Part shown: positions 1-64,000 of the stretch, piece after piece
How the letters are laid out: every line of letters begins with the position of its first letter
Position numbering within the stretch: the first letter of the stretch is position 1
NCBI GenBank assembly: GCA_951812805.1
Contig: CATOSZ010000016.1
Span: 62,001-126,000 of the forward strand
DNA length: 64,000 bases
Direction of reading: 5' to 3'
Source: an uncultured Alphaproteobacteria bacterium
Lineage (GTDB): Bacteria > Pseudomonadota > Alphaproteobacteria > GCA-2731375
Translations under genes and position numbers: made by a program
The notes under the pieces: model-generated
What the model saw: the letters and a program-made list of their open reading frames with translations, nothing else
The model's database searches: none
What the model was told of the DNA's origin: nothing

Positions 1-521
1 CCGCCCATGCGGCCCCCTGGCACCGCATCGCCGACACGCTGCCGCGCCACGCGCTCTATCGCCCGGGCGAAGCGGGGCCGGTGGTCGAGCGGCCGGCACC
101 GGTCGACGGGGACGGCGTCGCGGGCAGTTGCCTGTGCGGCGCCGTTGCCTTCGCGGTGACGGCGCCGTTCCGCGTGGTGCACAACTGCCATTGCACGCGC
201 TGCCGGCGCGCGCGCCAGGCCGCTCATACGACGAACGGTTTCGTCGCCATCGACGATTTCCGCTGGCGGCGCGGCGCGGCGGGGGTCGTGCTCTATCGCC
301 TGCCCGAGGCGCGCGTCTTCGCGCACGCCTTCTGCCGGCTCTGCGGTTCCGGCATGCCGCGCATCACGGACGCGGGCGATACGGCCATTCTGCCGCTCGG
401 TGCCCTCGACAGCGATCCGGGTCGGCAGGCCGACGACCACATCTTCACCGACTTCGCGACGCCCTGGTACGAAGGCGAGGACGGCCTGCCCCGCCATCCC
501 GGTCCGCCGCCGCCCTCCTGA
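1..521 (+). CDS. GFA-family zinc protein, tandem domains, 5' partial
   Basis: The frame is open from base 3 to the stop at 519-521, so the start lies before the window. Residues from the GTG at 81 form a complete GFA/CENP-V fold domain with its usual cysteine sets: CLCGAV, CHCTRC and FCRLCG. Just upstream, in the same frame, APWHRIADTLPR resembles the last strand of a GFA domain (compare TPWYEGEDGLPR at the end of this one). I therefore read the gene as two GFA domains in tandem with only the tail of the first in view. GFA proteins bind zinc; some add glutathione to formaldehyde, but most are uncharacterised, so no substrate is claimed. A GTG start at 81 is possible but would ignore the matching upstream residues. 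Confidence 0.75.
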   Translation, partial: AHAAPWHRIADTLPRHALYRPGEAGPVVERPAPVDGDGVAGSCLCGAVAFAVTAPFRVVHNCHCTRCRRARQAAHTTNGFVAIDDFRWRRGAAGVVLYRLPEARVFAHAFCRLCGSGMPRITDAGDTAILPLGALDSDPGRQADDHIFTDFATPWYEGEDGLPRHPGPPPPS

Positions 522-610
522 GTGGTCCTGGTCATTTCCGTTGCTCTCGGCCTATAGTGGTCTCGCCGGAAGGAACGACAGCCTTGGGGGCAGGGAGTCG
601 GGATCCGACC

Positions 611-796
611 ATGGATCTTTCACAGATCGTACTCATCACCATGCCGTTGCTCGGCGCGGCGCTGCCGTTGCTGGTAACGCAGATCTCCAGCGATCCGGAG
701 CTGAAGGCGATCGGCCGCGCGGTGATCAAATACGCCGTCGCCCTGCCCGCCGTGCTGGCGATCGTGATCTTCGGTATCGTCGAGCTGGTGATCTGA
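611..796 (+). CDS. small two-helix membrane protein
   Basis: A 61-residue protein starting MDLSQIVLITMPLLG. It has two hydrophobic segments (about residues 5-22 and 40-60) separated by a short polar loop (SSDPELKAIGR), which suggests a hairpin in the inner membrane. A GGGGGCAGGGAG stretch lies about 12 bases upstream of the ATG. It sits alone between the GFA gene and the convergent pterin dehydratase gene. I recognise no family. Small proteins of this shape are common in alphaproteobacteria, and the clean hydrophobic pattern supports it being real. Confidence 0.55.
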   Translation: MDLSQIVLITMPLLGAALPLLVTQISSDPELKAIGRAVIKYAVALPAVLAIVIFGIVELVI

Positions 797-806
797 AGCG
801 GCGGGT

Positions 807-1100
807 TCAGCCCGGCGCATAGCCGTCGATGGCGCGGGCCATCGCCGTGTCCTTGGCGCTGAGGCCGCCGGCGGAATGGGTCGTCAGCACCACCTCGACC
901 CGGTCGTAGACGTTGCACCATTCGGGATGATGGTCCATCGCCTCGGCCAGCAGGGCGACCCGTGTCATGAAGGCGAAGGCTGCATTGAAGTCGGCGAAGC
1001 GCAGTTCGCGCCGGATGGCGTCCCGCCCCTCGACCTCGTGCCAGAGCGTCAATTCCGCCAGCGCCGCGCGCCGCGCCTCGTCGTCCAGCTTCGCCGTCAT
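807..1100 (-). CDS. phhB: 4a-hydroxytetrahydrobiopterin dehydratase (pterin carbinolamine dehydratase)
   Basis: A 97-residue protein of the usual length for this single-domain family. The hallmark active-site stretch [16 protein letters not shown] (about residues 55-70) is present, with the HHPEW signature that places histidines around the pterin. The family dehydrates 4a-hydroxytetrahydrobiopterin so that the cofactor of aromatic amino acid hydroxylases can be reduced and reused; some members instead serve molybdopterin-related roles. No phenylalanine hydroxylase is next to it here, so its partner is unknown. It is convergent with the small membrane protein gene. Confidence 0.9.
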
Positions 1101-1230
1101 GCCCTCGTCTCCCCTGCCCGTCTGGCGCCGAGTCTACCGGGGATCGCACCCGGCGGCCACGCCCGCCCCTTGACGTCGCGCGGTCGAGGCGGATGATTCT
1201 TCTCTGGATCGTTCGGGGAGGAGAGGCACG

Positions 1231-2331
1231 ATGAAGATCACCAACGTCAAGGTCGACATGTTCAACTGGCTTTCGGAAAGCTGGAAGACCGGCGTCGGCA
1301 CGCAGTTCGGCCAGACCCGCCAGCTCGGCATCGTCACGGTGGAGACGGACGATGGGGTCACCGGCAACGCCTTTCTCGGCTCGTCGCGGGTCGGCGCGGA
1401 CCATTTCGCCCCGGGCCTGATCGAGTTCATCAAGCCCCTGATCATGGGCCGCAACCCGCAGGACATCGGCGCCATCTGGTGGGACCTGTGGAAGATGAAC
1501 CGCTCGGTCTCGACCTATGTCATCGGCGCGATCGACGTCTGCCTGTGGGACATCAACGGCAAGATCGCCGGCCAGCCGATCCACCGCCTGCTCGGCACCT
1601 GCAAGGAAACGGTGCCGGTCTATTCCTCCACCGCCTGGCACGCGACGGCGGCGGAATATGTCGAGGAGGCGTTGCGTTTCAAGGAGATGGGCTGGACCGC
1701 CCACAAGCTGCATCCCCACGGCGAGCCCAAGATGGACATCGAGATCTCCCGCGCGGTGCGCGACGGTGTCGGCGACGAGATGAAGCTGATGCTCGATTCC
1801 ATGTGGGCCTACCGCTACGAGGACGCGCTGCGCGTCGGCCGGGCGATCGAGGAGCTGGACTTCTACTGGTACGAGGACCCGCTGGTGGAGGAGGACATCT
1901 ACAACTACATCAAGCTGAACCAGAAGCTGGACATCCCCATCATGTCGACGGAATACGCGCCCGGGCGCTATTACGGCATGGTGCCCTGGATCATGCAGAA
2001 CGCGACGGACATCCTGCGCGGCGACGTCGCGGTGACCGGCGGGATCACGCCGATGGTCCGCCTCTGCCACCTGGCGGAAGGCTTCAACATGCGCTGCGAG
2101 ATCCACCACGGCGGCAACTCCCTGAACAACGTCGCCAACCTGCACATCACCATGGCCGTACCGAATTGCGAGTTCTTCGAATTCTTCCCCTGCACGGGCG
2201 CCAACGAGTACGGCCTCGTCGAGGATATCCAGTATGTCGACGGCCATGTCCACGCCCCGACCCGACCGGGTCTCGGCTACGACATCGACTGGGATCTGGT
2301 GAAGCGCGAGCATACCGCGACGCTCGAATGA
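1231..2331 (+). CDS. enolase-superfamily (mandelate racemase/muconate lactonizing type) dehydratase
   Basis: A 366-residue protein with the two-part layout of the superfamily: an N-terminal capping domain (about 1-120) and a barrel domain. Likely metal ligands lie on successive strands: LMLDS, FYWYEDP and STEYAPG. A KLHPHGEP segment supplies a Lys-x-His pair on the second strand, and CEIHHGGNS supplies a histidine near the end of the barrel. These enzymes abstract the proton next to a carboxylate, usually to dehydrate sugar acids. The exact acid cannot be read from the sequence. The ATG follows GGGGAGGAGAGGCACG. It is a single gene upstream of the histidine kinase. Confidence 0.85.
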   Translation: MKITNVKVDMFNWLSESWKTGVGTQFGQTRQLGIVTVETDDGVTGNAFLGSSRVGADHFAPGLIEFIKPLIMGRNPQDIGAIWWDLWKMNRSVSTYVIGAIDVCLWDINGKIAGQPIHRLLGTCKETVPVYSSTAWHATAAEYVEEALRFKEMGWTAHKLHPHGEPKMDIEISRAVRDGVGDEMKLMLDSMWAYRYEDALRVGRAIEELDFYWYEDPLVEEDIYNYIKLNQKLDIPIMSTEYAPGRYYGMVPWIMQNATDILRGDVAVTGGITPMVRLCHLAEGFNMRCEIHHGGNSLNNVANLHITMAVPNCEFFEFFPCTGANEYGLVEDIQYVDGHVHAPTRPGLGYDIDWDLVKREHTATLE

Positions 2332-2354
2332 CGGCGGGCAAGTCCATGATATCT

Positions 2355-2394
2355 TAACCCATGTTGCCATAATCATGGGCTTGCATATGGGTTA
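2355..2394. promoter_or_regulatory. palindromic AT-richer leader before the histidine kinase gene
   Basis: The 69-base gap between the enolase-type gene and the kinase gene holds an 8-base inverted repeat, TAACCCAT (2355-2362) and ATGGGTTA (2387-2394), with a further CCCATG/CATGGG pair nested inside. The region is clearly less GC-rich than its surroundings. It may be an operator or promoter element for the kinase gene. There is no experimental support. Confidence 0.3.
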
Positions 2395-2400
2395 TCGGGC

Positions 2401-3468
2401 GTGACGATGCAGACCGACGTGATGGCGGATGGCTTGTTGGATGCGGTGGCGGCACCGGTCTTCGTGCTGGATGTCGAGCCGTCCGGTCGCATCGTCTATT
2501 CCGGCTACAATCGCACGGCGCTGGCGATCGCCGGTTTTGCCCTCGCGGACGTGCTGGGCCGAACGGTGGAAGAGGTTTTCGCCGGTCGCATGGGGCAGGT
2601 CGCCTATGCCCGCCACCAGCAGGTCGCCCGCTCGGCGGAGACCTCGGTCTACGAGGTCGATCTGCCGATGGCCGACAGGGTTCGCCACATGCGGACCACG
2701 ATGACGCCCCTTCTGGACGCGCAGGGGAAGGTCACGCGGCTGGTCGGGACCTTCACGGACATCACGGCCGAGAACGTCATCAACCAGGCCCGTGCCGGCG
2801 CCGAGGTCCTGTCCACGGAGATCGAGGAGTTCATTTCCCTCGCCGCCCATGACCTGCGCAGTCCCATTCGCCGCGTACAGGCGATCGCCGGCATGCTGCG
2901 GGCGGATTTCGAGGACCTCGGCGACGGCAAACTGGAACTCATCGACATGCTGGAGAAGGTCGCGGTGAAGACCTCCGAGCTGATCGTCGACGTGTTGGAG
3001 CATGCCCGCGCGACCGGCTTGCAGGAGGAGGAACGGCAGGAATTCGATTTCGGCGACCTCTGTGCCGATCTGTCGGTCATGCTCGACCCGCTGGGGGAGC
3101 ATGCGATCAACCATCCAGGCGGCAGCGTCGCCGCCGACCGGGCGGCGTTGCAGATCGTCTTGCGGAACCTGATGGACAATGCCCTGAAGCACAGCGGGCG
3201 CGAACGGGTTGAGCTGGAGATCTCGCTCGGCGCGGCCAGTCCCGACATGCTCGAGGTGTCGGTCACGGACAACGGCAAGGGCTTCGCCAAACCCGCTTTG
3301 GACCTTCTCGCGGGCGGCAAGCTGCGCCCCGACAGCGGGTTCGGACTGGCGGGGATCCGCCGCCTCGTCGCGTCGCGCGGCGGACACATCGAAATCGAGG
3401 CGGCGGACGAGGCCCATGGGGCCCGCGTCCGCGCAACGCTTCCCGGCCGCATCCTGGCGGGTGGTTAG
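2401..3468 (+). CDS. PAS-domain sensor histidine kinase
   Basis: A 355-residue soluble kinase with no membrane segment, so it probably senses a cytoplasmic signal. Residues about 10-125 form a PAS domain (start FVLDVEPSGRIVYSGYN, end VGTFTDITAEN). The dimerisation and phosphoacceptor helix has His150 in SLAAHDLRSP. The ATP-binding domain has N-box NLMDNALKHS (about 256-265), G1 VTDNGKGF (about 288-295) and G2 SGFGLAGIRRL (about 312-322). The start is GTG at 2401 or ATG at 2407; neither has a strong ribosome binding site. No cognate response regulator is adjacent; the lone receiver gene at 14.2 kb is too far away to assign. Confidence 0.9.
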   Translation: MTMQTDVMADGLLDAVAAPVFVLDVEPSGRIVYSGYNRTALAIAGFALADVLGRTVEEVFAGRMGQVAYARHQQVARSAETSVYEVDLPMADRVRHMRTTMTPLLDAQGKVTRLVGTFTDITAENVINQARAGAEVLSTEIEEFISLAAHDLRSPIRRVQAIAGMLRADFEDLGDGKLELIDMLEKVAVKTSELIVDVLEHARATGLQEEERQEFDFGDLCADLSVMLDPLGEHAINHPGGSVAADRAALQIVLRNLMDNALKHSGRERVELEISLGAASPDMLEVSVTDNGKGFAKPALDLLAGGKLRPDSGFGLAGIRRLVASRGGHIEIEAADEAHGARVRATLPGRILAGG

Positions 3469-3533
3469 TTAGTTATCCCGCCTCTCTCACACACTCCACG
3501 GCTCGGGTCGATCCTCGGGGCATCGTCGGCCGT

Positions 3534-5228
<1,695 letters not shown>

Positions 5229-5326
5229 GCTGTTGGTTTCCTCCCGCCGCCGGTTCGCGCTCGGCGATCCAGCGGACGAATTGTGCGCGCCCCGAGGTTC
5301 GGGGCGGCGGGCGATGCACCAATCGA

Positions 5327-5343
5327 TTGTCGTCACGCGACAA
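5327..5343. promoter_or_regulatory. candidate operator, proximal copy (TTGTCG-N5-CGACAA)
   Basis: Perfect 6-base inverted repeat TTGTCG TCACG CGACAA, centred about 107 bases upstream of the betaine methyltransferase start. A near-identical site lies 145 bases further upstream. The 300-base stretch 5229-5528 that holds both has no supported gene, so these sites are its only recognisable content. Confidence 0.45.
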
Positions 5344-5471
5344 AGGAGGCCAGGGTGACCTCGCAAGGGCGGTCGGCACGGTCCCGAACCCGTCGCGCGC
5401 TGGCATCGCCCGGAAGGCGTCCCGGGGGATGCGTTCGGAGGCATGACGATCCGAAGCGCCTGTCTCCAAAC

Positions 5472-5488
5472 TTGTCGTTTAACGACAT
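5472..5488. promoter_or_regulatory. candidate operator, distal copy (TTGTCG-N5-CGACAT)
   Basis: TTGTCG TTTAA CGACAT shares the TTGTCG-N5-CGACA core of the copy at 5327-5343; the inner part TGTCGTT-T-AACGACA is a perfect 7-base palindrome around one base. It lies between the betaine methyltransferase gene and the 3' end of the zinc-ribbon gene. The pair looks like the binding site of a dimeric regulator, possibly controlling betaine synthesis, but no regulator gene adjoins it. Confidence 0.45.
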
Positions 5489-5528
5489 TACTATCCTGAT
5501 TGCGTCATTTCAACCGTGCCGCGAGACG

Positions 5529-5801
5529 TCAACCGCCGTCGCGATGATGCTGGGCGACGACGCCGAGGCTCGGATAGCGGGGTCGGATGTCGATGGAACG
5601 CCGGCCGCAGGCGCGGCAACGCAATCGCCGGCCGGCCACACCGACCGGCGTCGCCGCGCCCAGACGGGCGATCAGCAGGGCGAGCGACGGCTCGCGGTAA
5701 CGCCCGCAGCCCTCGCACCAGGCGGAAATCGCAATGCCGCGCCGGGCCAGCTCGCCCAGCGTCACGCCGATCCCGTCCCCCTGTCGGTCCCATTTGCTCA
5801 T
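5529..5801 (-). CDS. small zinc-ribbon protein, possibly SOS-regulated
   Basis: A 90-residue protein beginning MSKWDRQGDGIGVTLGELA. Two cysteine pairs, CEGCGRYRE (about 29-37) and CRACGRRSID (about 62-71), would form one four-cysteine zinc ribbon. An N-terminal helix with ARRGIAISAWCEGCG leads into the first pair. Function is unknown; the ribbon suggests nucleic-acid or protein binding. The start codon lies 5 bases from a GAAC-N7-GAAC sequence with TTGACA elements behind it, which is the arrangement of a LexA-repressed promoter in alphaproteobacteria. No conventional ribosome binding site is visible, so the message may have almost no leader. Confidence 0.55.
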   Translation of the reverse strand: MSKWDRQGDGIGVTLGELARRGIAISAWCEGCGRYREPSLALLIARLGAATPVGVAGRRLRCRACGRRSIDIRPRYPSLGVVAQHHRDGG

Positions 5802-5805
5802 TCAG

Positions 5806-5857
5806 GAACAAAACAGGAACATACTGGGGGATGTCAAGACGGTGGGATGTCAAGACG
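5806..5857 (-). promoter_or_regulatory. LexA-type box with duplicated -35 element before the zinc-ribbon gene
   Basis: On the plus strand 5806-5820 reads GAAC-AAAACAG-GAAC, which matches the GAAC-N7-GAAC spacing known for alphaproteobacterial LexA boxes. Read on the minus strand, two TTGACA hexamers lie upstream (5837-5832 and 5853-5848), inside a 14-base direct repeat at 5828-5841 and 5844-5857. The box would overlap the -10 region of a promoter using the nearer TTGACA. Chance occurrence of the 8 fixed bases is about one per window this size, so the promoter context carries the argument. Confidence 0.45.
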
Positions 5858-5863
5858 ACCCGC

Positions 5864-6505
5864 TCAGAACTCCCGCACCAGCATTTCCAGGGCGCCGGCC
5901 ACGCTGTCGACGGGATGGACGTCGAAGCCGGTGCGGCGTTCCGCCAGGGCCAGCGGGCGCTCCTCCGGGCCGGCGCCGGTCAGCACGTGCAGGCCGCCGC
6001 GGATGCCGGCGTTGCGCCCCGCGCCCATGTCGGTTGCCCGGTCGCCGACGATCCAGGACCGGGTGAGGTCGACATGCAGCGCCTCGGCCGCCTTCAGCAG
6101 CATGCCCGGGTTCGGCTTGCGGGCCGGATGGTCGGCATGCACCAGCGGCCCGTCGCCGTGGTAGGTGAAGGGACAGGCCAGCACCGCGTCGATATGCGCG
6201 CCGGCCGCCGCCAGCACCTCGAGGATATGGCCCTGCACCTCGGCGAAATCCTCCCAGCGGAAGAGGCCCTGGCCGATGCCCGACTGGTTGGTGACGACGA
6301 CGACATGAACGCCGCGCCGGTTGGCCTCGGCGATCACCTGTTCGACGCCGGCGATCATCTCGATGTCGTGCACTTTGTGCAGGTGGCCGGTGTCCTCGAT
6401 GATCACGCCGTCGCGGTCGAGGAACAACGCCGGCGCCGGCCGGCGGGGCGAGCGCCACTCGGACCAGACCAGATCGTCGTCGACGTGGTGCGGCAGCTGG
6501 GCCAT
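5864..6505 (-). CDS. HAD-superfamily phosphatase, GmhB/HisB-N type
   Basis: A 213-residue HAD hydrolase of subclass IIIA. The four motifs are FLDRDGVI (nucleophile and acid aspartates, about 28-35), VVVTNQSG, RKPNPGM and VGDRATDMG. GmhB enzymes remove the 7-phosphate of heptose 1,7-bisphosphate and carry a zinc loop with two cysteine/histidine pairs. Here the loop keeps CPFTYH but the usual CxC pair is replaced by HADHPARKP, so zinc binding is doubtful and another sugar or polyol phosphate is possible. The start is ATG at 6505, two bases from the end of the dehydrogenase gene upstream. It is the last gene of a five-gene leftward run. Confidence 0.75.
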   Translation of the reverse strand: MAQLPHHVDDDLVWSEWRSPRRPAPALFLDRDGVIIEDTGHLHKVHDIEMIAGVEQVIAEANRRGVHVVVVTNQSGIGQGLFRWEDFAEVQGHILEVLAAAGAHIDAVLACPFTYHGDGPLVHADHPARKPNPGMLLKAAEALHVDLTRSWIVGDRATDMGAGRNAGIRGGLHVLTGAGPEERPLALAERRTGFDVHPVDSVAGALEMLVREF

Positions 6506-6507
6506 GG

Positions 6508-7485
6508 CTAACCGCCCAGCACCTCTTCGTTGACGCACATCGTCGCCGCGAGCACGCCGTCCAGGGCGTCGAGGGTATTCTGCACCGCCGTCGTGCTCAT
6601 CCGCAGCATGCATTCGGGCGTCGCCGCCGCGGTGTGCGGTGTCAGCACCACGTTCGGCAGGCCGAAATAGGGATGGTCGTCGGCCGGCGGCTCGGTCGCG
6701 GTGACGTCGAGGCCGGCGCCCTTCAGCTGGCCGCTGCGCAACGCCTCGGCCAGCGCCGTCTCGTCCACCAGCGTGCCGCGCGCGCAGTTGATCAGGATCG
6801 CGCCCGGCTTCATCGCGGCGAAGGCAGCCGGCCCCATCACCGGGCTGCGGTCCTGGCGGCCCGGCATGTGCAGCGTGACGATGTCGGCCTCGCCCAGCGC
6901 CTCGTGCAGGTCGCCGACCCAGCGATAGCCCTGGCCCTCGACCGCGCGGCGGGGCACGAAGGGATCGGCGACGACGACATCCATGTCGAAGGCCTGGCAG
7001 CGCCGGGCCATGCGGGTGCCGATGCGCCCGAAGCCGACGACCAGGATGGTCTTGCCGGCGATGTCGACGGCGCCGGCCGTGTGGCGTACGTCCCAGTTGC
7101 CGCCGCGCACCTCCCGGTCCTGATGGCCGAGGTTCTTCGCCACCGCCATCATCAGGGCGAAGGCATGCTCGACCACCGAGGGCGAGTTGGCCGCCCCGGT
7201 AACCGCGAGCGGGATGCCCCGCGCCGTCAGCGCCTCGACATCGCAATTGTCATAGCCGACTCCGTGCCGGGTCACCACCTCGAGCTTTTCCGCCGCCGCG
7301 ACGACGCCGGCGTCGATCCGCGCCGTGCGCACGACCATGGCGTGGACGTGCGGGGCCCGTTCCAGCACCTCCTCCGGCGTGGGGGCGACCAGCATCTCGT
7401 ATTCGATGTCGTCCCGCGCCTCCAGCAGGGCCACGCCTTCCGGCATGATCCGGCCCAGCAGCAGGACCCGTTTCAGATTTTCCAC
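6508..7485 (-). CDS. D-isomer-specific 2-hydroxyacid dehydrogenase (phosphoglycerate dehydrogenase-like)
   Basis: A 325-residue NAD-dependent dehydrogenase of typical length for the family without a regulatory domain. The Rossmann motif is VVGFGRIGTRMA (about 150-161). The catalytic arginine lies in NCARGTLVDE, the glutamate in VTATEPPADD and the histidine in VLTPHTAAAT. It oxidises a D-2-hydroxyacid, or reduces the 2-oxoacid. Its neighbours (an Ldh2-type dehydrogenase upstream, a HAD phosphatase downstream) suggest sugar-acid or hydroxyacid metabolism rather than serine synthesis. The initiating ATG is at 7485, 27 bases after the preceding gene. Confidence 0.85.
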   Translation of the reverse strand: MENLKRVLLLGRIMPEGVALLEARDDIEYEMLVAPTPEEVLERAPHVHAMVVRTARIDAGVVAAAEKLEVVTRHGVGYDNCDVEALTARGIPLAVTGAANSPSVVEHAFALMMAVAKNLGHQDREVRGGNWDVRHTAGAVDIAGKTILVVGFGRIGTRMARRCQAFDMDVVVADPFVPRRAVEGQGYRWVGDLHEALGEADIVTLHMPGRQDRSPVMGPAAFAAMKPGAILINCARGTLVDETALAEALRSGQLKGAGLDVTATEPPADDHPYFGLPNVVLTPHTAAATPECMLRMSTTAVQNTLDALDGVLAATMCVNEEVLGG

Positions 7486-7512
7486 AAGCTTCGTCCCTAT
7501 GTTCTTGTCAGG

Positions 7513-8574
7513 TCACCCGATGGGCGCCGGCATGGCGAGCCCGGCCTTCTCCGCCCAGGGCTCGAGGCCCGGATAAATCGCGGGATGCAGGGGCACGCCA
7601 TTTTCCACCGCGTCGCGGCGCCGGGCAAGGGCGCCGTCGCCCGGCATGCGCACGGCCGGCCGGCCCTCCGGCACCTTGGCGGCCCGACAAGCCTCGGCGA
7701 ACCAGGTGGTCTGGCGGCGGAAATCCTCACCGCCGCCGAAGGCGTCGGGATCGATCACCTGCAAATAGATGGCGCAGCCGATCGGCGAGGAGTCCGGCGC
7801 GTCGGCCCGGCCGTAGCCCCCGAGGCCCGAGGTCAGCGCCTCGACGAAGATGCCGAGGCCGAAGCCCTTATGGCCGAGGTCCAGCCCACCCAAGGGCATG
7901 ATCGCGCCGGGTGCGTCGCTGGAGAACAGGTTGGGATCGTCCGTCGCGCGGCCCGCGCCGTCGATGAGCCAGGGCCCGCCGAAGCGTTTTCCGGCCGCCT
8001 GCAGGCGAAAGCCGAGGTTCATGGTCGTGGTCGAGGCGGAGATGTCGACCAGCACCGGGTCGCCCTCGGTCGGAATGCCGAAGGCCAGCGGGTCCGGCGT
8101 ATAGACCGGCTCGTAGCTGCCGTGCGGCGCCACCGCGCGCGCCGCCGGCGCGGAACTCGACAGCATGATCATCCGGCCGCGGGCGGTCGCCTTCTCCAGG
8201 AAGGCGGCGAGGCAGCCGCTGTGGTGGGCGCGTCGCATCACCACCGTCACCGTGCCATAGGTCGCGACACGGTCGAGCGCGATGTCGATCGCGCGATCGA
8301 TCAGCCAGAGGCCGGACAGCCAGCCGCCGTCGACCACCACGGTAGCCCCGGTATCGCGCACCGTTTCCGGTTCGCCCGCCGCCGCCATGCGACCGGATTC
8401 CAGATCGTCGAGATAGAGCGGCGCCAGGTTCAGGCCATGGGTGTCGTGCCCCATCAGGTCGGCCTCGACCATGTAGTGGGCGACGATGTCCGCGCGGTCC
8501 CGCGGCATCCCGCCCGCCTCGAACAGGCCGGCGGCGAAGTCGCGCAGCTCATCCGCCCGGTAGCGTGCGGTCAT
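7513..8574 (-). CDS. malate/L-lactate dehydrogenase family (Ldh2) NAD(P)-dependent oxidoreductase
   Basis: A 353-residue member of the Ldh2 family, a fold distinct from classical lactate dehydrogenase. Family signatures seen are MGHDTHGLNLAP near residue 41, the histidine pair RRAHHSGCLAAF (about 115-126), and LGGLDLGHKGFGLG in the C-terminal half. Members reduce 2-oxoacids or imines (malate, ureidoglycolate, 2,3-diketogulonate, piperideine carboxylate), so the substrate stays open. It ends 27 bases before the D-2-hydroxyacid dehydrogenase gene and starts three bases after the MaoC gene, within a leftward operon. Confidence 0.85.
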   Translation of the reverse strand: MTARYRADELRDFAAGLFEAGGMPRDRADIVAHYMVEADLMGHDTHGLNLAPLYLDDLESGRMAAAGEPETVRDTGATVVVDGGWLSGLWLIDRAIDIALDRVATYGTVTVVMRRAHHSGCLAAFLEKATARGRMIMLSSSAPAARAVAPHGSYEPVYTPDPLAFGIPTEGDPVLVDISASTTTMNLGFRLQAAGKRFGGPWLIDGAGRATDDPNLFSSDAPGAIMPLGGLDLGHKGFGLGIFVEALTSGLGGYGRADAPDSSPIGCAIYLQVIDPDAFGGGEDFRRQTTWFAEACRAAKVPEGRPAVRMPGDGALARRRDAVENGVPLHPAIYPGLEPWAEKAGLAMPAPIG

Positions 8575-8577
8575 CGC

Positions 8578-9435
8578 TCAACCGACCTCGGCGCGGCCGT
8601 TGTTCAACACCACCACGTCGCGCTCCAACGCGCGGGAACGGAAGGAGACGACGTCGCCGTCCCGCCACATCTCCGTGCGGATGGTCTCGCCCGGATAGAC
8701 CGGGGCGGAGAAGCGCAGTTTCAGGCTGCGAAAGCGTTCCGGCTGGTAGTCGCAACAGGACTTCAGGATCGCATGCCCGGCGATGCCGAGCGTGCAGAGC
8801 CCGTGCAGGATCGGCGCCTTGAAGCCCGCCGCCGTCGCCACCTTGGGATCCGCATGCAGCGGGTTGTAGTCACCCGACAGCCGGTAGATCAGCGCCGCCT
8901 GCGGCAGGGTCGGCAAATCGCAACTGAGGTCCGGCTCGCGCTCCGGCAAGCGGTGGACCTCGCGCGCACCGGTCGTCGGCCCGTCGAAGCCGCCGTCGCC
9001 CCGCGCGAAGGTGGTTGAGGTCAGGGTCGCGAGCTTGGCGCCGCTGTCGGCGTCCGTCACCGTGCGTTCCTGCAGGATCAGCGCGCCCTTGTCCGCCCCC
9101 TTGTCGACGATGCCGGTAACCCGGGTGGTCGCCGTCACCGTCGCGGCGGCGGGCAGCGGCTGGTGGATCACCATTTCCTGCTCGCCGTGCAGCACCTTGA
9201 CCCAGTCGACGCCGGTGTCCGGCTCTTTGACCCAGAAGCCGGGCGTCGCCAGCACCACTGCCATGGTCGGCAGCGGCGCCAGCGCCTCTTCATAGGTGAA
9301 ACGGAGCTGGGCCTCGTCCATCGGATCCATCGAGACGCCGACACCGAGCGCGTAGAGGATCGTATCGCGCGCGGTGTAGGTCTGCCGCACCTCGTCGAAG
9401 TGACGATTGAGCAGCTTGTCGTAATCGATCGCCAT
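8578..9435 (-). CDS. MaoC-like (R)-specific enoyl-CoA hydratase, hydratase-2 type
   Basis: A 285-residue double hot-dog protein. The C-terminal half carries the hydratase-2 motif as YRLSGDYNPLHADP followed by FKAPILHGLC, with Asp and His as catalytic residues; the N-terminal half has lost them, as in eukaryotic multifunctional enzyme 2. It hydrates trans-2-enoyl-CoA to (3R)-hydroxyacyl-CoA. The next gene upstream, ending 9 bases before this start, encodes the matching (3R)-hydroxyacyl-CoA dehydrogenase type. The pair therefore corresponds to the two activities fused in peroxisomal MFE-2. Confidence 0.9.
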   Translation of the reverse strand: MAIDYDKLLNRHFDEVRQTYTARDTILYALGVGVSMDPMDEAQLRFTYEEALAPLPTMAVVLATPGFWVKEPDTGVDWVKVLHGEQEMVIHQPLPAAATVTATTRVTGIVDKGADKGALILQERTVTDADSGAKLATLTSTTFARGDGGFDGPTTGAREVHRLPEREPDLSCDLPTLPQAALIYRLSGDYNPLHADPKVATAAGFKAPILHGLCTLGIAGHAILKSCCDYQPERFRSLKLRFSAPVYPGETIRTEMWRDGDVVSFRSRALERDVVVLNNGRAEVG

Positions 9436-9444
9436 CGCCCGGCC

Positions 9445-10365
9445 TCAGACCGGGTCCCAGCTGAAGACGTCCTGCGAGCGGTCGAGCGGATAGAAGCTCG
9501 CCGCCAGCGAGGGCATCGCATGCTCGGCCACCGTCTCGGGCGTCCAACCCTCGCCCCGGTGGACGGAACGCAGCGGGCGCGACTGGCCCATCAGGAAGAT
9601 CTCGTTGTTGCGCACGCCGAAGATCTGGCCGGTGACGTTGGCCGCCTGCTCGCTCGCCAGGAAGACCGCGACCGGGGCGATCTTGGCCGGCACCATCTGC
9701 TTGATCTTCTCGACCCGCGCCGCCTGGGTCTCGTCGGCGATCGGGATCGTGCCGATCATCCGGCTCCAGGCGAAGGGCGAAATGCAGTTGGAGCGCACGC
9801 CGAAGCGCTCCATATCCAGCGCCAGGGACTTCGACAGCCCGGCGATGCCGAGCTTGGCCGCCGCATAGTTGGCCTGGCCGAAGTTGCCGATCAGGCCCGA
9901 GGTCGAAGTCATGTGGATGAAGGCGCCGCTCTGCTGCTCGCGGAACCGGGTGGCGGCCGCGCGCGAGGTGTTGAACGAGCCCTTCAGATGCACGTTGATC
10001 ACCGAGTCCCAGTCTTCCTCGGTCATCTTGTGGAAGATGACGTCGCGCAGGATGCCGGCGTTGTTGACCACGATGTCGATGCGGCCGAAGGCGTCGACCG
10101 CCTGTTGCACCATGCCCTCGGCGGCCTGGAAGTCGGCCACGCTGTCGTAGTTGGCCACCGCGTCGGAGCCGAGATCCTTGATCTCCGAGACGACTTCCAT
10201 CGCCGGCGTGCGGTCCTCGCCCTCGCCGCCGGCCGTGCCGCCGAGATCGTTGACCACCACGCGGGCGCCGTGCGCCGCCATCATCAACGCCATGTCGCGC
10301 CCGATGCCCCGGCCGGAACCGGTGACCAGCGCAACCTTGCCTTCCAACATCTTTTCGCCTGCCAT
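9445..10365 (-). CDS. short-chain dehydrogenase of the HSD17B4 / (3R)-hydroxyacyl-CoA dehydrogenase type
   Basis: A 306-residue SDR. The cofactor motif is TGSGRGIGRDMA (about 15-26); the NNAG motif and the Tyr-x-x-x-Lys pair in QANYAAAKLG follow. It is longer than a classic SDR, with the extended C-terminus (GQSRPLRSVHRGEGW) seen in HSD17B4-like proteins. It probably oxidises the (3R)-hydroxyacyl-CoA made by the MaoC hydratase downstream. It is the first gene of the leftward operon that runs to 5864 and is divergent from the BadH-like SDR gene, with a 137-base shared upstream region. Confidence 0.85.
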   Translation of the reverse strand: MAGEKMLEGKVALVTGSGRGIGRDMALMMAAHGARVVVNDLGGTAGGEGEDRTPAMEVVSEIKDLGSDAVANYDSVADFQAAEGMVQQAVDAFGRIDIVVNNAGILRDVIFHKMTEEDWDSVINVHLKGSFNTSRAAATRFREQQSGAFIHMTSTSGLIGNFGQANYAAAKLGIAGLSKSLALDMERFGVRSNCISPFAWSRMIGTIPIADETQAARVEKIKQMVPAKIAPVAVFLASEQAANVTGQIFGVRNNEIFLMGQSRPLRSVHRGEGWTPETVAEHAMPSLAASFYPLDRSQDVFSWDPV

Positions 10366-10502
10366 TTCGCCTCGTCCTCCCTCGGCGTTCGATCCATTGC
10401 CGCCTTTTTAGGACGGCGCGCAGGCATGGCGCTAGTGCCTGTGCTAGAAGGCGGTTGAAAAGTTCGCGTCATCGCCATGCACAGCCGAGGAGGAACGGGA
10501 TC

Positions 10503-11252
10503 ATGCGGGGTTTGAAGGATCAGGTCGTCGTCGTCACCGGTGGGGCCAGCGGCATCGGGCGGGCCATCTCCACCCGGCTCGGCGAGGAGGGTGCCGTCGT
10601 CGGTATCTTCGACATCAACCAGGCGGGCGCGGCGGAGACCAAGGCGGAGATCGAGGCGGCCGGCGGCCGCGCGCACGCCTTCGCCACCGACATCACCGAC
10701 TACGACGCGGTGGCGCGCGACGTCGCCGCCCTGGAAGCGGCCGCGGGCCCGGTCACCGGCCTGGTCAACAACGCCGGCTGGGACAGGCCGGAGCCGTTCC
10801 TCCAGAACGACCAGGAACTCTGGCGCAAGGTCATCGACCTCAACCTCTACGGGCCGATCAACATGACCCATGTGGTGTGCAAGGGCATGGCGGAACGGGG
10901 CGGCGGCCGTGTCGTCTCGATCTCCTCCGACGCCGGCCGCGTCGGCTCCTCGGGCGAAGCGGTCTACAGCGCCTGCAAGGGCGGCGTCATCGCCTTCAAC
11001 AAGACGCTCAGCCGCGAGCTCACCCGTGCCGGCATCACCTTCAACACGGTCTGCCCGGGCCCGACCGATACGCCGCTGCTCGGCTCGATCCCAGAGAAAC
11101 TGCGCGACGCGCTGGAACGCGCGATCCCGATGCGCCGCCTGGCCCAGCCGGCCGACTATCCGGGCATGGTCGCCTTCTTCCTCTCCGACGACGCGGCCTT
11201 CATCACCGGCCAGACCGTCAGCGTCTCCGGCGGCCTGACGATGCACGGCTAG
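10503..11252 (+). CDS. short-chain dehydrogenase, 2-hydroxycyclohexanecarboxyl-CoA dehydrogenase (BadH)-like
   Basis: A 249-residue SDR. It has TGGASGIGRAI near the N-terminus, VNNAGWD, and the catalytic Ser/Tyr/Lys set in VSISSDAGRVGSSGEAVYSACKGG. The stretch SSDAGRVGSSGEAVYSACK is characteristic of BadH, which oxidises 2-hydroxycyclohexanecarboxyl-CoA in alicyclic or benzoate degradation. The start is ATG at 10503, behind GAGGAGGAACGGG; the frame is open to 10455 without a better site. It leads a rightward group with DUF4149, CoxG and GMC genes. No other bad genes are present, so the substrate may differ. Confidence 0.8.
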   Translation: MRGLKDQVVVVTGGASGIGRAISTRLGEEGAVVGIFDINQAGAAETKAEIEAAGGRAHAFATDITDYDAVARDVAALEAAAGPVTGLVNNAGWDRPEPFLQNDQELWRKVIDLNLYGPINMTHVVCKGMAERGGGRVVSISSDAGRVGSSGEAVYSACKGGVIAFNKTLSRELTRAGITFNTVCPGPTDTPLLGSIPEKLRDALERAIPMRRLAQPADYPGMVAFFLSDDAAFITGQTVSVSGGLTMHG

Positions 11253-11273
11253 CACAGCGACCGAGCGCGGGCC

Positions 11274-11696
11274 GTGGTCGACTATGTGAACTTTCACACG
11301 GTCGCGGCCTTCCTCGTGGCGCTGCTGGTGGGCGGCATGGCGTTCTTCGCCTTCGTGGTGACGCCGGTCGTCTTCCGCGCGCTCGGGCGGGCGGAGGCGC
11401 CGCGCCTGCTCACACCGCTGTTCCCGGTCTATTACCGGGTGATGGCGCTGCTGGCGGCGGGCGCCGCCCTGCCGATCTTCTATCGCTGGGAGAGCAAGCT
11501 GCTCTGGGCCCTTTGCGCCGGCTTCGTCTTCGCCGATTTCGTTCTCCGCCCCCGCATCGAAGCGCTGCGCGCCGCCCGCGCCGCCGGGGACCGGGCGGCG
11601 GCGCGCAAGTTCGGCGCCCTGCACGGGGTGAGCGTCCTCCTCAACCTCGCGCAGCTGGCGGCGGCGGTGCTGATTTTCTTCCGTCTCGCCGTCTGA
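11274..11696 (+). CDS. DUF4149-type integral membrane protein
   Basis: A 140-residue protein with four hydrophobic segments (about 8-30, 47-68, 72-90 and 115-138). The first is followed by VVTPVVFRALGR, the pattern of the DUF4149/TMEM205-like family. The function of the family is not established. It starts with GTG, 21 bases after the BadH-like gene, and precedes the CoxG gene by 79 bases. Confidence 0.7.
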   Translation: MVDYVNFHTVAAFLVALLVGGMAFFAFVVTPVVFRALGRAEAPRLLTPLFPVYYRVMALLAAGAALPIFYRWESKLLWALCAGFVFADFVLRPRIEALRAARAAGDRAAARKFGALHGVSVLLNLAQLAAAVLIFFRLAV

Positions 11697-11775
11697 TCGC
11701 CCCGCCGCTTGTCCCTCAGGGGTCGCGGCACTATTTTGCCCTTTCGGGGGAGCCAGCAAGGGACGGGTCCAGGCA

Positions 11776-12519
11776 ATGGAAATGACCGGCGAATACCGCA
11801 TTCCGGCGACGCGGCAACAGGTGTGGACGGCGCTCAACGATCCGCAGGTGCTGAAGGACTGCATCCCGGGCTGCGACACGCTCGAAAAGACCGACGACAC
11901 GCATTTCGAGGCGACCGTGACCTCGAAGGTCGGCCCCGTGAAGGCCAAGTTCAAGGGTGCGGTGACCCTGTCGGAACTCGACCCGCCGAACGGCTATACC
12001 ATCACCGGCGAGGGCAAGGGCGGGGCCGCCGGCTTCGCCAAGGGCGGCGCCAAGGTCAGCCTGAACGAAGACGGCGACATGACCGTGCTGAGCTACGAGG
12101 CCCAGGCCGCCGTCGGCGGCAAGCTGGCGCAGCTCGGCTCGCGCCTGATCGACGGGACGGCCCGCAAGCTCGCCGACGAGTTCTTCACCAGCTTCACGGA
12201 ACGCGCGGCGCAGGTCCCCGTCGCGCCCGCGCCCGCGACCCCCGCCGCACTCGCCGCCGAGGACGCGCCGGCCGAGGACGCGGTCGAGGCCCGGGTGGCG
12301 GTGGCGGAAGACGAGGCCGCGGAAGAGCCCGAGGCCGAAACTCCATCCGACGGCGAGGAGGCCGCACCGCCGCTGGCGGCACCCCTCACGCAGCCGACGC
12401 CCGCCGCCGCGGCGCGCCGCGAACCGGCACCGGCGCCCAAGCGCGAGGGACTGCCGACCTGGATCTGGGTCACCGGCCTGGTCGTCATCGTCGCGCTGTT
12501 GTTGCTGGTTTACGGCTGA
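11776..12519 (+). CDS. coxG: CoxG/SRPBCC-fold protein with C-terminal membrane anchor
   Basis: A 247-residue protein. Residues 1-150 are a START-like CoxG domain with the family pattern ALNDPQVLKDCIPGCDTLEK and TVTSKVGPVKAKFKG. Then comes a low-complexity Ala/Pro/Glu linker (about 150-220) and a single C-terminal helix (TWIWVTGLVVIVALLLLVYG), so the domain is held on the membrane facing the cytoplasm. CoxG recruits carbon monoxide dehydrogenase to the membrane in Oligotropha, and relatives serve other molybdenum hydroxylases. No such hydroxylase genes are in this window, so the client is unknown. The next gene encodes a GMC oxidoreductase. Confidence 0.85.
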   Translation: MEMTGEYRIPATRQQVWTALNDPQVLKDCIPGCDTLEKTDDTHFEATVTSKVGPVKAKFKGAVTLSELDPPNGYTITGEGKGGAAGFAKGGAKVSLNEDGDMTVLSYEAQAAVGGKLAQLGSRLIDGTARKLADEFFTSFTERAAQVPVAPAPATPAALAAEDAPAEDAVEARVAVAEDEAAEEPEAETPSDGEEAAPPLAAPLTQPTPAAAARREPAPAPKREGLPTWIWVTGLVVIVALLLLVYG

Positions 12520-12544
12520 CCGGGCGGGCGAGCTCCGAACCGGA

Positions 12545-14149
12545 ATGTCTGAAGCCTATGATTTCATCGTCGCCGGCGCCGGCTCGGCCGGCTGTGCCGT
12601 CGCCGGGCGGTTGAGCGAGGACGGCCGCCACCGGGTCCTGCTGCTGGAGACGGGGCCGCCCGACAGCAATCCCTGGATCCATGTCCCGCTCGGCTTCACC
12701 AAGGTGTTCACGGACGCCCGGGTCAACTGGAAATTCGAGAGCGAGCCGGTGGACGCGCTGGACGGCCGGGTGCTCTACCAGCCGCGCGGCAAGGTTCTGG
12801 GCGGCTCCAGCTCGATCAACGGCACGGTCTATATCCGCGGCAATCCGGCCGATTACGACGAGTGGCGCCAGCGCGGCGCCGAGGGCTGGGACTGGGAGTC
12901 GGTGCTGCCGCTGTTCAAGAAGGCGGAGGACCAGGAACGCGGCGCCGATGCCTTCCACGGCACCGGCGGGCCGCTGCGCGTCTCCGACATGCCGGAGCGC
13001 ACGCCCCTGCTGGAAGCGATGCTGGCGGCGGCCCGCCAGGCCGGCATCCGACCCAACCCCGACTTCAACGGCGCCGAGCAGGAGGGCTGCGGCTACTACC
13101 AGTTCACCGCCAGCCGACACCGGCGCTGGAGCAGCGCGCGGGCCTACCTGCACGATGCGAAGACGCGCCCCAACCTCGATATCGTCACCGGCGCCCTCGT
13201 CCGCCGCGTGGTGCTCGAGGACGGCCGGGCGATCGCAATCGAGTTCCAGGCCAAGGGCGGGCTCCGCCGGGCCGAGGCACGCCGCGAGATCGTGCTGTCG
13301 GGGGGCAGCTACGGCTCACCGCAGATGCTGCAGGTCTCCGGCATCGGGCCGGGCGAGGTGCTGCGCCGGGCCGGCGTCGAGGTGATGCACGAGCTCGACG
13401 GCGTCGGCCGCAACCTGCAGGACCATTTCAACACCTATGTCGCCTATCGCTCGAAGCAGGCGAAGACCCTGAACGACCTCGCCAACAGCCTGCCCCGGCG
13501 CGTCGTCGCCGGCGCGCGCTATGCCCTCTTCAAGTCCGGGCCGCTCGCCAACACCGGCGTTTCGGCCGGCGCCTTCGTGCGCACCGACCCGCGGCTGGAG
13601 CGCCCGGACCTGCAGATCAACATGCTGGGCTGGAGCACCGGCGCGCGCACCGCGGCCGGCGTCCAGGCGCATCCCTTCTCCGGCTTCACCATGAGCCCGG
13701 TGCATCTGAAGCCCGAGGGCCGGGGCGACGTCTTCATCAAGGGGCCGGATCCCGAGACGGCGCCGGCGATCCGCTTCGCGTTCCTGGCGACGGAATACGA
13801 CCGCGCCGCCATCCTGCACGGCATCCGCCTGATCCGCGAGATCGCGCGCCAGCCGGCCCTGGTCGATTGGATCGAGGCGGAGATCGAACCCGGCCCCACC
13901 GCCACCAGCGACGAGGCGCTGCTGGACGACGTCCGTGGCCGCGCCATCGCCAACTACCATCCCGTCGGCACCTGCCGCATGGGCCCGGGCCTGGACGCGG
14001 TCGTCGATTCCCGGTTGCGGGTGCATGGCATCCGGGGCCTGCGCGTCGCCGACGCCTCCATCATGCCGAGCGTCACCGCCGGCAACACCAACGCCCCCTC
14101 GATCATGATCGGCGAGAAGGCGGCAGCGATGATCCTGGCCGAAGGGTAG
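12545..14149 (+). CDS. GMC-family FAD-dependent oxidoreductase (choline/alcohol dehydrogenase type)
   Basis: A 534-residue flavoprotein. The N-terminal dinucleotide motif is [16 protein letters not shown], and the GMC signature [17 protein letters not shown] lies at about 78-94. The C-terminal active site has His in [11 protein letters not shown] and Asn in [16 protein letters not shown]. These enzymes oxidise primary alcohols; choline dehydrogenase is one member, but the sequence alone does not single out choline. A link with the betaine methyltransferase 8 kb away is not implied. It starts 25 bases after coxG and ends six bases before the convergent response regulator gene. Confidence 0.9.
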
Positions 14150-14155
14150 GCCGGT

Positions 14156-14584
14156 TCAGCCCTGAAAGCCGATGGTTCGCGCCACCTCGGCGGCCAGCGC
14201 AGGCGCCGATATCGGCTTGGTCAGGACCCTGACGGCGCCGACCTGTTGGGCCACCTCGTGCATGAAGCGATCGGAATCGCCGGTCAGCATGATGACCGGA
14301 ATTTCGGCGATCTTGGTCCATTTATGGCGCCGGAGCGCGTTGCAGAACTGCATGCCGTCCATCCGTTCCATGTGCAGATCGCAGATGATCACGCTCGGCA
14401 CCGGGTGATCGGGCGATTCCAGCATTGCCAGGGCTTCCTCGCCGTCCTCCGCCTCCTGCACCTCGGTGAAGCCCGATTCGGTCAGCAACGTCCGCACGAT
14501 CGCCCGCATGGTGCGCTGGTCGTCGATGATCATGATGCCCACTTCCGCCAGCACGGATCGCGGGGCCTTCGCCAAGGTCGCCAC
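14156..14584 (-). CDS. single-domain response regulator (CheY-like receiver)
   Basis: A receiver domain with the full set of conserved residues: acidic pair in MIIDDQRTM, phosphoacceptor aspartate in [13 protein letters not shown], threonine in VIMLTGDSD and lysine in [12 protein letters not shown]. There is no output domain, so it probably acts by binding a partner protein. The GTG at 14584 is chosen because GGAGAGGGAG sits 8 bases upstream, giving 142 residues. The frame is open to 14716, but that would overlap the yafQ gene and add residues with no receiver similarity. No kinase gene is adjacent. Confidence 0.8.
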
Positions 14585-14675
14585 GTCTCGTTTCTCCCTC
14601 TCCGTCACGCCGTCCCCGACATCATCGGCGGAAAAGGTCGACAAATCGTATCCAAACGGCCCGAAGGGGTGGGAT

Positions 14676-14942
14676 TCAGAAAAGATCGGAATGGGAGCCG
14701 AGGCGGGTGAGAACAAGGCTGGTATCGGTCATCCGATAAATAAGCAACCAATCAGGCAGAACATGACATTCCCGGTGGTGTTCCCATCTCCCACTCAGAG
14801 GGTGATCCCTGTGGCGTGGGGCGAGTTCGTCACCCCGAGCCAGCAACTCTATGACCGCATTCAGCCGCGCGATGTCCCGACTTTGTCGTTGAGCGCGGCG
14901 CAGATCCCGACGAAAACGAGTTGTCGGCCTGACCGTTAGCAC
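14676..14942 (-). CDS. yafQ: YafQ-type mRNA interferase toxin
   Basis: An 88-residue RelE-superfamily toxin. The second half matches YafQ closely: HHRECHVLPDWLLIYR (about 55-70) and a C-terminal LGSHSDLF whose histidine is the catalytic residue in YafQ. The toxin cleaves translating mRNA on the ribosome and is neutralised by DinJ, encoded immediately upstream. It starts with GTG one base after the dinJ stop, as expected for a coupled toxin-antitoxin pair. It is intact and in frame. Confidence 0.9.
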   Translation of the reverse strand: MLTVRPTTRFRRDLRRAQRQSRDIARLNAVIELLARGDELAPRHRDHPLSGRWEHHRECHVLPDWLLIYRMTDTSLVLTRLGSHSDLF

Positions 14943-14943
14943 G

Positions 14944-15204
14944 TCACACGTCCATTTCGGCTCTCAGGTCGGCAAAACTTTCATAGGCTGGCAGAGTCTC
15001 CGGATGTTCAGCCTCCCGCATCGCCGCGATCGTTTCCGCGTTCGGACGCTTGGTGGCAGGGGTAAACGGCAGCGCGCCGAGATTAACCGACTGCTTGAGG
15101 AACAACCGGATGGCCTCCGAGGTCGTCAGCCCCATTTCGGCGAAGAGTGCGTCCGCGTCGGCCTTCAATTCATCGGGAATACGTGCTTGAACCGTTTTGC
15201 TCAT
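14944..15204 (-). CDS. dinJ: DinJ/RelB-type antitoxin
   Basis: An 86-residue antitoxin. The ribbon-helix-helix DNA-binding half is TVQARIPDELKADADALFAEMG (written here as its conserved halves TVQARIP and ELKADADALF), with GLTTSEAIRLFL as the second helix. The C-terminal tail, rich in acidic residues and ending LRAEMDV, would wrap YafQ. DinJ also represses its own promoter. The ATG at 15204 follows TGAGGAGAGTCACA. The 77-base upstream region is AT-richer than the genome and presumably holds the promoter and operator, but I could not define a clear palindrome. Confidence 0.9.
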   Translation of the reverse strand: MSKTVQARIPDELKADADALFAEMGLTTSEAIRLFLKQSVNLGALPFTPATKRPNAETIAAMREAEHPETLPAYESFADLRAEMDV

Positions 15205-15281
15205 TGTGACTCTCCTCAGTCAAATATGTAGTGCAATCAAGTACGGATGTCCATCAAATGCTGGACGGTTGTCGCTTTCCC

Positions 15282-16919
15282 TCACCCCTCCCCATCATAC
15301 CCCCGCCGCCGATCGCGCTCGCGCAGCGTCTCTTCGCGCTCCTCGACCGGGCCGTAGCCGCCGCCGCCGGGCGTCTTCACGTGCACCCAGTCGCCTTCGG
15401 ACAGCACGTAGCCCTCGCCCTTCGAGAGATGTTCGGGAACCGAGCGTTCGCCGGCCTGGCTGACCTCGATCTCGTTCACCGCGCCCGGTTCGCCGCCGAT
15501 CAGGCCCGGCGGGCCGAAGCGGCCGTGGTCCATCAGGAAGGACGCCTTGCCCTCGCCCCGCAGCAGACGGATCTTGTAGTCGACGCCGAAGCCGCCGCGA
15601 TGCTTGCCGAGGCCGCCGGAGCCTTCGCGCAGCGCATAGCGTTCGAACAGCAGGGGATAATGCTGCTCCAAAATCTCGATCGGCTGGGTTTTCGAGATGC
15701 CGACGGAGGAACAGCCGTTGGTGAGGCCGTCCGTCTCCCACCAGCCGCCGTAGCCGCCGCCGGAGAACAGATACATGATATAGCCGCCGGCCTCCGGGTC
15801 GTAGCCACCCAAGGCCAGGTTGCCGCTGGTGCCGGCGGGCGCGGCGAACAGCCGTTCCGGGATCGCCTGACCCATCGCGGCGAACACCGCCTCCATGATG
15901 CGTTGCGCCACCTCCGCCGCGCAGCCGGCGACCGGGCGGGGGTACTGGGCATAGAGGAAGGTGCCCTCGGGGATGGGGATGTGCAGCGGCTCGAAACAGC
16001 CGGCGTTGATCGGCACCTCGGGAAAGATGTGCTTGATCGCGACATAGACGGCCGACTGCGTCGTCGCCCAGACCGAGTTCATCGGCCCCCGGCAGGGCGG
16101 GCTGGAGCGGGTGAAATCGAAGGTGATCTCGCCCCCCGCCACGGTCATGTCGAGGGCGATTTCCAACGGCTCGTTCACCACGCCGTCACTGTCGATGAAG
16201 GCGGAGGCGGAATAGGTGCCGTCCGGCACCGCCTCGATGCGCGCCCGCATCAGCCGGGCCGAGCGGCCCTTCAATTCCCGGATCGCCGCATCGACCGTCT
16301 CCGCGCCGTAGCGGTCGAGCAATGCGGTCAGCCGCTTCTCGCCGGTGCGCAGCGCGCCGATCTGGGCCCGGATGTCGCCGATGCGTTCTTCCGGCACGCG
16401 GATGTTGTTGAGGATGATGTCGACCACGTCCTGCACCAACTCGCCGCGCTTGACCAGCTTCACCGGCGGCAGGCGCAGGCCTTCCTGCTGGATCTCCGTC
16501 GCCGTCGAGCTGAAGCCGCCCGGCACCATGCCGCCGGTGTCCGGCCAATGCCCGGTGTTCGACAGCCAGCACCAGAGCCGGCCCTGGTAATGGAACGGCA
16601 TCACCATCTTCACGTCCATCAGATGGGTGCCGCCGAGATAGGGGTCGTTCTGGATGATGATGTCGCCCGGCTCCAGGTCGCGGCGCCGCTCGATCACCGC
16701 TTGCGTCGCGAACTGCATGACGCCGAGGAAGATCGGCAGGCCGAGTTCGCCCTGGGCGATCATCTCGCCGTCGTCGCGGTGGTAGATGCCGTTGGAACGG
16801 TCGTAGGCCTCCGAAATCACCGGCGAGAACGAGGTCTTCTCGTGCACCAGGTCCATCTCGCTGCAGACTTGGCGCAGGCCGTTCTCGATGACCGCGAGGG
16901 TGACGGGATCGATGCTCAT
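15282..16919 (-). CDS. hyuB: hydantoinase B / oxoprolinase family subunit
   Basis: A 545-residue HyuB protein of normal length. Conserved family stretches are SEMDLVHEKTSFSPVISEA near the start, NDPYLGGTHLMDVKMVMP (about 107-124), LSNTGHWPDTGG, and the glycine-rich C-terminal VKTPGGGGYGP. HyuA and HyuB together form ATP-dependent amidohydrolases (N-methylhydantoinase, 5-oxoprolinase) or related carboxylases; the substrate cannot be read here. The ATG at 16919 lies 4 bases after the hyuA stop, and AGGAGGGCTGAAGAC, overlapping that stop, is its ribosome binding site. The two are surely translated together. Confidence 0.9.
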   Translation of the reverse strand: MSIDPVTLAVIENGLRQVCSEMDLVHEKTSFSPVISEAYDRSNGIYHRDDGEMIAQGELGLPIFLGVMQFATQAVIERRRDLEPGDIIIQNDPYLGGTHLMDVKMVMPFHYQGRLWCWLSNTGHWPDTGGMVPGGFSSTATEIQQEGLRLPPVKLVKRGELVQDVVDIILNNIRVPEERIGDIRAQIGALRTGEKRLTALLDRYGAETVDAAIRELKGRSARLMRARIEAVPDGTYSASAFIDSDGVVNEPLEIALDMTVAGGEITFDFTRSSPPCRGPMNSVWATTQSAVYVAIKHIFPEVPINAGCFEPLHIPIPEGTFLYAQYPRPVAGCAAEVAQRIMEAVFAAMGQAIPERLFAAPAGTSGNLALGGYDPEAGGYIMYLFSGGGYGGWWETDGLTNGCSSVGISKTQPIEILEQHYPLLFERYALREGSGGLGKHRGGFGVDYKIRLLRGEGKASFLMDHGRFGPPGLIGGEPGAVNEIEVSQAGERSVPEHLSKGEGYVLSEGDWVHVKTPGGGGYGPVEEREETLRERDRRRGYDGEG

Positions 16920-16923
16920 GTCT

Positions 16924-18981
16924 TCAGCCCTCCTGGCCGTCGTCATCGCCACCGACGACGATGATCATGTTGCCGTGGGAATCGATTTCGCCGCGCGCGG
17001 CGGGATCGACGACGATGGTGGTGTCGGCCTGGACGACGATGGCCGGGCCCTCGACCCGGTCGCCCGGGCCCAGGCTTTCACGCGGGAGGATCGGCGTCTC
17101 GACGAAGCCGCCCTCGAACCAGACCGGCCGCATCGTCGCCCCGCCCGCCACGCGCCCGCCCGCCGTGCCGAGGCGCGAGAGGTCGAGCGGCGCGCGCCGG
17201 CCGAACACGGTGGTACGCAGGTTGGCGAGCACCGGCGTCATGTCCTCCAGCACGATCTCGAAGCGGGCACGATATTGTTCCGCGAGGCCGGCGGCGACGG
17301 CCTCGGCCGAGAAGCCGGGGCCGGGAACGGCCATGCGGAAGACATGGCTCTGCCCGCGATAGAGCAGGTCGGCCTCGTGCAGCACATCGATCGCCGCCGT
17401 CGCCACGCCCTCCTCGGCGATCGCCGCGCGGCCCCGGCGCGCCTGTTCGGCCAGGATCGCCTCGGCGGCGGCCGTATCGACATCGCCCAACGAACGCCAC
17501 ACCGTCTCGACATAGTCGTGGCGCAGGTCCGCCAGCACGCAGCCGAGCGCCGAGGTGATGCCGGGAAAGCGCGGCACCAGCACCTTCGGGATGCCGAGCT
17601 CGCGGGCCAGCGCCACCGCATGCAGCGGCCCGGCGCCGCCAAAGGCGAAGAGGGCGAAATCGCGGGGATCGTTGCCTTTTTCGATGGAGACCAGGCGGAT
17701 CGCCGAGGCCAGCTGGTTGCCGGCAACCGCCAGCACCGCGGCCGCCGCCTCGACGGCGTCGAGGCCGAGCGGGGCGCCGATCTGTTCGCGCAACGCCGTC
17801 GCCACCGCGTCGTCGCCCGCCCGCCCGTCGAGGCCGGCGAAGCCCGCCGGATCGACCCGGCCGAGCAGCAGGTTGGCATCCGTCACCGTCACCCGCTCGC
17901 CGACCTTGGCGTAGCAGATCGGGCCCGGCGCGGCGCCCGCACTCTCCGGTCCGACGCGCAGGATGCCGCCCTCGTCGACATGGGCGATCGAGCCGCCGCC
18001 GGCGCCGATGGTATGAATGTCGACCATCGGCACCCGCACCGGCACGCCGTAGGCGAGGTCCTTCTCCGCGGAGAGGGCCGGCTCGCCGCCGCGGATCAGC
18101 GAGACGTCGAAACTGGTGCCGCCCATGTCGCAGGCGATGAGGTCGGGCATTTCTGCCGCCTGGCCGATGCGGGCCGCGGCGATGGCGCCCGCGGCCGGCC
18201 CGCTCATCACCGTCTGCACCGGCTGGCGGGCGGCGGCGGGCGCGGTCATGGTGCCGCCGTTGCCCTGCATGACCAGCAGGTCCCGGCCATAGCCCTCGGC
18301 GCCGAGCCGCTCGGAGATGCGGCCCAAATAGCGGGCCAGCACCGGCTGTACGAAGGCATTGACGGCGGCGGTGCTGGCGCGCTCGAACTCCCGCACCTCG
18401 CGCAGCACGCGGGCGCTGGCGGTGACGTAGTCGTTGGGCCAGCGCGCGGCGGCGATCTCCAGCGCGCGCTCCTCGTGTACCGGATTGGCATAGGCGTGCA
18501 GGAAGTGGATCACCACCGCTTCCGCGCCGAGCTCCCGCAGCCGGTCGAGGGCGACACCGAGGCCCACCTCGTCGAGCGGCGTCAGTATCCGGCCCTTGGC
18601 GTCCATCCGCTCCGCCACTTCGAGCCGCAGCTCACGGTCGATCAGCGCCTCGAAATAGCCGAACATGCCGTAGTTGTACGGCCGGGTGCGACGGCCGAGC
18701 TCCAGCACGTCGCGAAAGCCCGCCGTGGTGACCAGGCCGATGCGCGCGCCCTTGCGCTCCAGCACCGCGTTGGTCGCGATGGTGGTGCCGTGCAGCAGCG
18801 CCGACAGCTCGGACAGCACGGCGCCGCCCGCCGTCAGCCCCGCCATCACGCCCCGGGACTGGTCCTCCGGCGTCGTCGGAACCTTGGCGACGCGGAAAGC
18901 CTCGCCCGCGACGTCGAGCAGGATCAAGTCCGTGTTGGTGCCGCCGACGTCGATGCCGGCCTGCCAGTCGTTTCCGCTCAC
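16924..18981 (-). CDS. hyuA: hydantoinase A / oxoprolinase family ATPase subunit
   Basis: A HyuA protein of the ASKHA ATP-binding superfamily. Phosphate-binding stretches are AGIDVGGTNTDLILLD at the N-terminus and LIACDMGGTSFDVSLI near residue 290. The C-terminal half includes the nucleotide-binding FALFAFGGAGPLHA. I choose GTG at 18981 (685 residues): the GGGGAGG ribosome binding site lies nine bases before it, whereas it directly abuts the in-frame ATG at 18990, too close for that codon. It is the first gene of the hyuAB pair. No permease or racemase is adjacent. Confidence 0.9.
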   Translation of the reverse strand: MSGNDWQAGIDVGGTNTDLILLDVAGEAFRVAKVPTTPEDQSRGVMAGLTAGGAVLSELSALLHGTTIATNAVLERKGARIGLVTTAGFRDVLELGRRTRPYNYGMFGYFEALIDRELRLEVAERMDAKGRILTPLDEVGLGVALDRLRELGAEAVVIHFLHAYANPVHEERALEIAAARWPNDYVTASARVLREVREFERASTAAVNAFVQPVLARYLGRISERLGAEGYGRDLLVMQGNGGTMTAPAAARQPVQTVMSGPAAGAIAAARIGQAAEMPDLIACDMGGTSFDVSLIRGGEPALSAEKDLAYGVPVRVPMVDIHTIGAGGGSIAHVDEGGILRVGPESAGAAPGPICYAKVGERVTVTDANLLLGRVDPAGFAGLDGRAGDDAVATALREQIGAPLGLDAVEAAAAVLAVAGNQLASAIRLVSIEKGNDPRDFALFAFGGAGPLHAVALARELGIPKVLVPRFPGITSALGCVLADLRHDYVETVWRSLGDVDTAAAEAILAEQARRGRAAIAEEGVATAAIDVLHEADLLYRGQSHVFRMAVPGPGFSAEAVAAGLAEQYRARFEIVLEDMTPVLANLRTTVFGRRAPLDLSRLGTAGGRVAGGATMRPVWFEGGFVETPILPRESLGPGDRVEGPAIVVQADTTIVVDPAARGEIDSHGNMIIVVGGDDDGQEG

Positions 18982-19079
18982 CCGTTTCATCCTCCCCGCG
19001 CGCTTGCCCGGGGCATTCTGGCAGCTCGGCGCCACGGGCGCACGTCCGTGCTAGTTTCGGGAAGGCACAGGGGTCGGCG

Positions 19080-19607
19080 ATGGCGGAACTGGTGGTGACG
19101 GCGGCGGCGGAGGCGAGCGAGGGGCACCTGGCCCTCGGCGACGCACGCTATCGCTGCGCGCTCGGCGGTGCCGGCATCCTCGCCGAGAAGCGCGAAGGCG
19201 ACCAGGCGACGCCGGTGGGCGTCTTTCCGTTGCGCCGGCTGCTCTATCGCCCGGACCGCCTGATCCGGCCGCGGACCGCCTTGCCGATCCGGCCGATCCG
19301 GGCCGACGACGGCTGGTGCGATGCGCCGGAGGATCCTGACTACAATCGCCCGGTGCAGCTGCCCCACACGGCGAGCGCCGAGACGATGTATCGCCGCGAC
19401 CGGCTTTACGATCTGGTGGTGGTGCTCGGCCACAACGACGCGCCGGTGGTGCCGGGCCGGGGCAGCGCCGTGTTTCTGCATGTCGCCCGGCCCGACTTCG
19501 GCCCGACCGCCGGCTGCGTCGCGCTGGCCACGGACGACCTGCTCGCCGTCCTCACCGAGGTCGGCCCCGACAGTACTCTGCGCGTCGTCGACCCGCTGTC
19601 CGCCTGA
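19080..19607 (+). CDS. L,D-transpeptidase (YkuD) family protein
   Basis: A 175-residue single-domain protein. The catalytic signature reads VVLGHNDAPVVPGRGSAVFLH...GPTAGCVALA (about 120-155), with the active cysteine in TAGCVAL and the conserved histidines before it. Such enzymes form 3-3 cross-links in peptidoglycan or attach proteins to it, using cysteine chemistry. No signal peptide is seen at this start, which is usual for the short YkuD group but leaves export unexplained. It is divergent from hyuA and convergent with the VOC gene. Confidence 0.85.
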   Translation: MAELVVTAAAEASEGHLALGDARYRCALGGAGILAEKREGDQATPVGVFPLRRLLYRPDRLIRPRTALPIRPIRADDGWCDAPEDPDYNRPVQLPHTASAETMYRRDRLYDLVVVLGHNDAPVVPGRGSAVFLHVARPDFGPTAGCVALATDDLLAVLTEVGPDSTLRVVDPLSA

Positions 19608-19611
19608 AGGC

Positions 19612-20136
19612 TTAGGGCCAGACGGTGCGGATCGGATCGCTGCCGTCCCAATCGTCGCACGTGGCCTTGATCGCCTCGAACTGGGCGCGGCGCTTGTCGC
19701 TGTAGGCGGCGAGTTCGACCACCGAGCCCGGATGCGCTTCGGTCGCGAGATAGGCGAACGGTCCGCGGTTGGAGCTGCCCTCCTGCCCGATGACATAGCC
19801 GTCGGCCAGCGCCCGGGCGAGCACGGCGTCGTAGTCCACCGGGAAATAGCAGACGTGCTGCAGGCCCTCGTGCCCCGCCTCGAGGAAGTCGCGATACATT
19901 GAGGGGGCGTCGTTGCGTTGCTGGATCAGCTCGACCTGCGCGCCGCCGGAATAGCTGATGGCGATGGAGACGTGGGGATCCGACGGCTCGCCGTAATAGC
20001 GGAACTCGCCGACCGGCAGGCGATCGACGTAGAACCAGGGGCCGACGTCGAAGACGTCGAGCCAATGCCGCATGCCCGCCTCGATGTCGCGCACCACATA
20101 GCCGAGCTGGCGCAGCTCTCCGAACCGTCGGCTCAT
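19612..20136 (-). CDS. VOC-superfamily (glyoxalase-like) protein
   Basis: A 174-residue protein with one glyoxalase/bleomycin-resistance fold: GELRQLGYVVRDIEAGMRHW begins the first beta-alpha unit and GLQHVCYFPVDYDAVLARA the second. Potential metal ligands are the histidine in LQHVCYF and the glutamate in SVVELAAYS. This arrangement is typical of the catechol-dioxygenase-like and epimerase-like VOC proteins, whose substrates vary. The start at 20136 follows GGAGGGTGAG; an in-frame ATG 12 bases upstream is an alternative. It is divergent from the lipoprotein gene. Confidence 0.75.
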   Translation of the reverse strand: MSRRFGELRQLGYVVRDIEAGMRHWLDVFDVGPWFYVDRLPVGEFRYYGEPSDPHVSIAISYSGGAQVELIQQRNDAPSMYRDFLEAGHEGLQHVCYFPVDYDAVLARALADGYVIGQEGSSNRGPFAYLATEAHPGSVVELAAYSDKRRAQFEAIKATCDDWDGSDPIRTVWP

Positions 20137-20197
20137 CTCACCCTCCATTTCCGCTTCCACCCAGCCCGAGTAGAGCATGTCGGCCGGCCGCCTGGAA

Positions 20198-20238
20198 CCT
20201 GAACGGCACATGAACGGGCACCTCAGATTGCGTTCAGG
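20198..20238. promoter_or_regulatory. inverted repeat in the VOC/lipoprotein divergent region
   Basis: CCTGAACG (20198-20205) and CGTTCAGG (20231-20238) form a perfect 8-base inverted repeat in the 167-base region shared by two divergent genes. The left arm overlaps a GAAC-N7-GAAC sequence (20201-20215). It may be an operator or just a hairpin. The evidence is positional only. Confidence 0.25.
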
Positions 20239-20303
20239 CGCCGGATGCCATCTTGCGGGCCATCGGACGAAGACAACCGATGCGCCGGGGAAAGGACAGG
20301 ACC

Positions 20304-20816
20304 ATGACGACACCGACCCGACACCAGACAGGCCGACGGCGGACGACCGCGCTGCCGCTCATCGCCGTGGCGCTCGCCGCCGCGCTGCTGACGGGCTGTG
20401 CGACCAAGGCGGGCCCCAAACAGGGCCTCGGCACGATCCTGGGTGCGGCCGGCGGCGGCCTGCTGGGCGCCCAGTTCGGCCGCGGCCGGGGCCGGCTGGC
20501 CGCGACGGCGGCGGGCGTCTTTCTCGGCGCGCTGCTCGGCAATTCGGTCGGCCGCTCGCTCGACCGCGCCGACCGCATCGCCATCGCCCGGGCCGAGGAC
20601 GAGGCGCACAGCGCGCCGGTGAACGAAACCATCGAATGGCGCAACCCCGACAGCGGCAACCACGGCACGGTAACGCCGGTACGCGAGGGCATCTCCAACA
20701 CCGGCCGGCAGTGCCGTGAATACCACCACACGGTCACCATCGGTGGCCGCCAGGAAGAGGCTTACGGAACGGCCTGCCTGCAGCCGGACGGCAGCTGGCA
20801 GATCGTCAACGGCTGA
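20304..20816 (+). CDS. outer-membrane lipoprotein with glycine-zipper (17 kDa antigen-like)
   Basis: A 170-residue lipoprotein precursor. A signal peptide (RRRTTALPLIAVALAAALL) ends at the lipobox LLTGC, so the cysteine would be lipidated. Two glycine-zipper helices follow (LGTILGAAGGGLLGAQFG and AAGVFLGALLGNSVGRS), the pattern of 17 kDa surface antigens and Rickettsia-type 2TM lipoproteins. The C-terminal domain (about 105-170) has two cysteines, in GRQCREYHHTV and YGTACLQPDGSW, as in the surface-antigen family. The ATG at 20304 follows AAAGGACAGG. The role is probably envelope structure. Confidence 0.8.
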   Translation: MTTPTRHQTGRRRTTALPLIAVALAAALLTGCATKAGPKQGLGTILGAAGGGLLGAQFGRGRGRLAATAAGVFLGALLGNSVGRSLDRADRIAIARAEDEAHSAPVNETIEWRNPDSGNHGTVTPVREGISNTGRQCREYHHTVTIGGRQEEAYGTACLQPDGSWQIVNG

Positions 20817-20824
20817 CGAGACAA

Positions 20825-20944
20825 GGCCCCCGAAGGGGCCGACGAGCTGACGCTCCCCGGCGTCAGGACCCGTCGGTGGACGGCTTCCGGCGGAGGTACC
20901 CCCAGCCTCCACGCAACCTCCCCGGAAAGCCACCACCGACGGGT
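20825..20944. repeat. nested hairpins, including a 23-base imperfect inverted repeat
   Basis: Three structures lie in the 212-base gap after the lipoprotein gene. GGCCCC-CGAA-GGGGCC (20825-20840) comes first, then a GACGC/GCGTC hairpin. The largest pairs 20868-20890 with 20922-20944; twelve bases, ACCCGTCGGTGG, are perfectly complementary. Its 31-base loop holds a further GGAGG/CCTCC stem. No T-run follows any of them, so a simple intrinsic terminator is not obvious; a processed or Rho-linked 3' end or a regulatory leader for the protease gene is possible. Confidence 0.5.
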
Positions 20945-21028
20945 TCCTCTCTTCCCCAGCCCTCACACCCGCGGCTCGACACAGGAATTTGCCTTGCCCG
21001 CCGGCGTCGACTTGGCGAAGATGCAGGG

Positions 21029-22573
21029 ATGCGGGCGAAATCTCGATCCCACACGCTTTCCTGGCGCGGCCTTTGCGCCTCGGCGCTGCTGCTGGCCCTG
21101 CTGATCGCGCTCGCCGGCCAGGCGCGGGCGGAGCGCTACGTGGCGCTGGTGATCGGCAACAACGACTATGAACATCTCCCCCGCCTGGTGACGGCGGTGA
21201 GCGATGCGGCGGCGACGGCCGAGCTGTTGAAAAGCAAATACGGCTTCGACGTCACCCTGCTGTTGAACGGCACACGTTCGAGCATCCTCGGCGCCATGAA
21301 CCGCCTGCAGAAGGAACTGACGGCGGACGACCGTCTGCTGATCTACTATGCGGGGCACGGGATCCTCGACCGGGTGACGGGTACCGGCTATTGGCTGCCG
21401 ATCGACGCCAAGGAGGACGACGACACCCATTGGGTGCCGAACGCCCGGCTTTCCAACTATCTCCAGCGAATGGCGGCGCGCCATGTCATGGTGGTGGCCG
21501 ACAGCTGCTATTCCGGCACGCTGGTACGCTCCGCGCCGATCCGCGAACAGGCGCGCGGCGACCGGTCGGCCTGGCTCGCCCGCCTGGCGGAAAAGCGGGC
21601 GCGCACGGCGCTGGTCTCCGGCGGGCTGGAGCCGGTGGTCGACGGCGGCAGTAACGGCCACTCGGTCTTCGCCTCCGCCTTTCTCAAGTCCCTACGCGAC
21701 AACGACGGCGTGCTGGAAGGCCAGACCCTGTTCCGCGAGGTGCGCCGACAGGTGGTGCTGAACGCGGACCAGACGCCGGAATATTCCGACATGCGCAAGG
21801 CCGGCCACGAGGGCGGCGATTTCCTCTTCGTGCCGGTGGGCCTGTCGCGACCGAAACCGGCCGCCGCTGCGCCCGCCGCGGCGCCGGCCCGACGCGCGGG
21901 CCCGGACCGGGAGCTGGTGTTCTGGCAGACCATCGCCGACAGCAAGGACCCGGAGGATTTCCGCGACTATATCGTGACCTACCCCGAAGGCGAGTTCGTC
22001 GGCCTGGCACAGCGGCGGATCCGAGCGCTGGAGAAACGCGAGGCCCGCGCCCCTGCCCGCGCGCCCGCGCCCGCGCCCGTGGCCGCACCGAAACCCGCCC
22101 CGGTGGCGACGCCGGCACCGGCACCCGCGCCGAAGCCCCGCGCCGTCCCGAAACCCAGCGCCGCGCCGCCGCCGAAGGCACCGCCCGTGCAAACCGCCAA
22201 TGTCACGCCGAAGCGTCCGGCCTCCGCCGCGCCGGCGAGCGGGCCGTGGCGGGTAATGGTGGATGCCGAAGGCTTCTACGACGGCCATCTCGGGCGGGTC
22301 GAAAAGACCATCGAGGTGCGCAACGGCCACTTCAAGCAACGGCTGAACCGGGGCCAGATGAGCGTGGTCCTGGAGTTCGACGTCGTGGGCGATCGGGTGT
22401 CGGGCCAGGTTTTCGTCACCCCCAGCCTGGAGTGGCAGGACGTTCGCTTCGATTTCGACGGCAGCCTCAAGGGCGGCGTCTTCGCCCGCAAATTCTCCGG
22501 CCAGGCGCAGGTCGATTCCATTTCCGGGCGCGGCATTCGCTACATCGACGTGACGCTCCGCCTGCAGCGCTGA
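21029..22573 (+). CDS. secreted caspase-like (C14) peptidase, orthocaspase
   Basis: A 514-residue protein. An N-terminal signal peptide ends near GQARAERYVA. The caspase domain (about 35-275) opens RYVALVIGNNDYEHLP and has the catalytic dyad: histidine in IYYAGHGI and cysteine in VADSCYSG. A long Ala/Pro-rich linker (about 380-440) connects to a C-terminal beta-rich domain (WRVMVDAEGFYDGHLG onward) that I do not recognise. The domain order and export signal suggest a periplasmic, arginine- or lysine-specific protease or a regulator built on it. I place the start at 21029; the frame extends upstream to 20876 without a signal-like sequence. Confidence 0.85.
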   Translation: MRAKSRSHTLSWRGLCASALLLALLIALAGQARAERYVALVIGNNDYEHLPRLVTAVSDAAATAELLKSKYGFDVTLLLNGTRSSILGAMNRLQKELTADDRLLIYYAGHGILDRVTGTGYWLPIDAKEDDDTHWVPNARLSNYLQRMAARHVMVVADSCYSGTLVRSAPIREQARGDRSAWLARLAEKRARTALVSGGLEPVVDGGSNGHSVFASAFLKSLRDNDGVLEGQTLFREVRRQVVLNADQTPEYSDMRKAGHEGGDFLFVPVGLSRPKPAAAAPAAAPARRAGPDRELVFWQTIADSKDPEDFRDYIVTYPEGEFVGLAQRRIRALEKREARAPARAPAPAPVAAPKPAPVATPAPAPAPKPRAVPKPSAAPPPKAPPVQTANVTPKRPASAAPASGPWRVMVDAEGFYDGHLGRVEKTIEVRNGHFKQRLNRGQMSVVLEFDVVGDRVSGQVFVTPSLEWQDVRFDFDGSLKGGVFARKFSGQAQVDSISGRGIRYIDVTLRLQR

Positions 22574-22590
22574 GGTCGCCGGCCGCGGGT

Positions 22591-23814
22591 TCAATCACCG
22601 CCGGCCGGCTGCCGGGCGGATCCCGCGCGCGGGGTGCGTAGCAGCACCAGGCCGAGCAGGGCGGCGGGCAGGGCGATCGCGCCATAGGCGGCGGCGTAGC
22701 CGAAGGGAAACAGCGCCGCGCCGAACAGCAGCGGATAGAACAGCTGGCCGGCGGTGCCGAAGGCCAGCACGCCGCCGGTCATCCGTCCGACCTCGGCCCG
22801 CTCGGCGACCCGGGCGATTTCCGCCAGCAGCACGCCGTGCCAGGAAAGCGCGGTGAAGCCGATGACGACGGAGACGGCGGTCACCTGCCAGCTCGCCCAG
22901 GCCGGCGAAAAGGCACCCATCGCCGCCGCACCCGCGGCCATCACCAGGGCCAGCAGGCCCAACACGATGCGGGGCGGCACCAGGGTGCTGGCGATGATGC
23001 CCCAGAACACCCGGGCCGGAACGGCGACCAGGGTACCGATGCCGAGCACCGCGCCGGCCTCGATCGCCGTATAGCCCAACTCCTCATAAAGATAGACGAC
23101 GGTGAAGTTGGTGAAGATCGCCTGCAGCCCGACGAAGGCGAAGGCGGCCATGGCCAGGCGCTTGAGGACCGGATGGTGGAAGACGGTATAGATCGTCTCG
23201 CGCATGTCGCCGAAGGCCAGTTTCTGCCCGGGGTCACGGTCGACGTCGAAGGTCCGCCGGCATGGCTCGAGGCCGAGCGCGATGGCCAGGCAGGCGGCGG
23301 CGACGATCAGGCTCGCCTCGGACCAGCCGATCGCGGCGCCGAGCGGCACGACCAGGATGGAGGCGATGGCGACGCCGGCCGGCACCCCCGACTGCTTGAT
23401 CGAGAACACCAGCGGCGCGATTCCAGCCGGCGCGTGACGGGCCAGGATCTGCGAGGAGGCCGGCGTCGAGGAGGTCGAGCCGGCGCTGATCAGCACCGCG
23501 CCCAGCAGCAGGGCCGGCACCGCCAGCCACAGGTTCGCGCCCGCCGTCGCCGCGCTGGCGAGGCCGAGGCCCATGATCAGGCAACCGACCTGGCTGGTGC
23601 GAACGGCGCCGAAGCGCATGATGACGGTACCGCAACCCGCCATCACCACCATGCCGGCAGACGCAAAGACCCAGGTATAGGCCAGCACCCACTCAGGCTC
23701 GATGCCGAGTTCGAGCGCGATGCCCGGGAACAGCACCGGCAGGGTGGTCTTCGAGACGGTCGCCATCGTCTGCTGGACCAGCATGGCGACGATGGCGAGG
23801 ATCAGGAGGGGCAA
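22591..23814 (-). CDS. major facilitator superfamily transporter
   Basis: A 407-residue protein with about twelve hydrophobic segments. Loop motifs fit the MFS fold: GCGTVIMRFGAVRTSQ between helices 2 and 3, and a longer cytoplasmic stretch (GLEPCRRTFDVDRDPGQKLA) between halves. The substrate is unknown. The first possible start is TTG at 23814, because a stop lies a few codons upstream in frame; it has a weak ribosome binding site, and the ATG at residue 11 is an alternative. It is convergent with the caspase-like gene. Confidence 0.8.
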   Translation of the reverse strand: MPLLILAIVAMLVQQTMATVSKTTLPVLFPGIALELGIEPEWVLAYTWVFASAGMVVMAGCGTVIMRFGAVRTSQVGCLIMGLGLASAATAGANLWLAVPALLLGAVLISAGSTSSTPASSQILARHAPAGIAPLVFSIKQSGVPAGVAIASILVVPLGAAIGWSEASLIVAAACLAIALGLEPCRRTFDVDRDPGQKLAFGDMRETIYTVFHHPVLKRLAMAAFAFVGLQAIFTNFTVVYLYEELGYTAIEAGAVLGIGTLVAVPARVFWGIIASTLVPPRIVLGLLALVMAAGAAAMGAFSPAWASWQVTAVSVVIGFTALSWHGVLLAEIARVAERAEVGRMTGGVLAFGTAGQLFYPLLFGAALFPFGYAAAYGAIALPAALLGLVLLRTPRAGSARQPAGGD

Positions 23815-24031
23815 GGTTTCGCACTTGGGCGCTGGGAACGATCACCGCACCATAGCCAGTGTACCGCAAAATCGCGAGGCGGGGCCACCCGCCCCCTCGG
23901 CCAACGCATCATTCCCGGAGTTCCGCATTGCTGCGCGGCATGCGACGCCTTTACCGGCGGCGGCCCGCTCGACCTCGTCGGCGATGCAGGCATGAATGTC
24001 GGAGACGTCGCGGCATGCCCGTCTGGAAATC

Positions 24032-24220
24032 TCAACGATCGAGGCGGAATTTCTTCCACATCTCGTCTTGTGTCAGCACATCATCCGGATTCGCGTCGGC
24101 TTCCGCGATTGCCGAGCGGACCCGGGCATCTCTCCATGCCAGATAATCCGGGTCGGTGGATTCCGGCCCGGGCATGGTGGCGTCTTCGATCGTCAGCGGT
24201 TCCTGGTTTGCATCGCTCAT
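24032..24220 (-). CDS. small antitoxin-like protein of unknown function
   Basis: A 62-residue acidic protein, MSDANQEPLTIEDATMP to the end. Its core DYLAWRDARVRSAIAEADANP followed by TQDEMWKKF resembles small antitoxin-like proteins that precede ParE/RelE toxins, where an ADANP-type turn and a final tryptophan helix recur. No toxin gene follows on the minus strand: the next 217 bases to the transporter gene hold no start-bearing frame I can support. It could be an orphan antitoxin. An upstream ATG at 24256 would add 12 residues. Confidence 0.45.
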   Translation of the reverse strand: MSDANQEPLTIEDATMPGPESTDPDYLAWRDARVRSAIAEADANPDDVLTQDEMWKKFRLDR

Positions 24221-24286
24221 AGCGCCATTACGACATGTTTCGTTTCCACGATTCACAGGCCCCCTCGGCGCGACGGACCGCCGCGT

Positions 24287-24559
24287 TCAGCGGCGCCGGC
24301 CGGCCTCCTCGGCTTCCGCCTGTTCGATCGCCCGGATGAGGGCCCCGCTCAGCGCCTTGGCGCTTTCGAGCGTCATCTCCACCGCCGCCCGCACCCCCGG
24401 CGCCTTGTCGGTGTCGATGAAGTCGAGGGTGATCGCCTCCTCCAGCAGGGCGTGGTGCGGGTGGTCGTAGGCCACGACGGCATGGCTCAGGTCGAACCAG
24501 CCGTTCGTGCCCTTGGCCATGCCGTCGGCGGCGACGATCTCGACGATCGAGGTACACAT
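24287..24559 (-). CDS. DUF6295-like conserved small protein
   Basis: A 90-residue protein beginning MCTSIVEIVAADGMAKGTNGW and containing WFDLSHAVVAYDHPHHALLEEA. I associate this pattern (an MCT start, then WFDL, then YDHP with adjacent histidines) with the DUF6295 family; that assignment is from memory and not checked. The function is unknown. The YDHPHH histidines and an early cysteine could bind a metal. It starts 11 bases after the dienelactone hydrolase-like gene, so the two are probably one transcript. Confidence 0.6.
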   Translation of the reverse strand: MCTSIVEIVAADGMAKGTNGWFDLSHAVVAYDHPHHALLEEAITLDFIDTDKAPGVRAAVEMTLESAKALSGALIRAIEQAEAEEAGRRR

Positions 24560-24570
24560 GGGCGAACCGG

Positions 24571-25317
24571 TCAGCCGGCCACGTGCTTGTCGAGGAAGGC
24601 GAAGATCTTGTCCCAGGCATCCAGCGCCTGCTCCACCCGGTACATCGGCCGGTGATAGTAGAAGAAACCGTGCCCGGCGCCGTCGTAGCGGTGGAATTCA
24701 TAGTCCTTGCCGGCCGCCTGCAACGCGGCTTCGTGCTGGTCGACCTGTTCCGGGCTCGGCGCGCGATCCTCGTTGCCGAAGATGCCGAGCAGCGGGCAGG
24801 AGAGGTCGGCGGTGAAGTCGATCGGCTGTACCGGCTGCTTCTCCGGCCGGTCGTCCTCGGCCTGCACCACGCGGCCGCCCCAAAGCTCGATGCAGGCATC
24901 GATGCTGTCGGTCTTGCAGGAATAGAGGAAGGCCTGCCGGCCACCCGAGCAGCTGCCCAGGACCGCGGCCTTGCCGCTCGACCAGACCTGGCTTTTCAGC
25001 CAGCGGGTCGCCCCCTCGGTGTCGCCGATCATCTGGTCGTCGGCAACGCCCCCTTCGGCCCGGGCCTTGGCGGCGACGTCGTCGGCGTCGCCCTCGCCCA
25101 CCCGGTGGTAGAGGTTGTGGGAAATCGTGGCGTAGCCGTGATGGGCGAACTTCCGCGCCTTCTCCCGGTAGTATTCGCCCCAGCCGGGGAGGTGGTGGAT
25201 CAGCACCATGCCCGGAAACGGTCCGGGGCCGAGCGGCCGGGCGACATAGGCCGAGATCGGCTCACCCTGGTGCCCGTTGATCATCACGGTTTCCGCAATC
25301 ATGCCTTCGTAGGCCAT
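24571..25317 (-). CDS. dienelactone hydrolase family protein
   Basis: A 248-residue alpha/beta hydrolase. The nucleophile elbow is LGSCSGG, with cysteine where dienelactone hydrolases carry it. The aspartate is in GIFGNEDRAPSPEQ and the histidine in YDGAGHGFFYYHR, completing the triad. Members hydrolyse dienelactones from chloroaromatic breakdown, but many act on other esters. The ATG at 25317 fits an AGAGG site 8 bases upstream; the GTG two codons earlier is less likely. It is divergent from the flavin monooxygenase gene, which supports an aromatic-catabolism setting. Confidence 0.85.
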   Translation of the reverse strand: MAYEGMIAETVMINGHQGEPISAYVARPLGPGPFPGMVLIHHLPGWGEYYREKARKFAHHGYATISHNLYHRVGEGDADDVAAKARAEGGVADDQMIGDTEGATRWLKSQVWSSGKAAVLGSCSGGRQAFLYSCKTDSIDACIELWGGRVVQAEDDRPEKQPVQPIDFTADLSCPLLGIFGNEDRAPSPEQVDQHEAALQAAGKDYEFHRYDGAGHGFFYYHRPMYRVEQALDAWDKIFAFLDKHVAG

Positions 25318-25427
25318 CGTCACACCCTCTTCGTTTCCAGTGCCGCATCTCTCTCGGCCGCGGCGCGAAGATTAGCACAGGCGCCGCGCGGGCTGTATTC
25401 TGCCGACGCGTTTTCGAGGGGGACGGT

Positions 25428-26615
25428 GTGGGCGGTCAGAGCAGGATCATCATCGCGGGCGCCGGGCTCGGCGGGCTGACGGCGGCGGCCTGCCTGCTGC
25501 TGGCGGGCTTCGACGTCGAGGTCTACGAACAGGCCGGCGAACTCGGCGAGATCGGCGCCGGCGTGCAGCAAAGCGCCAACGCGACCCACGTCATGCGCCA
25601 TCTCGGCATCCTGGAGGAGCTGCGCGCCGTCGCCTACCAGCCACCGGTTACCGAGTTTCGCATCTACAACACGGGCGAGGTGCTGCAGGCCCTCTCCCTC
25701 GCAGAGAACCACGAGCAGCGCCACGGCGCGCCTTATCTGCAGATGCACCGGGCCGATTTCCACCGCATCCTGGCGGCCCGGGTACAGGCGCTGAAGCCGG
25801 ACGCCATCCACCTCTCGGCGACGGCGACCGGCTACCGCGAGCAGGGCGAGGGCGTCGTCCTCCAGCTCGCCGACGGGCGCGAGGTGGCGGGCGACGTGCT
25901 GATCGGCGCCGACGGCATCAAGTCGGCGGTGCGCCGGCAGCTCGCCGGGGAGGCCGCGCCCGACTATACGGGCGACGCCGCCTGGCGCCTGACCGTGCCG
26001 GTGGCGCGTTTTCCACCGGACTTCCTGGAGGGCAAATCCTCCATCTGGGTCGGGCCGGACAAGCATGCGGTGGTCTATTTCCTGCGCGGCGGCAGCCTGT
26101 TGAACTTCGTCGCCTGCGTCGAGCTCGACGAGTGGATCGAGGAATCCTGGACCCTGAAACGGCCCTGGGCCGAGCTGAAGGCGGATTTCGACGGCTGGCA
26201 CCCGGACATCCACGCCATCATCGACGCCGCCGACCGGGACGAATGCTACCGCTGGGCGCTGAACATCTATCCGGACCTCGCGCGCTGGAGCAGCCAGCGG
26301 GCCACCCTGATCGGCGACGCCGCCCACCCGACGCTGCCCTACCTCGCGCAGGGCGCCGCCATGGCGGTGGAGGATGCGGCAGTGCTGACCCGCTGCCTGC
26401 AAGAGGGCGGCGACATCGCCCGGGCGCTCGCCCGCTATGAAGCCGCCCGTCGGGCGCGGACCGGTCGCATCGTCGCCGAATCCCGGGCCAACCGCGGGCT
26501 CTTTCACCTGGAGACGATCCAGGCTTTGCGCGACGCCTTCGCCAAGCGCGACATGGACCGCGAACGCTCCGACTGGCTCTATGCCTACGATCCGCTGACG
26601 GTGGAATTGGCGTAG
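25428..26615 (+). CDS. FAD-dependent aromatic monooxygenase (salicylate hydroxylase-like)
   Basis: A 395-residue class A flavoprotein monooxygenase. It has the N-terminal IIIAGAGLGGLTAAACLL dinucleotide fold, the DG motif GDVLIGADGIKSAVR (about 155-170), and the second FAD-phosphate motif LIGDAAHPTLPYLAQGA (about 295-311). It would hydroxylate an aromatic acid with NAD(P)H and oxygen. GTG is the start, behind GAGGGGGACG. The methyltransferase gene starts three bases after its stop, so they share a transcript. Confidence 0.85.
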   Translation: MGGQSRIIIAGAGLGGLTAAACLLLAGFDVEVYEQAGELGEIGAGVQQSANATHVMRHLGILEELRAVAYQPPVTEFRIYNTGEVLQALSLAENHEQRHGAPYLQMHRADFHRILAARVQALKPDAIHLSATATGYREQGEGVVLQLADGREVAGDVLIGADGIKSAVRRQLAGEAAPDYTGDAAWRLTVPVARFPPDFLEGKSSIWVGPDKHAVVYFLRGGSLLNFVACVELDEWIEESWTLKRPWAELKADFDGWHPDIHAIIDAADRDECYRWALNIYPDLARWSSQRATLIGDAAHPTLPYLAQGAAMAVEDAAVLTRCLQEGGDIARALARYEAARRARTGRIVAESRANRGLFHLETIQALRDAFAKRDMDRERSDWLYAYDPLTVELA

Positions 26616-26618
26616 CCC

Positions 26619-27239
26619 ATGGGGCTTTATGCGCGCCATGTCCTGCCCCGCCTGCTGGACGCCGCCTGTGGCTCCGGGCCGGTGCGCCGGCAGCGCGAGA
26701 AGGTGGTGCCCATGGCTGAGGGCCGGGTGCTGGAGATCGGCATCGGCTCCGGCCTGAACCTGCCCCATTACGAATTGGCGAAAGTGAGCGCCGTCGTCGG
26801 CCTCGAACCGGCGGCGGAAATGGCGGAACGGGCCGAGGCGCGGGCCCGCGATTTCGCCCTCCCGATCGAAGTCCTGCGGGCGCCGGGTGAAGACATCCCG
26901 CTGCCGACGGCAAGCGTCGACACGGTGCTGGTGACCTACACGCTCTGCACCATTCCCGACGCCCGGGCGGCCCTCGCCGAGATGCGCCGCGTGCTGCATC
27001 CCGACGGACGACTGATCTTCTGCGAGCATGGCCGGGCCCCGGACCGGGCGGTGCGGCGCTGGCAGGACCGGCTCGACCCGCTCTGGGGCCGGCTCGCCGG
27101 CGGCTGCCATCTCAACCGGGATATTCCCCTCTTGATCGCCGGGGCCGGCTTCACCCTCGGCCCGTTCCAGACCATGTACCTGCCGGGCACGCCCCGCGTC
27201 GCCGGCTTCAACACCTGGGGCTGGGCAACACCGAGTTAG
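26619..27239 (+). CDS. class I SAM-dependent methyltransferase (METTL7-like)
   Basis: A 206-residue methyltransferase with motif I GRVLEIGIGSGLNLPHY (about 36-52), acidic residue in VVGLEPAAEM and the post-motif region ALAEMRRVLHPDGRLIFCEHG. The compact shape and the C-terminal ATMYLPGTP-like end (seen as TMYLPGTPRVAGF) resemble METTL7-type enzymes that methylate thiols or lipids. The true substrate is unknown. It sits directly behind the flavin monooxygenase gene and abuts the convergent enolase-type gene with no space between stop codons. Confidence 0.75.
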   Translation: MGLYARHVLPRLLDAACGSGPVRRQREKVVPMAEGRVLEIGIGSGLNLPHYELAKVSAVVGLEPAAEMAERAEARARDFALPIEVLRAPGEDIPLPTASVDTVLVTYTLCTIPDARAALAEMRRVLHPDGRLIFCEHGRAPDRAVRRWQDRLDPLWGRLAGGCHLNRDIPLLIAGAGFTLGPFQTMYLPGTPRVAGFNTWGWATPS

Positions 27240-28334
27240 CTAGTCGATCCGGCAGGCCGCCGCCACCTCCGGGTCCAGTTCGAGGCCGAGGCCCGGGCCG
27301 GTGGGTGGAACGAGATAGACGCCGTCCTCGCGCACCTCGTCCGCCATGACCGGGCCGGCGAACAGCCGCGCCTTCAGCGCCAGCAGCGGATTGTCCGGCA
27401 TGAAGTATTCGACCCACTTCACATTCGCCAATCCCGCCGCCATGTGGATGTGGATCATCTGCATGTTCCAGGGCGAGATCGGCACGGCCCGCGCGGTGGC
27501 GTAGGCGTGGATCGCCAGCCAGTCGGTAATGCCGCCGGCCACCGCGACGTTCGGCTGCACGATGTCGACGGCGCCCCGGTCGATCAGGGCCTGGAACTCG
27601 GCCAGGCCGACGTGCTGTTCGCCGCCGACGATGTTGGTGCTGCCCGCCCGCTCGCGGATGCGGACGTAGCCGTCGATCTGCTCCGGCGGGACCGGTTCCT
27701 CCAGCCAATAGACGTCGTAAGGCTCCCAGGCCTTCAGTTGGCGGAGCGCGGTGTCGACGTCCCAGGTGCCGTTGACGTCGACCATCAGCCGGACTTCCGG
27801 GCCGATCGCCTCGCGCACGGCCTGGACCCGGGCCGTCGCTTCCGCCGGGGTGACGAAGCTCCGGGTGCCGCGCACCTTCAGGGCCCGGTGGCCGGCCGCG
27901 ACGAAGCCCAACGCCTTCTCCGCCAGCTGGTCGGGCGGCAGATGGTAGGCGCAGTTGGCATAGGTCGGCACCGCGTCGCGCGCATCGCCGAACAGATGGG
28001 CGAGCGGCGCGTCGATCGACCGCGCCTTCAGGTCCCAAAGCGCGGTATCCAGCGCCGCGATGGCGCCGCGCGCGATCCCGTCGGCACCGCGCCGGGGCAG
28101 TGAAGCACGCATGCGGGCCAAATGGCGCCCGGTGAGCCAAGGGTCCTCGCCGATCAGCAACGGCCCGAGACGGTCCCGCAGCAACGCCGCCGCCCCCGCG
28201 CCCGAAGCGCCGAACAGCATCTGATAGCCGGTGCCCCGGTGGCCGGTATCGCTTTCCAGCTCGGCGACGATGATCTCGAAATCGCCGCCGGCCGGCTCGC
28301 CGTAACGGGTGATGTCGATACCGGTGACCTGCAT
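27240..28334 (-). CDS. enolase-superfamily (mandelate racemase/muconate lactonizing type) enzyme
   Basis: A 364-residue protein with the superfamily capping domain and barrel. The second strand carries ALKVRGT (Lys-x-Arg rather than the commoner Lys-x-Lys). Metal ligands are in LMVDVNGTWD, VYWLEEPV and VGGEQHVG. The last strands have PISPWNMQMIHIHMAAG. It differs clearly from the other enolase-type enzyme at 1.2 kb. Sugar-acid dehydration is the likeliest activity; the substrate is not determinable. It is a single gene. Confidence 0.85.
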   Translation of the reverse strand: MQVTGIDITRYGEPAGGDFEIIVAELESDTGHRGTGYQMLFGASGAGAAALLRDRLGPLLIGEDPWLTGRHLARMRASLPRRGADGIARGAIAALDTALWDLKARSIDAPLAHLFGDARDAVPTYANCAYHLPPDQLAEKALGFVAAGHRALKVRGTRSFVTPAEATARVQAVREAIGPEVRLMVDVNGTWDVDTALRQLKAWEPYDVYWLEEPVPPEQIDGYVRIRERAGSTNIVGGEQHVGLAEFQALIDRGAVDIVQPNVAVAGGITDWLAIHAYATARAVPISPWNMQMIHIHMAAGLANVKWVEYFMPDNPLLALKARLFAGPVMADEVREDGVYLVPPTGPGLGLELDPEVAAACRID

Positions 28335-28408
28335 GGCCCGCCCTCCTTCCGCGCGTGAATGCCCGGAGACTGCGCCGGGAACGGGCCGGTAGGCAAGGCC
28401 GCCCGGTA

Positions 28409-28921
28409 TTACTCCCGCGGGAGCGGTTCGCCGCGGTGGCGGCGATGGCGGCCGTGGCGGCCGCGGCGGCGCTGCATCGCCTCGGCGATCTGGCGCCGCG
28501 TCTCCGGGTCGACGCGTTCCGCCAGTTCCGCCATCGCCTGGTGCACCAGGGCATGGGCCGCGCCGGCGCGGGTGCGCAGCTCGTCGAAAGAGCCCCCCAA
28601 ACGCGCCGCGTCAAAGGGTTCGGCGACCAGGGCGTCGTGCGCCGCGCGCCGGGCCCGGCGCAGCGCGCGGATCGCCTCGCCGATTTCCGCGCCGCGCGTT
28701 TCCAGGATGGCGCGGGCCTCGGCGCGGGCCGGTTCCGGCAACCGCTCGGCCATGCGCAGGATGTTGAGCCGGGGCGGGCCCATGTGGAACGCGGCCCGGG
28801 CCTGCGGCGGCTGGCGCCAGTCGCGGATCCAGCCGCCGACCAGAATGCCGCCGCCGAACAGGTTGAGGGCGAGGGAGGCCACCAGCAGCCAGCCGAGCCA
28901 TTTACCGCCGGGAAGGGTCAT
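28409..28921 (-). CDS. periplasmic heavy-metal sensor-like protein (Spy/CnrX/ZraP-like)
   Basis: A 170-residue protein with an N-terminal membrane anchor (WLGWLLVASLALNLFGGGILVGG) and a periplasmic all-helical, Arg/Ala-rich domain. The C-terminus is very basic (QRRRGRHGRHRRHRGE). The layout matches the CnrX/Spy-like sensors that control ECF sigma factors or act as chaperones. Its ATG overlaps the stop of the anti-sigma-like gene by four bases (ATGA). It is the last of four genes transcribed from 30410. Confidence 0.7.
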   Translation of the reverse strand: MTLPGGKWLGWLLVASLALNLFGGGILVGGWIRDWRQPPQARAAFHMGPPRLNILRMAERLPEPARAEARAILETRGAEIGEAIRALRRARRAAHDALVAEPFDAARLGGSFDELRTRAGAAHALVHQAMAELAERVDPETRRQIAEAMQRRRGRHGRHRRHRGEPLPRE

Positions 28922-29367
28922 CCGTCCGCCTCCTCCGCCTCGGCATCAGCCTCAGCCTCTTCCGTGGCAAAGGCGAAACCGACGATATCGACATCGAGGG
29001 CCAGCGCCTCCGGCCGATCGAGGCCGCTGAGCCCGACCGCCAGGCCGAGGGCCGCGGCCAGCGCCAGGCCGCTCGCCGGGCGCCAGAACATCAGCAGCGG
29101 GGCCAAAATTCCGCGCGGCGCGGGCGCCGCGGGCGCTTCCGCCAGCAGCCGTCCAACCAGCGCCGCCGGCGCCGCCGGCACCGCCACGCCGTCCAACAGG
29201 GCATCGAGGCGCGCTTCCTCGGCCAGGCGGGCCGCCGCCTCGGGCGAGGCCGCCAGATGGCGCCTGGCCGCTTCGGCCTCGGTGGCCGGCCAGCGCGCCG
29301 GATCGGCACCCCAGGCCGCGATCAGCGCTTCGAAACGGGCGCTCTCCATGTGGTCATCGCTACGCAT
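28918..29367 (-). CDS. anti-sigma-factor-like membrane protein
   Basis: A 149-residue protein directly after the ECF sigma gene, sharing TGATG with its stop. The N-terminal half is helical and cytoplasmic (FEALIAAWGADPARWPATEAE), followed by one likely membrane segment (SGLALAAALGLAVGLSGL, about 105-122) and a short acidic tail. It lacks the HxxxCxxC zinc motif of ZAS anti-sigma factors. Position and topology make it the probable anti-sigma partner. That is inference, not a motif match. Confidence 0.65.
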   Translation of the reverse strand: MRSDDHMESARFEALIAAWGADPARWPATEAEAARRHLAASPEAAARLAEEARLDALLDGVAVPAAPAALVGRLLAEAPAAPAPRGILAPLLMFWRPASGLALAAALGLAVGLSGLDRPEALALDVDIVGFAFATEEAEADAEAEEADG

Positions 29368-29936
29368 CAACGCTCCCCCAGCAGTTCCGCCCGTCGGTTC
29401 GCCAGCTCCGCGCGCAACCCCCGCCGCGCCCGGGCCAGCAGGCTTTCCAAAGCCTCGATAGAGACCTCCATCACCGCCGCCGCCTCGATGTTGCCGAGCT
29501 CCTGGTAGTGCGCCAGCACCAGGGCGAGGCGCTGGCGCTCGGGCAGAGCGGCGATGGCCTGGCCGACGATACGGGCGGTGTCGTCGCGAACCAGCGCCGC
29601 GTCGGGACCGGGCGCCGCGTCGGCCGGGTCGCCGGCCGCCTCCAACGCGCTCTCCCGGTGGCGGCGCAACCGATCGATACAGGCGTTCTTGGCCACCCGG
29701 TGCAGCCAGGTCGACAGGCGCGCCTCGCCCGCGCGCCAGCCGGCCGCGCGGCGCCAGAGCGCGACGAAGGCCTCCTGCGCCACGTCCTCGGCTTCCATCG
29801 CATCGCCCAGGACACGGGTGGCGAAACCGTGCACGGGTCCGAGGTGGCGGGCCAGCAGCAGGCGACAGGCGGCCGCATCGCCATGGGCGACCCGGGCGAC
29901 GAGCGCATCGTCGTCCTCGTCCCCCCGATCTCCCAT
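29367..29936 (-). CDS. ECF-type RNA polymerase sigma factor
   Basis: A 189-residue sigma-70 factor with regions 2 and 4 only. Region 2 includes VLGDAMEAEDVAQEAFVALWR and STWLHRVAKNACIDRLRR (about 70-92). Region 4 includes LPERQRLALVLAHYQELGN and the recognition helix VSIEALESLLARARRGLR. ECF factors respond to envelope or metal stress when their anti-sigma is inactivated. The upstream EF-hand gene ends 15 bases before this start, and the putative anti-sigma follows with overlapping codons. Confidence 0.9.
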   Translation of the reverse strand: MGDRGDEDDDALVARVAHGDAAACRLLLARHLGPVHGFATRVLGDAMEAEDVAQEAFVALWRRAAGWRAGEARLSTWLHRVAKNACIDRLRRHRESALEAAGDPADAAPGPDAALVRDDTARIVGQAIAALPERQRLALVLAHYQELGNIEAAAVMEVSIEALESLLARARRGLRAELANRRAELLGER

Positions 29937-29951
29937 GGCGCGCGGATCGGC

Positions 29952-30410
29952 CTAGCGCCGCATGTGGCGGCGGTGCTTCCGGCGTCCACCGATGTCACCC
30001 ACGGTCAGCTCGCCATCGCCATCGGCGTCGAGCCGGCTGAAGCGGCGGTCGGAGATCTTGCGCATTTCCGCCTCGCTCAGGCTGCCGTCGCCGTCGCTGT
30101 CCAGGCGCTTGAAATAGGCCTCGCGGCGCATCCGCTTGCGCGCCGCCATGTAGGTCTCGGCCTCCGCCAGCTCCAGCATGCCGTTGCCGTTGGCGTCGGC
30201 CTCGGCCAGCGCCGCCTTGTGCGGCGCGTCGAACTCGGCCCGTTCGATGCGGCCGTCGTCATTGGTGTCGAGCGCGCGCAGCATCGGGCCGCGCGGGCCG
30301 CCATGGCCCATGCCGCCGGCGGCGATGGCGCCGGCCGTGCCGGCCAGCAGAACCGCGGCGGCGATACCCAGGGTCACTTTGAAAGGCGGGCGGGCGGGGA
30401 GTTTCGGCAT
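29952..30410 (-). CDS. exported EF-hand calcium-binding protein
   Basis: A 152-residue protein with an N-terminal signal or anchor (FKVTLGIAAAVLLAGTAGAIAAGG) and four EF-hand loops: DTNDDGRIERAE, DANGNGMLELAE, DSDGDGSLSEAE and DADGDGELTVGD. All four keep Asp at position 1 and Gly at position 6; the last has Asp rather than Glu at position 12. It should bind calcium in the periplasm. It heads the operon with the ECF sigma factor, which suggests the pair senses or responds to divalent cations. The tail RRKHRRHMRR is basic. Confidence 0.85.
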   Translation of the reverse strand: MPKLPARPPFKVTLGIAAAVLLAGTAGAIAAGGMGHGGPRGPMLRALDTNDDGRIERAEFDAPHKAALAEADANGNGMLELAEAETYMAARKRMRREAYFKRLDSDGDGSLSEAEMRKISDRRFSRLDADGDGELTVGDIGGRRKHRRHMRR

Positions 30411-30510
30411 ATCAGGTCATCCTTCGGGGCTTCGGCGCCGGCTCGTCCGTGCGCCTCTCCCCCTTACACGGATGGTACCGGCAATTCCGTCGCGCCCGGG
30501 CCGACTTTTT

Positions 30511-31704
30511 TCAGTCCTCGCCGACAAGCGCGCGCATCGCCGCCTCGACGCCGCCGCCGGCGCGCGGCACGCCCTGGAGGTCGAGGGCCATTTCAACGAC
30601 CGCCAGCATGCCGAGCAGCATGCCCTCGTTGAGGTCGCCCATATGGGCGATACGGAAGGCGCGGCCCTGCAGCTTGCGCAGGCCGCCGCCGAGCAGGGTG
30701 TTGAAGCGGGTCGCCGTCACCTGGCGTACCGCCTCGGCGTCGTGCCCTTCGGGCAGCAGAACCGTGGAGACCGAATCGCTGTGCTCCCGAGGATCGAGAG
30801 CGAGCAGCTCCGGCCCGACGCCGTTGCCGGACCAGGCGGCGATCGCCGCCCGGGTCGCCCCGCCGAGGCGGCGATGGCGGGCGAAGACGTTCTCCAGCCC
30901 CTCCTCCTCCAGCATCGCGATCGCCTCGGCCAGGCCGTAGACCAGGTGGACCGGCGAGGTCGAGGTGAAGCCGAGGCGCCCGCCGCGGCGACGCAGCGCC
31001 TTCCATTCCCAGTAGCTGCGGGTGAGGCCGGCGCTTTCGGCAGCCCGGATCGCCTTCGGCCCGGCGGCGACGAAGCCCAGGCCCGGCGGCATCATCAGCC
31101 CCTTCTGCGAACCGCCGACGGCGACGTCGACACCCCAGGCGTCCATCTCGAACGGCAGCGAGGCGAGCGAGCTGATGGTGTCGATCATATAGAGCGCACC
31201 GTGGCCCGCCGCGTCGATGGCGCCGCGGATGTCGGCGACCCGGCTGGCGATGCCGGTCGCCGTCTCGTTGTGCACCAGGCAGACCGCCTTGATCTCGCCG
31301 GCGGAATCGCGGCGCAGCCGGTCCTCGACCGCGTTCGGGTCGGGACCGTGGCGCCAGTCGCCGGCCATACGCTCCGGCACCAGGCCAAGGTCGCCGGCCA
31401 GTTCTTCCCACCAGAGCGAGAACGCCCCGGTCTCCGGCACCAGCACCCGGTCGCCCGGCGAGAGGGTGTTGACGAAGGCCGCCTCCCAGGCCCCGCGCCC
31501 GGACGCGGCGTAGGCATAGACCTCGCCCTCGGTGCGGAAGATCCGCCGGAGGCCGTCGAACACGCCCTCCTGCACGCTGAGGAAATCGGGATGGTTGAAG
31601 TCCGTCGCCGGCCGGTCCATCGCCCGCAGGATGCGATCGGGAATATTGGTCGGCCCCGGAATGGCGAGCAGTTGGCGGCCACGCAGCGGCGGGGTATCGG
31701 ACAT
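30511..31704 (-). CDS. class V aminotransferase, serine-glyoxylate/alanine-glyoxylate type
   Basis: A 397-residue PLP enzyme. It opens LLAIPGPTNIPDRILRAMD, typical of the serine-glyoxylate group. The PLP-binding lysine is in VAVGGSQKGLMMPPGLGF (about 195-212), and FNTLLGGGLRKLQGRAFRIAHMG is the C-terminal signature. It transfers an amino group to glyoxylate, forming glycine. It starts 14 bases after a glycolate-oxidase-type gene, whose product would be the glyoxylate. Start ATG at 31704. Confidence 0.9.
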   Translation of the reverse strand: MSDTPPLRGRQLLAIPGPTNIPDRILRAMDRPATDFNHPDFLSVQEGVFDGLRRIFRTEGEVYAYAASGRGAWEAAFVNTLSPGDRVLVPETGAFSLWWEELAGDLGLVPERMAGDWRHGPDPNAVEDRLRRDSAGEIKAVCLVHNETATGIASRVADIRGAIDAAGHGALYMIDTISSLASLPFEMDAWGVDVAVGGSQKGLMMPPGLGFVAAGPKAIRAAESAGLTRSYWEWKALRRRGGRLGFTSTSPVHLVYGLAEAIAMLEEEGLENVFARHRRLGGATRAAIAAWSGNGVGPELLALDPREHSDSVSTVLLPEGHDAEAVRQVTATRFNTLLGGGLRKLQGRAFRIAHMGDLNEGMLLGMLAVVEMALDLQGVPRAGGGVEAAMRALVGED

Positions 31705-31718
31705 GCGTCCCTCGCTCC

Positions 31719-32810
31719 TCAGTAGCGATGCGGCTCCAGAGACAACAGCGGCAGCGCGCTGAAGACGCTCGGCTCGACCACCGGCGGGGCCGGGGCGACG
31801 AAGCTCTCGTCGAGGTCGGCGAGGCGCGGGGCGCCGAGCAGGCCGAGGGCCGAGTTCATCTCGTCCTCCAGGATCTCGAAGGTGCGCACCACGCCCTCCT
31901 GCCCGGCCGCGGCGAGGCCGCAGACCGGGATGCGGCCCATGGCGACCAGATCGGCGCCGAGCGCGATCGCCTTCAAGACGTCGGTGGCCCGGGTGAAGCC
32001 GCCGTCGATCACCAGCTTGGCCCGCCCGGCGACGGCGTCGCGGATCTCGGGAAAGACCGCGAGGGCGCCCCGGCCCTGGTCCAGCTGCCGTCCGCCGTGG
32101 TTCGAGACGTAGATCATCTCGCAGCCGTGCTCGACCGCGATGACCGCGTCCTCGGCGGTGGCGATACCCTTGATCGCCAGCGGCAGATCATGGTGGTCCT
32201 TGTAGTGCTTGACGTTGTCCCAGCTCAGCGCCGCCTGGAATTCGAGCCCGGCCAGGCGCTGGCGCCAGGGCTTGGCGAACCGGTTGGCGATGTCGCGTTC
32301 GCGCCGGCTGTAGACCGCGGTGTCGACGGTGAGGCAGAAGGCGTCGTAGCCGGCGTCCTTGGCCCGCACCACATGGTCGTCGATCCAGGCGTCGTCGCCG
32401 CGCACGTAGAGCTGGTAGATCTTGCAGCCGTCGCCGGCGGCGCCGATCTCCTCCAGGCCGGGCGTCGAGACCGAGCTGTGGATCGAGACGAAGCCGAATT
32501 CCGCCGCCGCGCGGGCGACGGTGGCGCCACTGCCGGGATCGAAGGACTGCAGGCCGCCGATCGGCGCGAAGGCGATCGGCAGGCGCAGGCGACGGCCGAG
32601 GAAATCATGCCCGGCGTCGATTTTGGAGACATCGCGCAGGATCCGGGGACGCAGGCCGAGGCTGTCGATCGCCAGGCGGTTGCGCTTCATGGTCGTCTCG
32701 CTTTCGGCAGCGCCGACCAGATAGTCCCAGATGTCCCGGCTGCTCCGCGCGCGCGCCGCCTTCACCACTTCATGCAGGTTGAGGAACGCCTCGGCACCCG
32801 TGCTCGTCAT
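31719..32810 (-). CDS. FMN-dependent alpha-hydroxy-acid oxidase (glycolate/lactate oxidase type)
   Basis: A 363-residue TIM-barrel flavoprotein. It has IAFAPIGGLQSFDPGSG (FMN contact), the catalytic histidine in VSNHGGRQLDQG (about 235-246) and FMN-phosphate residues in VIDGGFTRATDVLKAIALGADLV (cited by its ends VIDGGFTR and GADLV). It oxidises a short 2-hydroxyacid such as glycolate or lactate to the 2-oxoacid. The following aminotransferase points to glycolate. It is divergent from the TauD gene, with 156 bases between. Confidence 0.9.
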   Translation of the reverse strand: MTSTGAEAFLNLHEVVKAARARSSRDIWDYLVGAAESETTMKRNRLAIDSLGLRPRILRDVSKIDAGHDFLGRRLRLPIAFAPIGGLQSFDPGSGATVARAAAEFGFVSIHSSVSTPGLEEIGAAGDGCKIYQLYVRGDDAWIDDHVVRAKDAGYDAFCLTVDTAVYSRRERDIANRFAKPWRQRLAGLEFQAALSWDNVKHYKDHHDLPLAIKGIATAEDAVIAVEHGCEMIYVSNHGGRQLDQGRGALAVFPEIRDAVAGRAKLVIDGGFTRATDVLKAIALGADLVAMGRIPVCGLAAAGQEGVVRTFEILEDEMNSALGLLGAPRLADLDESFVAPAPPVVEPSVFSALPLLSLEPHRY

Positions 32811-32966
32811 GTCTTCATCTCTCCGTCGACCTCAGGAACGGGCCCTTTCTAAACCGGACGCCGCATGCGATCCATGGCCTCGCCGTCGCCTCGACCTTGC
32901 GCGGGGTGCATGCTATCTCCGATGATCATTCCGACGTGTTCTGGAACCCAGGGGAGGAGCCGTGTC

Positions 32967-33836
32967 ATGGCCATGGCCCGGAGCGACCAGCCCACCTTCG
33001 AGATCCACCGGCTCGGCCGGACCTTCGGCGCCGAGATCCGCGGCCTGCAGCTGGCCCGCGATGTCGACGACGAAGTCTTCGCGGCGCTGCACCAAGCCTT
33101 TCTCGACCACCAGCTGCTGATCTTTCGCGACCAGGAGCTGCCGCCCGCCGCCCAGGTCGCCTTCGCGCGGCGCTTCGGCGAGGTGCAGGTCCATGTCATG
33201 AACCAGTATCACGACGGCGACTTCCCCGAGCTCTTCACGCTGACCAACCTGGATGCCGACGGCCGGCCGAACGGCCGCCATCCCGACCGCGGCACCCTGC
33301 ACTGGCACACCGACGGTTCCTGGTCGAAGGTCACCGGCCACTCCACCATGCTCTATGTCGAGATCGCGCCGGACGAGGGCGGCGGGACCGGCTGGGCCGA
33401 CATGTATGCCGCGCACGATGCCCTCGATGCGGCGGAGCGGGCGGAACTCGGCGGTCTGCGCGCCGTGCACGACCTCAACTATTCCCGCACCCGGCGCCAC
33501 GGCGAAGAACCGATGACCGAGGAACAGCGCCGCCAGAAACCGCCGGTCGACCATCCGATTCTTCGCACCCATCCCGAAACCGGGCGCAAGTGCATCTTCC
33601 TCGGCGATCACGCCTCCCACATCCTGGGCCAGCCGGTCGAAGCGGGGCGCGCGCGGGTGGAGGCGCTGAACGCGGCAATCGTCGATTGCGACAATATTTT
33701 TCATCACCGCTGGGCGGCGGGCGACCTCGCCGTCTGGGACAACCGCTGCCTGCTGCACAAGGCCGACGGCTACGACACCGCGACCCAGCGCCGCCGCATC
33801 CGCCGCTGCACCGTGCTGGGCGAGGTGCCGGCATGA
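32967..33836 (+). CDS. TauD/TfdA-family Fe(II)/2-oxoglutarate dioxygenase
   Basis: A 289-residue dioxygenase. The iron-binding HxD pair is in LHWHTDGSWSKV (about 113-124), the distal histidine in NRCLLHKADGYD and the 2-oxoglutarate arginine in RRRIRRCTVLG. Such enzymes cleave taurine, 2,4-D or other substrates by hydroxylation. ATG at 32967 follows GGGGAGGAGC. The following SDR gene overlaps its stop (ATGA), and together with the AtzG/amidase pair and CoA-transferase it forms one rightward operon. Confidence 0.9.
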   Translation: MAMARSDQPTFEIHRLGRTFGAEIRGLQLARDVDDEVFAALHQAFLDHQLLIFRDQELPPAAQVAFARRFGEVQVHVMNQYHDGDFPELFTLTNLDADGRPNGRHPDRGTLHWHTDGSWSKVTGHSTMLYVEIAPDEGGGTGWADMYAAHDALDAAERAELGGLRAVHDLNYSRTRRHGEEPMTEEQRRQKPPVDHPILRTHPETGRKCIFLGDHASHILGQPVEAGRARVEALNAAIVDCDNIFHHRWAAGDLAVWDNRCLLHKADGYDTATQRRRIRRCTVLGEVPA

Positions 33837-34597
33837 GCGGCCGGTTGCAAGACAAGGTCACGATCATCACCGGCGCGGCATCCGGCTTCGGTGCCGAATT
33901 CGCCCGCCGCTTCGCCGCCGAGGGCGCTCACGTCGTCGGCGTCGACATCGACGAGGCCGGTGGCGAGGCCGTGGCCGGCGAGATCCGCGCCGCCGGCGGC
34001 AGCGCCGGCTTTTTCCGCTGCGACATCACCCGCGGCGAAGAGGTTCGCGCCTGCGTCGCCCACGCGTTGGAGGCGCACGGCGGCCTCGACTGTGTGCTGA
34101 ACAACGCCGGCATCAGCTATCCCTCGGTGAAGACGGCGGAGATGGCCGAGGACCTTTACGACGCGGTGTTCGCCGTGAACGTCAAGAGCGTGCACCTCTT
34201 CAGCCAGGCGGCACTTCCCGCGCTGGAGGCGCGCGGTGGCGGTTCGATCCTCAATACCGCCTCCGCCGCGGCGCTGCGGCCCCGTCCGGGCGGGGCGGCC
34301 TATGCCGCCAGCAAGGGCGCCGTCATCACCTATACCAAGGCGCTGGCGGTCGAGGTCGGCCGCGCCAACATCCGGGTGAACGCGCTGGCGCCGGTGGTCT
34401 CGCCCACGCCGATGGTGGTCAACCAGATGGGCTTCACGCCGGCGGAGGTCGAGGAACGGCTGACCGGGGATATCCCGCTCGGCCGGGCCTGCGATCCCCG
34501 CGACATGGCGGCCTGCGCGGTCTTTCTCTGTTCCGACGAGGCGGCCTTCGTCACCGGCGCCGTGCTGACCGTGGACGGCGGCCGGACCGCCGGTTGA
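33833..34597 (+). CDS. short-chain dehydrogenase/reductase
   Basis: A 254-residue classic SDR. It has ITGAASGFGAEFARRF at the N-terminus, VLNNAGISYPS, a serine in SILNTASAAALRP and Tyr-x-x-x-Lys in GAAYAASKGAV. The C-terminal SDEAAFVTGAVLTVDGG is standard. It overlaps the dioxygenase gene by four bases and so is translationally coupled. A role in oxidising the dioxygenase product is plausible but not proven. Confidence 0.85.
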   Translation: MSGRLQDKVTIITGAASGFGAEFARRFAAEGAHVVGVDIDEAGGEAVAGEIRAAGGSAGFFRCDITRGEEVRACVAHALEAHGGLDCVLNNAGISYPSVKTAEMAEDLYDAVFAVNVKSVHLFSQAALPALEARGGGSILNTASAAALRPRPGGAAYAASKGAVITYTKALAVEVGRANIRVNALAPVVSPTPMVVNQMGFTPAEVEERLTGDIPLGRACDPRDMAACAVFLCSDEAAFVTGAVLTVDGGRTAG

Positions 34598-34625
34598 GGC
34601 GGCGAGGGGAGGACAAGGAGAAATC

Positions 34626-34829
34626 ATGGCCGAAATCACCGCCGACTTCGTGCGCCAGATGGCGCGGACCTGGCATGGCATCGAGCTCGACCCGGCCGAG
34701 GCGGAGGGCATCGCGCGCATGCTGCAACCGATGGAGGCGGCGGCGGAAAGCGCGTCGGCCCATCTCGACTTCGATTCCGAGCCGGCCGACTTCACCCGCC
34801 TGCTGGACGAGCTGGCGGGCGAGGAATGA
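34626..34829 (+). CDS. AtzG-like small subunit (DUF4089, GatC-like)
   Basis: A 67-residue protein (start MAEITADFVRQMARTW) with a GatC-like pattern: a helical N-terminus followed by the short strand-forming tail HLDFDSEPADFTRLLDEL. It overlaps the amidase gene start by four bases (ATGA). In the cyanuric acid pathway AtzG is a GatC-like stabiliser of the amidase AtzE, and DUF4089 proteins sit next to AtzE-like amidases in the same way. The ATG at 34626 follows GGGAGGACAAGGAG. Confidence 0.75.
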   Translation: MAEITADFVRQMARTWHGIELDPAEAEGIARMLQPMEAAAESASAHLDFDSEPADFTRLLDELAGEE

Positions 34830-36241
34830 GCGAGGCGTTCCGCGCCTGGACCCTGGCCGACACCGCCGAACGGGTGCGCGCGGGCGACGTATCGGCCGAG
34901 GAGGTCGCGCGGGCCGCGATTGACCGGGCCGAGGCGGCGCAGCCGGCGCTAAACGCCTTCATCCATCTGGAGGCCGAGGCCGCCCTCGCGCAAGCCCGCG
35001 CGGTCGACGCCAAACGGGCCCGCGGCGAGGATCCGGGCCCGCTCGCCGGCGCGCCGCTGGCGCACAAGGACATGTACTACCGCCAGGGCATGCTCTCGAC
35101 CGCCGGTTCGGCCATCCGCCGCGACTTTCGCCCGACGACGACGGCCACGGTGCTCTCCCGCCTGGATGCGGCCGGCGCCCTCGACCTCGGCGGGCTCAAC
35201 ATGTCGGAATTCGCCGTCGGCCCGACCGGACACAACGCGCACTGGGGCGATTGCCACAACCCCTGGAATACCGCGCACGCGCCGGGCGGCTCGTCCTCGG
35301 GCTCCGGCGCGGCGGTGGCGGCGGGCGTGCTCACCGGCGCGCTCGGCTCGGATACCGGCGGGTCGATCCGCATCCCCTCGGGCATGTCCGGGGTGGTCGG
35401 GCTGAAGCCGACGCAGACCCGGGTCTCGCGCTCCGGCATCCTGCCGCTCTCCTTCTCCTTCGATTGCGTCGGCCCGCTGACCCGCACGGTGCGGGACACG
35501 GCGCGGATCCTCGGCGCCATCGCCGGGCACGATCCGGCCGATCCGACCTCGGCCAAGCGGGCGGTGCCCGACTACGAAGGCGGCCTGGAGGCACCGGTCG
35601 GTGCCCTGAAGCTCGGCGTGCCGACGAGCTATTATTACGACGACCTCGACCCGGCGGTGGACGGCGCGCTCACCGCCGCGCAAGCCGCCTTCGCCGATCT
35701 CGGCGTCGCCGCCCGCCCGGTCGAGGTGCCGGGCCATGACGAGATGAACCTGATCTGGCCGATCGCCCTCTCGGCGGAGGCGGCGACGATCCACCGGGAC
35801 TGGCTGCGGACCCGCGCGGCCGACTACCAGCCCCAGGTGCGCCGGCGGATCGAGGTCGGCCTCTATCAGCCCTCGACCCGCTATATCGAGGTGATCAGCC
35901 TGCGGGAGCGCTATACCCGCGCCTTCGTCGAGGGGGCGCTTGGCGAGGTCGACGCCCTGATCGTGCCGACCATGCCGATTCCCGCCCCCCGGCTGGAGGA
36001 GATCGGCCTCGGCGCCGATGCCCGCATGGTCGAGCTGGTGATGCGGATTTCCGCGATGACGCGACCGATCAGCTTCCTCGGCCTGCCCGCCCTTTCCGTG
36101 CCCTGCGGCTTTACCGCGGCGGGCCTGCCGATGGCCTTTCAGCTGATCGGCCGGCCGTTCGCCGAGGCGACCCTGCTGCGCCTCGGCCATGCCTATCAGA
36201 CGGCAACCGCCTGGTGGCGCCGCCTGCCCGAGCTTTCCTGA
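34826..36241 (+). CDS. amidase-signature enzyme, AtzE/GatA-like
   Basis: A 471-residue amidase with the Ser-cisSer-Lys triad: lysine in GAPLAHKDMYY (about 75-85), cis-serine in APGGSSSGSGAAVAAG and nucleophile in GSDTGGSIRIPSG. It hydrolyses an amide, urea-like or nitrile-derived group. Coupling to the AtzG-like gene suggests a two-subunit enzyme. The next gene encodes a CoA-transferase, so the acid released might be activated to a CoA ester. The substrate is unknown. Confidence 0.9.
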   Translation: MSEAFRAWTLADTAERVRAGDVSAEEVARAAIDRAEAAQPALNAFIHLEAEAALAQARAVDAKRARGEDPGPLAGAPLAHKDMYYRQGMLSTAGSAIRRDFRPTTTATVLSRLDAAGALDLGGLNMSEFAVGPTGHNAHWGDCHNPWNTAHAPGGSSSGSGAAVAAGVLTGALGSDTGGSIRIPSGMSGVVGLKPTQTRVSRSGILPLSFSFDCVGPLTRTVRDTARILGAIAGHDPADPTSAKRAVPDYEGGLEAPVGALKLGVPTSYYYDDLDPAVDGALTAAQAAFADLGVAARPVEVPGHDEMNLIWPIALSAEAATIHRDWLRTRAADYQPQVRRRIEVGLYQPSTRYIEVISLRERYTRAFVEGALGEVDALIVPTMPIPAPRLEEIGLGADARMVELVMRISAMTRPISFLGLPALSVPCGFTAAGLPMAFQLIGRPFAEATLLRLGHAYQTATAWWRRLPELS

Positions 36242-36263
36242 ACCGCCCGAGCTTTCCTGAACC
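36226..36263. repeat. perfect 19-base tandem duplication over the amidase stop codon
   Basis: GCCCGAGCTTTCCTGAACC occurs twice without a gap (36226-36244 and 36245-36263). The first copy contains the amidase stop; the second lies in the spacer before the CoA-transferase gene. It looks like a recent slippage or repair duplication. Confidence 0.9.
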
Positions 36264-36288
36264 AATTGCAAGAACGAGGACATCACCC

Positions 36289-37500
36289 ATGAGCGAGAGC
36301 AACGGCGCCCGCCCCCTCGACGGCGTGCGCGTGATCGACGTCGCGACCTTCATCGCCGCCCCCTTCTGCGCCACCCTGCTGGCCGAGTTCGGCGCCGAGG
36401 TGATCAAGGTGGAGCTGCCGGGCGTCGGCGACCCGCTGCGCAACTTCGGCACCCGCACCGACTGCGGCGAGACGCTGCCCTGGCTCTCGGAGTCGCGTAA
36501 CAAGCGCTCCGTCACCCTGGACCTGCGCAAACCGGAAGGGGTGGCGCTGTTCAAGAAGCTGATCGCGGAGAGCGACGTGCTCTGCGAGAATTTCCAGACC
36601 GGCACGCTCGAGTCCTGGGGCGTCGGCTGGGAAACCCTGAAAGAGGTCAACCCGGCCCTGGTCATGCTGCGGGTCACCGGCTACGGCCAGACCGGACCCT
36701 ATGCCGGCCGGCCGGGTTTCGGGCGGATCGCCAACGCCTTCGGCGGCCTGGCCTTCCTCGCCGGCTATCCCGACCGGCCGCCGGTGACGCCCGGCAGCGC
36801 CACCCTGCCCGATTACATGAGCGGCCTGTTCGGCGCCTTCGGCGTGCTGCTGGCGCTGCGCGCCCGCGATGCGATGGGCGAAGGGCAGTACATCGATATC
36901 GGCTTGTACGAATCGATCTTCCGCGTCCTCGACGAGCTGGCGCCGAAGTACGACAAGGAAGGCTATGTGCGCCAGCGCATGGGCCCCGGCACCGTCAACA
37001 CGGTGCCGCACAGCCACTATCCGACCCAGGACGACCGCTGGATCGCCATCGCCTGCACCAACGACAAGATCTTCGCCCGTCTGGCCGAACTGATGGGCCA
37101 GGGCGACGTGGCGGGCGAGGGCCGTTTCGGCACCATCGACCAGCGCGCCGCCGCGCGGGCGGAGGTCGATGCCATGGTGACCGATTGGACGAGCGCACGG
37201 ACCCGGGACGAGATCCTCAGCCTGTGCGAGGAGGCCCAGGTGCCCTGCGGGCCGATCTATGCGGTCGACGAGATCTTCGAGGATCCGCACTATGCGGCGC
37301 GCGACAACATCGATTTCGTCGAGGACGAGCGGATCGGCAAGCTCGCCTTCCCCAACGTGGTCCCCCGGCTGAGCGCCACGCCCGGCGGCATCGACCACCT
37401 CGGCCCCTCCCTCGGCGAGGGCATCGAGGACATCTACGGCACCCTGCTCGGCCTCGGCGCGGAGGAGATCGCCCGCCTGCGCGAGAAGGGCGTGATCTGA
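36289..37500 (+). CDS. family III CoA-transferase (CaiB/BaiF)
   Basis: A 403-residue CoA-transferase. The N-terminal GVRVIDVATFIAAPFCATLLAEFG and AEVIKVELPGVGDPLR stretches are typical. The catalytic aspartate should be the one in ATLPDYMSGLFGAFG (about 165-179). It moves CoA between carboxylic acids without an acyl-enzyme thioester. The ATG at 36289 is chosen over an in-frame one 25 codons upstream because similarity begins at GARPLDGVRVID. It is the last gene of the TauD operon. Confidence 0.9.
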   Translation: MSESNGARPLDGVRVIDVATFIAAPFCATLLAEFGAEVIKVELPGVGDPLRNFGTRTDCGETLPWLSESRNKRSVTLDLRKPEGVALFKKLIAESDVLCENFQTGTLESWGVGWETLKEVNPALVMLRVTGYGQTGPYAGRPGFGRIANAFGGLAFLAGYPDRPPVTPGSATLPDYMSGLFGAFGVLLALRARDAMGEGQYIDIGLYESIFRVLDELAPKYDKEGYVRQRMGPGTVNTVPHSHYPTQDDRWIAIACTNDKIFARLAELMGQGDVAGEGRFGTIDQRAAARAEVDAMVTDWTSARTRDEILSLCEEAQVPCGPIYAVDEIFEDPHYAARDNIDFVEDERIGKLAFPNVVPRLSATPGGIDHLGPSLGEGIEDIYGTLLGLGAEEIARLREKGVI

Positions 37501-37512
37501 ACGAACGGTGGG

Positions 37513-37731
37513 CTAATGCAGGCGCGCCGGGCGTTCGTGTTCGACCAGCAGGGCCTCGACCAGGCGGGAAACGCTGCGCCAGGCCCGGGCCTGTTCCGCG
37601 TCGCCCCTTATGTCGTAATCGGCGATGAAGCCGGCGACGAGGCCGCGCGCGGAATCGCCATGCACCGCCACGGCGCCGCGCGCCGCCAGCCAGATATCGC
37701 TCGCCGCCACCGAAACATTTTGGGTTTGCAT
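37513..37731 (-). CDS. hypothetical small protein
   Basis: A 72-residue protein, MQTQNVSVAASDIWLAARG to ERPARLH. It is helical throughout, with HGDSARGLVAGFIADYDIRGDAEQARAW in the middle (given here by its parts HGDSARGLVAGF and DIRGDAEQARAW). A GGGAGACGGA site lies 4 bases upstream of the ATG at 37731, which argues that it is a real gene. I do not recognise a family. It is convergent with the CoA-transferase gene and divergent from the DCC gene. Confidence 0.5.
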   Translation of the reverse strand: MQTQNVSVAASDIWLAARGAVAVHGDSARGLVAGFIADYDIRGDAEQARAWRSVSRLVEALLVEHERPARLH

Positions 37732-37898
37732 TCGTCCGTCTCCCGCCAACATGGTCCCGAGACGCCAAGCAAGCCCTGGGCCAGCGCCAGGCCCTTGAGG
37801 GAACGGGGAAATTTCGGCGGCGCGCGCCGGGGCGGAACATTTTGCCGCATCGTTTCCGCCGCCCGCCGGGGCCATATGCAGCGCGGGAGGAGGCTGCC

Positions 37899-38309
37899 AT
37901 GAGGCCCGAGCGCCCGGAGACCATCGTCCTGTTCGACGGTTACTGCGTCATCTGCAACGCCGGCATCGACATGCTGCTGCGCGCCGACCGGCGCGGCGTC
38001 CTGCGTTTCGGGGCGCTGCAATCGCCCGCCGGTCGCCGCCTGTCGGAATGCTACGGCCTGAAGGCCGACGACCCGGATACCTTTTACGTCGTCGACGCCG
38101 GGCGGGTGTACGACAAGGCGGACGCGGCCCTGGCGATCGCCCGCCGCCTGGGCGGCATCTGGCATGCGACCCGCCTGTTCGGCCTGCTGCCGAAGGCGCT
38201 GCGCGACCGGCTCTATGATGTGCTGGCGCGCAATCGCCTGCGCTGGTTCGGCGCCCGGGACAGCTGCCGCCTGCCGAGCGCCGCGGAGAAGGCGCGTTTC
38301 CTCACCTGA
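37899..38309 (+). CDS. DCC-family thiol-disulfide oxidoreductase-like protein
   Basis: A 136-residue protein with the family signature near the start: IVLFDGYCVICNAGIDMLL (DGxCxxC). RFGALQSPAGRRL and the C-terminal WFGARDSCRLPSA are also typical. The family is predicted to have a thioredoxin-like fold and redox activity, but its physiological role is unsettled. The ATG at 37899 lies behind GGGAGGAGG. Confidence 0.8.
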   Translation: MRPERPETIVLFDGYCVICNAGIDMLLRADRRGVLRFGALQSPAGRRLSECYGLKADDPDTFYVVDAGRVYDKADAALAIARRLGGIWHATRLFGLLPKALRDRLYDVLARNRLRWFGARDSCRLPSAAEKARFLT

Positions 38310-38413
38310 TCGTGCGCACGGGCGCGAAATCAGATCTGGTCGTGCCGCCGTATCGGAGCTAAAACGTTCCGAATTCTCCCACCGGGAAGGACATTCGTTC
38401 AGGAGGACCCGTG

Positions 38414-39274
38414 ATGAAGCCCGTCGTCGACCCCATCCTCGATCCCGCCAGCAAGACCATCACCTATATCGTCTCGGATCCGAACGGGCGGGACGCGGTC
38501 ATCATCGACCCGGTCCTGGACTTCGATGCCACGTCGGGCCGGGCCTCGACGGACTCGGCCGACGCCCTGATCGCCCAGGTACGCGCCCGCGGCCTGGAGG
38601 TCGGCTGGATCCTGGAGACCCACGCGCACGCCGATCACATCACCGCCGCTCCCCACCTCGCCGAGCAGCTCGGCGCCCAAATCGGCATCGGCGCGGGCAT
38701 CATCGACGTGCAGAAGACCTTCGCCCCGCTCTATGGCCTCGAGGCGGAGATCGCGCCCGATGGCGGCGACTTCGACCGGTTGTTCGCGGACGGTGAGCGG
38801 TTCGCTTGCGGCGCCCTCGACATCGAGGTGATCGCGACGCCCGGCCACACGCCGGCCTGCGTGGTCTACCGGATCGGCGATACGGCGTTTTGCGGCGATA
38901 CGATCTTCATGCCCGACTTCGGCAGCGCACGCTGCGATTTCCCGGGCGGCGATGCCCGCCAGCTCTATCACTCGGCCAAGCGGATTTTAGCCCTGCCGCC
39001 CGAGACGCGTCTCTTCATCTGCCACGACTATGCGCCGGGCGGGCGCGACTATGCCTGGGAAACCACGGTGGCGGAGGAACGGGCGTCCAACATCCACCTC
39101 GCCGACGACCACGACGAAGAGGACTTCGTCGAGATGCGCACGACGCGGGACGCCAAGCTCAGGCCGCCGGGCCTGCTGCTGCCGGCACTCCAGTGCAATA
39201 TTCGCGGCGGCAGGCTGCCGCCGGCCGGCCCCGACGGCGTCGCCTATTTGCGGCTGCCGCTCAACGCATTCTGA
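38414..39274 (+). CDS. metallo-beta-lactamase-fold hydrolase (persulfide dioxygenase/Blh-like)
   Basis: A 286-residue MBL-fold protein. The metal motif is ETHAHADHITAAPHL (about 72-86), with later ligands in TPGHTPAC, FCGDTIF and ICHDYAPGG. The one-metal ETHE1/Blh group (sulfur dioxygenases) shows this kind of order, and the C-terminal block with RPPGLLLPALQCNIRGG is typical of Blh-like proteins. Persulfide oxidation is likely but not certain. ATG at 38414 lies 7 bases after AGGAGG. Confidence 0.8.
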   Translation: MKPVVDPILDPASKTITYIVSDPNGRDAVIIDPVLDFDATSGRASTDSADALIAQVRARGLEVGWILETHAHADHITAAPHLAEQLGAQIGIGAGIIDVQKTFAPLYGLEAEIAPDGGDFDRLFADGERFACGALDIEVIATPGHTPACVVYRIGDTAFCGDTIFMPDFGSARCDFPGGDARQLYHSAKRILALPPETRLFICHDYAPGGRDYAWETTVAEERASNIHLADDHDEEDFVEMRTTRDAKLRPPGLLLPALQCNIRGGRLPPAGPDGVAYLRLPLNAF

Positions 39275-39362
39275 AATCCGACGCCGACACGCTATCCGCC
39301 AGGGCCCGTTCCATGGCAAGCTCCGTGCTCGAATAGGGACGGACAACGAAGGAGACGGGACG

Positions 39363-39797
39363 ATGGCCGAATACATTCCCCCAGCGATCGATTGGGTGCG
39401 CGAGCAGGTCGAGCTTTACGAGGGCAGCGGTGGTACCGAGGGAACGACGCTGCGCGATACGGGCCTGCCCTGCATCATCGTCACCAACACCGGCAACAAG
39501 ACCGGCGGTATCCGCAAGATCCCGCTGATGCGGGTCAAGGTCGACGGGGGCTATGTGCTCGTCGGCTCCTACGGCGGGCGCGAGAAGAACCCGGTCTGGG
39601 TCTACAACATTCGCCAGGACCCCGAGGTCCAAATCCGCGACGCCACCGAGGTCTTCGCGATGCGCGCCCGCGAGGTCACGGACGAGGCGGAACGCGCGCG
39701 CCTGTGGGAGGCGAGCGTCGCCGCCTTTCCCCCCTATGCCGAGTACCAGGAACGCGCGCCGCGCGTGATCCCGGTCTTCCTGGCCGAGCCGGTTTGA
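39363..39797 (+). CDS. deazaflavin-dependent nitroreductase (DUF385/DDN) family protein
   Basis: A 144-residue protein of the split beta-barrel DDN family. Characteristic stretches are PCIIVTNTGNKTGGIRKIPL (about 36-55), VLVGSYGGREKNPVWVYNI and the C-terminal RVIPVFLAEPV. Actinobacterial members use cofactor F420 to reduce quinones or nitro compounds. In proteobacteria the cofactor is less sure, as F420 is present only in some. It begins a rightward group with cupin, dehydrogenase and DUF1028 genes. Confidence 0.8.
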   Translation: MAEYIPPAIDWVREQVELYEGSGGTEGTTLRDTGLPCIIVTNTGNKTGGIRKIPLMRVKVDGGYVLVGSYGGREKNPVWVYNIRQDPEVQIRDATEVFAMRAREVTDEAERARLWEASVAAFPPYAEYQERAPRVIPVFLAEPV

Positions 39798-39813
39798 CGC
39801 GGGAGGGCCGGCC

Positions 39814-40092
39814 ATGAACGAAGCCGAATTCCGCGACTACGCCGCCGCCAACGGCTACCGCGAGCCCGAGGTCCGCGAACAGCCGGCGAACCGGTTCTTC
39901 GATACCCATGCGCACGAGGAAGACCTCATCGTGCTGATCACCAGGGGCAGCTTCACGGTCGCCTACGGCGAAGACGCCACCGTCTTCGGCCCGGGCGAGA
40001 TGTGTCATGTCGCGCCGGGCGTCGATCACACGGATGCCGTCGGGCCGGAAGGCGCCGGCTATGTGATGGCCTGGCGTGCCGTCGCCGGCTGA
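39814..40092 (+). CDS. single-domain cupin protein
   Basis: A 92-residue cupin. Metal-binding motif 1 reads FFDTHAHEEDLIVLITRGSF (two histidines and acidic residues at about 30-49) and motif 2 reads GPGEMCHVAPGVDHTDAVG. It is a small beta-barrel, perhaps a mononuclear metal protein. It starts 16 bases after the DDN-family gene and ends 7 bases before the dehydrogenase gene. Confidence 0.75.
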   Translation: MNEAEFRDYAAANGYREPEVREQPANRFFDTHAHEEDLIVLITRGSFTVAYGEDATVFGPGEMCHVAPGVDHTDAVGPEGAGYVMAWRAVAG

Positions 40093-40099
40093 TCGTCGG

Positions 40100-41014
40100 A
40101 TGAGCGAGCCCATCGGCTTCATCGGCCTCGGCAACATGGGCGGCGGCATGGCCGCGAGCCTGGCGCGCGCAGGGTTTCGGGTGCTGGGGCACGATGTCGA
40201 CCGGGCGGCGCTGGCGCGGGCCGAAGCGGCGGGCGTCACCCCGGTGACAGATATTCGCAGCCTCGGCGCCGAGGCCGGCATCCTCCTCGCCATGCTGCCG
40301 AACTCGCCCGAGGTCGAGGATTGTTTCCTCGGACCGGACGGCATCCTCGGCGACCTGGCGGCCGGAAGCCTGGTCATCGAGTGTTCCACCATCGCGCCGG
40401 CGACCACCGACCGGCTCGCCGCCGCCTGCGCCGAGGCCGGCCTCGACTTCATGGACGCGCCCGTCGCCCGCAGCCCGATCGAAGCGGCGATCGGCAAGCT
40501 GCTGTTCATGGTCGGCGCCGACGACGCGGTGCTGGCCCGGGCCCGGCCGCTGATCGACGCCATGGGCGATACGGTGCTGCACTGCGGATCGGTCGGCGCC
40601 GGCATCCGCACGAAACTGGTCGCCAACCTGCTGTCCCAGGCGACCGGTCAGTTGAGCGCGGAGGCCCTCGCCCTCGGCCTGAAGCTGGGGCTGGATCGCG
40701 AGACGCTGCTCGGCGTGCTGACCGGCGGGCTGGCGCGCAACGGCTATCTGGCGGATTACTGGCGGGCCAAGGTGCTCGCCGGCGATACCGAGCCGGGCTT
40801 CGCCATCGCCCTCTCGGCCAAGGATCTCCACCTCGCCGTCGCCATGGCCGAGGCGGCCGGTGCCGCGGTACCGACCGCCACCGCCGCCCGGGACGCGGTC
40901 ACCGCGGCCGCGGAAACCGACGGCGCGCGCGACGTCTCCGCCCTGTTGAACGTCGCGCTCAGGGCAGCAGGGATGGCGGAACTCGACGGCGACGGCACGG
41001 GCGGGAAAGCATGA
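40100..41014 (+). CDS. beta-hydroxyacid dehydrogenase (3-hydroxyisobutyrate/tartronate semialdehyde type)
   Basis: A 304-residue NAD(P)-dependent enzyme. IGFIGLGNMGGGMAASLARAG is the cofactor fold. The family's substrate loop is DAPVARSPIEAAIGKL, whereas most have DAPVSGG; the catalytic lysine is in GIRTKLVANLLSQ (about 175-186). The altered loop suggests a substrate other than 3-hydroxyisobutyrate. It overlaps the DUF1028 gene by four bases (ATGA). Confidence 0.85.
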   Translation: MSEPIGFIGLGNMGGGMAASLARAGFRVLGHDVDRAALARAEAAGVTPVTDIRSLGAEAGILLAMLPNSPEVEDCFLGPDGILGDLAAGSLVIECSTIAPATTDRLAAACAEAGLDFMDAPVARSPIEAAIGKLLFMVGADDAVLARARPLIDAMGDTVLHCGSVGAGIRTKLVANLLSQATGQLSAEALALGLKLGLDRETLLGVLTGGLARNGYLADYWRAKVLAGDTEPGFAIALSAKDLHLAVAMAEAAGAAVPTATAARDAVTAAAETDGARDVSALLNVALRAAGMAELDGDGTGGKA

Positions 41015-41709
41015 CCTACACGGTGATCGGCCACTGCCGGGACAGCGGGCGGCTCGGCATCGCGATTGCGACCTATTCGCTGGGTGTCGGCGGCTATTGT
41101 CCCTCGATCCGGGCGGGCGTCGGGGCCGTGTCGACCCAGGCGTTCGTCAATCCGGCGCTGGGGCCATTGGCCCTCAACCTCTTGGGTCTCGGTCATTCGG
41201 CGGCCCGGGTGATGGCCGAATTGGCGGCGAACGACGAGCGTTATGCCTGGCGCCAGGTCGGGCTGGTGGATCGCGACGGCACGGCGCTCGCGCATACGGG
41301 CGAGCACACGCGGCCCTGGTCCGGCCATCTGACGGCGGACGGCGTGGTGGCGATGGGCAACGTGCTGGCGGGCGAAGAGGTCGCGCGGGCGATCCTGGAC
41401 GCCTACCAGGCGGCTGCCGACGAACGGCTCGACGAGCGGCTGCTGCGCGCGCTGGAGGCGGGCCGGGGTGCCGGCGGCCAGGCCGGCGCCGAGGGACACC
41501 TGCCGGAACGCTCCGCCGGCCTGCTGATCCACGACCGGCACGACCATGCCTGGCTCGACCTGCGGATCGATGCGCACGATGCCGCGGTCGACGAGCTGCG
41601 CCGGGTGCACGGCGTCTACGCCCCCTATATCCCCTACTACGATCTCCGCCATCGCCGCCCGGAGGACACCCCGGCGCAGGACGTCTGGGCCCGCGAGCAG
41701 GGCCTGTAG
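41011..41709 (+). CDS. DUF1028 (Ntn-hydrolase-like) protein
   Basis: A 232-residue protein with the family signature at the start, TYTVIGHCRDSGRLGIAIAT, and internal GVGAVSTQAFVNPALGP and VAMGNVLAG. DUF1028 proteins have an Ntn-hydrolase-like fold and often sit in catabolic operons; their reaction is unknown. It is coupled to the beta-hydroxyacid dehydrogenase gene. The C-terminal part (VYAPYIPYYDLRHRRPE) resembles longer family members. Confidence 0.75.
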   Translation: MTYTVIGHCRDSGRLGIAIATYSLGVGGYCPSIRAGVGAVSTQAFVNPALGPLALNLLGLGHSAARVMAELAANDERYAWRQVGLVDRDGTALAHTGEHTRPWSGHLTADGVVAMGNVLAGEEVARAILDAYQAAADERLDERLLRALEAGRGAGGQAGAEGHLPERSAGLLIHDRHDHAWLDLRIDAHDAAVDELRRVHGVYAPYIPYYDLRHRRPEDTPAQDVWAREQGL

Positions 41710-41724
41710 GCGGGCCTCAACCCC

Positions 41725-44460
41725 TTATTCGTCCGCGGCGAGAAAGCCGCGCACCTCGGCCACCGCGTCGGCGAGGCCGAGGCGTTCGGGCACCACGCCG
41801 TCGGGGAAGGCGGTGGCCAGACGGCTCGGCATCATCGCGTCCAGCATGACGAAGACGCCCCGGTCTTCCGCGCCCCGAATCAAGCGGCCGTAGGCCTGCT
41901 TCAGGCGCAGGCGCGTCATCATGTCGTCATAGGCGCGGCGGCCGAAAGCGATCCGCCGCGCGCGATGCAGAATATCGGGTCTGGGCCAGGGCACCCGGTC
42001 GAAGACGATCAGGCGCAGCGAGCGGCCCGGCACGTCGACCCCGTCGCGCACCGCGTCGGTGCCGAGCAGGCAGGAATCCACCTCTTCGCGGAAGATGTCG
42101 ACGAGGGAGCCTGTATCCATCGCATCGACATGCTGGGCATAGAGCGACAGCTCCGCCTCCTCCAGCGGTCCGGCGATACGGCGGTGCACGCCACGCAGAC
42201 GCTGGATCGCGGTAAAGAGGCCGAGCGCCCCGCCGCCCGCCGCCAGGAACAGCTCCCTATAGGCGGCGGCGACCTGGCCGGCATCGTTGCGGCGCACGTC
42301 GGTCACCACCAGCACCCGGGTGCGGTTCGCGTAGTCGAAGGGCGAGGCGAGACTGGCACGCGCCGCCACGGCGGGCAGATGCAACGCGCCGGTGCGGACC
42401 TCGGCGCTGGTCCAATCGTCCGGCGCCTCCGGCGCCCGGTCGCGCAGGGTCGCCGAGGTGATGAGGGCGCCGTGGCTGCGCGCCAGCAGGGCCTGGGCGA
42501 AGGGGACGGTGGGGTCGACCCAGTGCCGGCGCATGGCGATGTCCCGGTCGTGCCCGTCGCCCCGGTCGACCGCCAGCCAATCGACGAAGTCGGCCTCGCT
42601 CTCCCGCTCCAGGCTCGCCAGCATCGCGCGCCAGGCTCTCAGCGTCAGCCGGGCGCGGCGGCGGATGCCGCGGCTCGCCGCCTCCAGCCGGATCCGGGTC
42701 TGCGTGTCGAGTTCCGCGGCCTCCTCGTCGAGGCGTTCCACCAGCCGGCGGTCGAGGCGGATCAATGGCGTCTCGATCCGTGCCAGCGCCTGGTCCAACA
42801 CGCGGGCCGCCTCGACCAGCGGCTCCGCCGGCTCGACGGTCGAGGCCTCGAGGCCATAGGGCGTGTCGGGATTGTCGGCGCGGGCCAGCACATGGGCGCG
42901 GACGCGGATCAAAAAGGCCTCGGCCGGACCGGCCGGCGTCTCGCTCGCCAGGCGGCCGAGCCAGCCTTCCCCCGGCAGGGCGCGGGCCGCGCGCAGGACC
43001 TGTTCCAGGGCCTCCGCCGCCTCGTCGTCGCCGGCGACCAGGTCGCCGATGCGGTCGGCCAGCCCCCGGGCCCGGCCGCGGCGCTGGCTGGCGCCGGCGA
43101 GCCAGCGCCGCAGCTCCGCCGTCTCGCGGCCCGAAATGTCCGAGGAAAAGGCGCCGTCGGCCGCGTCGAAAACGTGATGGCCCTCGTCGAAGACGATGCG
43201 CAGCGGCGGGTTGGCATCGTCACCCAGCGCCGCCTGCACCATCACCAGGGCGTGGTTGGCAACGACGATTTCCGCCCGCTCGGCCCGGCGGACCACCTTC
43301 TCGATGAAGCAGCGCCGGTAGTGGCGGCAGGCGGAATAGATGCACTCGCCCCGGCTGTCGGAAAGCGCCAAGGTGCGGGCCGGCCCGAACAGGTCGACGA
43401 GCCAGGCGGGAAAATCGCCACCGACCATGTCGCCGTCCCGGGTAGCGCCGGCCCAGCGCGCCAGCAGGCCGAGCGGGACGGCCCAGGCGGGGCCGAGGCC
43501 GGCGGCACGGCTCGCCTCCTCCAGGTTCAGCAGGCAGAGATAGTTTTCCCGCCCCTTGCGCACCACCGCGCGGGCCCGCTTGTCGGCCGGATCGGGATAG
43601 AGCGCGTCGAGTTCCTGGTCGATCTGGCGCTGCAGGTTGCGGGTATAGGTGGAGAGCCAGACGGTGCCGCCGTTGCGCTCCGCCCAGAGGCTGGCCGGCG
43701 CGATATAGCCGAGCGTCTTGCCGATGCCGGTGCCCGCCTCGGCCAGCACCACGCGCGGCTGTCCCGCATCGTCGCGCGGGCTGAAGGCATGGCTCGCCAC
43801 GGCGGCGTAGTCGGCCTGCTTTTCGCGGATCTCGGCCCCCTCGCGCAGCAGGCGGGTCAGGCGTTCGCGGGTCTCGTCTTCGCCGATGGAGGCCTCGCCC
43901 GCCGGCGGCGGCGGTGCCTCCTCCTCGATTTCGGCCAGGCGGTTCCAGACGTCGAAGCCGTCGCGCCCGGTGCCGTCGTCGGCGGGCCCGCCGAGGGCGG
44001 CGATCACCGCGGGGCCCCAGGCCCAGCCCGCCTTGGCCATGGCGAAGGCGATGCGGCCCGCCACCTCGCGCTCCGCCTCCTGCGCGAGCGCGCGGAGCAG
44101 ATGACCCGTCGCGGCCAGCAGGCCCAGCGTCTGGTCCTCGCCGTCCGCCGGCGCCGGCTGGCCGAGCGCGCGGGCGAGGCCGGCCGGCGTCGGCAGGCAG
44201 AAGCGGGCCGGGTGGACGAAGGCAAACAGTTCCAACAGGTCCAGCGCGTCGAGATCGCCGAGGCCCAGGCGCCGGGCGGCCAGCAGGCGATGGCAGACGA
44301 TGGGCCGGACCGCCTGCGCCCGCTCCCGCGCCGCCTCCAAACTCAAGGTTTCCAACTCCCCGTCGGCCGAAAGCCAATGGGCGCGGCGCGCGCCGACCAC
44401 GAGGGCCGGTGCCTCGGGCAGAAGGACGGCGCTTGCGGCCTCGGGCGCGGGACGGTTCAT
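41725..44460 (-). CDS. DinG/XPD-like ATP-dependent DNA helicase
   Basis: A 911-residue superfamily 2 helicase. Walker A is LAEAGTGIGKTLGY (about 240-253); Walker B is IVFDEGHHVFDAA, a DEGH variant of DEAH. Four cysteines that could bind an iron-sulfur cluster lie between them: one in RENYLCLLN and three in GECIYSACRHYRRCF. Motif VI is LRLKQAYGRLIRGAEDRG. The N-terminal 200 residues are specific to this alphaproteobacterial group. It probably unwinds DNA or R-loops in repair. No LexA box was seen upstream of its start. Confidence 0.9.
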   Translation of the reverse strand: MNRPAPEAASAVLLPEAPALVVGARRAHWLSADGELETLSLEAARERAQAVRPIVCHRLLAARRLGLGDLDALDLLELFAFVHPARFCLPTPAGLARALGQPAPADGEDQTLGLLAATGHLLRALAQEAEREVAGRIAFAMAKAGWAWGPAVIAALGGPADDGTGRDGFDVWNRLAEIEEEAPPPPAGEASIGEDETRERLTRLLREGAEIREKQADYAAVASHAFSPRDDAGQPRVVLAEAGTGIGKTLGYIAPASLWAERNGGTVWLSTYTRNLQRQIDQELDALYPDPADKRARAVVRKGRENYLCLLNLEEASRAAGLGPAWAVPLGLLARWAGATRDGDMVGGDFPAWLVDLFGPARTLALSDSRGECIYSACRHYRRCFIEKVVRRAERAEIVVANHALVMVQAALGDDANPPLRIVFDEGHHVFDAADGAFSSDISGRETAELRRWLAGASQRRGRARGLADRIGDLVAGDDEAAEALEQVLRAARALPGEGWLGRLASETPAGPAEAFLIRVRAHVLARADNPDTPYGLEASTVEPAEPLVEAARVLDQALARIETPLIRLDRRLVERLDEEAAELDTQTRIRLEAASRGIRRRARLTLRAWRAMLASLERESEADFVDWLAVDRGDGHDRDIAMRRHWVDPTVPFAQALLARSHGALITSATLRDRAPEAPDDWTSAEVRTGALHLPAVAARASLASPFDYANRTRVLVVTDVRRNDAGQVAAAYRELFLAAGGGALGLFTAIQRLRGVHRRIAGPLEEAELSLYAQHVDAMDTGSLVDIFREEVDSCLLGTDAVRDGVDVPGRSLRLIVFDRVPWPRPDILHRARRIAFGRRAYDDMMTRLRLKQAYGRLIRGAEDRGVFVMLDAMMPSRLATAFPDGVVPERLGLADAVAEVRGFLAADE

Positions 44461-44507
44461 GACCCGACTATAGCCAGAGACGGCGCCGTTGGCGTGGGGG
44501 GCGGGTT

Positions 44508-45755
44508 TTAATCATTGCGATCGAAGGCGGCCAGGCGGGAGGGCGCGCCCTCGAAGGCGAAGGGATTGAGCAGCTGACGGCGCCAGAGCGCGCGCGCCTC
44601 GATCGGGCTGAGGCGCGCTTCGGCCGAGAGCGCGGGCCAGACCTCGCGGATCGTGGTCAGCTGGGTTTCGATCAAATCCGACGCGGCGGCCGGAGACAGC
44701 CGGAAGCGCGGTGCGGCGGCGAGGCAGGTGGCGAGCCTGGACGACCTGTCGTCGTCCGCGATCAACATGGCCTGGCTCGCCACCCCACCGGTGCGTGGTT
44801 GCGGGCAAATGTCGTAGGCCGGCGTCAGCGACAACGCCCGTCCATCCCAGAAAGCGGCATGATTGCGCGCGTGATCGTCCGTATTGCCGACCAGGATGTT
44901 CAGGACGAGCCGGGCAAAAAGCTCGTGCAGGGTTTCCTCCGGCCGGGTGAAATCGTGTCGAACGAGGTCGGCCAGGTCCTCGTAGCTCGCGTAGCGTGCC
45001 ATCATCTCGTCGAGGCCGAACAGGGTGAGCGCCGAAAGCATGGCACGGCGATGCCAGCCGCCGCCCGCGGCCACCCGGTCGAACCGCTCGACCAGCAGCA
45101 CGTCGCGGCCGGCGATGTGTTCCAGGGACACCGGGGCGACGTTGAGCCCGACCTCGGCCGCGAGCCGCATGGCGACATACTCCGCCTTGATGACGTTGTA
45201 GGGATCGGCTGCGGTCGAAAACTTGGCGATGTAGCGCTGCCCGCCGATCTCGATCGTCGCTTTCGGCCGCGCGCCGCCGATCGAACTGCCGTGAAAGACC
45301 GCCAGGTCAAGTTCCGGGGGAAGGGGCATCCCCGCCATGACTCGGTCCGCCAGTTCGAAGAGGTCGTCGAAGCGCACCGCATCGAGGCCACGTGGCACGT
45401 ACACCTCGGGCGAGGCCTGAAAGTCGAGGGCGCCGATCCGGTCGGAGCCGGAGGCCAGCAGATAGGTGAGCTCGTCCAGGTCACCGCTCACCCGCCGGGT
45501 CATGACGACCCGGCGGCCCCAGGCATCCGGTGCCGCGTCACGCAGCGCCCCCGCCATCGCCAATCCCGGCGCCGGCAATTGGACGCCACGGTGCAACGGC
45601 AGCTCGGCGCGATGGATCGAGATGGCGTCGTCGCGCGCGAGATAGCTGCGACCATAGGCGAAAATCAGCTGCCGCTCGTGCGCGCGCAAGCGTCCGGCGA
45701 CCACCGGCTCCAGCGACGAGGGCAGCCAGATCCAGACAAAGGCTTCAGAAGTCAT
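44508..45755 (-). CDS. hipA: HipA-family serine/threonine kinase toxin
   Basis: A 415-residue HipA protein. The N-terminal HipA-N1 domain (about 1-110) is followed by the kinase core. Conserved blocks are FHGSSIGGARPKATIEI (P-loop-like, about 153-169), the catalytic NILVGNTDDHARNHAAFW (about 275-292, with HipA's NTDxHxxN) and LTPAYDICPQPRTGG (DxD-like). HipA phosphorylates targets such as glutamyl-tRNA synthetase, causing growth arrest. Its start overlaps the end of hipB by 11 bases, so the two are coupled. Confidence 0.9.
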   Translation of the reverse strand: MTSEAFVWIWLPSSLEPVVAGRLRAHERQLIFAYGRSYLARDDAISIHRAELPLHRGVQLPAPGLAMAGALRDAAPDAWGRRVVMTRRVSGDLDELTYLLASGSDRIGALDFQASPEVYVPRGLDAVRFDDLFELADRVMAGMPLPPELDLAVFHGSSIGGARPKATIEIGGQRYIAKFSTAADPYNVIKAEYVAMRLAAEVGLNVAPVSLEHIAGRDVLLVERFDRVAAGGGWHRRAMLSALTLFGLDEMMARYASYEDLADLVRHDFTRPEETLHELFARLVLNILVGNTDDHARNHAAFWDGRALSLTPAYDICPQPRTGGVASQAMLIADDDRSSRLATCLAAAPRFRLSPAAASDLIETQLTTIREVWPALSAEARLSPIEARALWRRQLLNPFAFEGAPSRLAAFDRND

Positions 45756-46077
45756 CGTCTATTTCCGGATGAACCGCACGCCCTGCGCGCGGCAGCAGGG
45801 TCGGCGCATAGCCTTGCCGAGCCGACGGCATCCCAGGTTCCGGTTCGAACAACGCCACGCCGACGATGGCGGCCGCCTCGAAGACCGCGCCGATGCCGCA
45901 GCCCATATCGCCGCGTTCGATCCGTTGCACCAGACCGCGCGACATGTCCCCCCGTGCGGCAAGTTCCGCGACCGTCATGCGCCGTGCCAACCGGGCGGAC
46001 CGGATCATGCGGCCGAGCGAGGCGACGCCTTCACGAGCCTGACGGGAATGGGCGCGCGTGGCGGGTTTGGGCATCAT
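45745..46077 (-). CDS. hipB: HipB-type helix-turn-helix antitoxin
   Basis: A 110-residue protein with an XRE-type helix-turn-helix at about 24-60: IRSARLARRMTVAELAARG and MSRGLVQRIERG. The C-terminal tail (ARQGYAPTLLPRAGRAVHPEIDDDF) is suited to HipA contact. HipB represses its own operon and neutralises HipA. The upstream 90 bases are unusually AT-rich and carry direct and inverted repeats that probably include its operator. The ATG at 46077 has no strong ribosome binding site. Confidence 0.85.
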   Translation of the reverse strand: MMPKPATRAHSRQAREGVASLGRMIRSARLARRMTVAELAARGDMSRGLVQRIERGDMGCGIGAVFEAAAIVGVALFEPEPGMPSARQGYAPTLLPRAGRAVHPEIDDDF

Positions 46078-46082
46078 ACCAC

Positions 46083-46134
46083 CTATAAATCGATCAAATT
46101 CGACGATTAAAACCTATTTATAGATCAAAATCGA
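46083..46134. promoter_or_regulatory. candidate HipB operator/promoter region of hipBA
   Basis: Two kinds of repeat overlap here. CTATAAAT (46083-46090) and ATTTATAG (46116-46123) form an 8-base inverted repeat with 33 bases between centres. GATCAAATTCGA (46092-46103) and GATCAAAATCGA (46123-46134) are 12-base direct repeats with one mismatch, 31 bases apart. Both spacings are near three helical turns. The tract is the most AT-rich near the hipB start. Confidence 0.5.
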
Positions 46135-46170
46135 AGGAATGTCATCTCCCTAACGCGACGCAAACACCCT

Positions 46171-47304
46171 TCACAGTGCGCGCGCCAGCGTCGCGAACAG
46201 CCGTTCGGCGTCTTCTTCGTCGTTGTAGAGGTGGGGGGTCAGGCGCAGGCTGTCGCCGCGCCGGCTGAGGTGCACGTTCTCCGCCGCGAGGGCCGGCAGC
46301 AGTCCGTCGGGCAGGCCCTCGGCGCGGCGCAGGCCGAGGAAGTGGCCGGCCCGCAGATGCCGGGGGGCGACGTCGAAGCCGAAGTCGGCGGCGCGCTCGA
46401 CCAGACGGTCGGTATAGGCACGGAGCGTCGCCTGGATCCGTGCCGGACCCCACGCGACCAGCATCGCCAGTGCCGCCTACGCCATCGGCATCAGGGCGAA
46501 GTTGCCGCTCTCGCCGACGTCGTGGCGCCGCGCGCCCGGCTGGAAGCCGTCGCGGTAGTTCAACAGGTCGGCGAAATCCTCCGCCCCTTGGCGCGACATC
46601 CAGCTGTGCTCCAGCGGCCGGCCGTCCTGGTATTCGGGCGCGACGTAGCAGAAGCCGACGGAGTAAGGGCCCATCAGCCATTTGTAGCAGGCGGCGACGG
46701 CGAAATCGGGCTGCACCTCGGCGACGTCAAAGGGCATCGCGCCCAAGGACTGGGTCAAATCCAGGACCAGCGCCGCGCCGGCCGCCCGCGCCGCGCGGCC
46801 GACGGCGGCGAGATCGATCAGGCCGCCGTCGGTCCAATGGCACTGCGCCGTCGCCACCAGGGCGACGTCGTCGCCGATCGCCGCCAGCAGCGGCGGCGTC
46901 CAGTCGCCGTCCGCCGGCCGGGCGACGGTGGTGATTTCAGCGCCCCGCTCGGCCGCCAGCTCGCGCCACTGATAGACGTTGGAGGGAAACTGTTCCGCCA
47001 GCACGACGATGCGATGCCCCCGTTGCACCGGGATGTTGGCGGCGGCAAGCGCAATGCCATAGCTCGCGGCCGGGACGACGCAGATATCGTCGGCCGTGGC
47101 GCCCGTCAGGGCGGCGAAGTGGCCGCGCGCCCGGTTCGTCGTCGGAAAGAAATCCGCCGCCTGGATCTCCCACGGCTGCACCTTGCGGCGCACGCCGTCG
47201 AGCCCGGCGGCGACGACGGGATGGGCCAACGGCGACATGTAGGCGCAGTTCAGGTAGGCGACCTCGCGCGGCAGATCGAAGAGATGGCGCTGGCTCGCAA
47301 TCAT
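46171..47304 (-). pseudogene. class V aminotransferase/kynureninase-like gene interrupted by an in-frame TAG
   Basis: From ATG 47304 (behind GGAGG, six bases away) the frame encodes a class V PLP enzyme: LNCAYMSPLAHPVV, LDLTQSLGAMPFDV and the PLP lysine in VAACYKWLMGPYSVGFCY. At codon 276 it reads TAG (46479-46477) right after NFALMPMA. Beyond this the same frame continues without shift for 101 codons with clearly homologous sequence: AALAMLVAWGPARIQATL to LRLTPHLYNDEEDAERLF. One substitution (for example TTG to TAG) explains it. The gene is either freshly inactivated or makes a 275-residue product. Two separate short genes would be a misreading. Confidence 0.85.
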
Positions 47305-47676
47305 CGGTAGCCTCCGGGGGGGCCGATGGGCCCAGCCCGAGAGAAGCCGGGCGCGGGCGCGGCTGTCAAATCGCCCCGGTTTCATTCCCGATATGCCCTT
47401 GATTCTCGGGGACCTGGCGGCGCCGGTCCGGGGGATCCTAGGGCGACCGTCCGATGATCGCCGGCCCATGACCACCACATCTCACATGACCACAGGCCGC
47501 CGCTCGCTATCGCCGCGTCCGACTGTCTCGACCTAGAGCGGGCGAACCGAATGTCAACCACGGCTTCGTGGATTGACCCAGCCCAGCCTTTCGGCGGGCG
47601 CGTAGAGGGGGCTCCATCCATCGGTTAAACTTCAACCCGCCTTTGCCTCCCATCGCCAGGGCAGGAGTCGTTGCCC
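47305..47676. other. 372-base intergenic region without a supported gene
   Basis: No frame here has both a plausible start and coding character on either strand. It contains a 22-codon plus-strand frame (47468-47536) with no ribosome binding site, and a small CCACG-GCTT-CGTGG hairpin (47558-47571). It separates GC-rich core-like sequence from the lower-GC block that follows. Confidence 0.5.
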
Positions 47677-48393
47677 ATGTCTCGCAAGGTCCCGTTCCTC
47701 TTGGTTTGGCTGGCCCTTTGCTGTTCATCCCCGGCCCCGGCTTCGCCCTTCGACGCGCCCGGCCACCACATTAAGATGGCGGCCAGGCTCGGCCTCATGT
47801 GGACCCCGTACTATCCGCGCTCAGCGACCGCGGACGAACTTTCCATCACCCGTCTGGCGGCGGATGGGGTGCCACGTGAAATGGAATTCCTGCACCCCGA
47901 CATTGAGCGCTCCCTGCTGACCGTAAAGGAACAAGACGGCAATCAGGACTCGGCCTTCATGCTGTTGAAGTGGAACCGTGACTGCATCGCGGTCCGCGCC
48001 ACCCTGGCCGCGCGCCAACCGGGCGACTACGTGGTGAGTGACGTCGGTGGCGGGGTTCGAGGACCACTCGACCCCGCCGGCCTCGCGGCAGCGTTGGCGG
48101 CCTGTGGCATTGGCGTGGACGCGCCATGGCTCAGGCCCAGGGACGCGCACGCCTTTTCGGTCGCCACCTTCGAGGACCAGCCCGAGATGGAATATCTCCG
48201 TGGCCAGGCCCGCGAAGCGGCCATGATATTCGGTGTCATCCTGCTGGCCGTCTTCGCCGTTGTCGGATTTGTCTGCTGCCGCATCGCGCGAGCCAGAAAG
48301 GTTCCACCGCAGCGGGCGCGGCTGATCGGGCTTGCGGTCTGGCTCATCCCCACTGCCATCGGCACGGGGCTGAGCTACTGGATGTGGCTCTAG
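47677..48393 (+). CDS. exported/membrane protein of unknown function
   Basis: A 238-residue protein. A signal peptide (KVPFLLVWLALCCSSPAPAS) is followed by an extracytoplasmic domain of about 150 residues with WNRDCIAVRATLAARQPGDYVV, cited here by its parts WNRDCIAVRA and QPGDYVV. Two C-terminal membrane segments (MIFGVILLAVFAVVGFVCC and LIGLAVWLIPTAIGTGLSYW) end the chain. I do not recognise a family. ATG at 47677 is chosen because AGGAG lies nine bases upstream. Its codons are less GC-rich than the flanking core genes. Confidence 0.65.
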   Translation: MSRKVPFLLVWLALCCSSPAPASPFDAPGHHIKMAARLGLMWTPYYPRSATADELSITRLAADGVPREMEFLHPDIERSLLTVKEQDGNQDSAFMLLKWNRDCIAVRATLAARQPGDYVVSDVGGGVRGPLDPAGLAAALAACGIGVDAPWLRPRDAHAFSVATFEDQPEMEYLRGQAREAAMIFGVILLAVFAVVGFVCCRIARARKVPPQRARLIGLAVWLIPTAIGTGLSYWMWL

Positions 48394-48470
48394 AAACCGC
48401 CGTGGCCGTTATGGGCGAGGCGGACCATCGGGATTTGCCATTGGTGAACGCACGAGAGTAATTTTTGTCC

Positions 48471-49283
48471 ATGAACAATTCATTGCCGTTCGGGGGGCGT
48501 AACATGACGCCAGGCAAGGCAGGCTCGGGTCTGGAAGCTTCCGGCAACGGCGAATATGGCGATAAAAACGCGGGGTTAACCGCTCGTAGGGTGTTCCCCG
48601 ATGCGTTGCGATCCGCGTATCGGGATGAAGCCGAGAGCCTTCTCGATGATGTCAGGCTCTGGTGCTATTGGTACGGTCGCCGTTCCGACTGTGTGCTATG
48701 CGGCCGTCATACGCGCCACGGCGCCGTGATGTTCTGGCGCGAGCAGGGCGGTTTCAAGGCGCGGGCGGTCAAGGACAACGAGACGCCAGACCCCGTCGCC
48801 GTTTGCGAGATCTGCGTGCGTGTCGGCGCGGAACAGCTTTCCGGTGACGGTTTCAACACCGAAGACCTCACCCTGAAACTCGTCCGCGCGATGCAGGACG
48901 CCGGGCTCGAGAAAGAGCGCGAGGAGGTCAAACGCGTTCTGGCACGCCGCCCCCGGCGGGGCGGCGGCACTTGTGTGTTCTGCGCTGGTAGCGATGGCAA
49001 GCGCGTCAGCGTCGGCGAAGCCACGATGTGCGAAACCTGTCTGAGTCAGGCGTTGATAGTGAAGGACGACAGAACCTGTTCGTGCCCCGAGGGGTACCAT
49101 GATCCGAAAGACGAACCCGAACTGGTCTACCAGGAAGGAACCGATGGCGAGGACACGGGCTGGGGCAACGCCTTCGACGAAGTCTGGCTGTGCCGGATCT
49201 GCAAAACCCGTTGGCACGTCGCCGGCTTCGACAATGCCGACGGCAAGAGAACGATTTATCAGAAGAGAGCCGTGACATCCTGA
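48471..49283 (+). CDS. cysteine-rich zinc-binding protein of unknown function
   Basis: About 270 residues with three cysteine-paired modules: DCVLCGRHTRHG with VCEICVRVG (about 70-115), TCVFCAGSDG with MCETCLSQA (about 165-195) and a last set CSCPEGYHD with LCRICKTRWHV. The middle pair resembles the ClpX-type zinc knuckle. Aromatic LWCYWYGRRSD precedes the first. It may be a phage-like or defence-linked adaptor, but nothing shows this directly. The start is ATG 48471 or the ATG at 48504, which has GGGGGG eight bases upstream. Composition is less GC-rich than the core. Confidence 0.6.
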   Translation: MNNSLPFGGRNMTPGKAGSGLEASGNGEYGDKNAGLTARRVFPDALRSAYRDEAESLLDDVRLWCYWYGRRSDCVLCGRHTRHGAVMFWREQGGFKARAVKDNETPDPVAVCEICVRVGAEQLSGDGFNTEDLTLKLVRAMQDAGLEKEREEVKRVLARRPRRGGGTCVFCAGSDGKRVSVGEATMCETCLSQALIVKDDRTCSCPEGYHDPKDEPELVYQEGTDGEDTGWGNAFDEVWLCRICKTRWHVAGFDNADGKRTIYQKRAVTS

Positions 49284-49495
49284 CGGTGACCATGCCGCCG
49301 AAAATTTCTGGACTTCGTCTAAATCGGGGTCGGCAGTCATTCCGCGCGACCATCGGCGCGCGCGCCGCCGGTCTCATCCTCGACGATACACCTTTGTCGA
49401 GGGGCACGACGGTGGATAAGCTCACCGGCCTGCGTTGAAATCACAGCGAACCCGTCACCAATTTCGATGGTGGATCCAAACGAAGCCTCTCTATT

Positions 49496-49605
49496 TCACC
49501 GGGTAAGATTGTCCTTCCCGGCTTGGCGACGATAGCCTCCGTAGATACGCTTCTTTTCCTCCAACTCCGTGGCAAGCCGTACGTGGTTCCGTCGTTCCGC
49601 TTCGG
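49496..49605 (-). pseudogene. 3' fragment of an unidentified gene cut by the IS left end
   Basis: Reading leftward from the IS boundary at 49605, one frame runs 35 codons to a TGA at 49498-49496. Its translation includes AERRNHVRLATELEEKKR followed by IYGGYRRQAGKDNL, which looks like the end of a real protein. No start codon is available because the IS interrupts it. The family is not recognised. The 212 bases between it and the zinc protein gene hold nothing I can support. Confidence 0.5.
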
Positions 49606-49638
49606 TGTGAATCGGCATGCAAAACTGACCCACTTTGG
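49606..49638 (+). repeat. IS21-type left terminal inverted repeat
   Basis: The end begins TGTGAATCGGCATGCAAAAC and continues into TGACCCACTTTGG. A second AGAATTGACCCAC copy lies about 40 bases inside. It pairs with 52546-52579. Confidence 0.75.
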
Positions 49639-49721
49639 TGGGTTATGAGCGGTAAGAATTGACCCACCTGGAACGCTAGCATCCGCACGGAACAGTGCGG
49701 AGGAAAGAGCAGGTGGTATTG

Positions 49722-51221
49722 ATGGAAAGCGTATTGAAGATCCGACGTTGGATATTACGGGAGGGTCGGAGTATCCGATCTGTATCTCGTCAGACTGGTT
49801 TGTCGCGGAACACGATTAAGAAGTATCTGAAGGACGGCGATCCACCGAGCTATCAGCGGCGCGTTTCACCCGTCCGGCGTAAGCTTAGCGATGGCTTCGC
49901 CAGCCGGCTTCGGGCGCTCTTTGAGCAGGACCTGGGGCGCCCGCGCCGTGAGCGCCGGACGGCCAAGAAGCTTTATGAGCAGCTTGTGTCGGAAGGCTAT
50001 AGCGGATCCTACTCGACGGTTCAGAGGTTTGTCCGCGACCTGAAGCGTTCTGGCGCCGGATCGGGGGATGCGTTCATTCCGTTGCACTTTACGGCAGGTG
50101 ACGCGCTCCAGTTTGACTGGAGCACGGAATACGCTGTCCTGGGCGGTGTCGAGCAGAAGGTAAAGGTTGCCCACTTCCGCCTATGTCATAGCCGCAAGCC
50201 CTTTGTTGTTGCCTATCCCAGCGAATCTCAGGAGATGGTGCTGGACGCCTTTGCACGGGCGATGTCTTTCTATGGCGGCGTACCGCGCCGGGTGATCATC
50301 GACAACCCCAAGACGATGGTAACCTATGTTTCGCGCTCTAAGGACCGTGTGTTCCATCCGCGCTTTCTGGCGTTGATGAACCACTATGTGATGGAACCGG
50401 TTGCTTGCACACCCGCGGCGGGGTGGGAGAAGGGTCAGATTGAGAACCAGGTTGGGTTCCTGCGGGGACAGCTGTTTGCGCCCAAGCCCGCCTTTGACGA
50501 TCTGGATGCGCTGAACGGCTGGTTGCGTCTGCGCTGCGAGGAATTGGCGAATCGCGCCCACCCCGAACAATCGGATCGCAAGATCTCGGACGTGTTCGCA
50601 GACGAGTGCGCCGAACTGCGTCCCCTGGGCCGGGCTTTTGACGGCTATGTTGAGAAGGCCGCTCGTGTCCGCTCTACCTGTCTGGTCCAATATGCCACCA
50701 ATCGCTATAGCGTCCCCTCCCGGTTCGCCGGGGAGCTTGTCTCTCTGCGCGCCTATGCGGACCGGATCGTGGTTGTGTCAGGGCAGAATGTGATTGCCGA
50801 GCACAAGCGCCGCTTTACCCGCAACGCCAGCTATTTCGAGCCCTGGCATTACCTGCCCCTACTCGACCGCAAGCCCGGCGCGCTGAGAGATGGCGCGCCC
50901 TTTGTGGGTTGGCAATTGCCTGAGGCGATGCACCGGGTCAGGGCGCATTACATGGCCGGCAAAGGCGGGGACCGGGAGTTTGTCGATCTGCTCCTGCTGG
51001 CCCAGGATCACGGGATCGAGGTGGTCGAGATAGCCTGTGAACTGGCCGTGGAGCAGAACACGCTGCGCCTTCCGGCCATCATCAATCTGATCAACCAACT
51101 GGTGGAGCCGGTCATCGCGCCATGGGGCGAGAGCCACGCCTATCCGCAACTGACCTTGCGGCCCGAAGCGGACTGCAAGCGCTATGAGACGCTGTGCGTT
51201 GCCGGGGAGGCCGTCGCATGA
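49722..51221 (+). CDS. istA: IS21-family transposase IstA
   Basis: A DDE transposase of about 499 residues. An N-terminal helix-turn-helix ([22 protein letters not shown], cited by [20 protein letters not shown]) is followed by the catalytic core: first aspartate in [15 protein letters not shown], second in [15 protein letters not shown] and glutamate in [15 protein letters not shown]. It is full-length and intact, so the element may still be able to move. ATG at 49722 has AGGTGG upstream; in-frame GTG codons at 49713 and 49695 are alternatives. It ends in ATGA, overlapping istB. Confidence 0.9.
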
Positions 51222-51949
51222 AAGCTTTGATAGACCAACTGATCGCCCTGAGGCTGTATGGAATGGCGGCTTGCGCCGAAGCTTTGCTGGCCGCGCGCAA
51301 GCCGCCAAGTCTGACCACTGCGATAAAGCAACTGATCGACGCCGAGACTGTAGAGCGCCGGGTGCGCTCTATCCAGCACCAAATGCGGGCCTCGAAGTTC
51401 CCCCACCATAAGGACTTCGCCACTTTCGATTACGGCCTAGCCGCCGTCACCCAAGCGCAAATCGACCCCTTCTGCTCAGGGCAGTTCACCCAGGAGGCCC
51501 ACAACCTCATTCTGGTGGGCGGAACCGGTACGGGCAAAACCCACATCGCCATTGCTCTGGGGACGCTGTTGATCAATCAGGGAAAGAAGGTCCGTTTCTT
51601 CAACGCCGTCGATCTGATCAATGCGCTGATCAAGGAACAGGCCGAAGGCAACGCCGGCAAGATCATCCGGCAACTGACGGCCATGGATTGCGTCATCATC
51701 GACGAACTGGGCTATATCCCATTCCCCAAATCCGGCGGTGCGCTCTTGTTCCACCTGATCAGCAAACTCTATGAGAAGACCAGCGTCATCATCACCACCA
51801 ATCTGGAGTTCGGGGAATGGGTCTCCGTCTTCGGAGATGCAAAAATGACAACCGCGTTGCTGGATCGTGTAACGCATCACTGCGCAATCATCGAAACAGG
51901 CAACATGTCTTACCGCTTCGCACAAAGCAAACAGCGACGACAAAAGTAG
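51218..51949 (+). CDS. istB: IS21-family helper ATPase IstB
   Basis: A 243-residue AAA+ ATPase related to DnaC. Walker A is [17 protein letters not shown] (about 100-116), Walker B is [13 protein letters not shown] and sensor 1 is [13 protein letters not shown]. It controls target choice for IstA. ATG at 51218 overlaps the istA stop and follows GGGGAGGCC. A strong hairpin terminator begins 16 bases after its stop. Confidence 0.9.
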
Positions 51950-51964
51950 CCGCCCTGTAAGCAA

Positions 51965-52011
51965 AGCCCCAGGCTGATCCGCTATATGGAGCCAATCAGC
52001 CTGGGGGCTTT
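51965..52011 (+). terminator. hairpin terminator after istB
   Basis: AGCCCCAGGCTGAT (51965-51978) pairs with ATCAGCCTGGGGGCT (51995-52009), with one bulged G, around a 16-base loop; a short TT follows. The stem is long and stable, and the place fits the end of istAB. Confidence 0.7.
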
Positions 52012-52106
52012 CATCGCAAAGGCGGGCAAATCAAAACGGGTCCTGTACAGATTGTTCTGCAAAAGGGGTTTCGTAGCTGGGGCACAAGTCCGGGCCGATG
52101 GGGTGG

Positions 52107-52235
52107 ATGAGCTGCCTCCGGCTGGTCCGGGCTCTCGCGATCGAAATCCATGAGGACTGGCTGGATGCCAACCGCTAGCTCAACATGATCCATCTCAAGG
52201 AGAGCAAAAGCGAACGCATCCAGAAAGCCGCCTGA
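52107..52235 (+). pseudogene. remnant of an IS256 (mutator)-type transposase, C-terminus only
   Basis: The frame reads SCLRLVRALAIEIHEDWLDA, then NR, a TAG stop (52176-52178), LNMIHLKESKSERIQKAA and TGA. This matches the usual end of mutator-type transposases, which have a NRYLNM-like sequence, so the TAG replaces an expected tyrosine codon. Only the last 40 or so codons remain. No IS256 ends were identified. Confidence 0.6.
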
Positions 52236-52243
52236 CGGCGGCT

Positions 52244-52293
52244 CGGCATGCCTGGCGCTCCGAGCAATCGAAATCTCCGCGCCAGGCATGCCG
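52244..52293. repeat. perfect 15-base inverted repeat
   Basis: CGGCATGCCTGGCGC (52244-52258) and GCGCCAGGCATGCCG (52279-52293) are exactly complementary around a 20-base loop. It lies between the transposase remnant and the next palindrome, inside the IS region. Confidence 0.85.
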
Positions 52294-52404
52294 GTGGCCC
52301 TCATCGGCAGCCATGACAAACTTGCAGAACAGTCTGGACACTACTTCAAAAGCTCATTGCCACTTCAAGAACCCCACCTGATCCCCACGTTCCGCCGCCG
52401 GCCC

Positions 52405-52511
52405 GGTTGTCCCGGTGGGCCCACAGGCCCCTCCCACGCGGCTTCGCTCCGCGTAACGCAAAGCGCTACACGAAGCCGCGCGGGGCCCTCCCGTGGACTA
52501 CCGGGACAACC
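52405..52511. repeat. 107-base imperfect palindrome
   Basis: GGTTGTCCCGGT (52405-52416) pairs with ACCGGGACAACC (52500-52511). An inner GCGGCTTCG/CGAAGCCGC pair closes the middle. The arms are about 40 bases long with mismatched sections between. It resembles a small palindromic repeat unit or the end of a cassette-like element. Its identity is unknown. Confidence 0.7.
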
Positions 52512-52545
52512 TCCGTCGAAGCAAGGGGGGGGTCAATTTTGCACG

Positions 52546-52579
52546 CCGATAGGGGGTCAGAATTAAATGCTGATTGACA
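52546..52579 (-). repeat. IS21-type right terminal inverted repeat
   Basis: Read on the minus strand it begins TGTCAATCAGCATTTAATTC and continues CTGACCCCCTATCGG; a GTGCAAAATTGACCCC repeat lies just inside. It matches the left end imperfectly. The chromosomal sequence that follows is mid-gene. Confidence 0.7.
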
Positions 52580-53532
52580 ACCTGGAGCATTGCGTGGCGG
52601 TCGAGGAGATCTCCCGCGCCTCCGGCTCCGTCGGCCTCAGCTACGGCGCGCATTCGAACCTTTGCGTCAACCAGATCCGCCGCAATGCCAGCGAGGAACA
52701 GAAACGGCGCTATCTGCCGAAGCTGATCTCGGGCGAGCATGTCGGCTCGCTCGCCATGTCGGAGCCGTCGGCCGGCTCCGACGTCGTCTCGATGAAGCTG
52801 CGCGCCGATAAGAAGGGCGATCGCTACGTCCTGAACGGCTCCAAGATGTGGATCACCAACGGGCCGGATGCCGACGTGCTGCTGGTCTATGCCAAGACCG
52901 AGCCGGACGCCGGGCCGAAGGGAATTTCCGCCTTTCTGATCGAGCGCGGCTTCAAGGGCTTTTCCACCGCGCAGAAGCTCGACAAGCTCGGCATGCGCGG
53001 CTCCTCGACCTGCGAGCTGCTGTTCGAAGACTGCGAGGTGCCGGCGGAAAACCTGGTCGGTGCGGAGAACAGCGGCGTCCGCATCCTGATGAGCGGCCTC
53101 GACTACGAGCGCGCGGTGCTGGCGGCGGGGCCGCTCGGCATCATGCAGTCCTGCATGGACGCGGTGATCCCCTATGTCCACCAGCGCGAACAGTTCGGCC
53201 AGCCGATCGGCGAATTCCAGCTGATGCAGGGCAAGCTCGCCGACATGTACACGACGATGAACGCGACCCGGGCCTATGTCTATGCGGTCGCCAAGGCCTG
53301 CGACCGGGGCGAGACGACGCGAAAGGACGCGGCGGGCGCCATCCTCTATGCCGCCGAGAAGGCGACCTGGATGGCGCTGGAGGCGATCCAGGCCCTGGGC
53401 GGCATGGGCTACATCAACGAATCCCCGACCGGCCGCTTCCTGCGCGACGCCAAACTCTACGAGATCGGCGCCGGCACCTCGGAGATCCGCCGCATGCTGA
53501 TCGGCCGCGAATTGTTCATCGAGACGGCTTGA
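52567..53532 (+). pseudogene. acyl-CoA dehydrogenase (isovaleryl-CoA dehydrogenase-like), N-terminus lost at the IS
   Basis: The frame from the IS end encodes the rest of an acyl-CoA dehydrogenase: [46 protein letters not shown] (FAD contact), [17 protein letters not shown] and the C-terminal [19 protein letters not shown]. Isovaleryl-CoA dehydrogenases are about 390 residues and have about 65 residues before the LEH stretch; these are missing. The ATG at 52567 lies inside the IS, so any product would be a 321-residue truncated protein missing part of the N-terminal helical domain. The lost part is not on the other side of the IS. Confidence 0.8.
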
Positions 53533-54985
53533 GGCCACCGCCCCGATGGCCATCGCTCGCGTAGTAGCGTCGTACCGCCTCGCGCTGGCGCCTGGTCAGG
53601 GCGCGCCGGGCCGGTGACGGTCCAAGGCGCCCGGCGCGCGCGGTGAGTTCGGCTTCGGCTTCGGCGAGGTCCAGCCCGATGACGCGGCCGTCGCGGACCA
53701 CATCGCGGCCGGCGACCACCAGGCGGTCGACATGCCGCCGGGTCATCCGGGCCAGCAGGACGTCCAGCGGCTCGACCGCATCGTCGATCAGGTCCTGGGC
53801 CATGGCGGCATGGTCGAGCACCAGGATGTCGGCCGGCGCGCCGACGCGCAGACGTCCGTCGCGCGCACGGCCGCCCACCACCCGGCGGCCGGCGTCGTGT
53901 ACCGCCTCGAACAGGCGGCCGGGCGTGATGGCGTGCTCGAGGCCGGTCCCGTCGTGCAGCCGCCAGGCGAGGCGCAGGTCGCTCAGATAGTCCTCGTCGT
54001 CGTCGAGCGCGCCGCCATCGAGGCCGATCGCAAAATCGAGGCCATGCGCGATGAAACGCGCCACCGGTGCCAGACCGGAGCGGAGCCTGAGGTTCGAAGC
54101 GGTATTGACCGCGACGGTAACGCCGCGCGCTGCCAGCAGCGCGCACTCGGCCGGTTGCAGCCAGACGCCGTGGGCCACGGTGAGACGCGGCGAGAGCAAG
54201 CCGATCGCGTCGAGATGGGCGACGATGCCGCCCGGATAGCGGGCATCGAGCCATTGGCGCTGGCGCGGCGATTCGAGCAGGTGCATGTGAACCCGCCGGC
54301 CGTTGCGGGCCGAGGCCTCCGCGATCGCCGCCAGGGTCGCATCCTCGCACCATTGCGGCCCGATCGGGCCGTATTGCACCTGGAAGCGCTCACCGTCGTG
54401 ACGGTCGGCGATCTCGTCGGCGATCTCGAGTTGCCGCGCGGCCGGCGTATAGCTCGGAATCGTCGGCGTCAGGCGCCGTGCGTCGGCCGGGCTCAAATGG
54501 GGCAGCAGGGCCTCGGGCCCGCCGTAGACCCAGGCATTGCGATCGAGGATGGGGCAGGAAAAGGCGACGCGGATGCCGATATCCGCTGCCGCGCGGGCAA
54601 CGCCCGCGGCCTCGTCCGGCAGCCGCTCGGCGGTGAGTGAGTTGTGACAATGCACGGTGGCGCCGATGCCGGACCCGGCCATACGGGCGAAGGCGACGGC
54701 GGCCTCGAGCCAGGGATCGACCTGCGGCCGGCCCGCCCAGGCGGCGATCCAGCATTCCAGCGCATCGTCGGCGGCACCGAAGGCGAGCGGGCGCACGCCA
54801 TAGCCGTGGTCGTGGGCGTTGATCATGGCCGGCAGGGCCAGCAGGCCCCGGGCGCGGCCACGTGGCGTGGCGGACGTCACGGCGGCGATCCGGCCGCCCG
54901 CCAGATCCAGGGCGACGTTGCGCCGCGCCTTGGCTCGTCCCGGGGCGGCGAGCAGGTGGCCGAGATTGATTCGTCTTGTCCGCAT
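53516..54985 (-). CDS. amidohydrolase-superfamily deaminase/hydrolase
   Basis: A 489-residue protein of the chlorohydrolase/cytosine deaminase group. Metal ligands are in the HxH of [10 protein letters not shown], the histidines in [10 protein letters not shown] (about 230-239) and TVAHGVWLQ, and the aspartate in [14 protein letters not shown]. It hydrolyses a C-N or C-Cl bond on a heterocycle or related compound. ATG 54985 shares TGATG with the lysR stop, placing it as the last gene of a nine-gene leftward run. Its 3' end overlaps the truncated acyl-CoA dehydrogenase gene by 17 bases. Confidence 0.85.
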
Positions 54986-55902
54986 CACATACCCCCGCGA
55001 AGAAAGTCGCCGTAATCGGCGAGTGCCGTGGCCATATGCGCCGCCATCGCGCCCTGGGCGACGGTCTGCGCCCGTTCCTTGGGTGCGATCAGTGCCAGCC
55101 GCAGGGAGGAGAGGGTGTCGCCCGCCAGCGGAATCGCGACCAGCCGGCCCTCGGCGACCTCCTCGACGAAGCCGAGCGGCGTGTAGAAGGCGATGCCGAC
55201 GTCGCGCAGGATCAACCGCTTGATCAACGCCAGGGTATCGCAGATCTGCACCGGCGGATGGGCGCGGCGGAACTCCTCCATCTCGGCGCCGAAGAAGGTC
55301 TGCATCGAGCCGGAACTCTGCTGATAGATCAGCGGATGATCGGCGCAGTCCCGCAGGGTGAGCGTCGCGCGCCCGGCCAGCGGATGGTCGGACCGCATGA
55401 TCGCATGCAGGCCGCAGGGGATGTCGTGCAGCACGCGCAGGCCGCCGCGGGCGCCCGGATGAAAGCTGAAGCCGAGATCGGCGCTGCCTTGCGCTACGGC
55501 GTGCATGATCTCGATCGGGTCGCCGGCGAGCGTGCGAACGCGGACGGCGGGATGGATGGCGACGAAGCGGGTCAGCGCCTCGGGCAGAAAGTGGACATTG
55601 AGGCTGTCCAGCGCCATCAATGTCACTTCACCGCCGACGATACCGCGAAGTGCCCCCACGTCGCCCGCCAGCCGGTCGAAATCGTCGAGCGTCCGGCGCG
55701 CATGCGCCAATACCAGGCGGCCGGCCTCGGTCAGGCGGAGCCCCGCGGGATGGCGTTCGAAAAGCGGCGTTGCGAAGTGCCGCTCGAGGTTCAGGATCTG
55801 CCGATTGACCGCCGAAGCCGAGATGTTCAGCCGTTCGGAGGCCCGGCGGATTGAGCCCTCGCGCGCGACGGCGTCGAGATAGCGCAGGACCGCGGCATGC
55901 AT
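54985..55902 (-). CDS. LysR-family transcriptional regulator
   Basis: A 305-residue regulator. The N-terminal winged helix is RYLDAVAREGSIRRASERLN and ISASAVNRQILNLERHF; the effector-binding half begins about residue 90 (GEVTLMALDSLNVHFLP). It most likely controls this catabolic operon in response to its substrate or an intermediate. It lies inside the operon rather than divergent from it, which is unusual for LysR. The CDS start is ATG at 55902; the ribosome binding site is weak, so translation may be coupled to the ferredoxin gene ending 8 bases upstream. Confidence 0.9.
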   Translation of the reverse strand: MHAAVLRYLDAVAREGSIRRASERLNISASAVNRQILNLERHFATPLFERHPAGLRLTEAGRLVLAHARRTLDDFDRLAGDVGALRGIVGGEVTLMALDSLNVHFLPEALTRFVAIHPAVRVRTLAGDPIEIMHAVAQGSADLGFSFHPGARGGLRVLHDIPCGLHAIMRSDHPLAGRATLTLRDCADHPLIYQQSSGSMQTFFGAEMEEFRRAHPPVQICDTLALIKRLILRDVGIAFYTPLGFVEEVAEGRLVAIPLAGDTLSSLRLALIAPKERAQTVAQGAMAAHMATALADYGDFLRGGM

Positions 55903-55910
55903 GGCGCCGC

Positions 55911-56234
55911 TCAGCCCGGCCAGTCCGCGACCTTCGGGTGGTCGAGGGCCGTGCGGTGGACGCCGTCGACGCCGCCGGGCGCCCCCCAGCCGGTCACCTC
56001 GGGCCCGAAGAACTCGGCGTTGACCGCCTGGAACGCCGCCGATCCCGCCGGCAGCTGGTCGTCGGGATAGATCGCCTCGACGGGGCAGACATAGACGCAG
56101 AGCGCGCAGTTCACGCACTCCTCGGGCTGGATGTAAAACATCCGTCCGCCCTCGTAGATGCAGTCGACCGGGCAGACGTCGGCGCAGACCCCGTCCTTCA
56201 CGTCGATGCACGCCTCGTTGATGACGTAGGTCAT
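55911..56234 (-). CDS. 7Fe/4Fe-4S ferredoxin (FdxA-like)
   Basis: A 107-residue ferredoxin. Cysteines for two clusters are in ACIDVKDGVCADVCPVDCIY (about 7-27) and EECVNCALCVYVCPVEAIY (about 40-58). The order resembles the FdxA type that carries one 3Fe and one 4Fe cluster. It could accept electrons from the FAD oxidoreductase encoded four genes earlier in the operon or serve a CoA-ester reductase. ATG at 56234 is four bases from the hydratase stop. Confidence 0.85.
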   Translation of the reverse strand: MTYVINEACIDVKDGVCADVCPVDCIYEGGRMFYIQPEECVNCALCVYVCPVEAIYPDDQLPAGSAAFQAVNAEFFGPEVTGWGAPGGVDGVHRTALDHPKVADWPG

Positions 56235-56238
56235 GTTC

Positions 56239-57012
56239 TCAACGCCCCTTCCAGACGGGCGGGCGCTTCTCCAGGAAGGCGGCGACCCCTTCCGCACCGT
56301 CCTCACTGGCGAGCGCCGCGCGCAGGCTCGGCGTCAGCAGGTTGCGGCTCTCGCGCTCGTCGAGGCCCTGGCCCCGCACCACGGCCTGCTTGATGGCCCG
56401 CAGGCTGAGCGGCGCACAGGCCACGATATCACCGACCCATTGCTCGACCGTGGCCTCCAGCTCGTCGTCGGGCACCACCTGGTTGATCAGTCCCAGCCCC
56501 GCCGCCTCGGTAGCCGTGATGCGCCGTCCCGTCAACAGCAGGCCCATGGCCAGCGCGCGGGGCAGACGCTTCGGCAGGATCGCCATGGCGTCCAGCGGCA
56601 CCCGCCCCACCCGTGCCTCGGGCAGGCCGAAGCTGGCACTCTCCGCCGCGATCGCCAGGTCGCAGCCCAGCACGAGCTCGAAACCACCACCGAGCGCCAG
56701 GCCGTTGACCTTTGCCAGCAGCGGAATTTCCAAACCGGCGCCGAGCGCGACGGCGCCGAAGCCCTCGCCACCGGTACCGGCCCAGTATTCGAGGCCCGAA
56801 GGCCCGTCCGCATCCTTCATGTCGGCGCCGGCCGAGAAGGCGCGGCCCGTGCCCGCCAGCACGACGCAACGAAGCGCCGCGTCGCGCCGGATCTCGGCCC
56901 AGATTTCCGAAAGGCGGGCCTGCGTCGCGCCGTCGATGGCGTTCATCCGCTCCGGCCGGTTCAGCGTCACCCGAGCAACCCCGGCCGCATCGATATGAAA
57001 GTCGACCGCCAT
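56239..57012 (-). CDS. enoyl-CoA hydratase/isomerase family protein
   Basis: A 257-residue crotonase-fold protein. The oxyanion-hole segments are RAFSAGADMKDADG and VNGLALGGGFELVLGCDLAIA (cited by LALGGGFELVLGCD), and catalytic glutamates could be the E in GGGFEL and in LPEARVG. It would hydrate or isomerise a CoA ester made by the CoA-transferase just upstream. The CDS starts at ATG 57012; an in-frame ATG at 57033 would overlap the upstream gene. Confidence 0.9.
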   Translation of the reverse strand: MAVDFHIDAAGVARVTLNRPERMNAIDGATQARLSEIWAEIRRDAALRCVVLAGTGRAFSAGADMKDADGPSGLEYWAGTGGEGFGAVALGAGLEIPLLAKVNGLALGGGFELVLGCDLAIAAESASFGLPEARVGRVPLDAMAILPKRLPRALAMGLLLTGRRITATEAAGLGLINQVVPDDELEATVEQWVGDIVACAPLSLRAIKQAVVRGQGLDERESRNLLTPSLRAALASEDGAEGVAAFLEKRPPVWKGR

Positions 57013-57022
57013 GGCGCCGGCC

Positions 57023-58192
57023 CTAGGCCGCATCCTCGCCCCGGCCGGCCTCGGCCCGGACTTCCGCCTCGTGCTCGCCCAGCCTCGGCGGTGCCTGGCG
57101 AACGGCGAAGGGTGCCGCCGACATGTCGATCGGCGAACCGACGAGCCGTACCGGACCGCCGGCGCTCGGCGCCAATTCGACGATCATCCGGTTGACCGCC
57201 GTCTGCGGATCGGCGAGCGCCTCCTCCAGACTGCGCACCGGCGCACAGAGGATGTCGACGCCCTCGAGCCGTTCGACGAAATGCGCCGTACTGTCGGCGG
57301 CGAAGCGCTCGCGGAAGATCCCTTGCAGCTCGCCTCGCCGCTCCTTCTGACGGTCGAGATCGGCGTACTCGGACCGGGCCGAGAGGTCCTCGATCTCCAG
57401 CGCCCGGCAGATGTCCTGCAAGGGATTGAGCTTGAAGGCACCGACCATGACGACGGCACCGTCCGTCGTCTCGAACACGCCTGAGAGCGGCATCGCCGCC
57501 CAGTTCAGTTCCGCCCCCCGCATCATTCTGACGGCGGCCTCCTGCATCTGCATCGCCAGCATGGAATTGAACAGAGAGACCGCGATCCGTTGGCCCTCGC
57601 CCGTCTTGTCGCGCTGCAGCAGGGCCAGCAGGATGCCCTGCACCATGTGCATGCCCGCCGCATAGTCGGCGATGGCGATCGGATAGGTCGACAGCGGCAG
57701 CGAGGGGTCGGCGCGACGCAGGATCGCCCCGCTCATCGCCTGGGCCAGCACGTCCTGGCCGCCCTTGTGGCGGTAGGGGCCCTCGAGCCCGAAACCTGTG
57801 CCGACGGCATAGATGATCGCGGGGTTCAGACGATGGAGATCCTCCCAGCCGAAACCCATCCGTTCCATCACGCCCGGGCGGAAGTTGTTGACGACGACGT
57901 CCGCCCCCTCGATCAGGCGCAGCACCAGGGCGCGATCCTCCTCCGCCTTCAGGTCCAGCGCCACGCTTCGCTTGTTGCGGTTGAGGCTGGAAAAGACCGG
58001 ATTGTTGAAGCCATCCGGGTCCTCGCCCAGGCTCCAGCGCGAGAGGTCGCCGGTGCCCTGTTTCTCGATCTTGATCACGTCGGCGCCGTAGTCACCCAGC
58101 ATCTGGGTACAACAGGGGCCCATCATGACCTGGGAAAAATCGACGACGCGGATGCCGGCGAGCGGCAGGGTCTCGTTCGGCGCTTGGGTCAT
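57023..58192 (-). CDS. family III CoA-transferase (CaiB/BaiF)
   Basis: A 389-residue CoA-transferase with IRVVDFSQVMMGPCCTQMLGDYG at the start (cited by VVDFSQVMMGPCCTQM), DVIKIEKQGTGDLSRW, the catalytic-aspartate region AIADYAAGMHMVQG (about 165-178) and typical C-terminal segments. It probably activates the operon's substrate acid to a CoA thioester. It shares TGATG with the FAD oxidoreductase stop. Confidence 0.9.
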   Translation of the reverse strand: MTQAPNETLPLAGIRVVDFSQVMMGPCCTQMLGDYGADVIKIEKQGTGDLSRWSLGEDPDGFNNPVFSSLNRNKRSVALDLKAEEDRALVLRLIEGADVVVNNFRPGVMERMGFGWEDLHRLNPAIIYAVGTGFGLEGPYRHKGGQDVLAQAMSGAILRRADPSLPLSTYPIAIADYAAGMHMVQGILLALLQRDKTGEGQRIAVSLFNSMLAMQMQEAAVRMMRGAELNWAAMPLSGVFETTDGAVVMVGAFKLNPLQDICRALEIEDLSARSEYADLDRQKERRGELQGIFRERFAADSTAHFVERLEGVDILCAPVRSLEEALADPQTAVNRMIVELAPSAGGPVRLVGSPIDMSAAPFAVRQAPPRLGEHEAEVRAEAGRGEDAA

Positions 58193-59553
58193 CAGGCGGC
58201 CTCCGTGATCGTGGCGTTCTCCGCCGGCACGTCGCCCGGATCGGCACCTTGCGCGCGCATGCGTTTCTGGATATCGGCGGGCGAGACGTCGCGCACCGTG
58301 ATATCGGCTTCCAGCGCCAGCGCCGCGGCGATGCCCGTGGCCTCGCCCATCGCCATGCAGGGCGGAATTTCACGGCTCAGCTTCTGCGCCTGCGAGGTGG
58401 CCGAATAGTGGCGGCCGGCGACCAGCATCTGGTCGACATGTTTGGGCAGCAGGGCCCGGTAGGGCGTGTAATAGTCGCGACCCCGGCAGACGGTGTCTGC
58501 GAAATGGACCCGGTCCATGACATCGGATTTGGTGACGACATACTCGCCTTCCAGGAGGCGCGCCTGGCGTACGCCGGTTTGCGGCGCGAAGTCGAGGATA
58601 TGGGCGTTCTCGAAGCCCGGCATCTTCGCCCGGGCGAATTCGAGCAGCTCCTGGATGCGGCGGCGGCCCTCGAACTCGGCCGCGGTCAGGTCCGCGACCT
58701 TGGTGCCGTCGAAGCCGGTCATATGGGGACAGTTGCACCAGACCACGCCCGGCAACGGCGTCTTCAGCCACCAGTAGTTCCAGCTGCCGCCGATGATTCG
58801 CTTGGCCTGGCGGTCGATCGCGTCGAACTCGTCGGGCGCCTCGAACTGGAAACGTTCCGCCGCTGCCGTGTCCACGCCGCCCATGCGGCTGACCGTGGTG
58901 ACAATGAAGGCGCCGTCGGCATGTGCTGCGCCCGCATCCGCGGCGACATCGAGATCACCCGAGGCATCGATGACGACGTCGCCCAGGATCGCCTGCGGGC
59001 CTTCCTTGCTCTGCACCACGACGCCGACGGCCCGGCCGTTGCGCATCAGGGTCGAGCGGAACCAACTGTGCAGGCGCAGGTTGACGCCGGCCCCGCCGAC
59101 CATGTCCATGGCCGCCTGCTTGTAGCCGTCGGGGTCGAAGGCGGCGGCAAAGATGATCGGGTGCGGCGTTACCGGAATGTGGAAATCGAAGGTGCCCCAG
59201 CGCGACCACTTGCGCCACATCTCCCAGCTCTCGCGGACGTCGGGGTGGCGGTCGGCGTCGGGGGGAAAGACGCAGAGGCCACGCGCCGCCATGCGATCGA
59301 TGATCTCCATGCAGAGGCCGCGAACGGAAATCTCAGTGCCGTTGTGCATATCGTCCAGCAGCAACACCATGCCGCCCGAGGCCAGCCCCCCCAAATAGGG
59401 ATAGCGTTCGATCAGCGTCGTCGAGGCGCCGTTGCGCGCGGCCGAAACGGCGGCCGCGATACCGGCCGGACCACCGCCGACGACGACCACGTCGGACTTC
59501 GCGACCACCGGCGCCTCGGCGCCCGGTAGGCTCACGGAATTGGGCGTCGACAT
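58192..59553 (-). CDS. FAD-dependent oxidoreductase (FAD_oxidored/fumarate-reductase-like)
   Basis: A 453-residue flavoprotein. The FAD fold is DVVVVGGGPAGIAAAVSAA near residue 21, followed by ERYPYLGGLASGGMVLLLDD, which is characteristic of the PF12831-type FAD-dependent oxidoreductases. The C-terminal FAD contact is LVAGRHYSATSQAQKLSREI followed by CMAMGEATGIAAALA. The substrate is unknown. Ferredoxin, CoA-transferase and hydratase genes in the operon make an oxidation or reduction of an organic acid or its CoA ester likely. Confidence 0.85.
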   Translation of the reverse strand: MSTPNSVSLPGAEAPVVAKSDVVVVGGGPAGIAAAVSAARNGASTTLIERYPYLGGLASGGMVLLLDDMHNGTEISVRGLCMEIIDRMAARGLCVFPPDADRHPDVRESWEMWRKWSRWGTFDFHIPVTPHPIIFAAAFDPDGYKQAAMDMVGGAGVNLRLHSWFRSTLMRNGRAVGVVVQSKEGPQAILGDVVIDASGDLDVAADAGAAHADGAFIVTTVSRMGGVDTAAAERFQFEAPDEFDAIDRQAKRIIGGSWNYWWLKTPLPGVVWCNCPHMTGFDGTKVADLTAAEFEGRRRIQELLEFARAKMPGFENAHILDFAPQTGVRQARLLEGEYVVTKSDVMDRVHFADTVCRGRDYYTPYRALLPKHVDQMLVAGRHYSATSQAQKLSREIPPCMAMGEATGIAAALALEADITVRDVSPADIQKRMRAQGADPGDVPAENATITEAA

Positions 59554-59575
59554 GGCGCTTCTCCTTCGCGTGCCA

Positions 59576-60403
59576 TCAATGAACGTCCTGTGTCTTCCAC
59601 GTCAGCACGCGCTTTTCGACCAGGCTGGTAAGGCTGAAGAAAGCGACGGCAAGGCCGGCGCCCAGCACCACCGTGGCGTAGAGCAACGGCGAGCGGAAGT
59701 TGTAGGTGGCCTCGATGATCAACGAGCCGAGACCGTAGTTGGAGCCGATCCATTCACCGACGATGGCGCCGATGACGCAGGTCGTCGACGCGATCTTCAG
59801 GGCTGCGAAGAGGAAGGGCAGCGAGCTTTGCAGGCGGACCTTGAAGAGGACTTCCCTGGGGCTTGCCGACAGCACGCGCATCAGCTCCAGCATCTCGGGG
59901 CTCACCGCCTTCAGGCCGCGGACCATGTTCACGAGCGTCGGAAAGAAACAGATCAGCGCCGCGATGACGATCTTCGGCGCATAGCCGTTGCCGAGGATCA
60001 GCACCAGGATAGGCGCCACGGCGATGATCGGGATCGTGTTGATAAAGACGGCGATCGGATAGAAGGCGCGTTCCGCCAGGCGGCTGTGGACGAACCAGAT
60101 GGCGAGCACGACGGCGACGGTATTGCCAACCAGGAAGCCGGCGGCGGCCTCCAGCAGGGTCGGCCAGAAGTTGATCCACAGGACATCGCCCTGTTCGAGG
60201 AAGACCTGGGCGACCTGGATCGGGCTGGGCGCGATGTAGGTCGGAATGGAGAAGCCGACGACGATCGCCTGCCACAACAGAATAATGCCGACCGCCACGG
60301 CGATCGCCGGGCCCTTGTCGCGCCAGAAGTGGCGCCGCCGCGGTTGCGCCTGAATGGTCGCCTGGGCGGTGGCGGGTCGGCCGTCGGCTTCGATGTCGGC
60401 CAT
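59576..60403 (-). CDS. ABC transporter permease (SsuC/TauC/ThiX type)
   Basis: A 275-residue inner-membrane protein with about six helices. The conserved cytoplasmic loop for ATPase contact is LMRVLSASPREVLFKVRLQSSLPFLFAAL (cited by SASPREVLFKVRLQSSLPFL). It is typical of permeases for sulfonates, nitrate, taurine or pyrimidine-like solutes. Start ATG at 60403 shares TGATG with the ATPase gene stop. Confidence 0.9.
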   Translation of the reverse strand: MADIEADGRPATAQATIQAQPRRRHFWRDKGPAIAVAVGIILLWQAIVVGFSIPTYIAPSPIQVAQVFLEQGDVLWINFWPTLLEAAAGFLVGNTVAVVLAIWFVHSRLAERAFYPIAVFINTIPIIAVAPILVLILGNGYAPKIVIAALICFFPTLVNMVRGLKAVSPEMLELMRVLSASPREVLFKVRLQSSLPFLFAALKIASTTCVIGAIVGEWIGSNYGLGSLIIEATYNFRSPLLYATVVLGAGLAVAFFSLTSLVEKRVLTWKTQDVH

Positions 60404-61173
60404 CAGGCAGCCTCCAGCAGCCCGCGCAAGTGCGCGGTGATGCGGATGAACTCGACCGTCTCGCGCATCGCTAGGCGCCGCTCGGCCGTCAGATCCACCT
60501 TCGCGTACTCGCGCACCCGGCCGGGATGGGCGGACAACACCAGGACCCGCTGGCCGAGGAAAGCCGCCTCCGGCACGGAATGGGTCACGAACATGATGGT
60601 CGTCCCGGTCTCGGCCCAGATCCTGAGCAGTTCCTCGTTCAACCGATCGCGGTTGATCTCGTCGAGCGCGCCGAAGGGCTCGTCCATCAGCAATACGCGG
60701 GGCCGGGTGACCAGCGCGCGGGCGATCGAGACGCGCTGGCGCATGCCGCCCGAAAGCTCGTGCGGCAGCGCCCGCTCGCGCCCCGCGAGGCCGACCAACG
60801 CCAGCAGATCCTCGGGCGATGCGTGCTGGTCGACGACGCCCGCCTTGCCACCGACCTCCAGCGGCAGGCGGACGTTGTCGATGGCGCTGCGCCAGGGCAA
60901 CAGGGAGGCATCTTGAAAGACGAAGGCGAAATCACGCGCGAGACGGGCCGCTTCCGGTGTGCGGCCGAAGACGGAAATCGCGCCCTCGGAGATCTCGACC
61001 AGGTCGGCGATGGCGCGCAGCAACGTCGACTTGCCGCAGCCCGACGGCCCCAGCATGGTGATGAAACCACCCTCGGGCACGTCGAAGCCGACGCCTTCCA
61101 GCGCGGTCACCGCTCCGGCCTCGCTGGCGAAGCGGACCGCGAGGTTCTTTACGGATATCGCCGCCTCGGCCAT
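60403..61173 (-). CDS. ABC transporter ATPase (SsuB/TauB type)
   Basis: A 256-residue ATPase. Walker A is LGPSGCGKSTLLRAIA (about 42-57), the Q-loop is FAFVFQDASLLPW, the signature is HELSGGMRQRVSIARAL and Walker B is RVLLMDEPFGALDEI; the switch histidine is in VTHSVPEAAFL. It energises uptake through the adjacent permease. It lies 21 bases after the binding-protein gene. Confidence 0.95.
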   Translation of the reverse strand: MAEAAISVKNLAVRFASEAGAVTALEGVGFDVPEGGFITMLGPSGCGKSTLLRAIADLVEISEGAISVFGRTPEAARLARDFAFVFQDASLLPWRSAIDNVRLPLEVGGKAGVVDQHASPEDLLALVGLAGRERALPHELSGGMRQRVSIARALVTRPRVLLMDEPFGALDEINRDRLNEELLRIWAETGTTIMFVTHSVPEAAFLGQRVLVLSAHPGRVREYAKVDLTAERRLAMRETVEFIRITAHLRGLLEAA

Positions 61174-61194
61174 CGCTATCGTTCCCGGCTCTCT

Positions 61195-62241
61195 CTAGCC
61201 GATCTGCTTGCGCAAGCTCTCCGTCGCCGCCAATACGTCCTCGGTCATCACGTCGCCGACGGACGGCGTGGCGCCCTTGAACTGCTTCAGCGACGCGTAG
61301 GTGTCGATCTGAGCCTGCCAGTTGGCCGCATTCATCGCCGCCCAGCCGTCTTTCGCCGTGGTCGCGTTGAAGGCAAAACCCAGCACCGGCTTCACCGCCT
61401 CGAGCTCGCTCTCACGCTTCAGGTTGCGATATTCGGAGACCAGATGGTCGACCGCCCTCTCCGGGTTCTTGCGCGCGAAGCCCCAGCCGCGGGCCGAACC
61501 GGTGAGGAAGCGCTGCAGCACGTCCTTGTGTTTCGCCAGCATGTCGTCGGTCGTGTAGTAGACGTTGGCATAGAGCTGGATACCGCCGTCCCACAGCATC
61601 AGGTCGACCCGGTCCTTGCCGAGGATCTTCAACGCGTTGGTATTAGTCATCCAACCGGTGACCGCAGCCGCCTGACCGGTCATCAACTGGTTCATATCGC
61701 TGCCCATCTTGACGATATTCACATCGCCCTCGGCAATGCCGTTCTTGGCCAACAGCGCCTTCAGCAAGATCACCGCCGTCGGCTGGGTGGCGATGGTCTT
61801 GCCGACCATGTCCTTGGGTGCGCGGATCGGGTCGTTGGCGAGCGAGAAGTAAGTGAAGGGGTGCTTCTGATAGCCCGCCGCGAAGGCCTTGACCGGAATC
61901 CCGGCGGCGCGCGCCAGCATCAACGAGGGGCTGGACGAGAGCTGGCCGGCGCTCGCCCGTCCGGCGGCGACGGAAGCGACACCGTCGACCCCCGGCCCAC
62001 CCGGCGTGACCTCGAGCTCGATGCCTTCGTCCTTGTAGAAGCCCTCACGCTTGGCGACGACCTCGCCGAGGATGCCGTTGCTCGCCAGCCAGCCGAGCTG
62101 CATGGCGACCTTGGCTTTGCCGGCGGCCAGCGCCTCGACGCCGATGAATGTGGTCGCCGCCGCCGTGGCGGCGAAGGCGGTTCCGCGCTTCAGCAGGTCG
62201 CGGCGGTCGAGAGATGCGGTCGAGAAATCCAGGTCCGTCAT
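61195..62241 (-). CDS. TAT-exported ABC substrate-binding protein (NMT1/THI5-like)
   Basis: A 348-residue periplasmic protein. The twin-arginine signal is SLDRRDLLKRGTAFAATAAA (about 10-29). The mature part opens KVAMQLGWLASNGILGEVVA and has GFYKDEGIELEVTPGGPGVD, the pattern of NMT1-type binding proteins for sulfonates, nitrate or pyrimidine precursors. The choice of ligand is open. The ATG at 62241 is chosen; the longer frame has no signal-like sequence. It is the first gene of the nine-gene operon and divergent from the selenoprotein gene. Confidence 0.85.
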   Translation of the reverse strand: MTDLDFSTASLDRRDLLKRGTAFAATAAATTFIGVEALAAGKAKVAMQLGWLASNGILGEVVAKREGFYKDEGIELEVTPGGPGVDGVASVAAGRASAGQLSSSPSLMLARAAGIPVKAFAAGYQKHPFTYFSLANDPIRAPKDMVGKTIATQPTAVILLKALLAKNGIAEGDVNIVKMGSDMNQLMTGQAAAVTGWMTNTNALKILGKDRVDLMLWDGGIQLYANVYYTTDDMLAKHKDVLQRFLTGSARGWGFARKNPERAVDHLVSEYRNLKRESELEAVKPVLGFAFNATTAKDGWAAMNAANWQAQIDTYASLKQFKGATPSVGDVMTEDVLAATESLRKQIG

Positions 62242-62337
62242 GGGTATCGCCTCCCCAGCGATGCGGTCTTCGATCAAGTTGCGCGGGGATTGTGATGAGC
62301 CCAAGCGTTCGAAGGAAGAGGTATATTTTTTCTCCCC

Positions 62338-62356
62338 CGTTGCTTTTTTTGCAACG
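62338..62356. promoter_or_regulatory. candidate operator between the ABC operon and the selenoprotein gene
   Basis: CGTTGC-TTTTTTT-GCAACG is a perfect 6-base inverted repeat around seven T residues. It sits in the 199-base divergent region, in its most AT-rich stretch. A dimeric regulator bound here could control both directions; the operon's own LysR protein is a candidate. Confidence 0.45.
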
Positions 62357-62440
62357 CGCCACGGTGGGCTTCCTCCAGACATCGTCTTGACCATGGCTCA
62401 GGACTAGGTCATGGCTTGGTCGTCGAACGAGGAGGAAATC

Positions 62441-64000
62441 ATGGCGAATTCGACGCATTCCGAAGTGTTTGCCACGCTCTGGCCCGGCGGGCCCTATGCG
62501 GTCGAGATCGTACCGCCGGCCGCCCGGCCGGACAGTCTGGCCGGCAAGACGATCGGCTTCCTCTGGGACGACATGTTCCGCGGCGAGGAGATCTTTCCCG
62601 TCATCGAGGCGGAAATCCGCGCCCGCCACCCCAATACCCGTTTCGTCGGTTGGGAGGCGTTCGGCTCGATCTTCGGCGGGGACGAGCATCGGGTGCTGGC
62701 GGAACTGCCGGCGCGGCTGGCCGCCGAGGGGGTCGATGCCGTCGTCTGCGGGGTCGGCTGTTGAGGCGCGTGCACGCCCGCCGTGATGCGGGCGAGCGCG
62801 GTGGTCGAAAAAGCGGGCGTCCCGACGGCCTCGCTGGTCTGTGACGGCTTCCTCGGCCAGGGCGCGGTGACGGCCGGCGGGCTCGGCATTCCGGCCCTGC
62901 CGTTGGCCCGGCTGGTCGGCCATGTCGACGGCCAGGGGGACGCGGAGCTGGCGGCGAACGTCCGCGACGTGACCGCCGAGGCGGTGATCCATCACCTGAC
63001 CCGCGCGCCCCGGGCCGAGACGGACAGCCACGATTTCGGCACCGACGAGATCGTCGCACACGGCACTCTCGACGAGGTCAATGCGATCTTCGAGGCGCGG
63101 GGCTGGAGCGACGGCCTGCCGATCACCCCGCCGACGCCGGAGAAGGTCGCGGCCTTCCTGGCCGAAGCCGCCGATCCCGCGGACCGGGTCATCGGCACCC
63201 TGCAACCGGCCGGGCGGGCGGCAACAGTGCGCAACGTCGCGGTGAACGGCGTCATGGCCGGCTGCCGCCCCGACTATATGCCGGTGTTGATTGCCATCGC
63301 CGAGGTGCTGGCCGATCCCGCCTACGGGGTCGAGCACAGCGGCGATACCACGGGCGGCGACGCGCAGATCGTGCTCTCGGGCCCGGTCATCGAACGCCTC
63401 GGCTTCAACGTCGAAAACGGGGCGATGCGGGAAGGCACGCGCGCCAACACCAGCGTCGGGCGTTTTCTGCGCCTCTTCCTGCGCAACGTCGCGGGCTGCC
63501 TGCCGGGCGCCGGCGACAAGAGCACCTTCGGCAATCCCACCCGGGTCGTGCTGGCCGAACACGAGGCGGAGCTGACGGCGCTTGGCTGGCTGCTGTTCGC
63601 CGAGGACCGGGGTTTTGCCGCCGGCACCGACCTCGTCACCATCGCCCGCTTCACCAGCGGCGGGGTCGTCGGCTCGATCTACGGCGCGGACCCCGACGTC
63701 ATCGCCGCCTATCTCGCCGACGGCCTGGTGCGCCACACGAGCTGGGAGGCGGTCTTCATCGTCGGCTTCGCGCCCGGCACCTACCGTCCGCTGTTGGCGA
63801 TCAGCCCGATGGTCGCCAAGACGCTGGCCCGGGCCGGCTGGTCGAAGGACGACCTGCGCCGCGCCCTCTTCCGCCATGCCCGCCTGCCGGCGGCGAAACT
63901 GGAAACCTATTTCGGCCCCTGGACCAACCTGGTGCCCGGCCGGCCGAAGCTGGCGGACCTGGTGGCGGCCGGCACCGCGGATCCCGTCTTCGCCGAGAGC
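62441..64000 (+). CDS. UGSC-family selenoprotein with in-frame UGA (Sec108), 3' partial
   Basis: ATG 62441 follows GAGGAGGAAATC. The frame runs 107 codons (GFLWDDMFRGEEIFPVIEAE, then VDAVVCGVGC) to a TGA at 62762-62764. It then continues in the same frame, with no other stop, to the window end: GACTPAVMRASAVVEKAGVP and on. Codons 108-111 thus read U-G-A-C, close to the U-G-S-C motif for which the UGSC (seleno)protein family is named; homologues carry Sec or another residue there. A SECIS-like hairpin follows. The second half (GWSDGLPITPPTPEKVAAFL, NVAVNGVMAGCRPDYMPV) is a domain seen with UGSC proteins, function unknown. Conventional annotation would end this at codon 107. Confidence 0.8.
62769..62800 (+). 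promoter_or_regulatory. SECIS-like RNA hairpin for selenocysteine insertion
   Basis: CGTGC (62769-62773) pairs with GCGCG (62796-62800), and CGCCCGC (62775-62781) pairs with GCGGGCG (62788-62794), with one A-A mismatch between them. The 6-base loop is CGUGAU, with a GU as in bacterial SECIS loops. The upper stem begins 11 bases and the loop 18 bases after the UGA, within the range for bacterial elements. It lies inside the coding region, as in bacteria it must. Confidence 0.65.

Follow-up and report, generated by a model that had tools for sequence, protein, structure and literature searches.

An in-frame UGA in a UGSC-family gene of an uncultured alphaproteobacterium suggests a two-part selenoenzyme linked to thioredoxin

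A single in-frame TGA lies within a long coding frame at the end of the DNA stretch analysed here (64,000 nucleotides, contig C16, positions 62001-126000; "the window"), and it raises two questions, namely how this codon is read and what the resulting protein would do. The explanation that we consider best overall, with a probability of about 0.6, is that the gene specifies a selenocysteine (Sec)-containing two-part enzyme by which a substrate would be reductively cleaved or reduced and which would be recycled by thioredoxin. Three other readings were weighed: a genuine Sec protein with an ordinary thiol redox role in peroxide, disulfide or metal handling, where no substrate bond is cleaved; a Cys-type gene in which the TGA has arisen by nonsense mutation (i.e. 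a pseudogene) or by an error of sequencing; and decoding of the UGA as some other amino acid, via a reassigned code or a suppressor tRNA.

The gene and its family

With the UGA read through and the frame followed beyond the window on the contig, a single gene for a 571-residue UGSC-family protein is obtained, the last 51 codons of which lie past the window and end with a TGA stop at the equivalent of 64154-64156 (Table 1). A preliminary description of this DNA had reported a well-initiated frame with one TGA at codon 108, more than 410 further codons without a stop, and the residues VVCGVGC-U-GACTPAV around the TGA. All of this is borne out, as the ATG at 62441 is preceded by AGGAGG, the TGA occupies 62762-62764, the codons up to the window edge number 412 and the residues are seen exactly so. 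Open frame length is nevertheless weak evidence here, since the gene has a GC content of 71% and the antisense strand, too, carries an open frame of 651 codons here; what raises the frame above chance is the homology on both sides of the TGA, the fact that all 80 homologues have TGA or a Cys codon in this place, and a conserved hairpin.

The Pfam model PF24696 (UGSC) matches residues 14-182, spanning the TGA, with 100 bits against a gathering score of 25, and also matches all 67 aligned full-length homologues. The NCBIfam equivalog model NF041046 gives 43.1 bits, below its 125-bit cut-off, so that annotation relying on this model would miss the present subgroup. With the UGSC family as described (PF24696; PMC2398784) the protein shares the Pfam match above cut-off and the Sec or Cys in U-x-x-C, but it carries C-U-G-A-C in place of the known D-U-G-S-C. 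By profile match, the window gene is an added member of this already described selenoprotein family. The earlier assignment to UGSC is upheld by PF24696 but needs two amendments: the local motif is UGAC, of a C-U-G-[SA]-C subgroup below the NF041046 cut-off, and roughly two thirds of the protein form a further domain without annotation (here the partner domain) that had been left unseparated.

Table 1. Features of the UGSC locus, in window coordinates
Feature	Position	Strand	Basis
Ribosome-binding site AGGAGG, 5 nt ahead of ATG	62430..62435	+	Sequence
UGSC-family selenoprotein gene, first 520 of 571 codons	62441..64000	+	Read-through translation and full-length homologues
UGSC domain, residues 14-182, predicted Rossmann-like alpha/beta fold	62480..62986	+	PF24696, 100 bits; AlphaFold2; fold match of residues 34-192
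TGA codon 108, almost certainly decoded as selenocysteine	62762..62764	+	Homologue codons and all eight own paralogues
Cys111, presumed resolving cysteine of U-x-x-C	62771..62773	+	Invariant in 67 aligned full-length homologues
Putative bacterial SECIS hairpin, stem GCCCGC/GCGGGC, 6-nt loop CGUGAU	62776..62793	+	Folding, conservation, bSECIS rules
Partner domain, residues 204-571, W[ST]DGLPxxPPT family (window end cuts domain)	63050..64000	+	No Pfam or NCBIfam model; separate gene at five other own loci

Reading of codon 108

The codons equivalent to codon 108 were compared in 80 full-length homologues, collected by a GTDB genome search with an alignment of three fused proteins as query, and are TGA in 70, TGC in 6 and TGT in 4, with nothing else. 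The TGA-bearing genes come from Alpha-, Beta- and Gammaproteobacteria, Actinomycetota and Tectomicrobia. Sec/Cys108, Gly109 and Cys111 are invariant among the 67 aligned full-length homologues. The genome itself has eight UGSC genes, every one with a TGA within the motif, and a search of 96 related genomes returned more than 100 matches to PF24696 in 23 of them, each with exactly one internal stop that is always TGA, the exception being one fragment that starts past the site. On the tree, Sec and Cys have been exchanged at least twice (three times by parsimony) and the window protein is placed in a mixed Sec/Cys clade.

The machinery for selenocysteine insertion is present in the same genome, with all components above cut-off: adjoining selA (572 bits) and selB (447 bits) genes at C17:62458-65723, selD (286 bits) at C1:682991 and, 1.4 kb from the latter, a tRNA-Sec gene (selC; 70 bits, anticodon TCA) at C1:681477-681567. 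The two checks that the preliminary description had proposed, on the homologous residue at position 108 and on selA, selB, selC and selD, have thus returned only Sec or Cys and all four genes, respectively. Across 36 homologue genomes, selB is found above cut-off in 26 of 26 with the TGA form as against 4 of 10 with the Cys form (p 1e-4). Two further matches in the genome exceed the tRNA-Sec gathering score (C1:514624-514713, 52.8 bits; C5:285089-285174, 47.3 bits) and are probably long-arm tRNAs of other types.

Just downstream of the UGA, the transcript can fold into a hairpin with a 6-bp stem and a 6-nt loop, which begins 17 nt past the UGA and has G at its second position. These values all fall within the published bSECIS rules (loop of 3-9 nt, stem of 4-16 bp, G in the first two loop positions, spacing of 16-37 nt; PMC13188914); an Rfam scan of the window gave no match at gathering thresholds. 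The hairpin core, CCCGCCGTGNTGCGGG, occurs in 71 of 72 TGA genes but in none of the 10 Cys genes (Fisher 5e-12, an indicative figure for related sequences, uncorrected for kinship). The five codons that span it read CCC GCC GTG NTG CGG in 71 of the 72 TGA genes, a run that codon usage alone predicts in about 1 of 45 genes, whereas mixed codons specify an almost identical peptide in the ten Cys homologues. Relative to synonymous shuffles the folding energy has a mean z of -1.95 in TGA genes and -0.34 in Cys genes, i.e. folding exceeds the shuffles in the former but not in the latter. Such Sec/Cys pairs with and without the hairpin constitute a clean natural test of SECIS function.

From these comparisons it is practically certain that selenocysteine is inserted at the UGA of codon 108 by the organism's own SelA, SelB, SelD and tRNA-Sec, directed by the downstream SECIS hairpin. 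A pseudogene, for which one could cite the existence of Cys homologues and the frequency of chance open frames at 71% GC, is hardly conceivable when the same TGA is kept in most homologues across several groups and in all the own paralogues, the hairpin is conserved at synonymous sites and selB tracks the TGA forms, and this reading is refuted as far as sequence allows. Reassignment of UGA to another residue, whose sole support is that the frame continues through the TGA, is rejected as similarly improbable, since the window gene itself stops with TGA, homologues show Cys and not Trp or Gly at the codon, and a SECIS and the Sec machinery are present.

An obligate partner domain

The region that follows the UGSC domain (Table 1) belongs to a family of about 350-365 residues, stand-alone copies of which give no Pfam or NCBIfam match. 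Ten copies are encoded in the genome, all within the eight UGSC loci, and every UGSC locus has one, fused to the UGSC domain at three loci and as an adjoining gene at the other five. Both families are found in the same 23 of the 96 relatives, the other 73 being without either, and both were present in nine of nine plasmid loci examined, haloarchaeal ones included. As judged by this linkage and co-occurrence, the UGSC and partner domains work as an obligate pair. A fusion of UGSC to a domain called "Unknown_1" was reported in 2008 (PMC2398784) and may be the same architecture. Labelled hypothetical in public records, the partner domain would be the missing half of the UGSC system.

A near-invariant Cys of the partner domain corresponds to residue 275 of the full protein and is replaced by Leu in one of the own paralogues. 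No credible match was obtained among PDB sequences, whether the query was the full protein, the partner profile or the full profile, and structural comparison of the partner fold by VIA-align, with a best Z of 5.7, found no convincing solved relative. The top Foldseek hits, class I fumarate hydratases, have a TM of ~0.25 and an r.m.s.d. of ~17 Å, and we claim no fold from them.

Thioredoxin link and gene neighbourhood

At two of the own loci, one of them on C5, the partner carries an N-terminal thioredoxin-like CPTC domain; for the one copy tested, the PDB matches are all thioredoxins, although weak (E ~0.03), and Pfam thioredoxin models also match weakly. Among 82 fused homologue loci a thioredoxin reductase-like gene lies near 21 and a second partner-domain gene near 31. 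An Arthrobacter plasmid has the gene row trxB-trxA-partner-UGSC, and in Variovorax trxB lies upstream of UGSC/partner. No thioredoxin or thioredoxin reductase gene was seen adjoining the gene at the window's own locus, so that the thioredoxin link is drawn from paralogues and homologues.

The other recurrent neighbours are transporters (TRAP, TTT, NMT1/ABC), CoA-transferases, LLM-like flavoproteins, phosphosulfolactate synthase and PEP-mutase relatives; they vary between loci, and the search of gene neighbourhoods for a substrate did not converge on one compound. Phosphosulfolactate synthase genes near UGSC/partner occur in unrelated organisms, on the Arthrobacter plasmid (653-4797 of the examined stretch) and on a Natrinema zhouii plasmid, and possibly hint at a sulfonate-type substrate. 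In the window, a divergent cluster on the minus strand (57023-62394) encodes an NMT1/SsuA-type binding protein, an ABC ATPase, a permease, a FAD_oxidored protein and a CoA-transferase III, and may supply or process the substrate. Its ABC transporter genes resemble the NCBIfam models of the Sao selenoprotein transport system (SaoA/SaoP/SaoX/SaoT) but score far below the cut-offs (SaoA 195/360, SaoP 76/295, SaoX 27/300), on which ground an identity with the Sao transporter was rejected; they are open, with no in-frame TGA.

Fold of the Sec domain and its relation to GrdB and PrdB

The AlphaFold2 model of the whole protein has a pLDDT of 93. The best fold matches of residues 34-192 are Rossmann-like (PurE and others, Z ~10), with no thioredoxin among the matches listed, and the model places Sec108 between a strand (residues 100-106) and a helix (residues 111-124). 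The Sec domain is thus predicted to be Rossmann-like, which differs from the thioredoxin-like fold guessed for UGSC in 2008 (PMC2398784).

A profile comparison by hhalign of UGSC with PrdB/GrdB-type proteins gave a probability of 80.5% (P 1.3e-5) for a stretch of 47 columns surrounding the Sec, with Sec aligned on Sec and Cys on Cys; the register was unchanged when both were masked (P 8e-4), and shuffled, reversed and unrelated control profiles reached at most 2.1%. The GRDB model PF07355 matched none of 67 members at E up to 1. Together the profiles suggest that the Sec region of UGSC appears distantly homologous to GrdB/PrdB, which we regard as a lead and not as family membership. The systems are alike in the U-x-x-C-T-x-A-V pattern, in a second subunit and, as proposed for UGSC, in re-reduction driven by thiols, but the UGSC partner could not be recognised as a pyruvoyl protein of the GrdE/PrdA type, and the genomes that carry UGSC are far removed from the clostridial fermenters of amino acids. 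The same genome also contains at least three PrdB/GRDB-like genes with an in-frame TGA and a PV-U-PxCT motif (from C8:328150, C3:1748973 and C3:1462852), which are thus additional selenoprotein genes, liable to be truncated by a routine gene caller.

Proposed mechanism and alternatives

Taken together, these data suggest that the window protein is a thioredoxin-recycled reductase, a distant relative of the glycine and proline reductases. The partner domain would hold and position a small organic substrate, a role that is a guess given that its fold has no convincing solved relative. The selenolate of Sec108 would attack this substrate, a bond of which would be reductively cleaved or reduced, and Sec108 and Cys111 would then close as a selenenylsulfide that the thioredoxin/thioredoxin reductase couple would re-reduce. 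The chemistry of this model is that described for glycine and D-proline reductase (PMC10298544). Sec coding, domain pairing and gene linkage to thioredoxin and its reductase are the parts of the scheme established at the level of genes. A counterpoint comes from Vibrio europaeus plasmid pVEu (2500-4185 of the examined stretch), where a UGSC-partner fusion has Met and Ser replacing Sec and Cys (LADMGTSVM); it must function without the redox pair, if it is functional at all, and some members would then work without Sec/Cys chemistry.

The alternative that survives best is the Sec protein with an ordinary thiol redox role, which we consider possible but doubtful. Sec families with UxxC are mostly thiol oxidoreductases (PMC2398784) and neighbouring trxA and trxB genes would fit this role equally well, but the predicted fold of the Sec domain is Rossmann-like and not thioredoxin-like, its Sec region aligns with PrdB/GrdB types, and the obligate partner of ~350 residues, the recurrent transporters and CoA-transferases and the eight paralogues all suggest substrate-specific metabolism. 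For the two-part reductase, the eight paralogous pairs in one genome further suggest different substrates. A broader proposal, which we advance tentatively and judge to have somewhat less than an even chance, is that, beside the glycine and D-proline reductases, UGSC and its partner form a further branch of selenium-dependent reductive enzymes, the third and so far unrecognised, spread over Alphaproteobacteria, other phyla and, in the Cys form, haloarchaea, with an expansion to eight paralogous pairs in this genome, each of which would act on an imported substrate of its own with electrons from thioredoxin.

In aquatic metagenomes the UGSC proteins rank among the most abundant selenoproteins (PMC2398784), and a 2026 review still counts UGSC among the selenoproteins of largely uncharacterised function (PMC13188914). 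New here are the predicted fold, the constant UGSC-partner pairing, the thioredoxin link and the possible tie to GrdB/PrdB. Through this locus and its relatives UGSC function becomes testable, as that of a two-part, thioredoxin-recycled enzyme that may be distantly related to GrdB/PrdB.

Annotation of UGSC genes

It had been anticipated that a normal gene caller would report a 107-residue stub and lose the rest. The stub stands, but a frame of 457 residues remains from a GTG at 62783, and most likely a caller would give the stub and a truncated second gene. Public plasmid records contain comparable cases. On Acidovorax sp. T1 plasmid p2-T1 a UGSC fusion is represented by a 96-residue CDS that stops at its UGA, and the remainder is without a listed CDS in the PLSDB gene table, which is itself incomplete. 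The record of Paracoccus ferrooxidans pFER4 breaks the UGSC gene at the UGA into two proteins, both labelled hypothetical. The common nucleotide motif of the hairpin could locate UGSC genes that annotation has cut at the UGA. A Cys-type UGSC-partner gene on Neorhizobium galegae pNgVX (4941-6609 of the examined stretch) is likewise entered as two CDS, here overlapping and in different frames, and looks frameshifted. Some metagenome bins with UGSC fusions bear the species names Klebsiella pneumoniae (L116) or Bordetella parapertussis (L119 and L139); as the tree places L116 and L119 among environmental Betaproteobacteria, these two appear to be misnamed.

Follow-up and report, generated by a model that had tools for sequence, protein, structure and literature searches.

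UGSC-containing selenoproteins were reported in 2008 from ocean metagenomes (Zhang and Gladyshev; PMC2398784). The GOS data held 255 Sec and 21 Cys forms, a thioredoxin fold was suggested for the family, and a fusion called UGSC/Unknown_1 was described, in which the partner domain of UGSC is unnamed and carries a conserved Cys (Figure S1A; PMC2398784). A 2026 review places UGSC among the selenoproteins of largely uncharacterised function, and gives as ranges for bacterial SECIS elements (bSECIS) a loop of 3-9 nt, an upper stem of 4-16 bp, a G within the first two loop bases, a spacing of 16-37 and an MFE <= -7.5 (PMC13188914). Here we analyse a member of this family encoded at the end of a 64,000-nucleotide stretch of contig CATOSZ010000016.1 from an uncultured alphaproteobacterium, hereafter the window.

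The gene lies on the + strand and occupies positions 62441..64000, continuing beyond the window end. It starts with an ATG at 62441, 5 nt behind an AGGAGG Shine-Dalgarno sequence (62430..62435, + strand), and forms a single open frame up to a TGA at the window-equivalent positions 64154-64156 (3154-3156 of L019), with a UGA at 62762-62764 inside. The read-through protein would be 571 aa long and carry Sec at residue 108, in a GC-U-GAC motif. Residues ~14-182 match the UGSC family PF24696 (2e-28, 100.1 bits against a Pfam cut-off of 25), and the score for the NCBIfam UGSC equivalog NF041046 stays below its cut-off (43.1 bits against 125). The C-terminal part, from about residue 208, is fused to this N-terminal UGSC domain and received no Pfam or NCBIfam name in profile scans. 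A search of PDB sequences with the protein returned chance matches only, scans of viral contigs found no relatives, and a promoter/terminator scan of the gap upstream of the gene came back empty. On the - strand and divergent from the gene, positions 57023-62394 encode an NMT1/THI5-type binding protein, an ABC ATPase and permease, an FAD oxidoreductase and a class III CoA-transferase. The surroundings of orthologues include a glycine-betaine-type (OpuAC) transporter that precedes the gene in L180, a PhyH gene just upstream in L051, and a TauD dioxygenase gene in the same position in L052 and L053.

Standard ORF calling cuts the gene in two at the UGA, and just past it opens another ORF, which starts with GTG. 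This second ORF favours the view that the UGA is a true stop, a sequencing error or a pseudogene break, and that any hairpin behind it arose by chance from GC-rich codons. The first-pass annotation had drawn a two-part stem there, of 5 bp and 7 bp around an A-A mismatch and ending in the loop CGUGAU; counted from the UGA, the upper stem opens with the 11th base and the loop with the 18th. RNA folding of 62762-62800 (-22.6 kcal/mol) agrees with this drawing base for base, including both distances. The lower stem pairs CGUGC (62769..62773) with GCGCG (62796..62800), the mismatch joins 62774 and 62795, and the upper stem pairs CGCCCGC (62775..62781) with GCGGGCG (62788..62794) around the 6-nt loop (62782..62787), all on the + strand. 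All published bSECIS ranges accommodate this hairpin, with its loop of 6 nt, upper stem of 7 bp, spacing of 17 and energy of -22.6 kcal/mol.

The same annotation had cautioned that GC-rich codons could form such hairpins by chance, and rightly so. The window has a GC content of 69%, and 13% of its 1249 other TGA trinucleotides agree with loose bSECIS rules; upon dinucleotide shuffling the hairpin reaches a modest z of -2.0, and 7/200 shuffled sequences are equally stable. Equal fold stability is attained by only 0.4% of the 1249 other TGAs. None of them passes when the loop must be 5-6 nt long and contain GU, the spacing lie within 16-19 and the stem have >=5 bp, a stricter rule that was chosen with the target already known. 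Taken by itself, the hairpin is weak-to-moderate evidence for a SECIS, and since it goes barely beyond chance the case rests on relatives. An Rfam search at the hairpin gave three matches, the best being a sub-threshold plant miRNA, and nothing meaningful.

Fusion genes with the UGA are present in 14/14 other same-family genomes searched and in additional genomes from the class, and a contig search added three more loci from named alphaproteobacterial assemblies. HMM-guided extraction yielded 115 distinct UGA sites (29 fusion-type and 86 from other UGSC genes) and 4 Cys sites. As grounds for giving up the SECIS reading, the first-pass annotation had named the case that homologues with a UGA lack the stem or the GU of the loop. 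Among the fusion-type genes we found the opposite, as all 29, which share a T-P-A-V peptide, have the UGA and a hairpin with a CGUGNU loop starting 17 nt past it, and the variants CGTGTT, CGTGAT, CGTGCT and CGTGGT cover all 27 distinct fusion sequences. All 29 pass the bSECIS criteria, against 38% of shuffles in which synonymous codons are redrawn from their own pool, as do 94% of the 86 non-fusion UGSC genes with UGA, against 24% of their shuffles. In three divergent fusion relatives (L040-L042) the top stem has 4 bp only. Of the structure drawn originally, the upper stem and loop are thus conserved, whereas the lower 5-bp stem is kept only in part among relatives, and the constrained functional unit would therefore most likely consist of the upper stem plus loop. 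A UGSC fusion gene with a TGA and a SECIS-like hairpin also occurs at ~897-2600 of L192, the IncP conjugative plasmid p2-T1 of Acidovorax sp. T1; the sole ORF listed there is a short one upstream, so that the fusion gene was probably missed by annotation.

When the 29 fusion genes are aligned by codon, 70 columns have a conserved amino acid with 4- or 6-fold degeneracy. The codon is invariant in five of these columns, and among the five are the four upper-stem and loop codons CCC (+5), GCC (+6), GTG (+7) and CGG (+9), i.e. CCC-GCC-GTG-x-CGG. Placed at random among 70, five invariant columns would include these four with a chance of about 5 per million (66 / C(70,5)). In the rest of these genes CCC makes up 31% of the Pro codons and CGG 36% of the Arg codons, CCG and CGC being commoner. 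Within the fusion group the core upper-stem pairs hardly vary, the sixth pair changing from G-C to A-U in two sequences, and the group therefore shows codon constraint but little covariation. Of 84 distinct non-fusion UGSC sequences, 66 have C-G as closing pair and 16 have G-C, a compensatory swap that accompanies an amino-acid change from Cys-x-Leu/Met/Thr to Trp-x-Phe/Ile. The RNA signal thus appears to fix codons strongly, and goes with the amino-acid pairs that follow Sec (Cys..Leu versus Trp..Phe).

On Neorhizobium plasmids, three genes for a Cys form of the fusion share the Pro-Ala-Val peptide; their Pro codon is CCG, CCT or CCA and their Val codon GTC, and a comparable hairpin is absent (-4 to -5 kcal/mol). 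Of the four Cys homologues that the class search gave, two do satisfy the loose rules, but with other spacings or loops. In the non-UGA homologues examined, Cys replaces Sec at the same position. A chance hairpin behind a genuine stop or a break in the gene is hard to reconcile with these data: the UGA stands at the same codon in the 29 fusion genes and in ~103/107 UGSC genes of the class, synonymous invariance falls exactly on the stem-loop, Cys takes the place of the UGA in the homologues just mentioned, and the genome encodes Sec machinery. We regard that explanation as very improbable and favour a bacterial SECIS, a reading of the first-pass annotation that is borne out by the codon invariance, the loss of the hairpin in Cys fusions and the Sec machinery of the genome.

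That machinery consists of a tRNA-Sec (70 bits, anticodon tca), a selD 1.4 kb from it, and a selA that adjoins selB. All 8 PF24696 genes of the genome carry one TGA each, which suggests that this family of selenium enzymes is heavily used there. Across 385 genomes of the class, selA is present in 34/35 genomes with TGA-UGSC against 22/350 others (Fisher p ~1e-32, relatedness uncorrected); the lone TGA-UGSC genome without selA is 77% complete, and two of the three genomes with only Cys forms of UGSC are without selA. These data also bear on a second explanation, by which the UGA would be recoded by a near-cognate tRNA or by plain read-through instead of SelB, the stem-loop acting as a generic stimulator. 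Stem-loops 3' of stops can indeed raise read-through, and Sec insertion here is deduced from sequence comparison. However, a full Sel set encoded in the genome, the company of selA and TGA-UGSC across the class, and Cys at the UGA position in homologues all argue against it, and we give it equally little credence.

Although the hairpin proves little alone, the comparison with relatives is decisive, and we accept the SECIS reading. The comparison shows a gene that continues past a conserved UGA, stem-loop codons held constant, a compensatory swap elsewhere among UGSC genes, Cys fusions that have lost the hairpin, and a genome equipped with the machinery. The hairpin is almost certainly a bacterial SECIS in the coding sequence of a UGSC selenoprotein, which would direct SelB-mediated insertion of Sec at residue 108 and translation to the real stop, and the locus makes a clean comparative case for a hairpin spotted by hand as a real SECIS. 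From these alignments and gene contents we infer both the binding of SelB to the hairpin and the actual insertion of Sec. In the proposed sequence of events, SelB carrying Sec-tRNA would bind the upper stem-loop while the UGA moves into the A site of the ribosome, Sec would be inserted within the U-G-A-C motif, and the ribosome would go on to the stop at the end of the frame.

A model of the N-terminal domain, built from 4 sequences only (pLDDT 81, pTM 0.81), shows a parallel alpha/beta arrangement in which five strands alternate with helices; Sec sits where strand 100-106 has ended and the next helix begins. The nearest solved chains are SteB, PurE, B12-binding and receiver-type folds (Z ~9-10). 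Such an alpha/beta arrangement is common and says nothing on function. Thioredoxin-fold proteins were not recognised among the matches listed in the fold comparisons, which does not thereby exclude that fold. The full-length model is poor outside the N-domain, with pLDDT mostly 20-50 beyond residue 190, and we therefore make no claim on the C-terminal fold.

Standalone copies of the C-terminal domain adjoin most standalone UGSC genes of the same genome, so that the window gene resembles such a pair of neighbours joined into one. These neighbouring genes lie at C3:1422648/1423690, C5:101828/102853, C3:608579/607869, C8:22362 and 21309/23308, and C3:2023199/2024231. Cys275 of the domain is kept in 20/21 copies. 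In L184 (8381-9817) and L185 (6384-7838), C-terminal-domain proteins start with KRDCPTC, a stretch that looks thioredoxin- or glutaredoxin-like and has no Pfam match. Four clusters of a paralogous group (L175 10930-13053, L177 10572-12683, L178 10719-12842 and L179 10916-13087) contain a fusion gene followed by a second C-terminal-domain gene and then by a thioredoxin-reductase-like flavoprotein with CxxC; of these flavoproteins, two were scored against TIGR01292 and both lie below its true TrxR cut-off. On a haloarchaeal plasmid, a Cys-form UGSC gene is followed first by the C-terminal domain and then by an FAD oxidoreductase.

A Cys-bearing partner domain and flavoprotein neighbours make a redox or reductive role of the protein plausible. 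The Sec/Cys pair may form a redox or nucleophilic centre partnered by Cys275 and, in the paralogous operons, by the thioredoxin-reductase-like flavoprotein. A profile-profile alignment over 47 columns, covering the UxxC motif with the helix behind it, links this region to GRDB-like proteins with 88% probability. More speculatively, and in our opinion rather doubtfully, the UGSC domain might be a remote relative of GrdB/PrdB, which are catalytic selenoprotein subunits; together with the Cys275 domain (fused or beside it) and fed by the flavoprotein, it would give these alphaproteobacteria a selenium-dependent reductase that attacks a C-N or C-S bond in imported amine- or betaine-like substrates. 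Separately, the same genome contains four GRDB-like (PF07355) stretches without an in-frame stop, at C8:328150, C3:1748973, C3:1462852 and C2:138247.

Compared with GrdB/PrdB (PF07355), the window protein aligns in its UxxC region with the GRDB-like profile and has weak NCBIfam matches to PrdB and GrdH there, PF07355 not being listed for it in a Pfam scan at E up to 1. With the known UGSC selenoproteins it shares the Pfam family PF24696 and the UxxC arrangement, its motif being UGAC instead of UGSC. Like the UGSC/Unknown_1 fusion, it combines a UGSC domain with an unnamed domain bearing a conserved Cys (here Cys275), and Unknown_1 is likely the same domain. Its hairpin resembles bacterial SECIS elements such as that of E. 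coli fdhF in being a stable stem within the coding sequence right after the UGA, with a short GU loop at a spacing of 17 nt. The upper-stem distance of the fdhF element is 11 nt, as in the window hairpin, and that element has a bulged U; the window hairpin differs by a 6-nt CGUGNU loop and an uninterrupted 7-bp upper stem without bulged U. Non-fusion UGSC hairpins have instead a 5-nt loop, mostly AGUUU. Since both the selenoprotein family and the fusion have been known since 2008, this is a well-supported new UGSC gene and no new mechanism: the SECIS finding is correct and well supported, and the mechanism is ordinary in kind.
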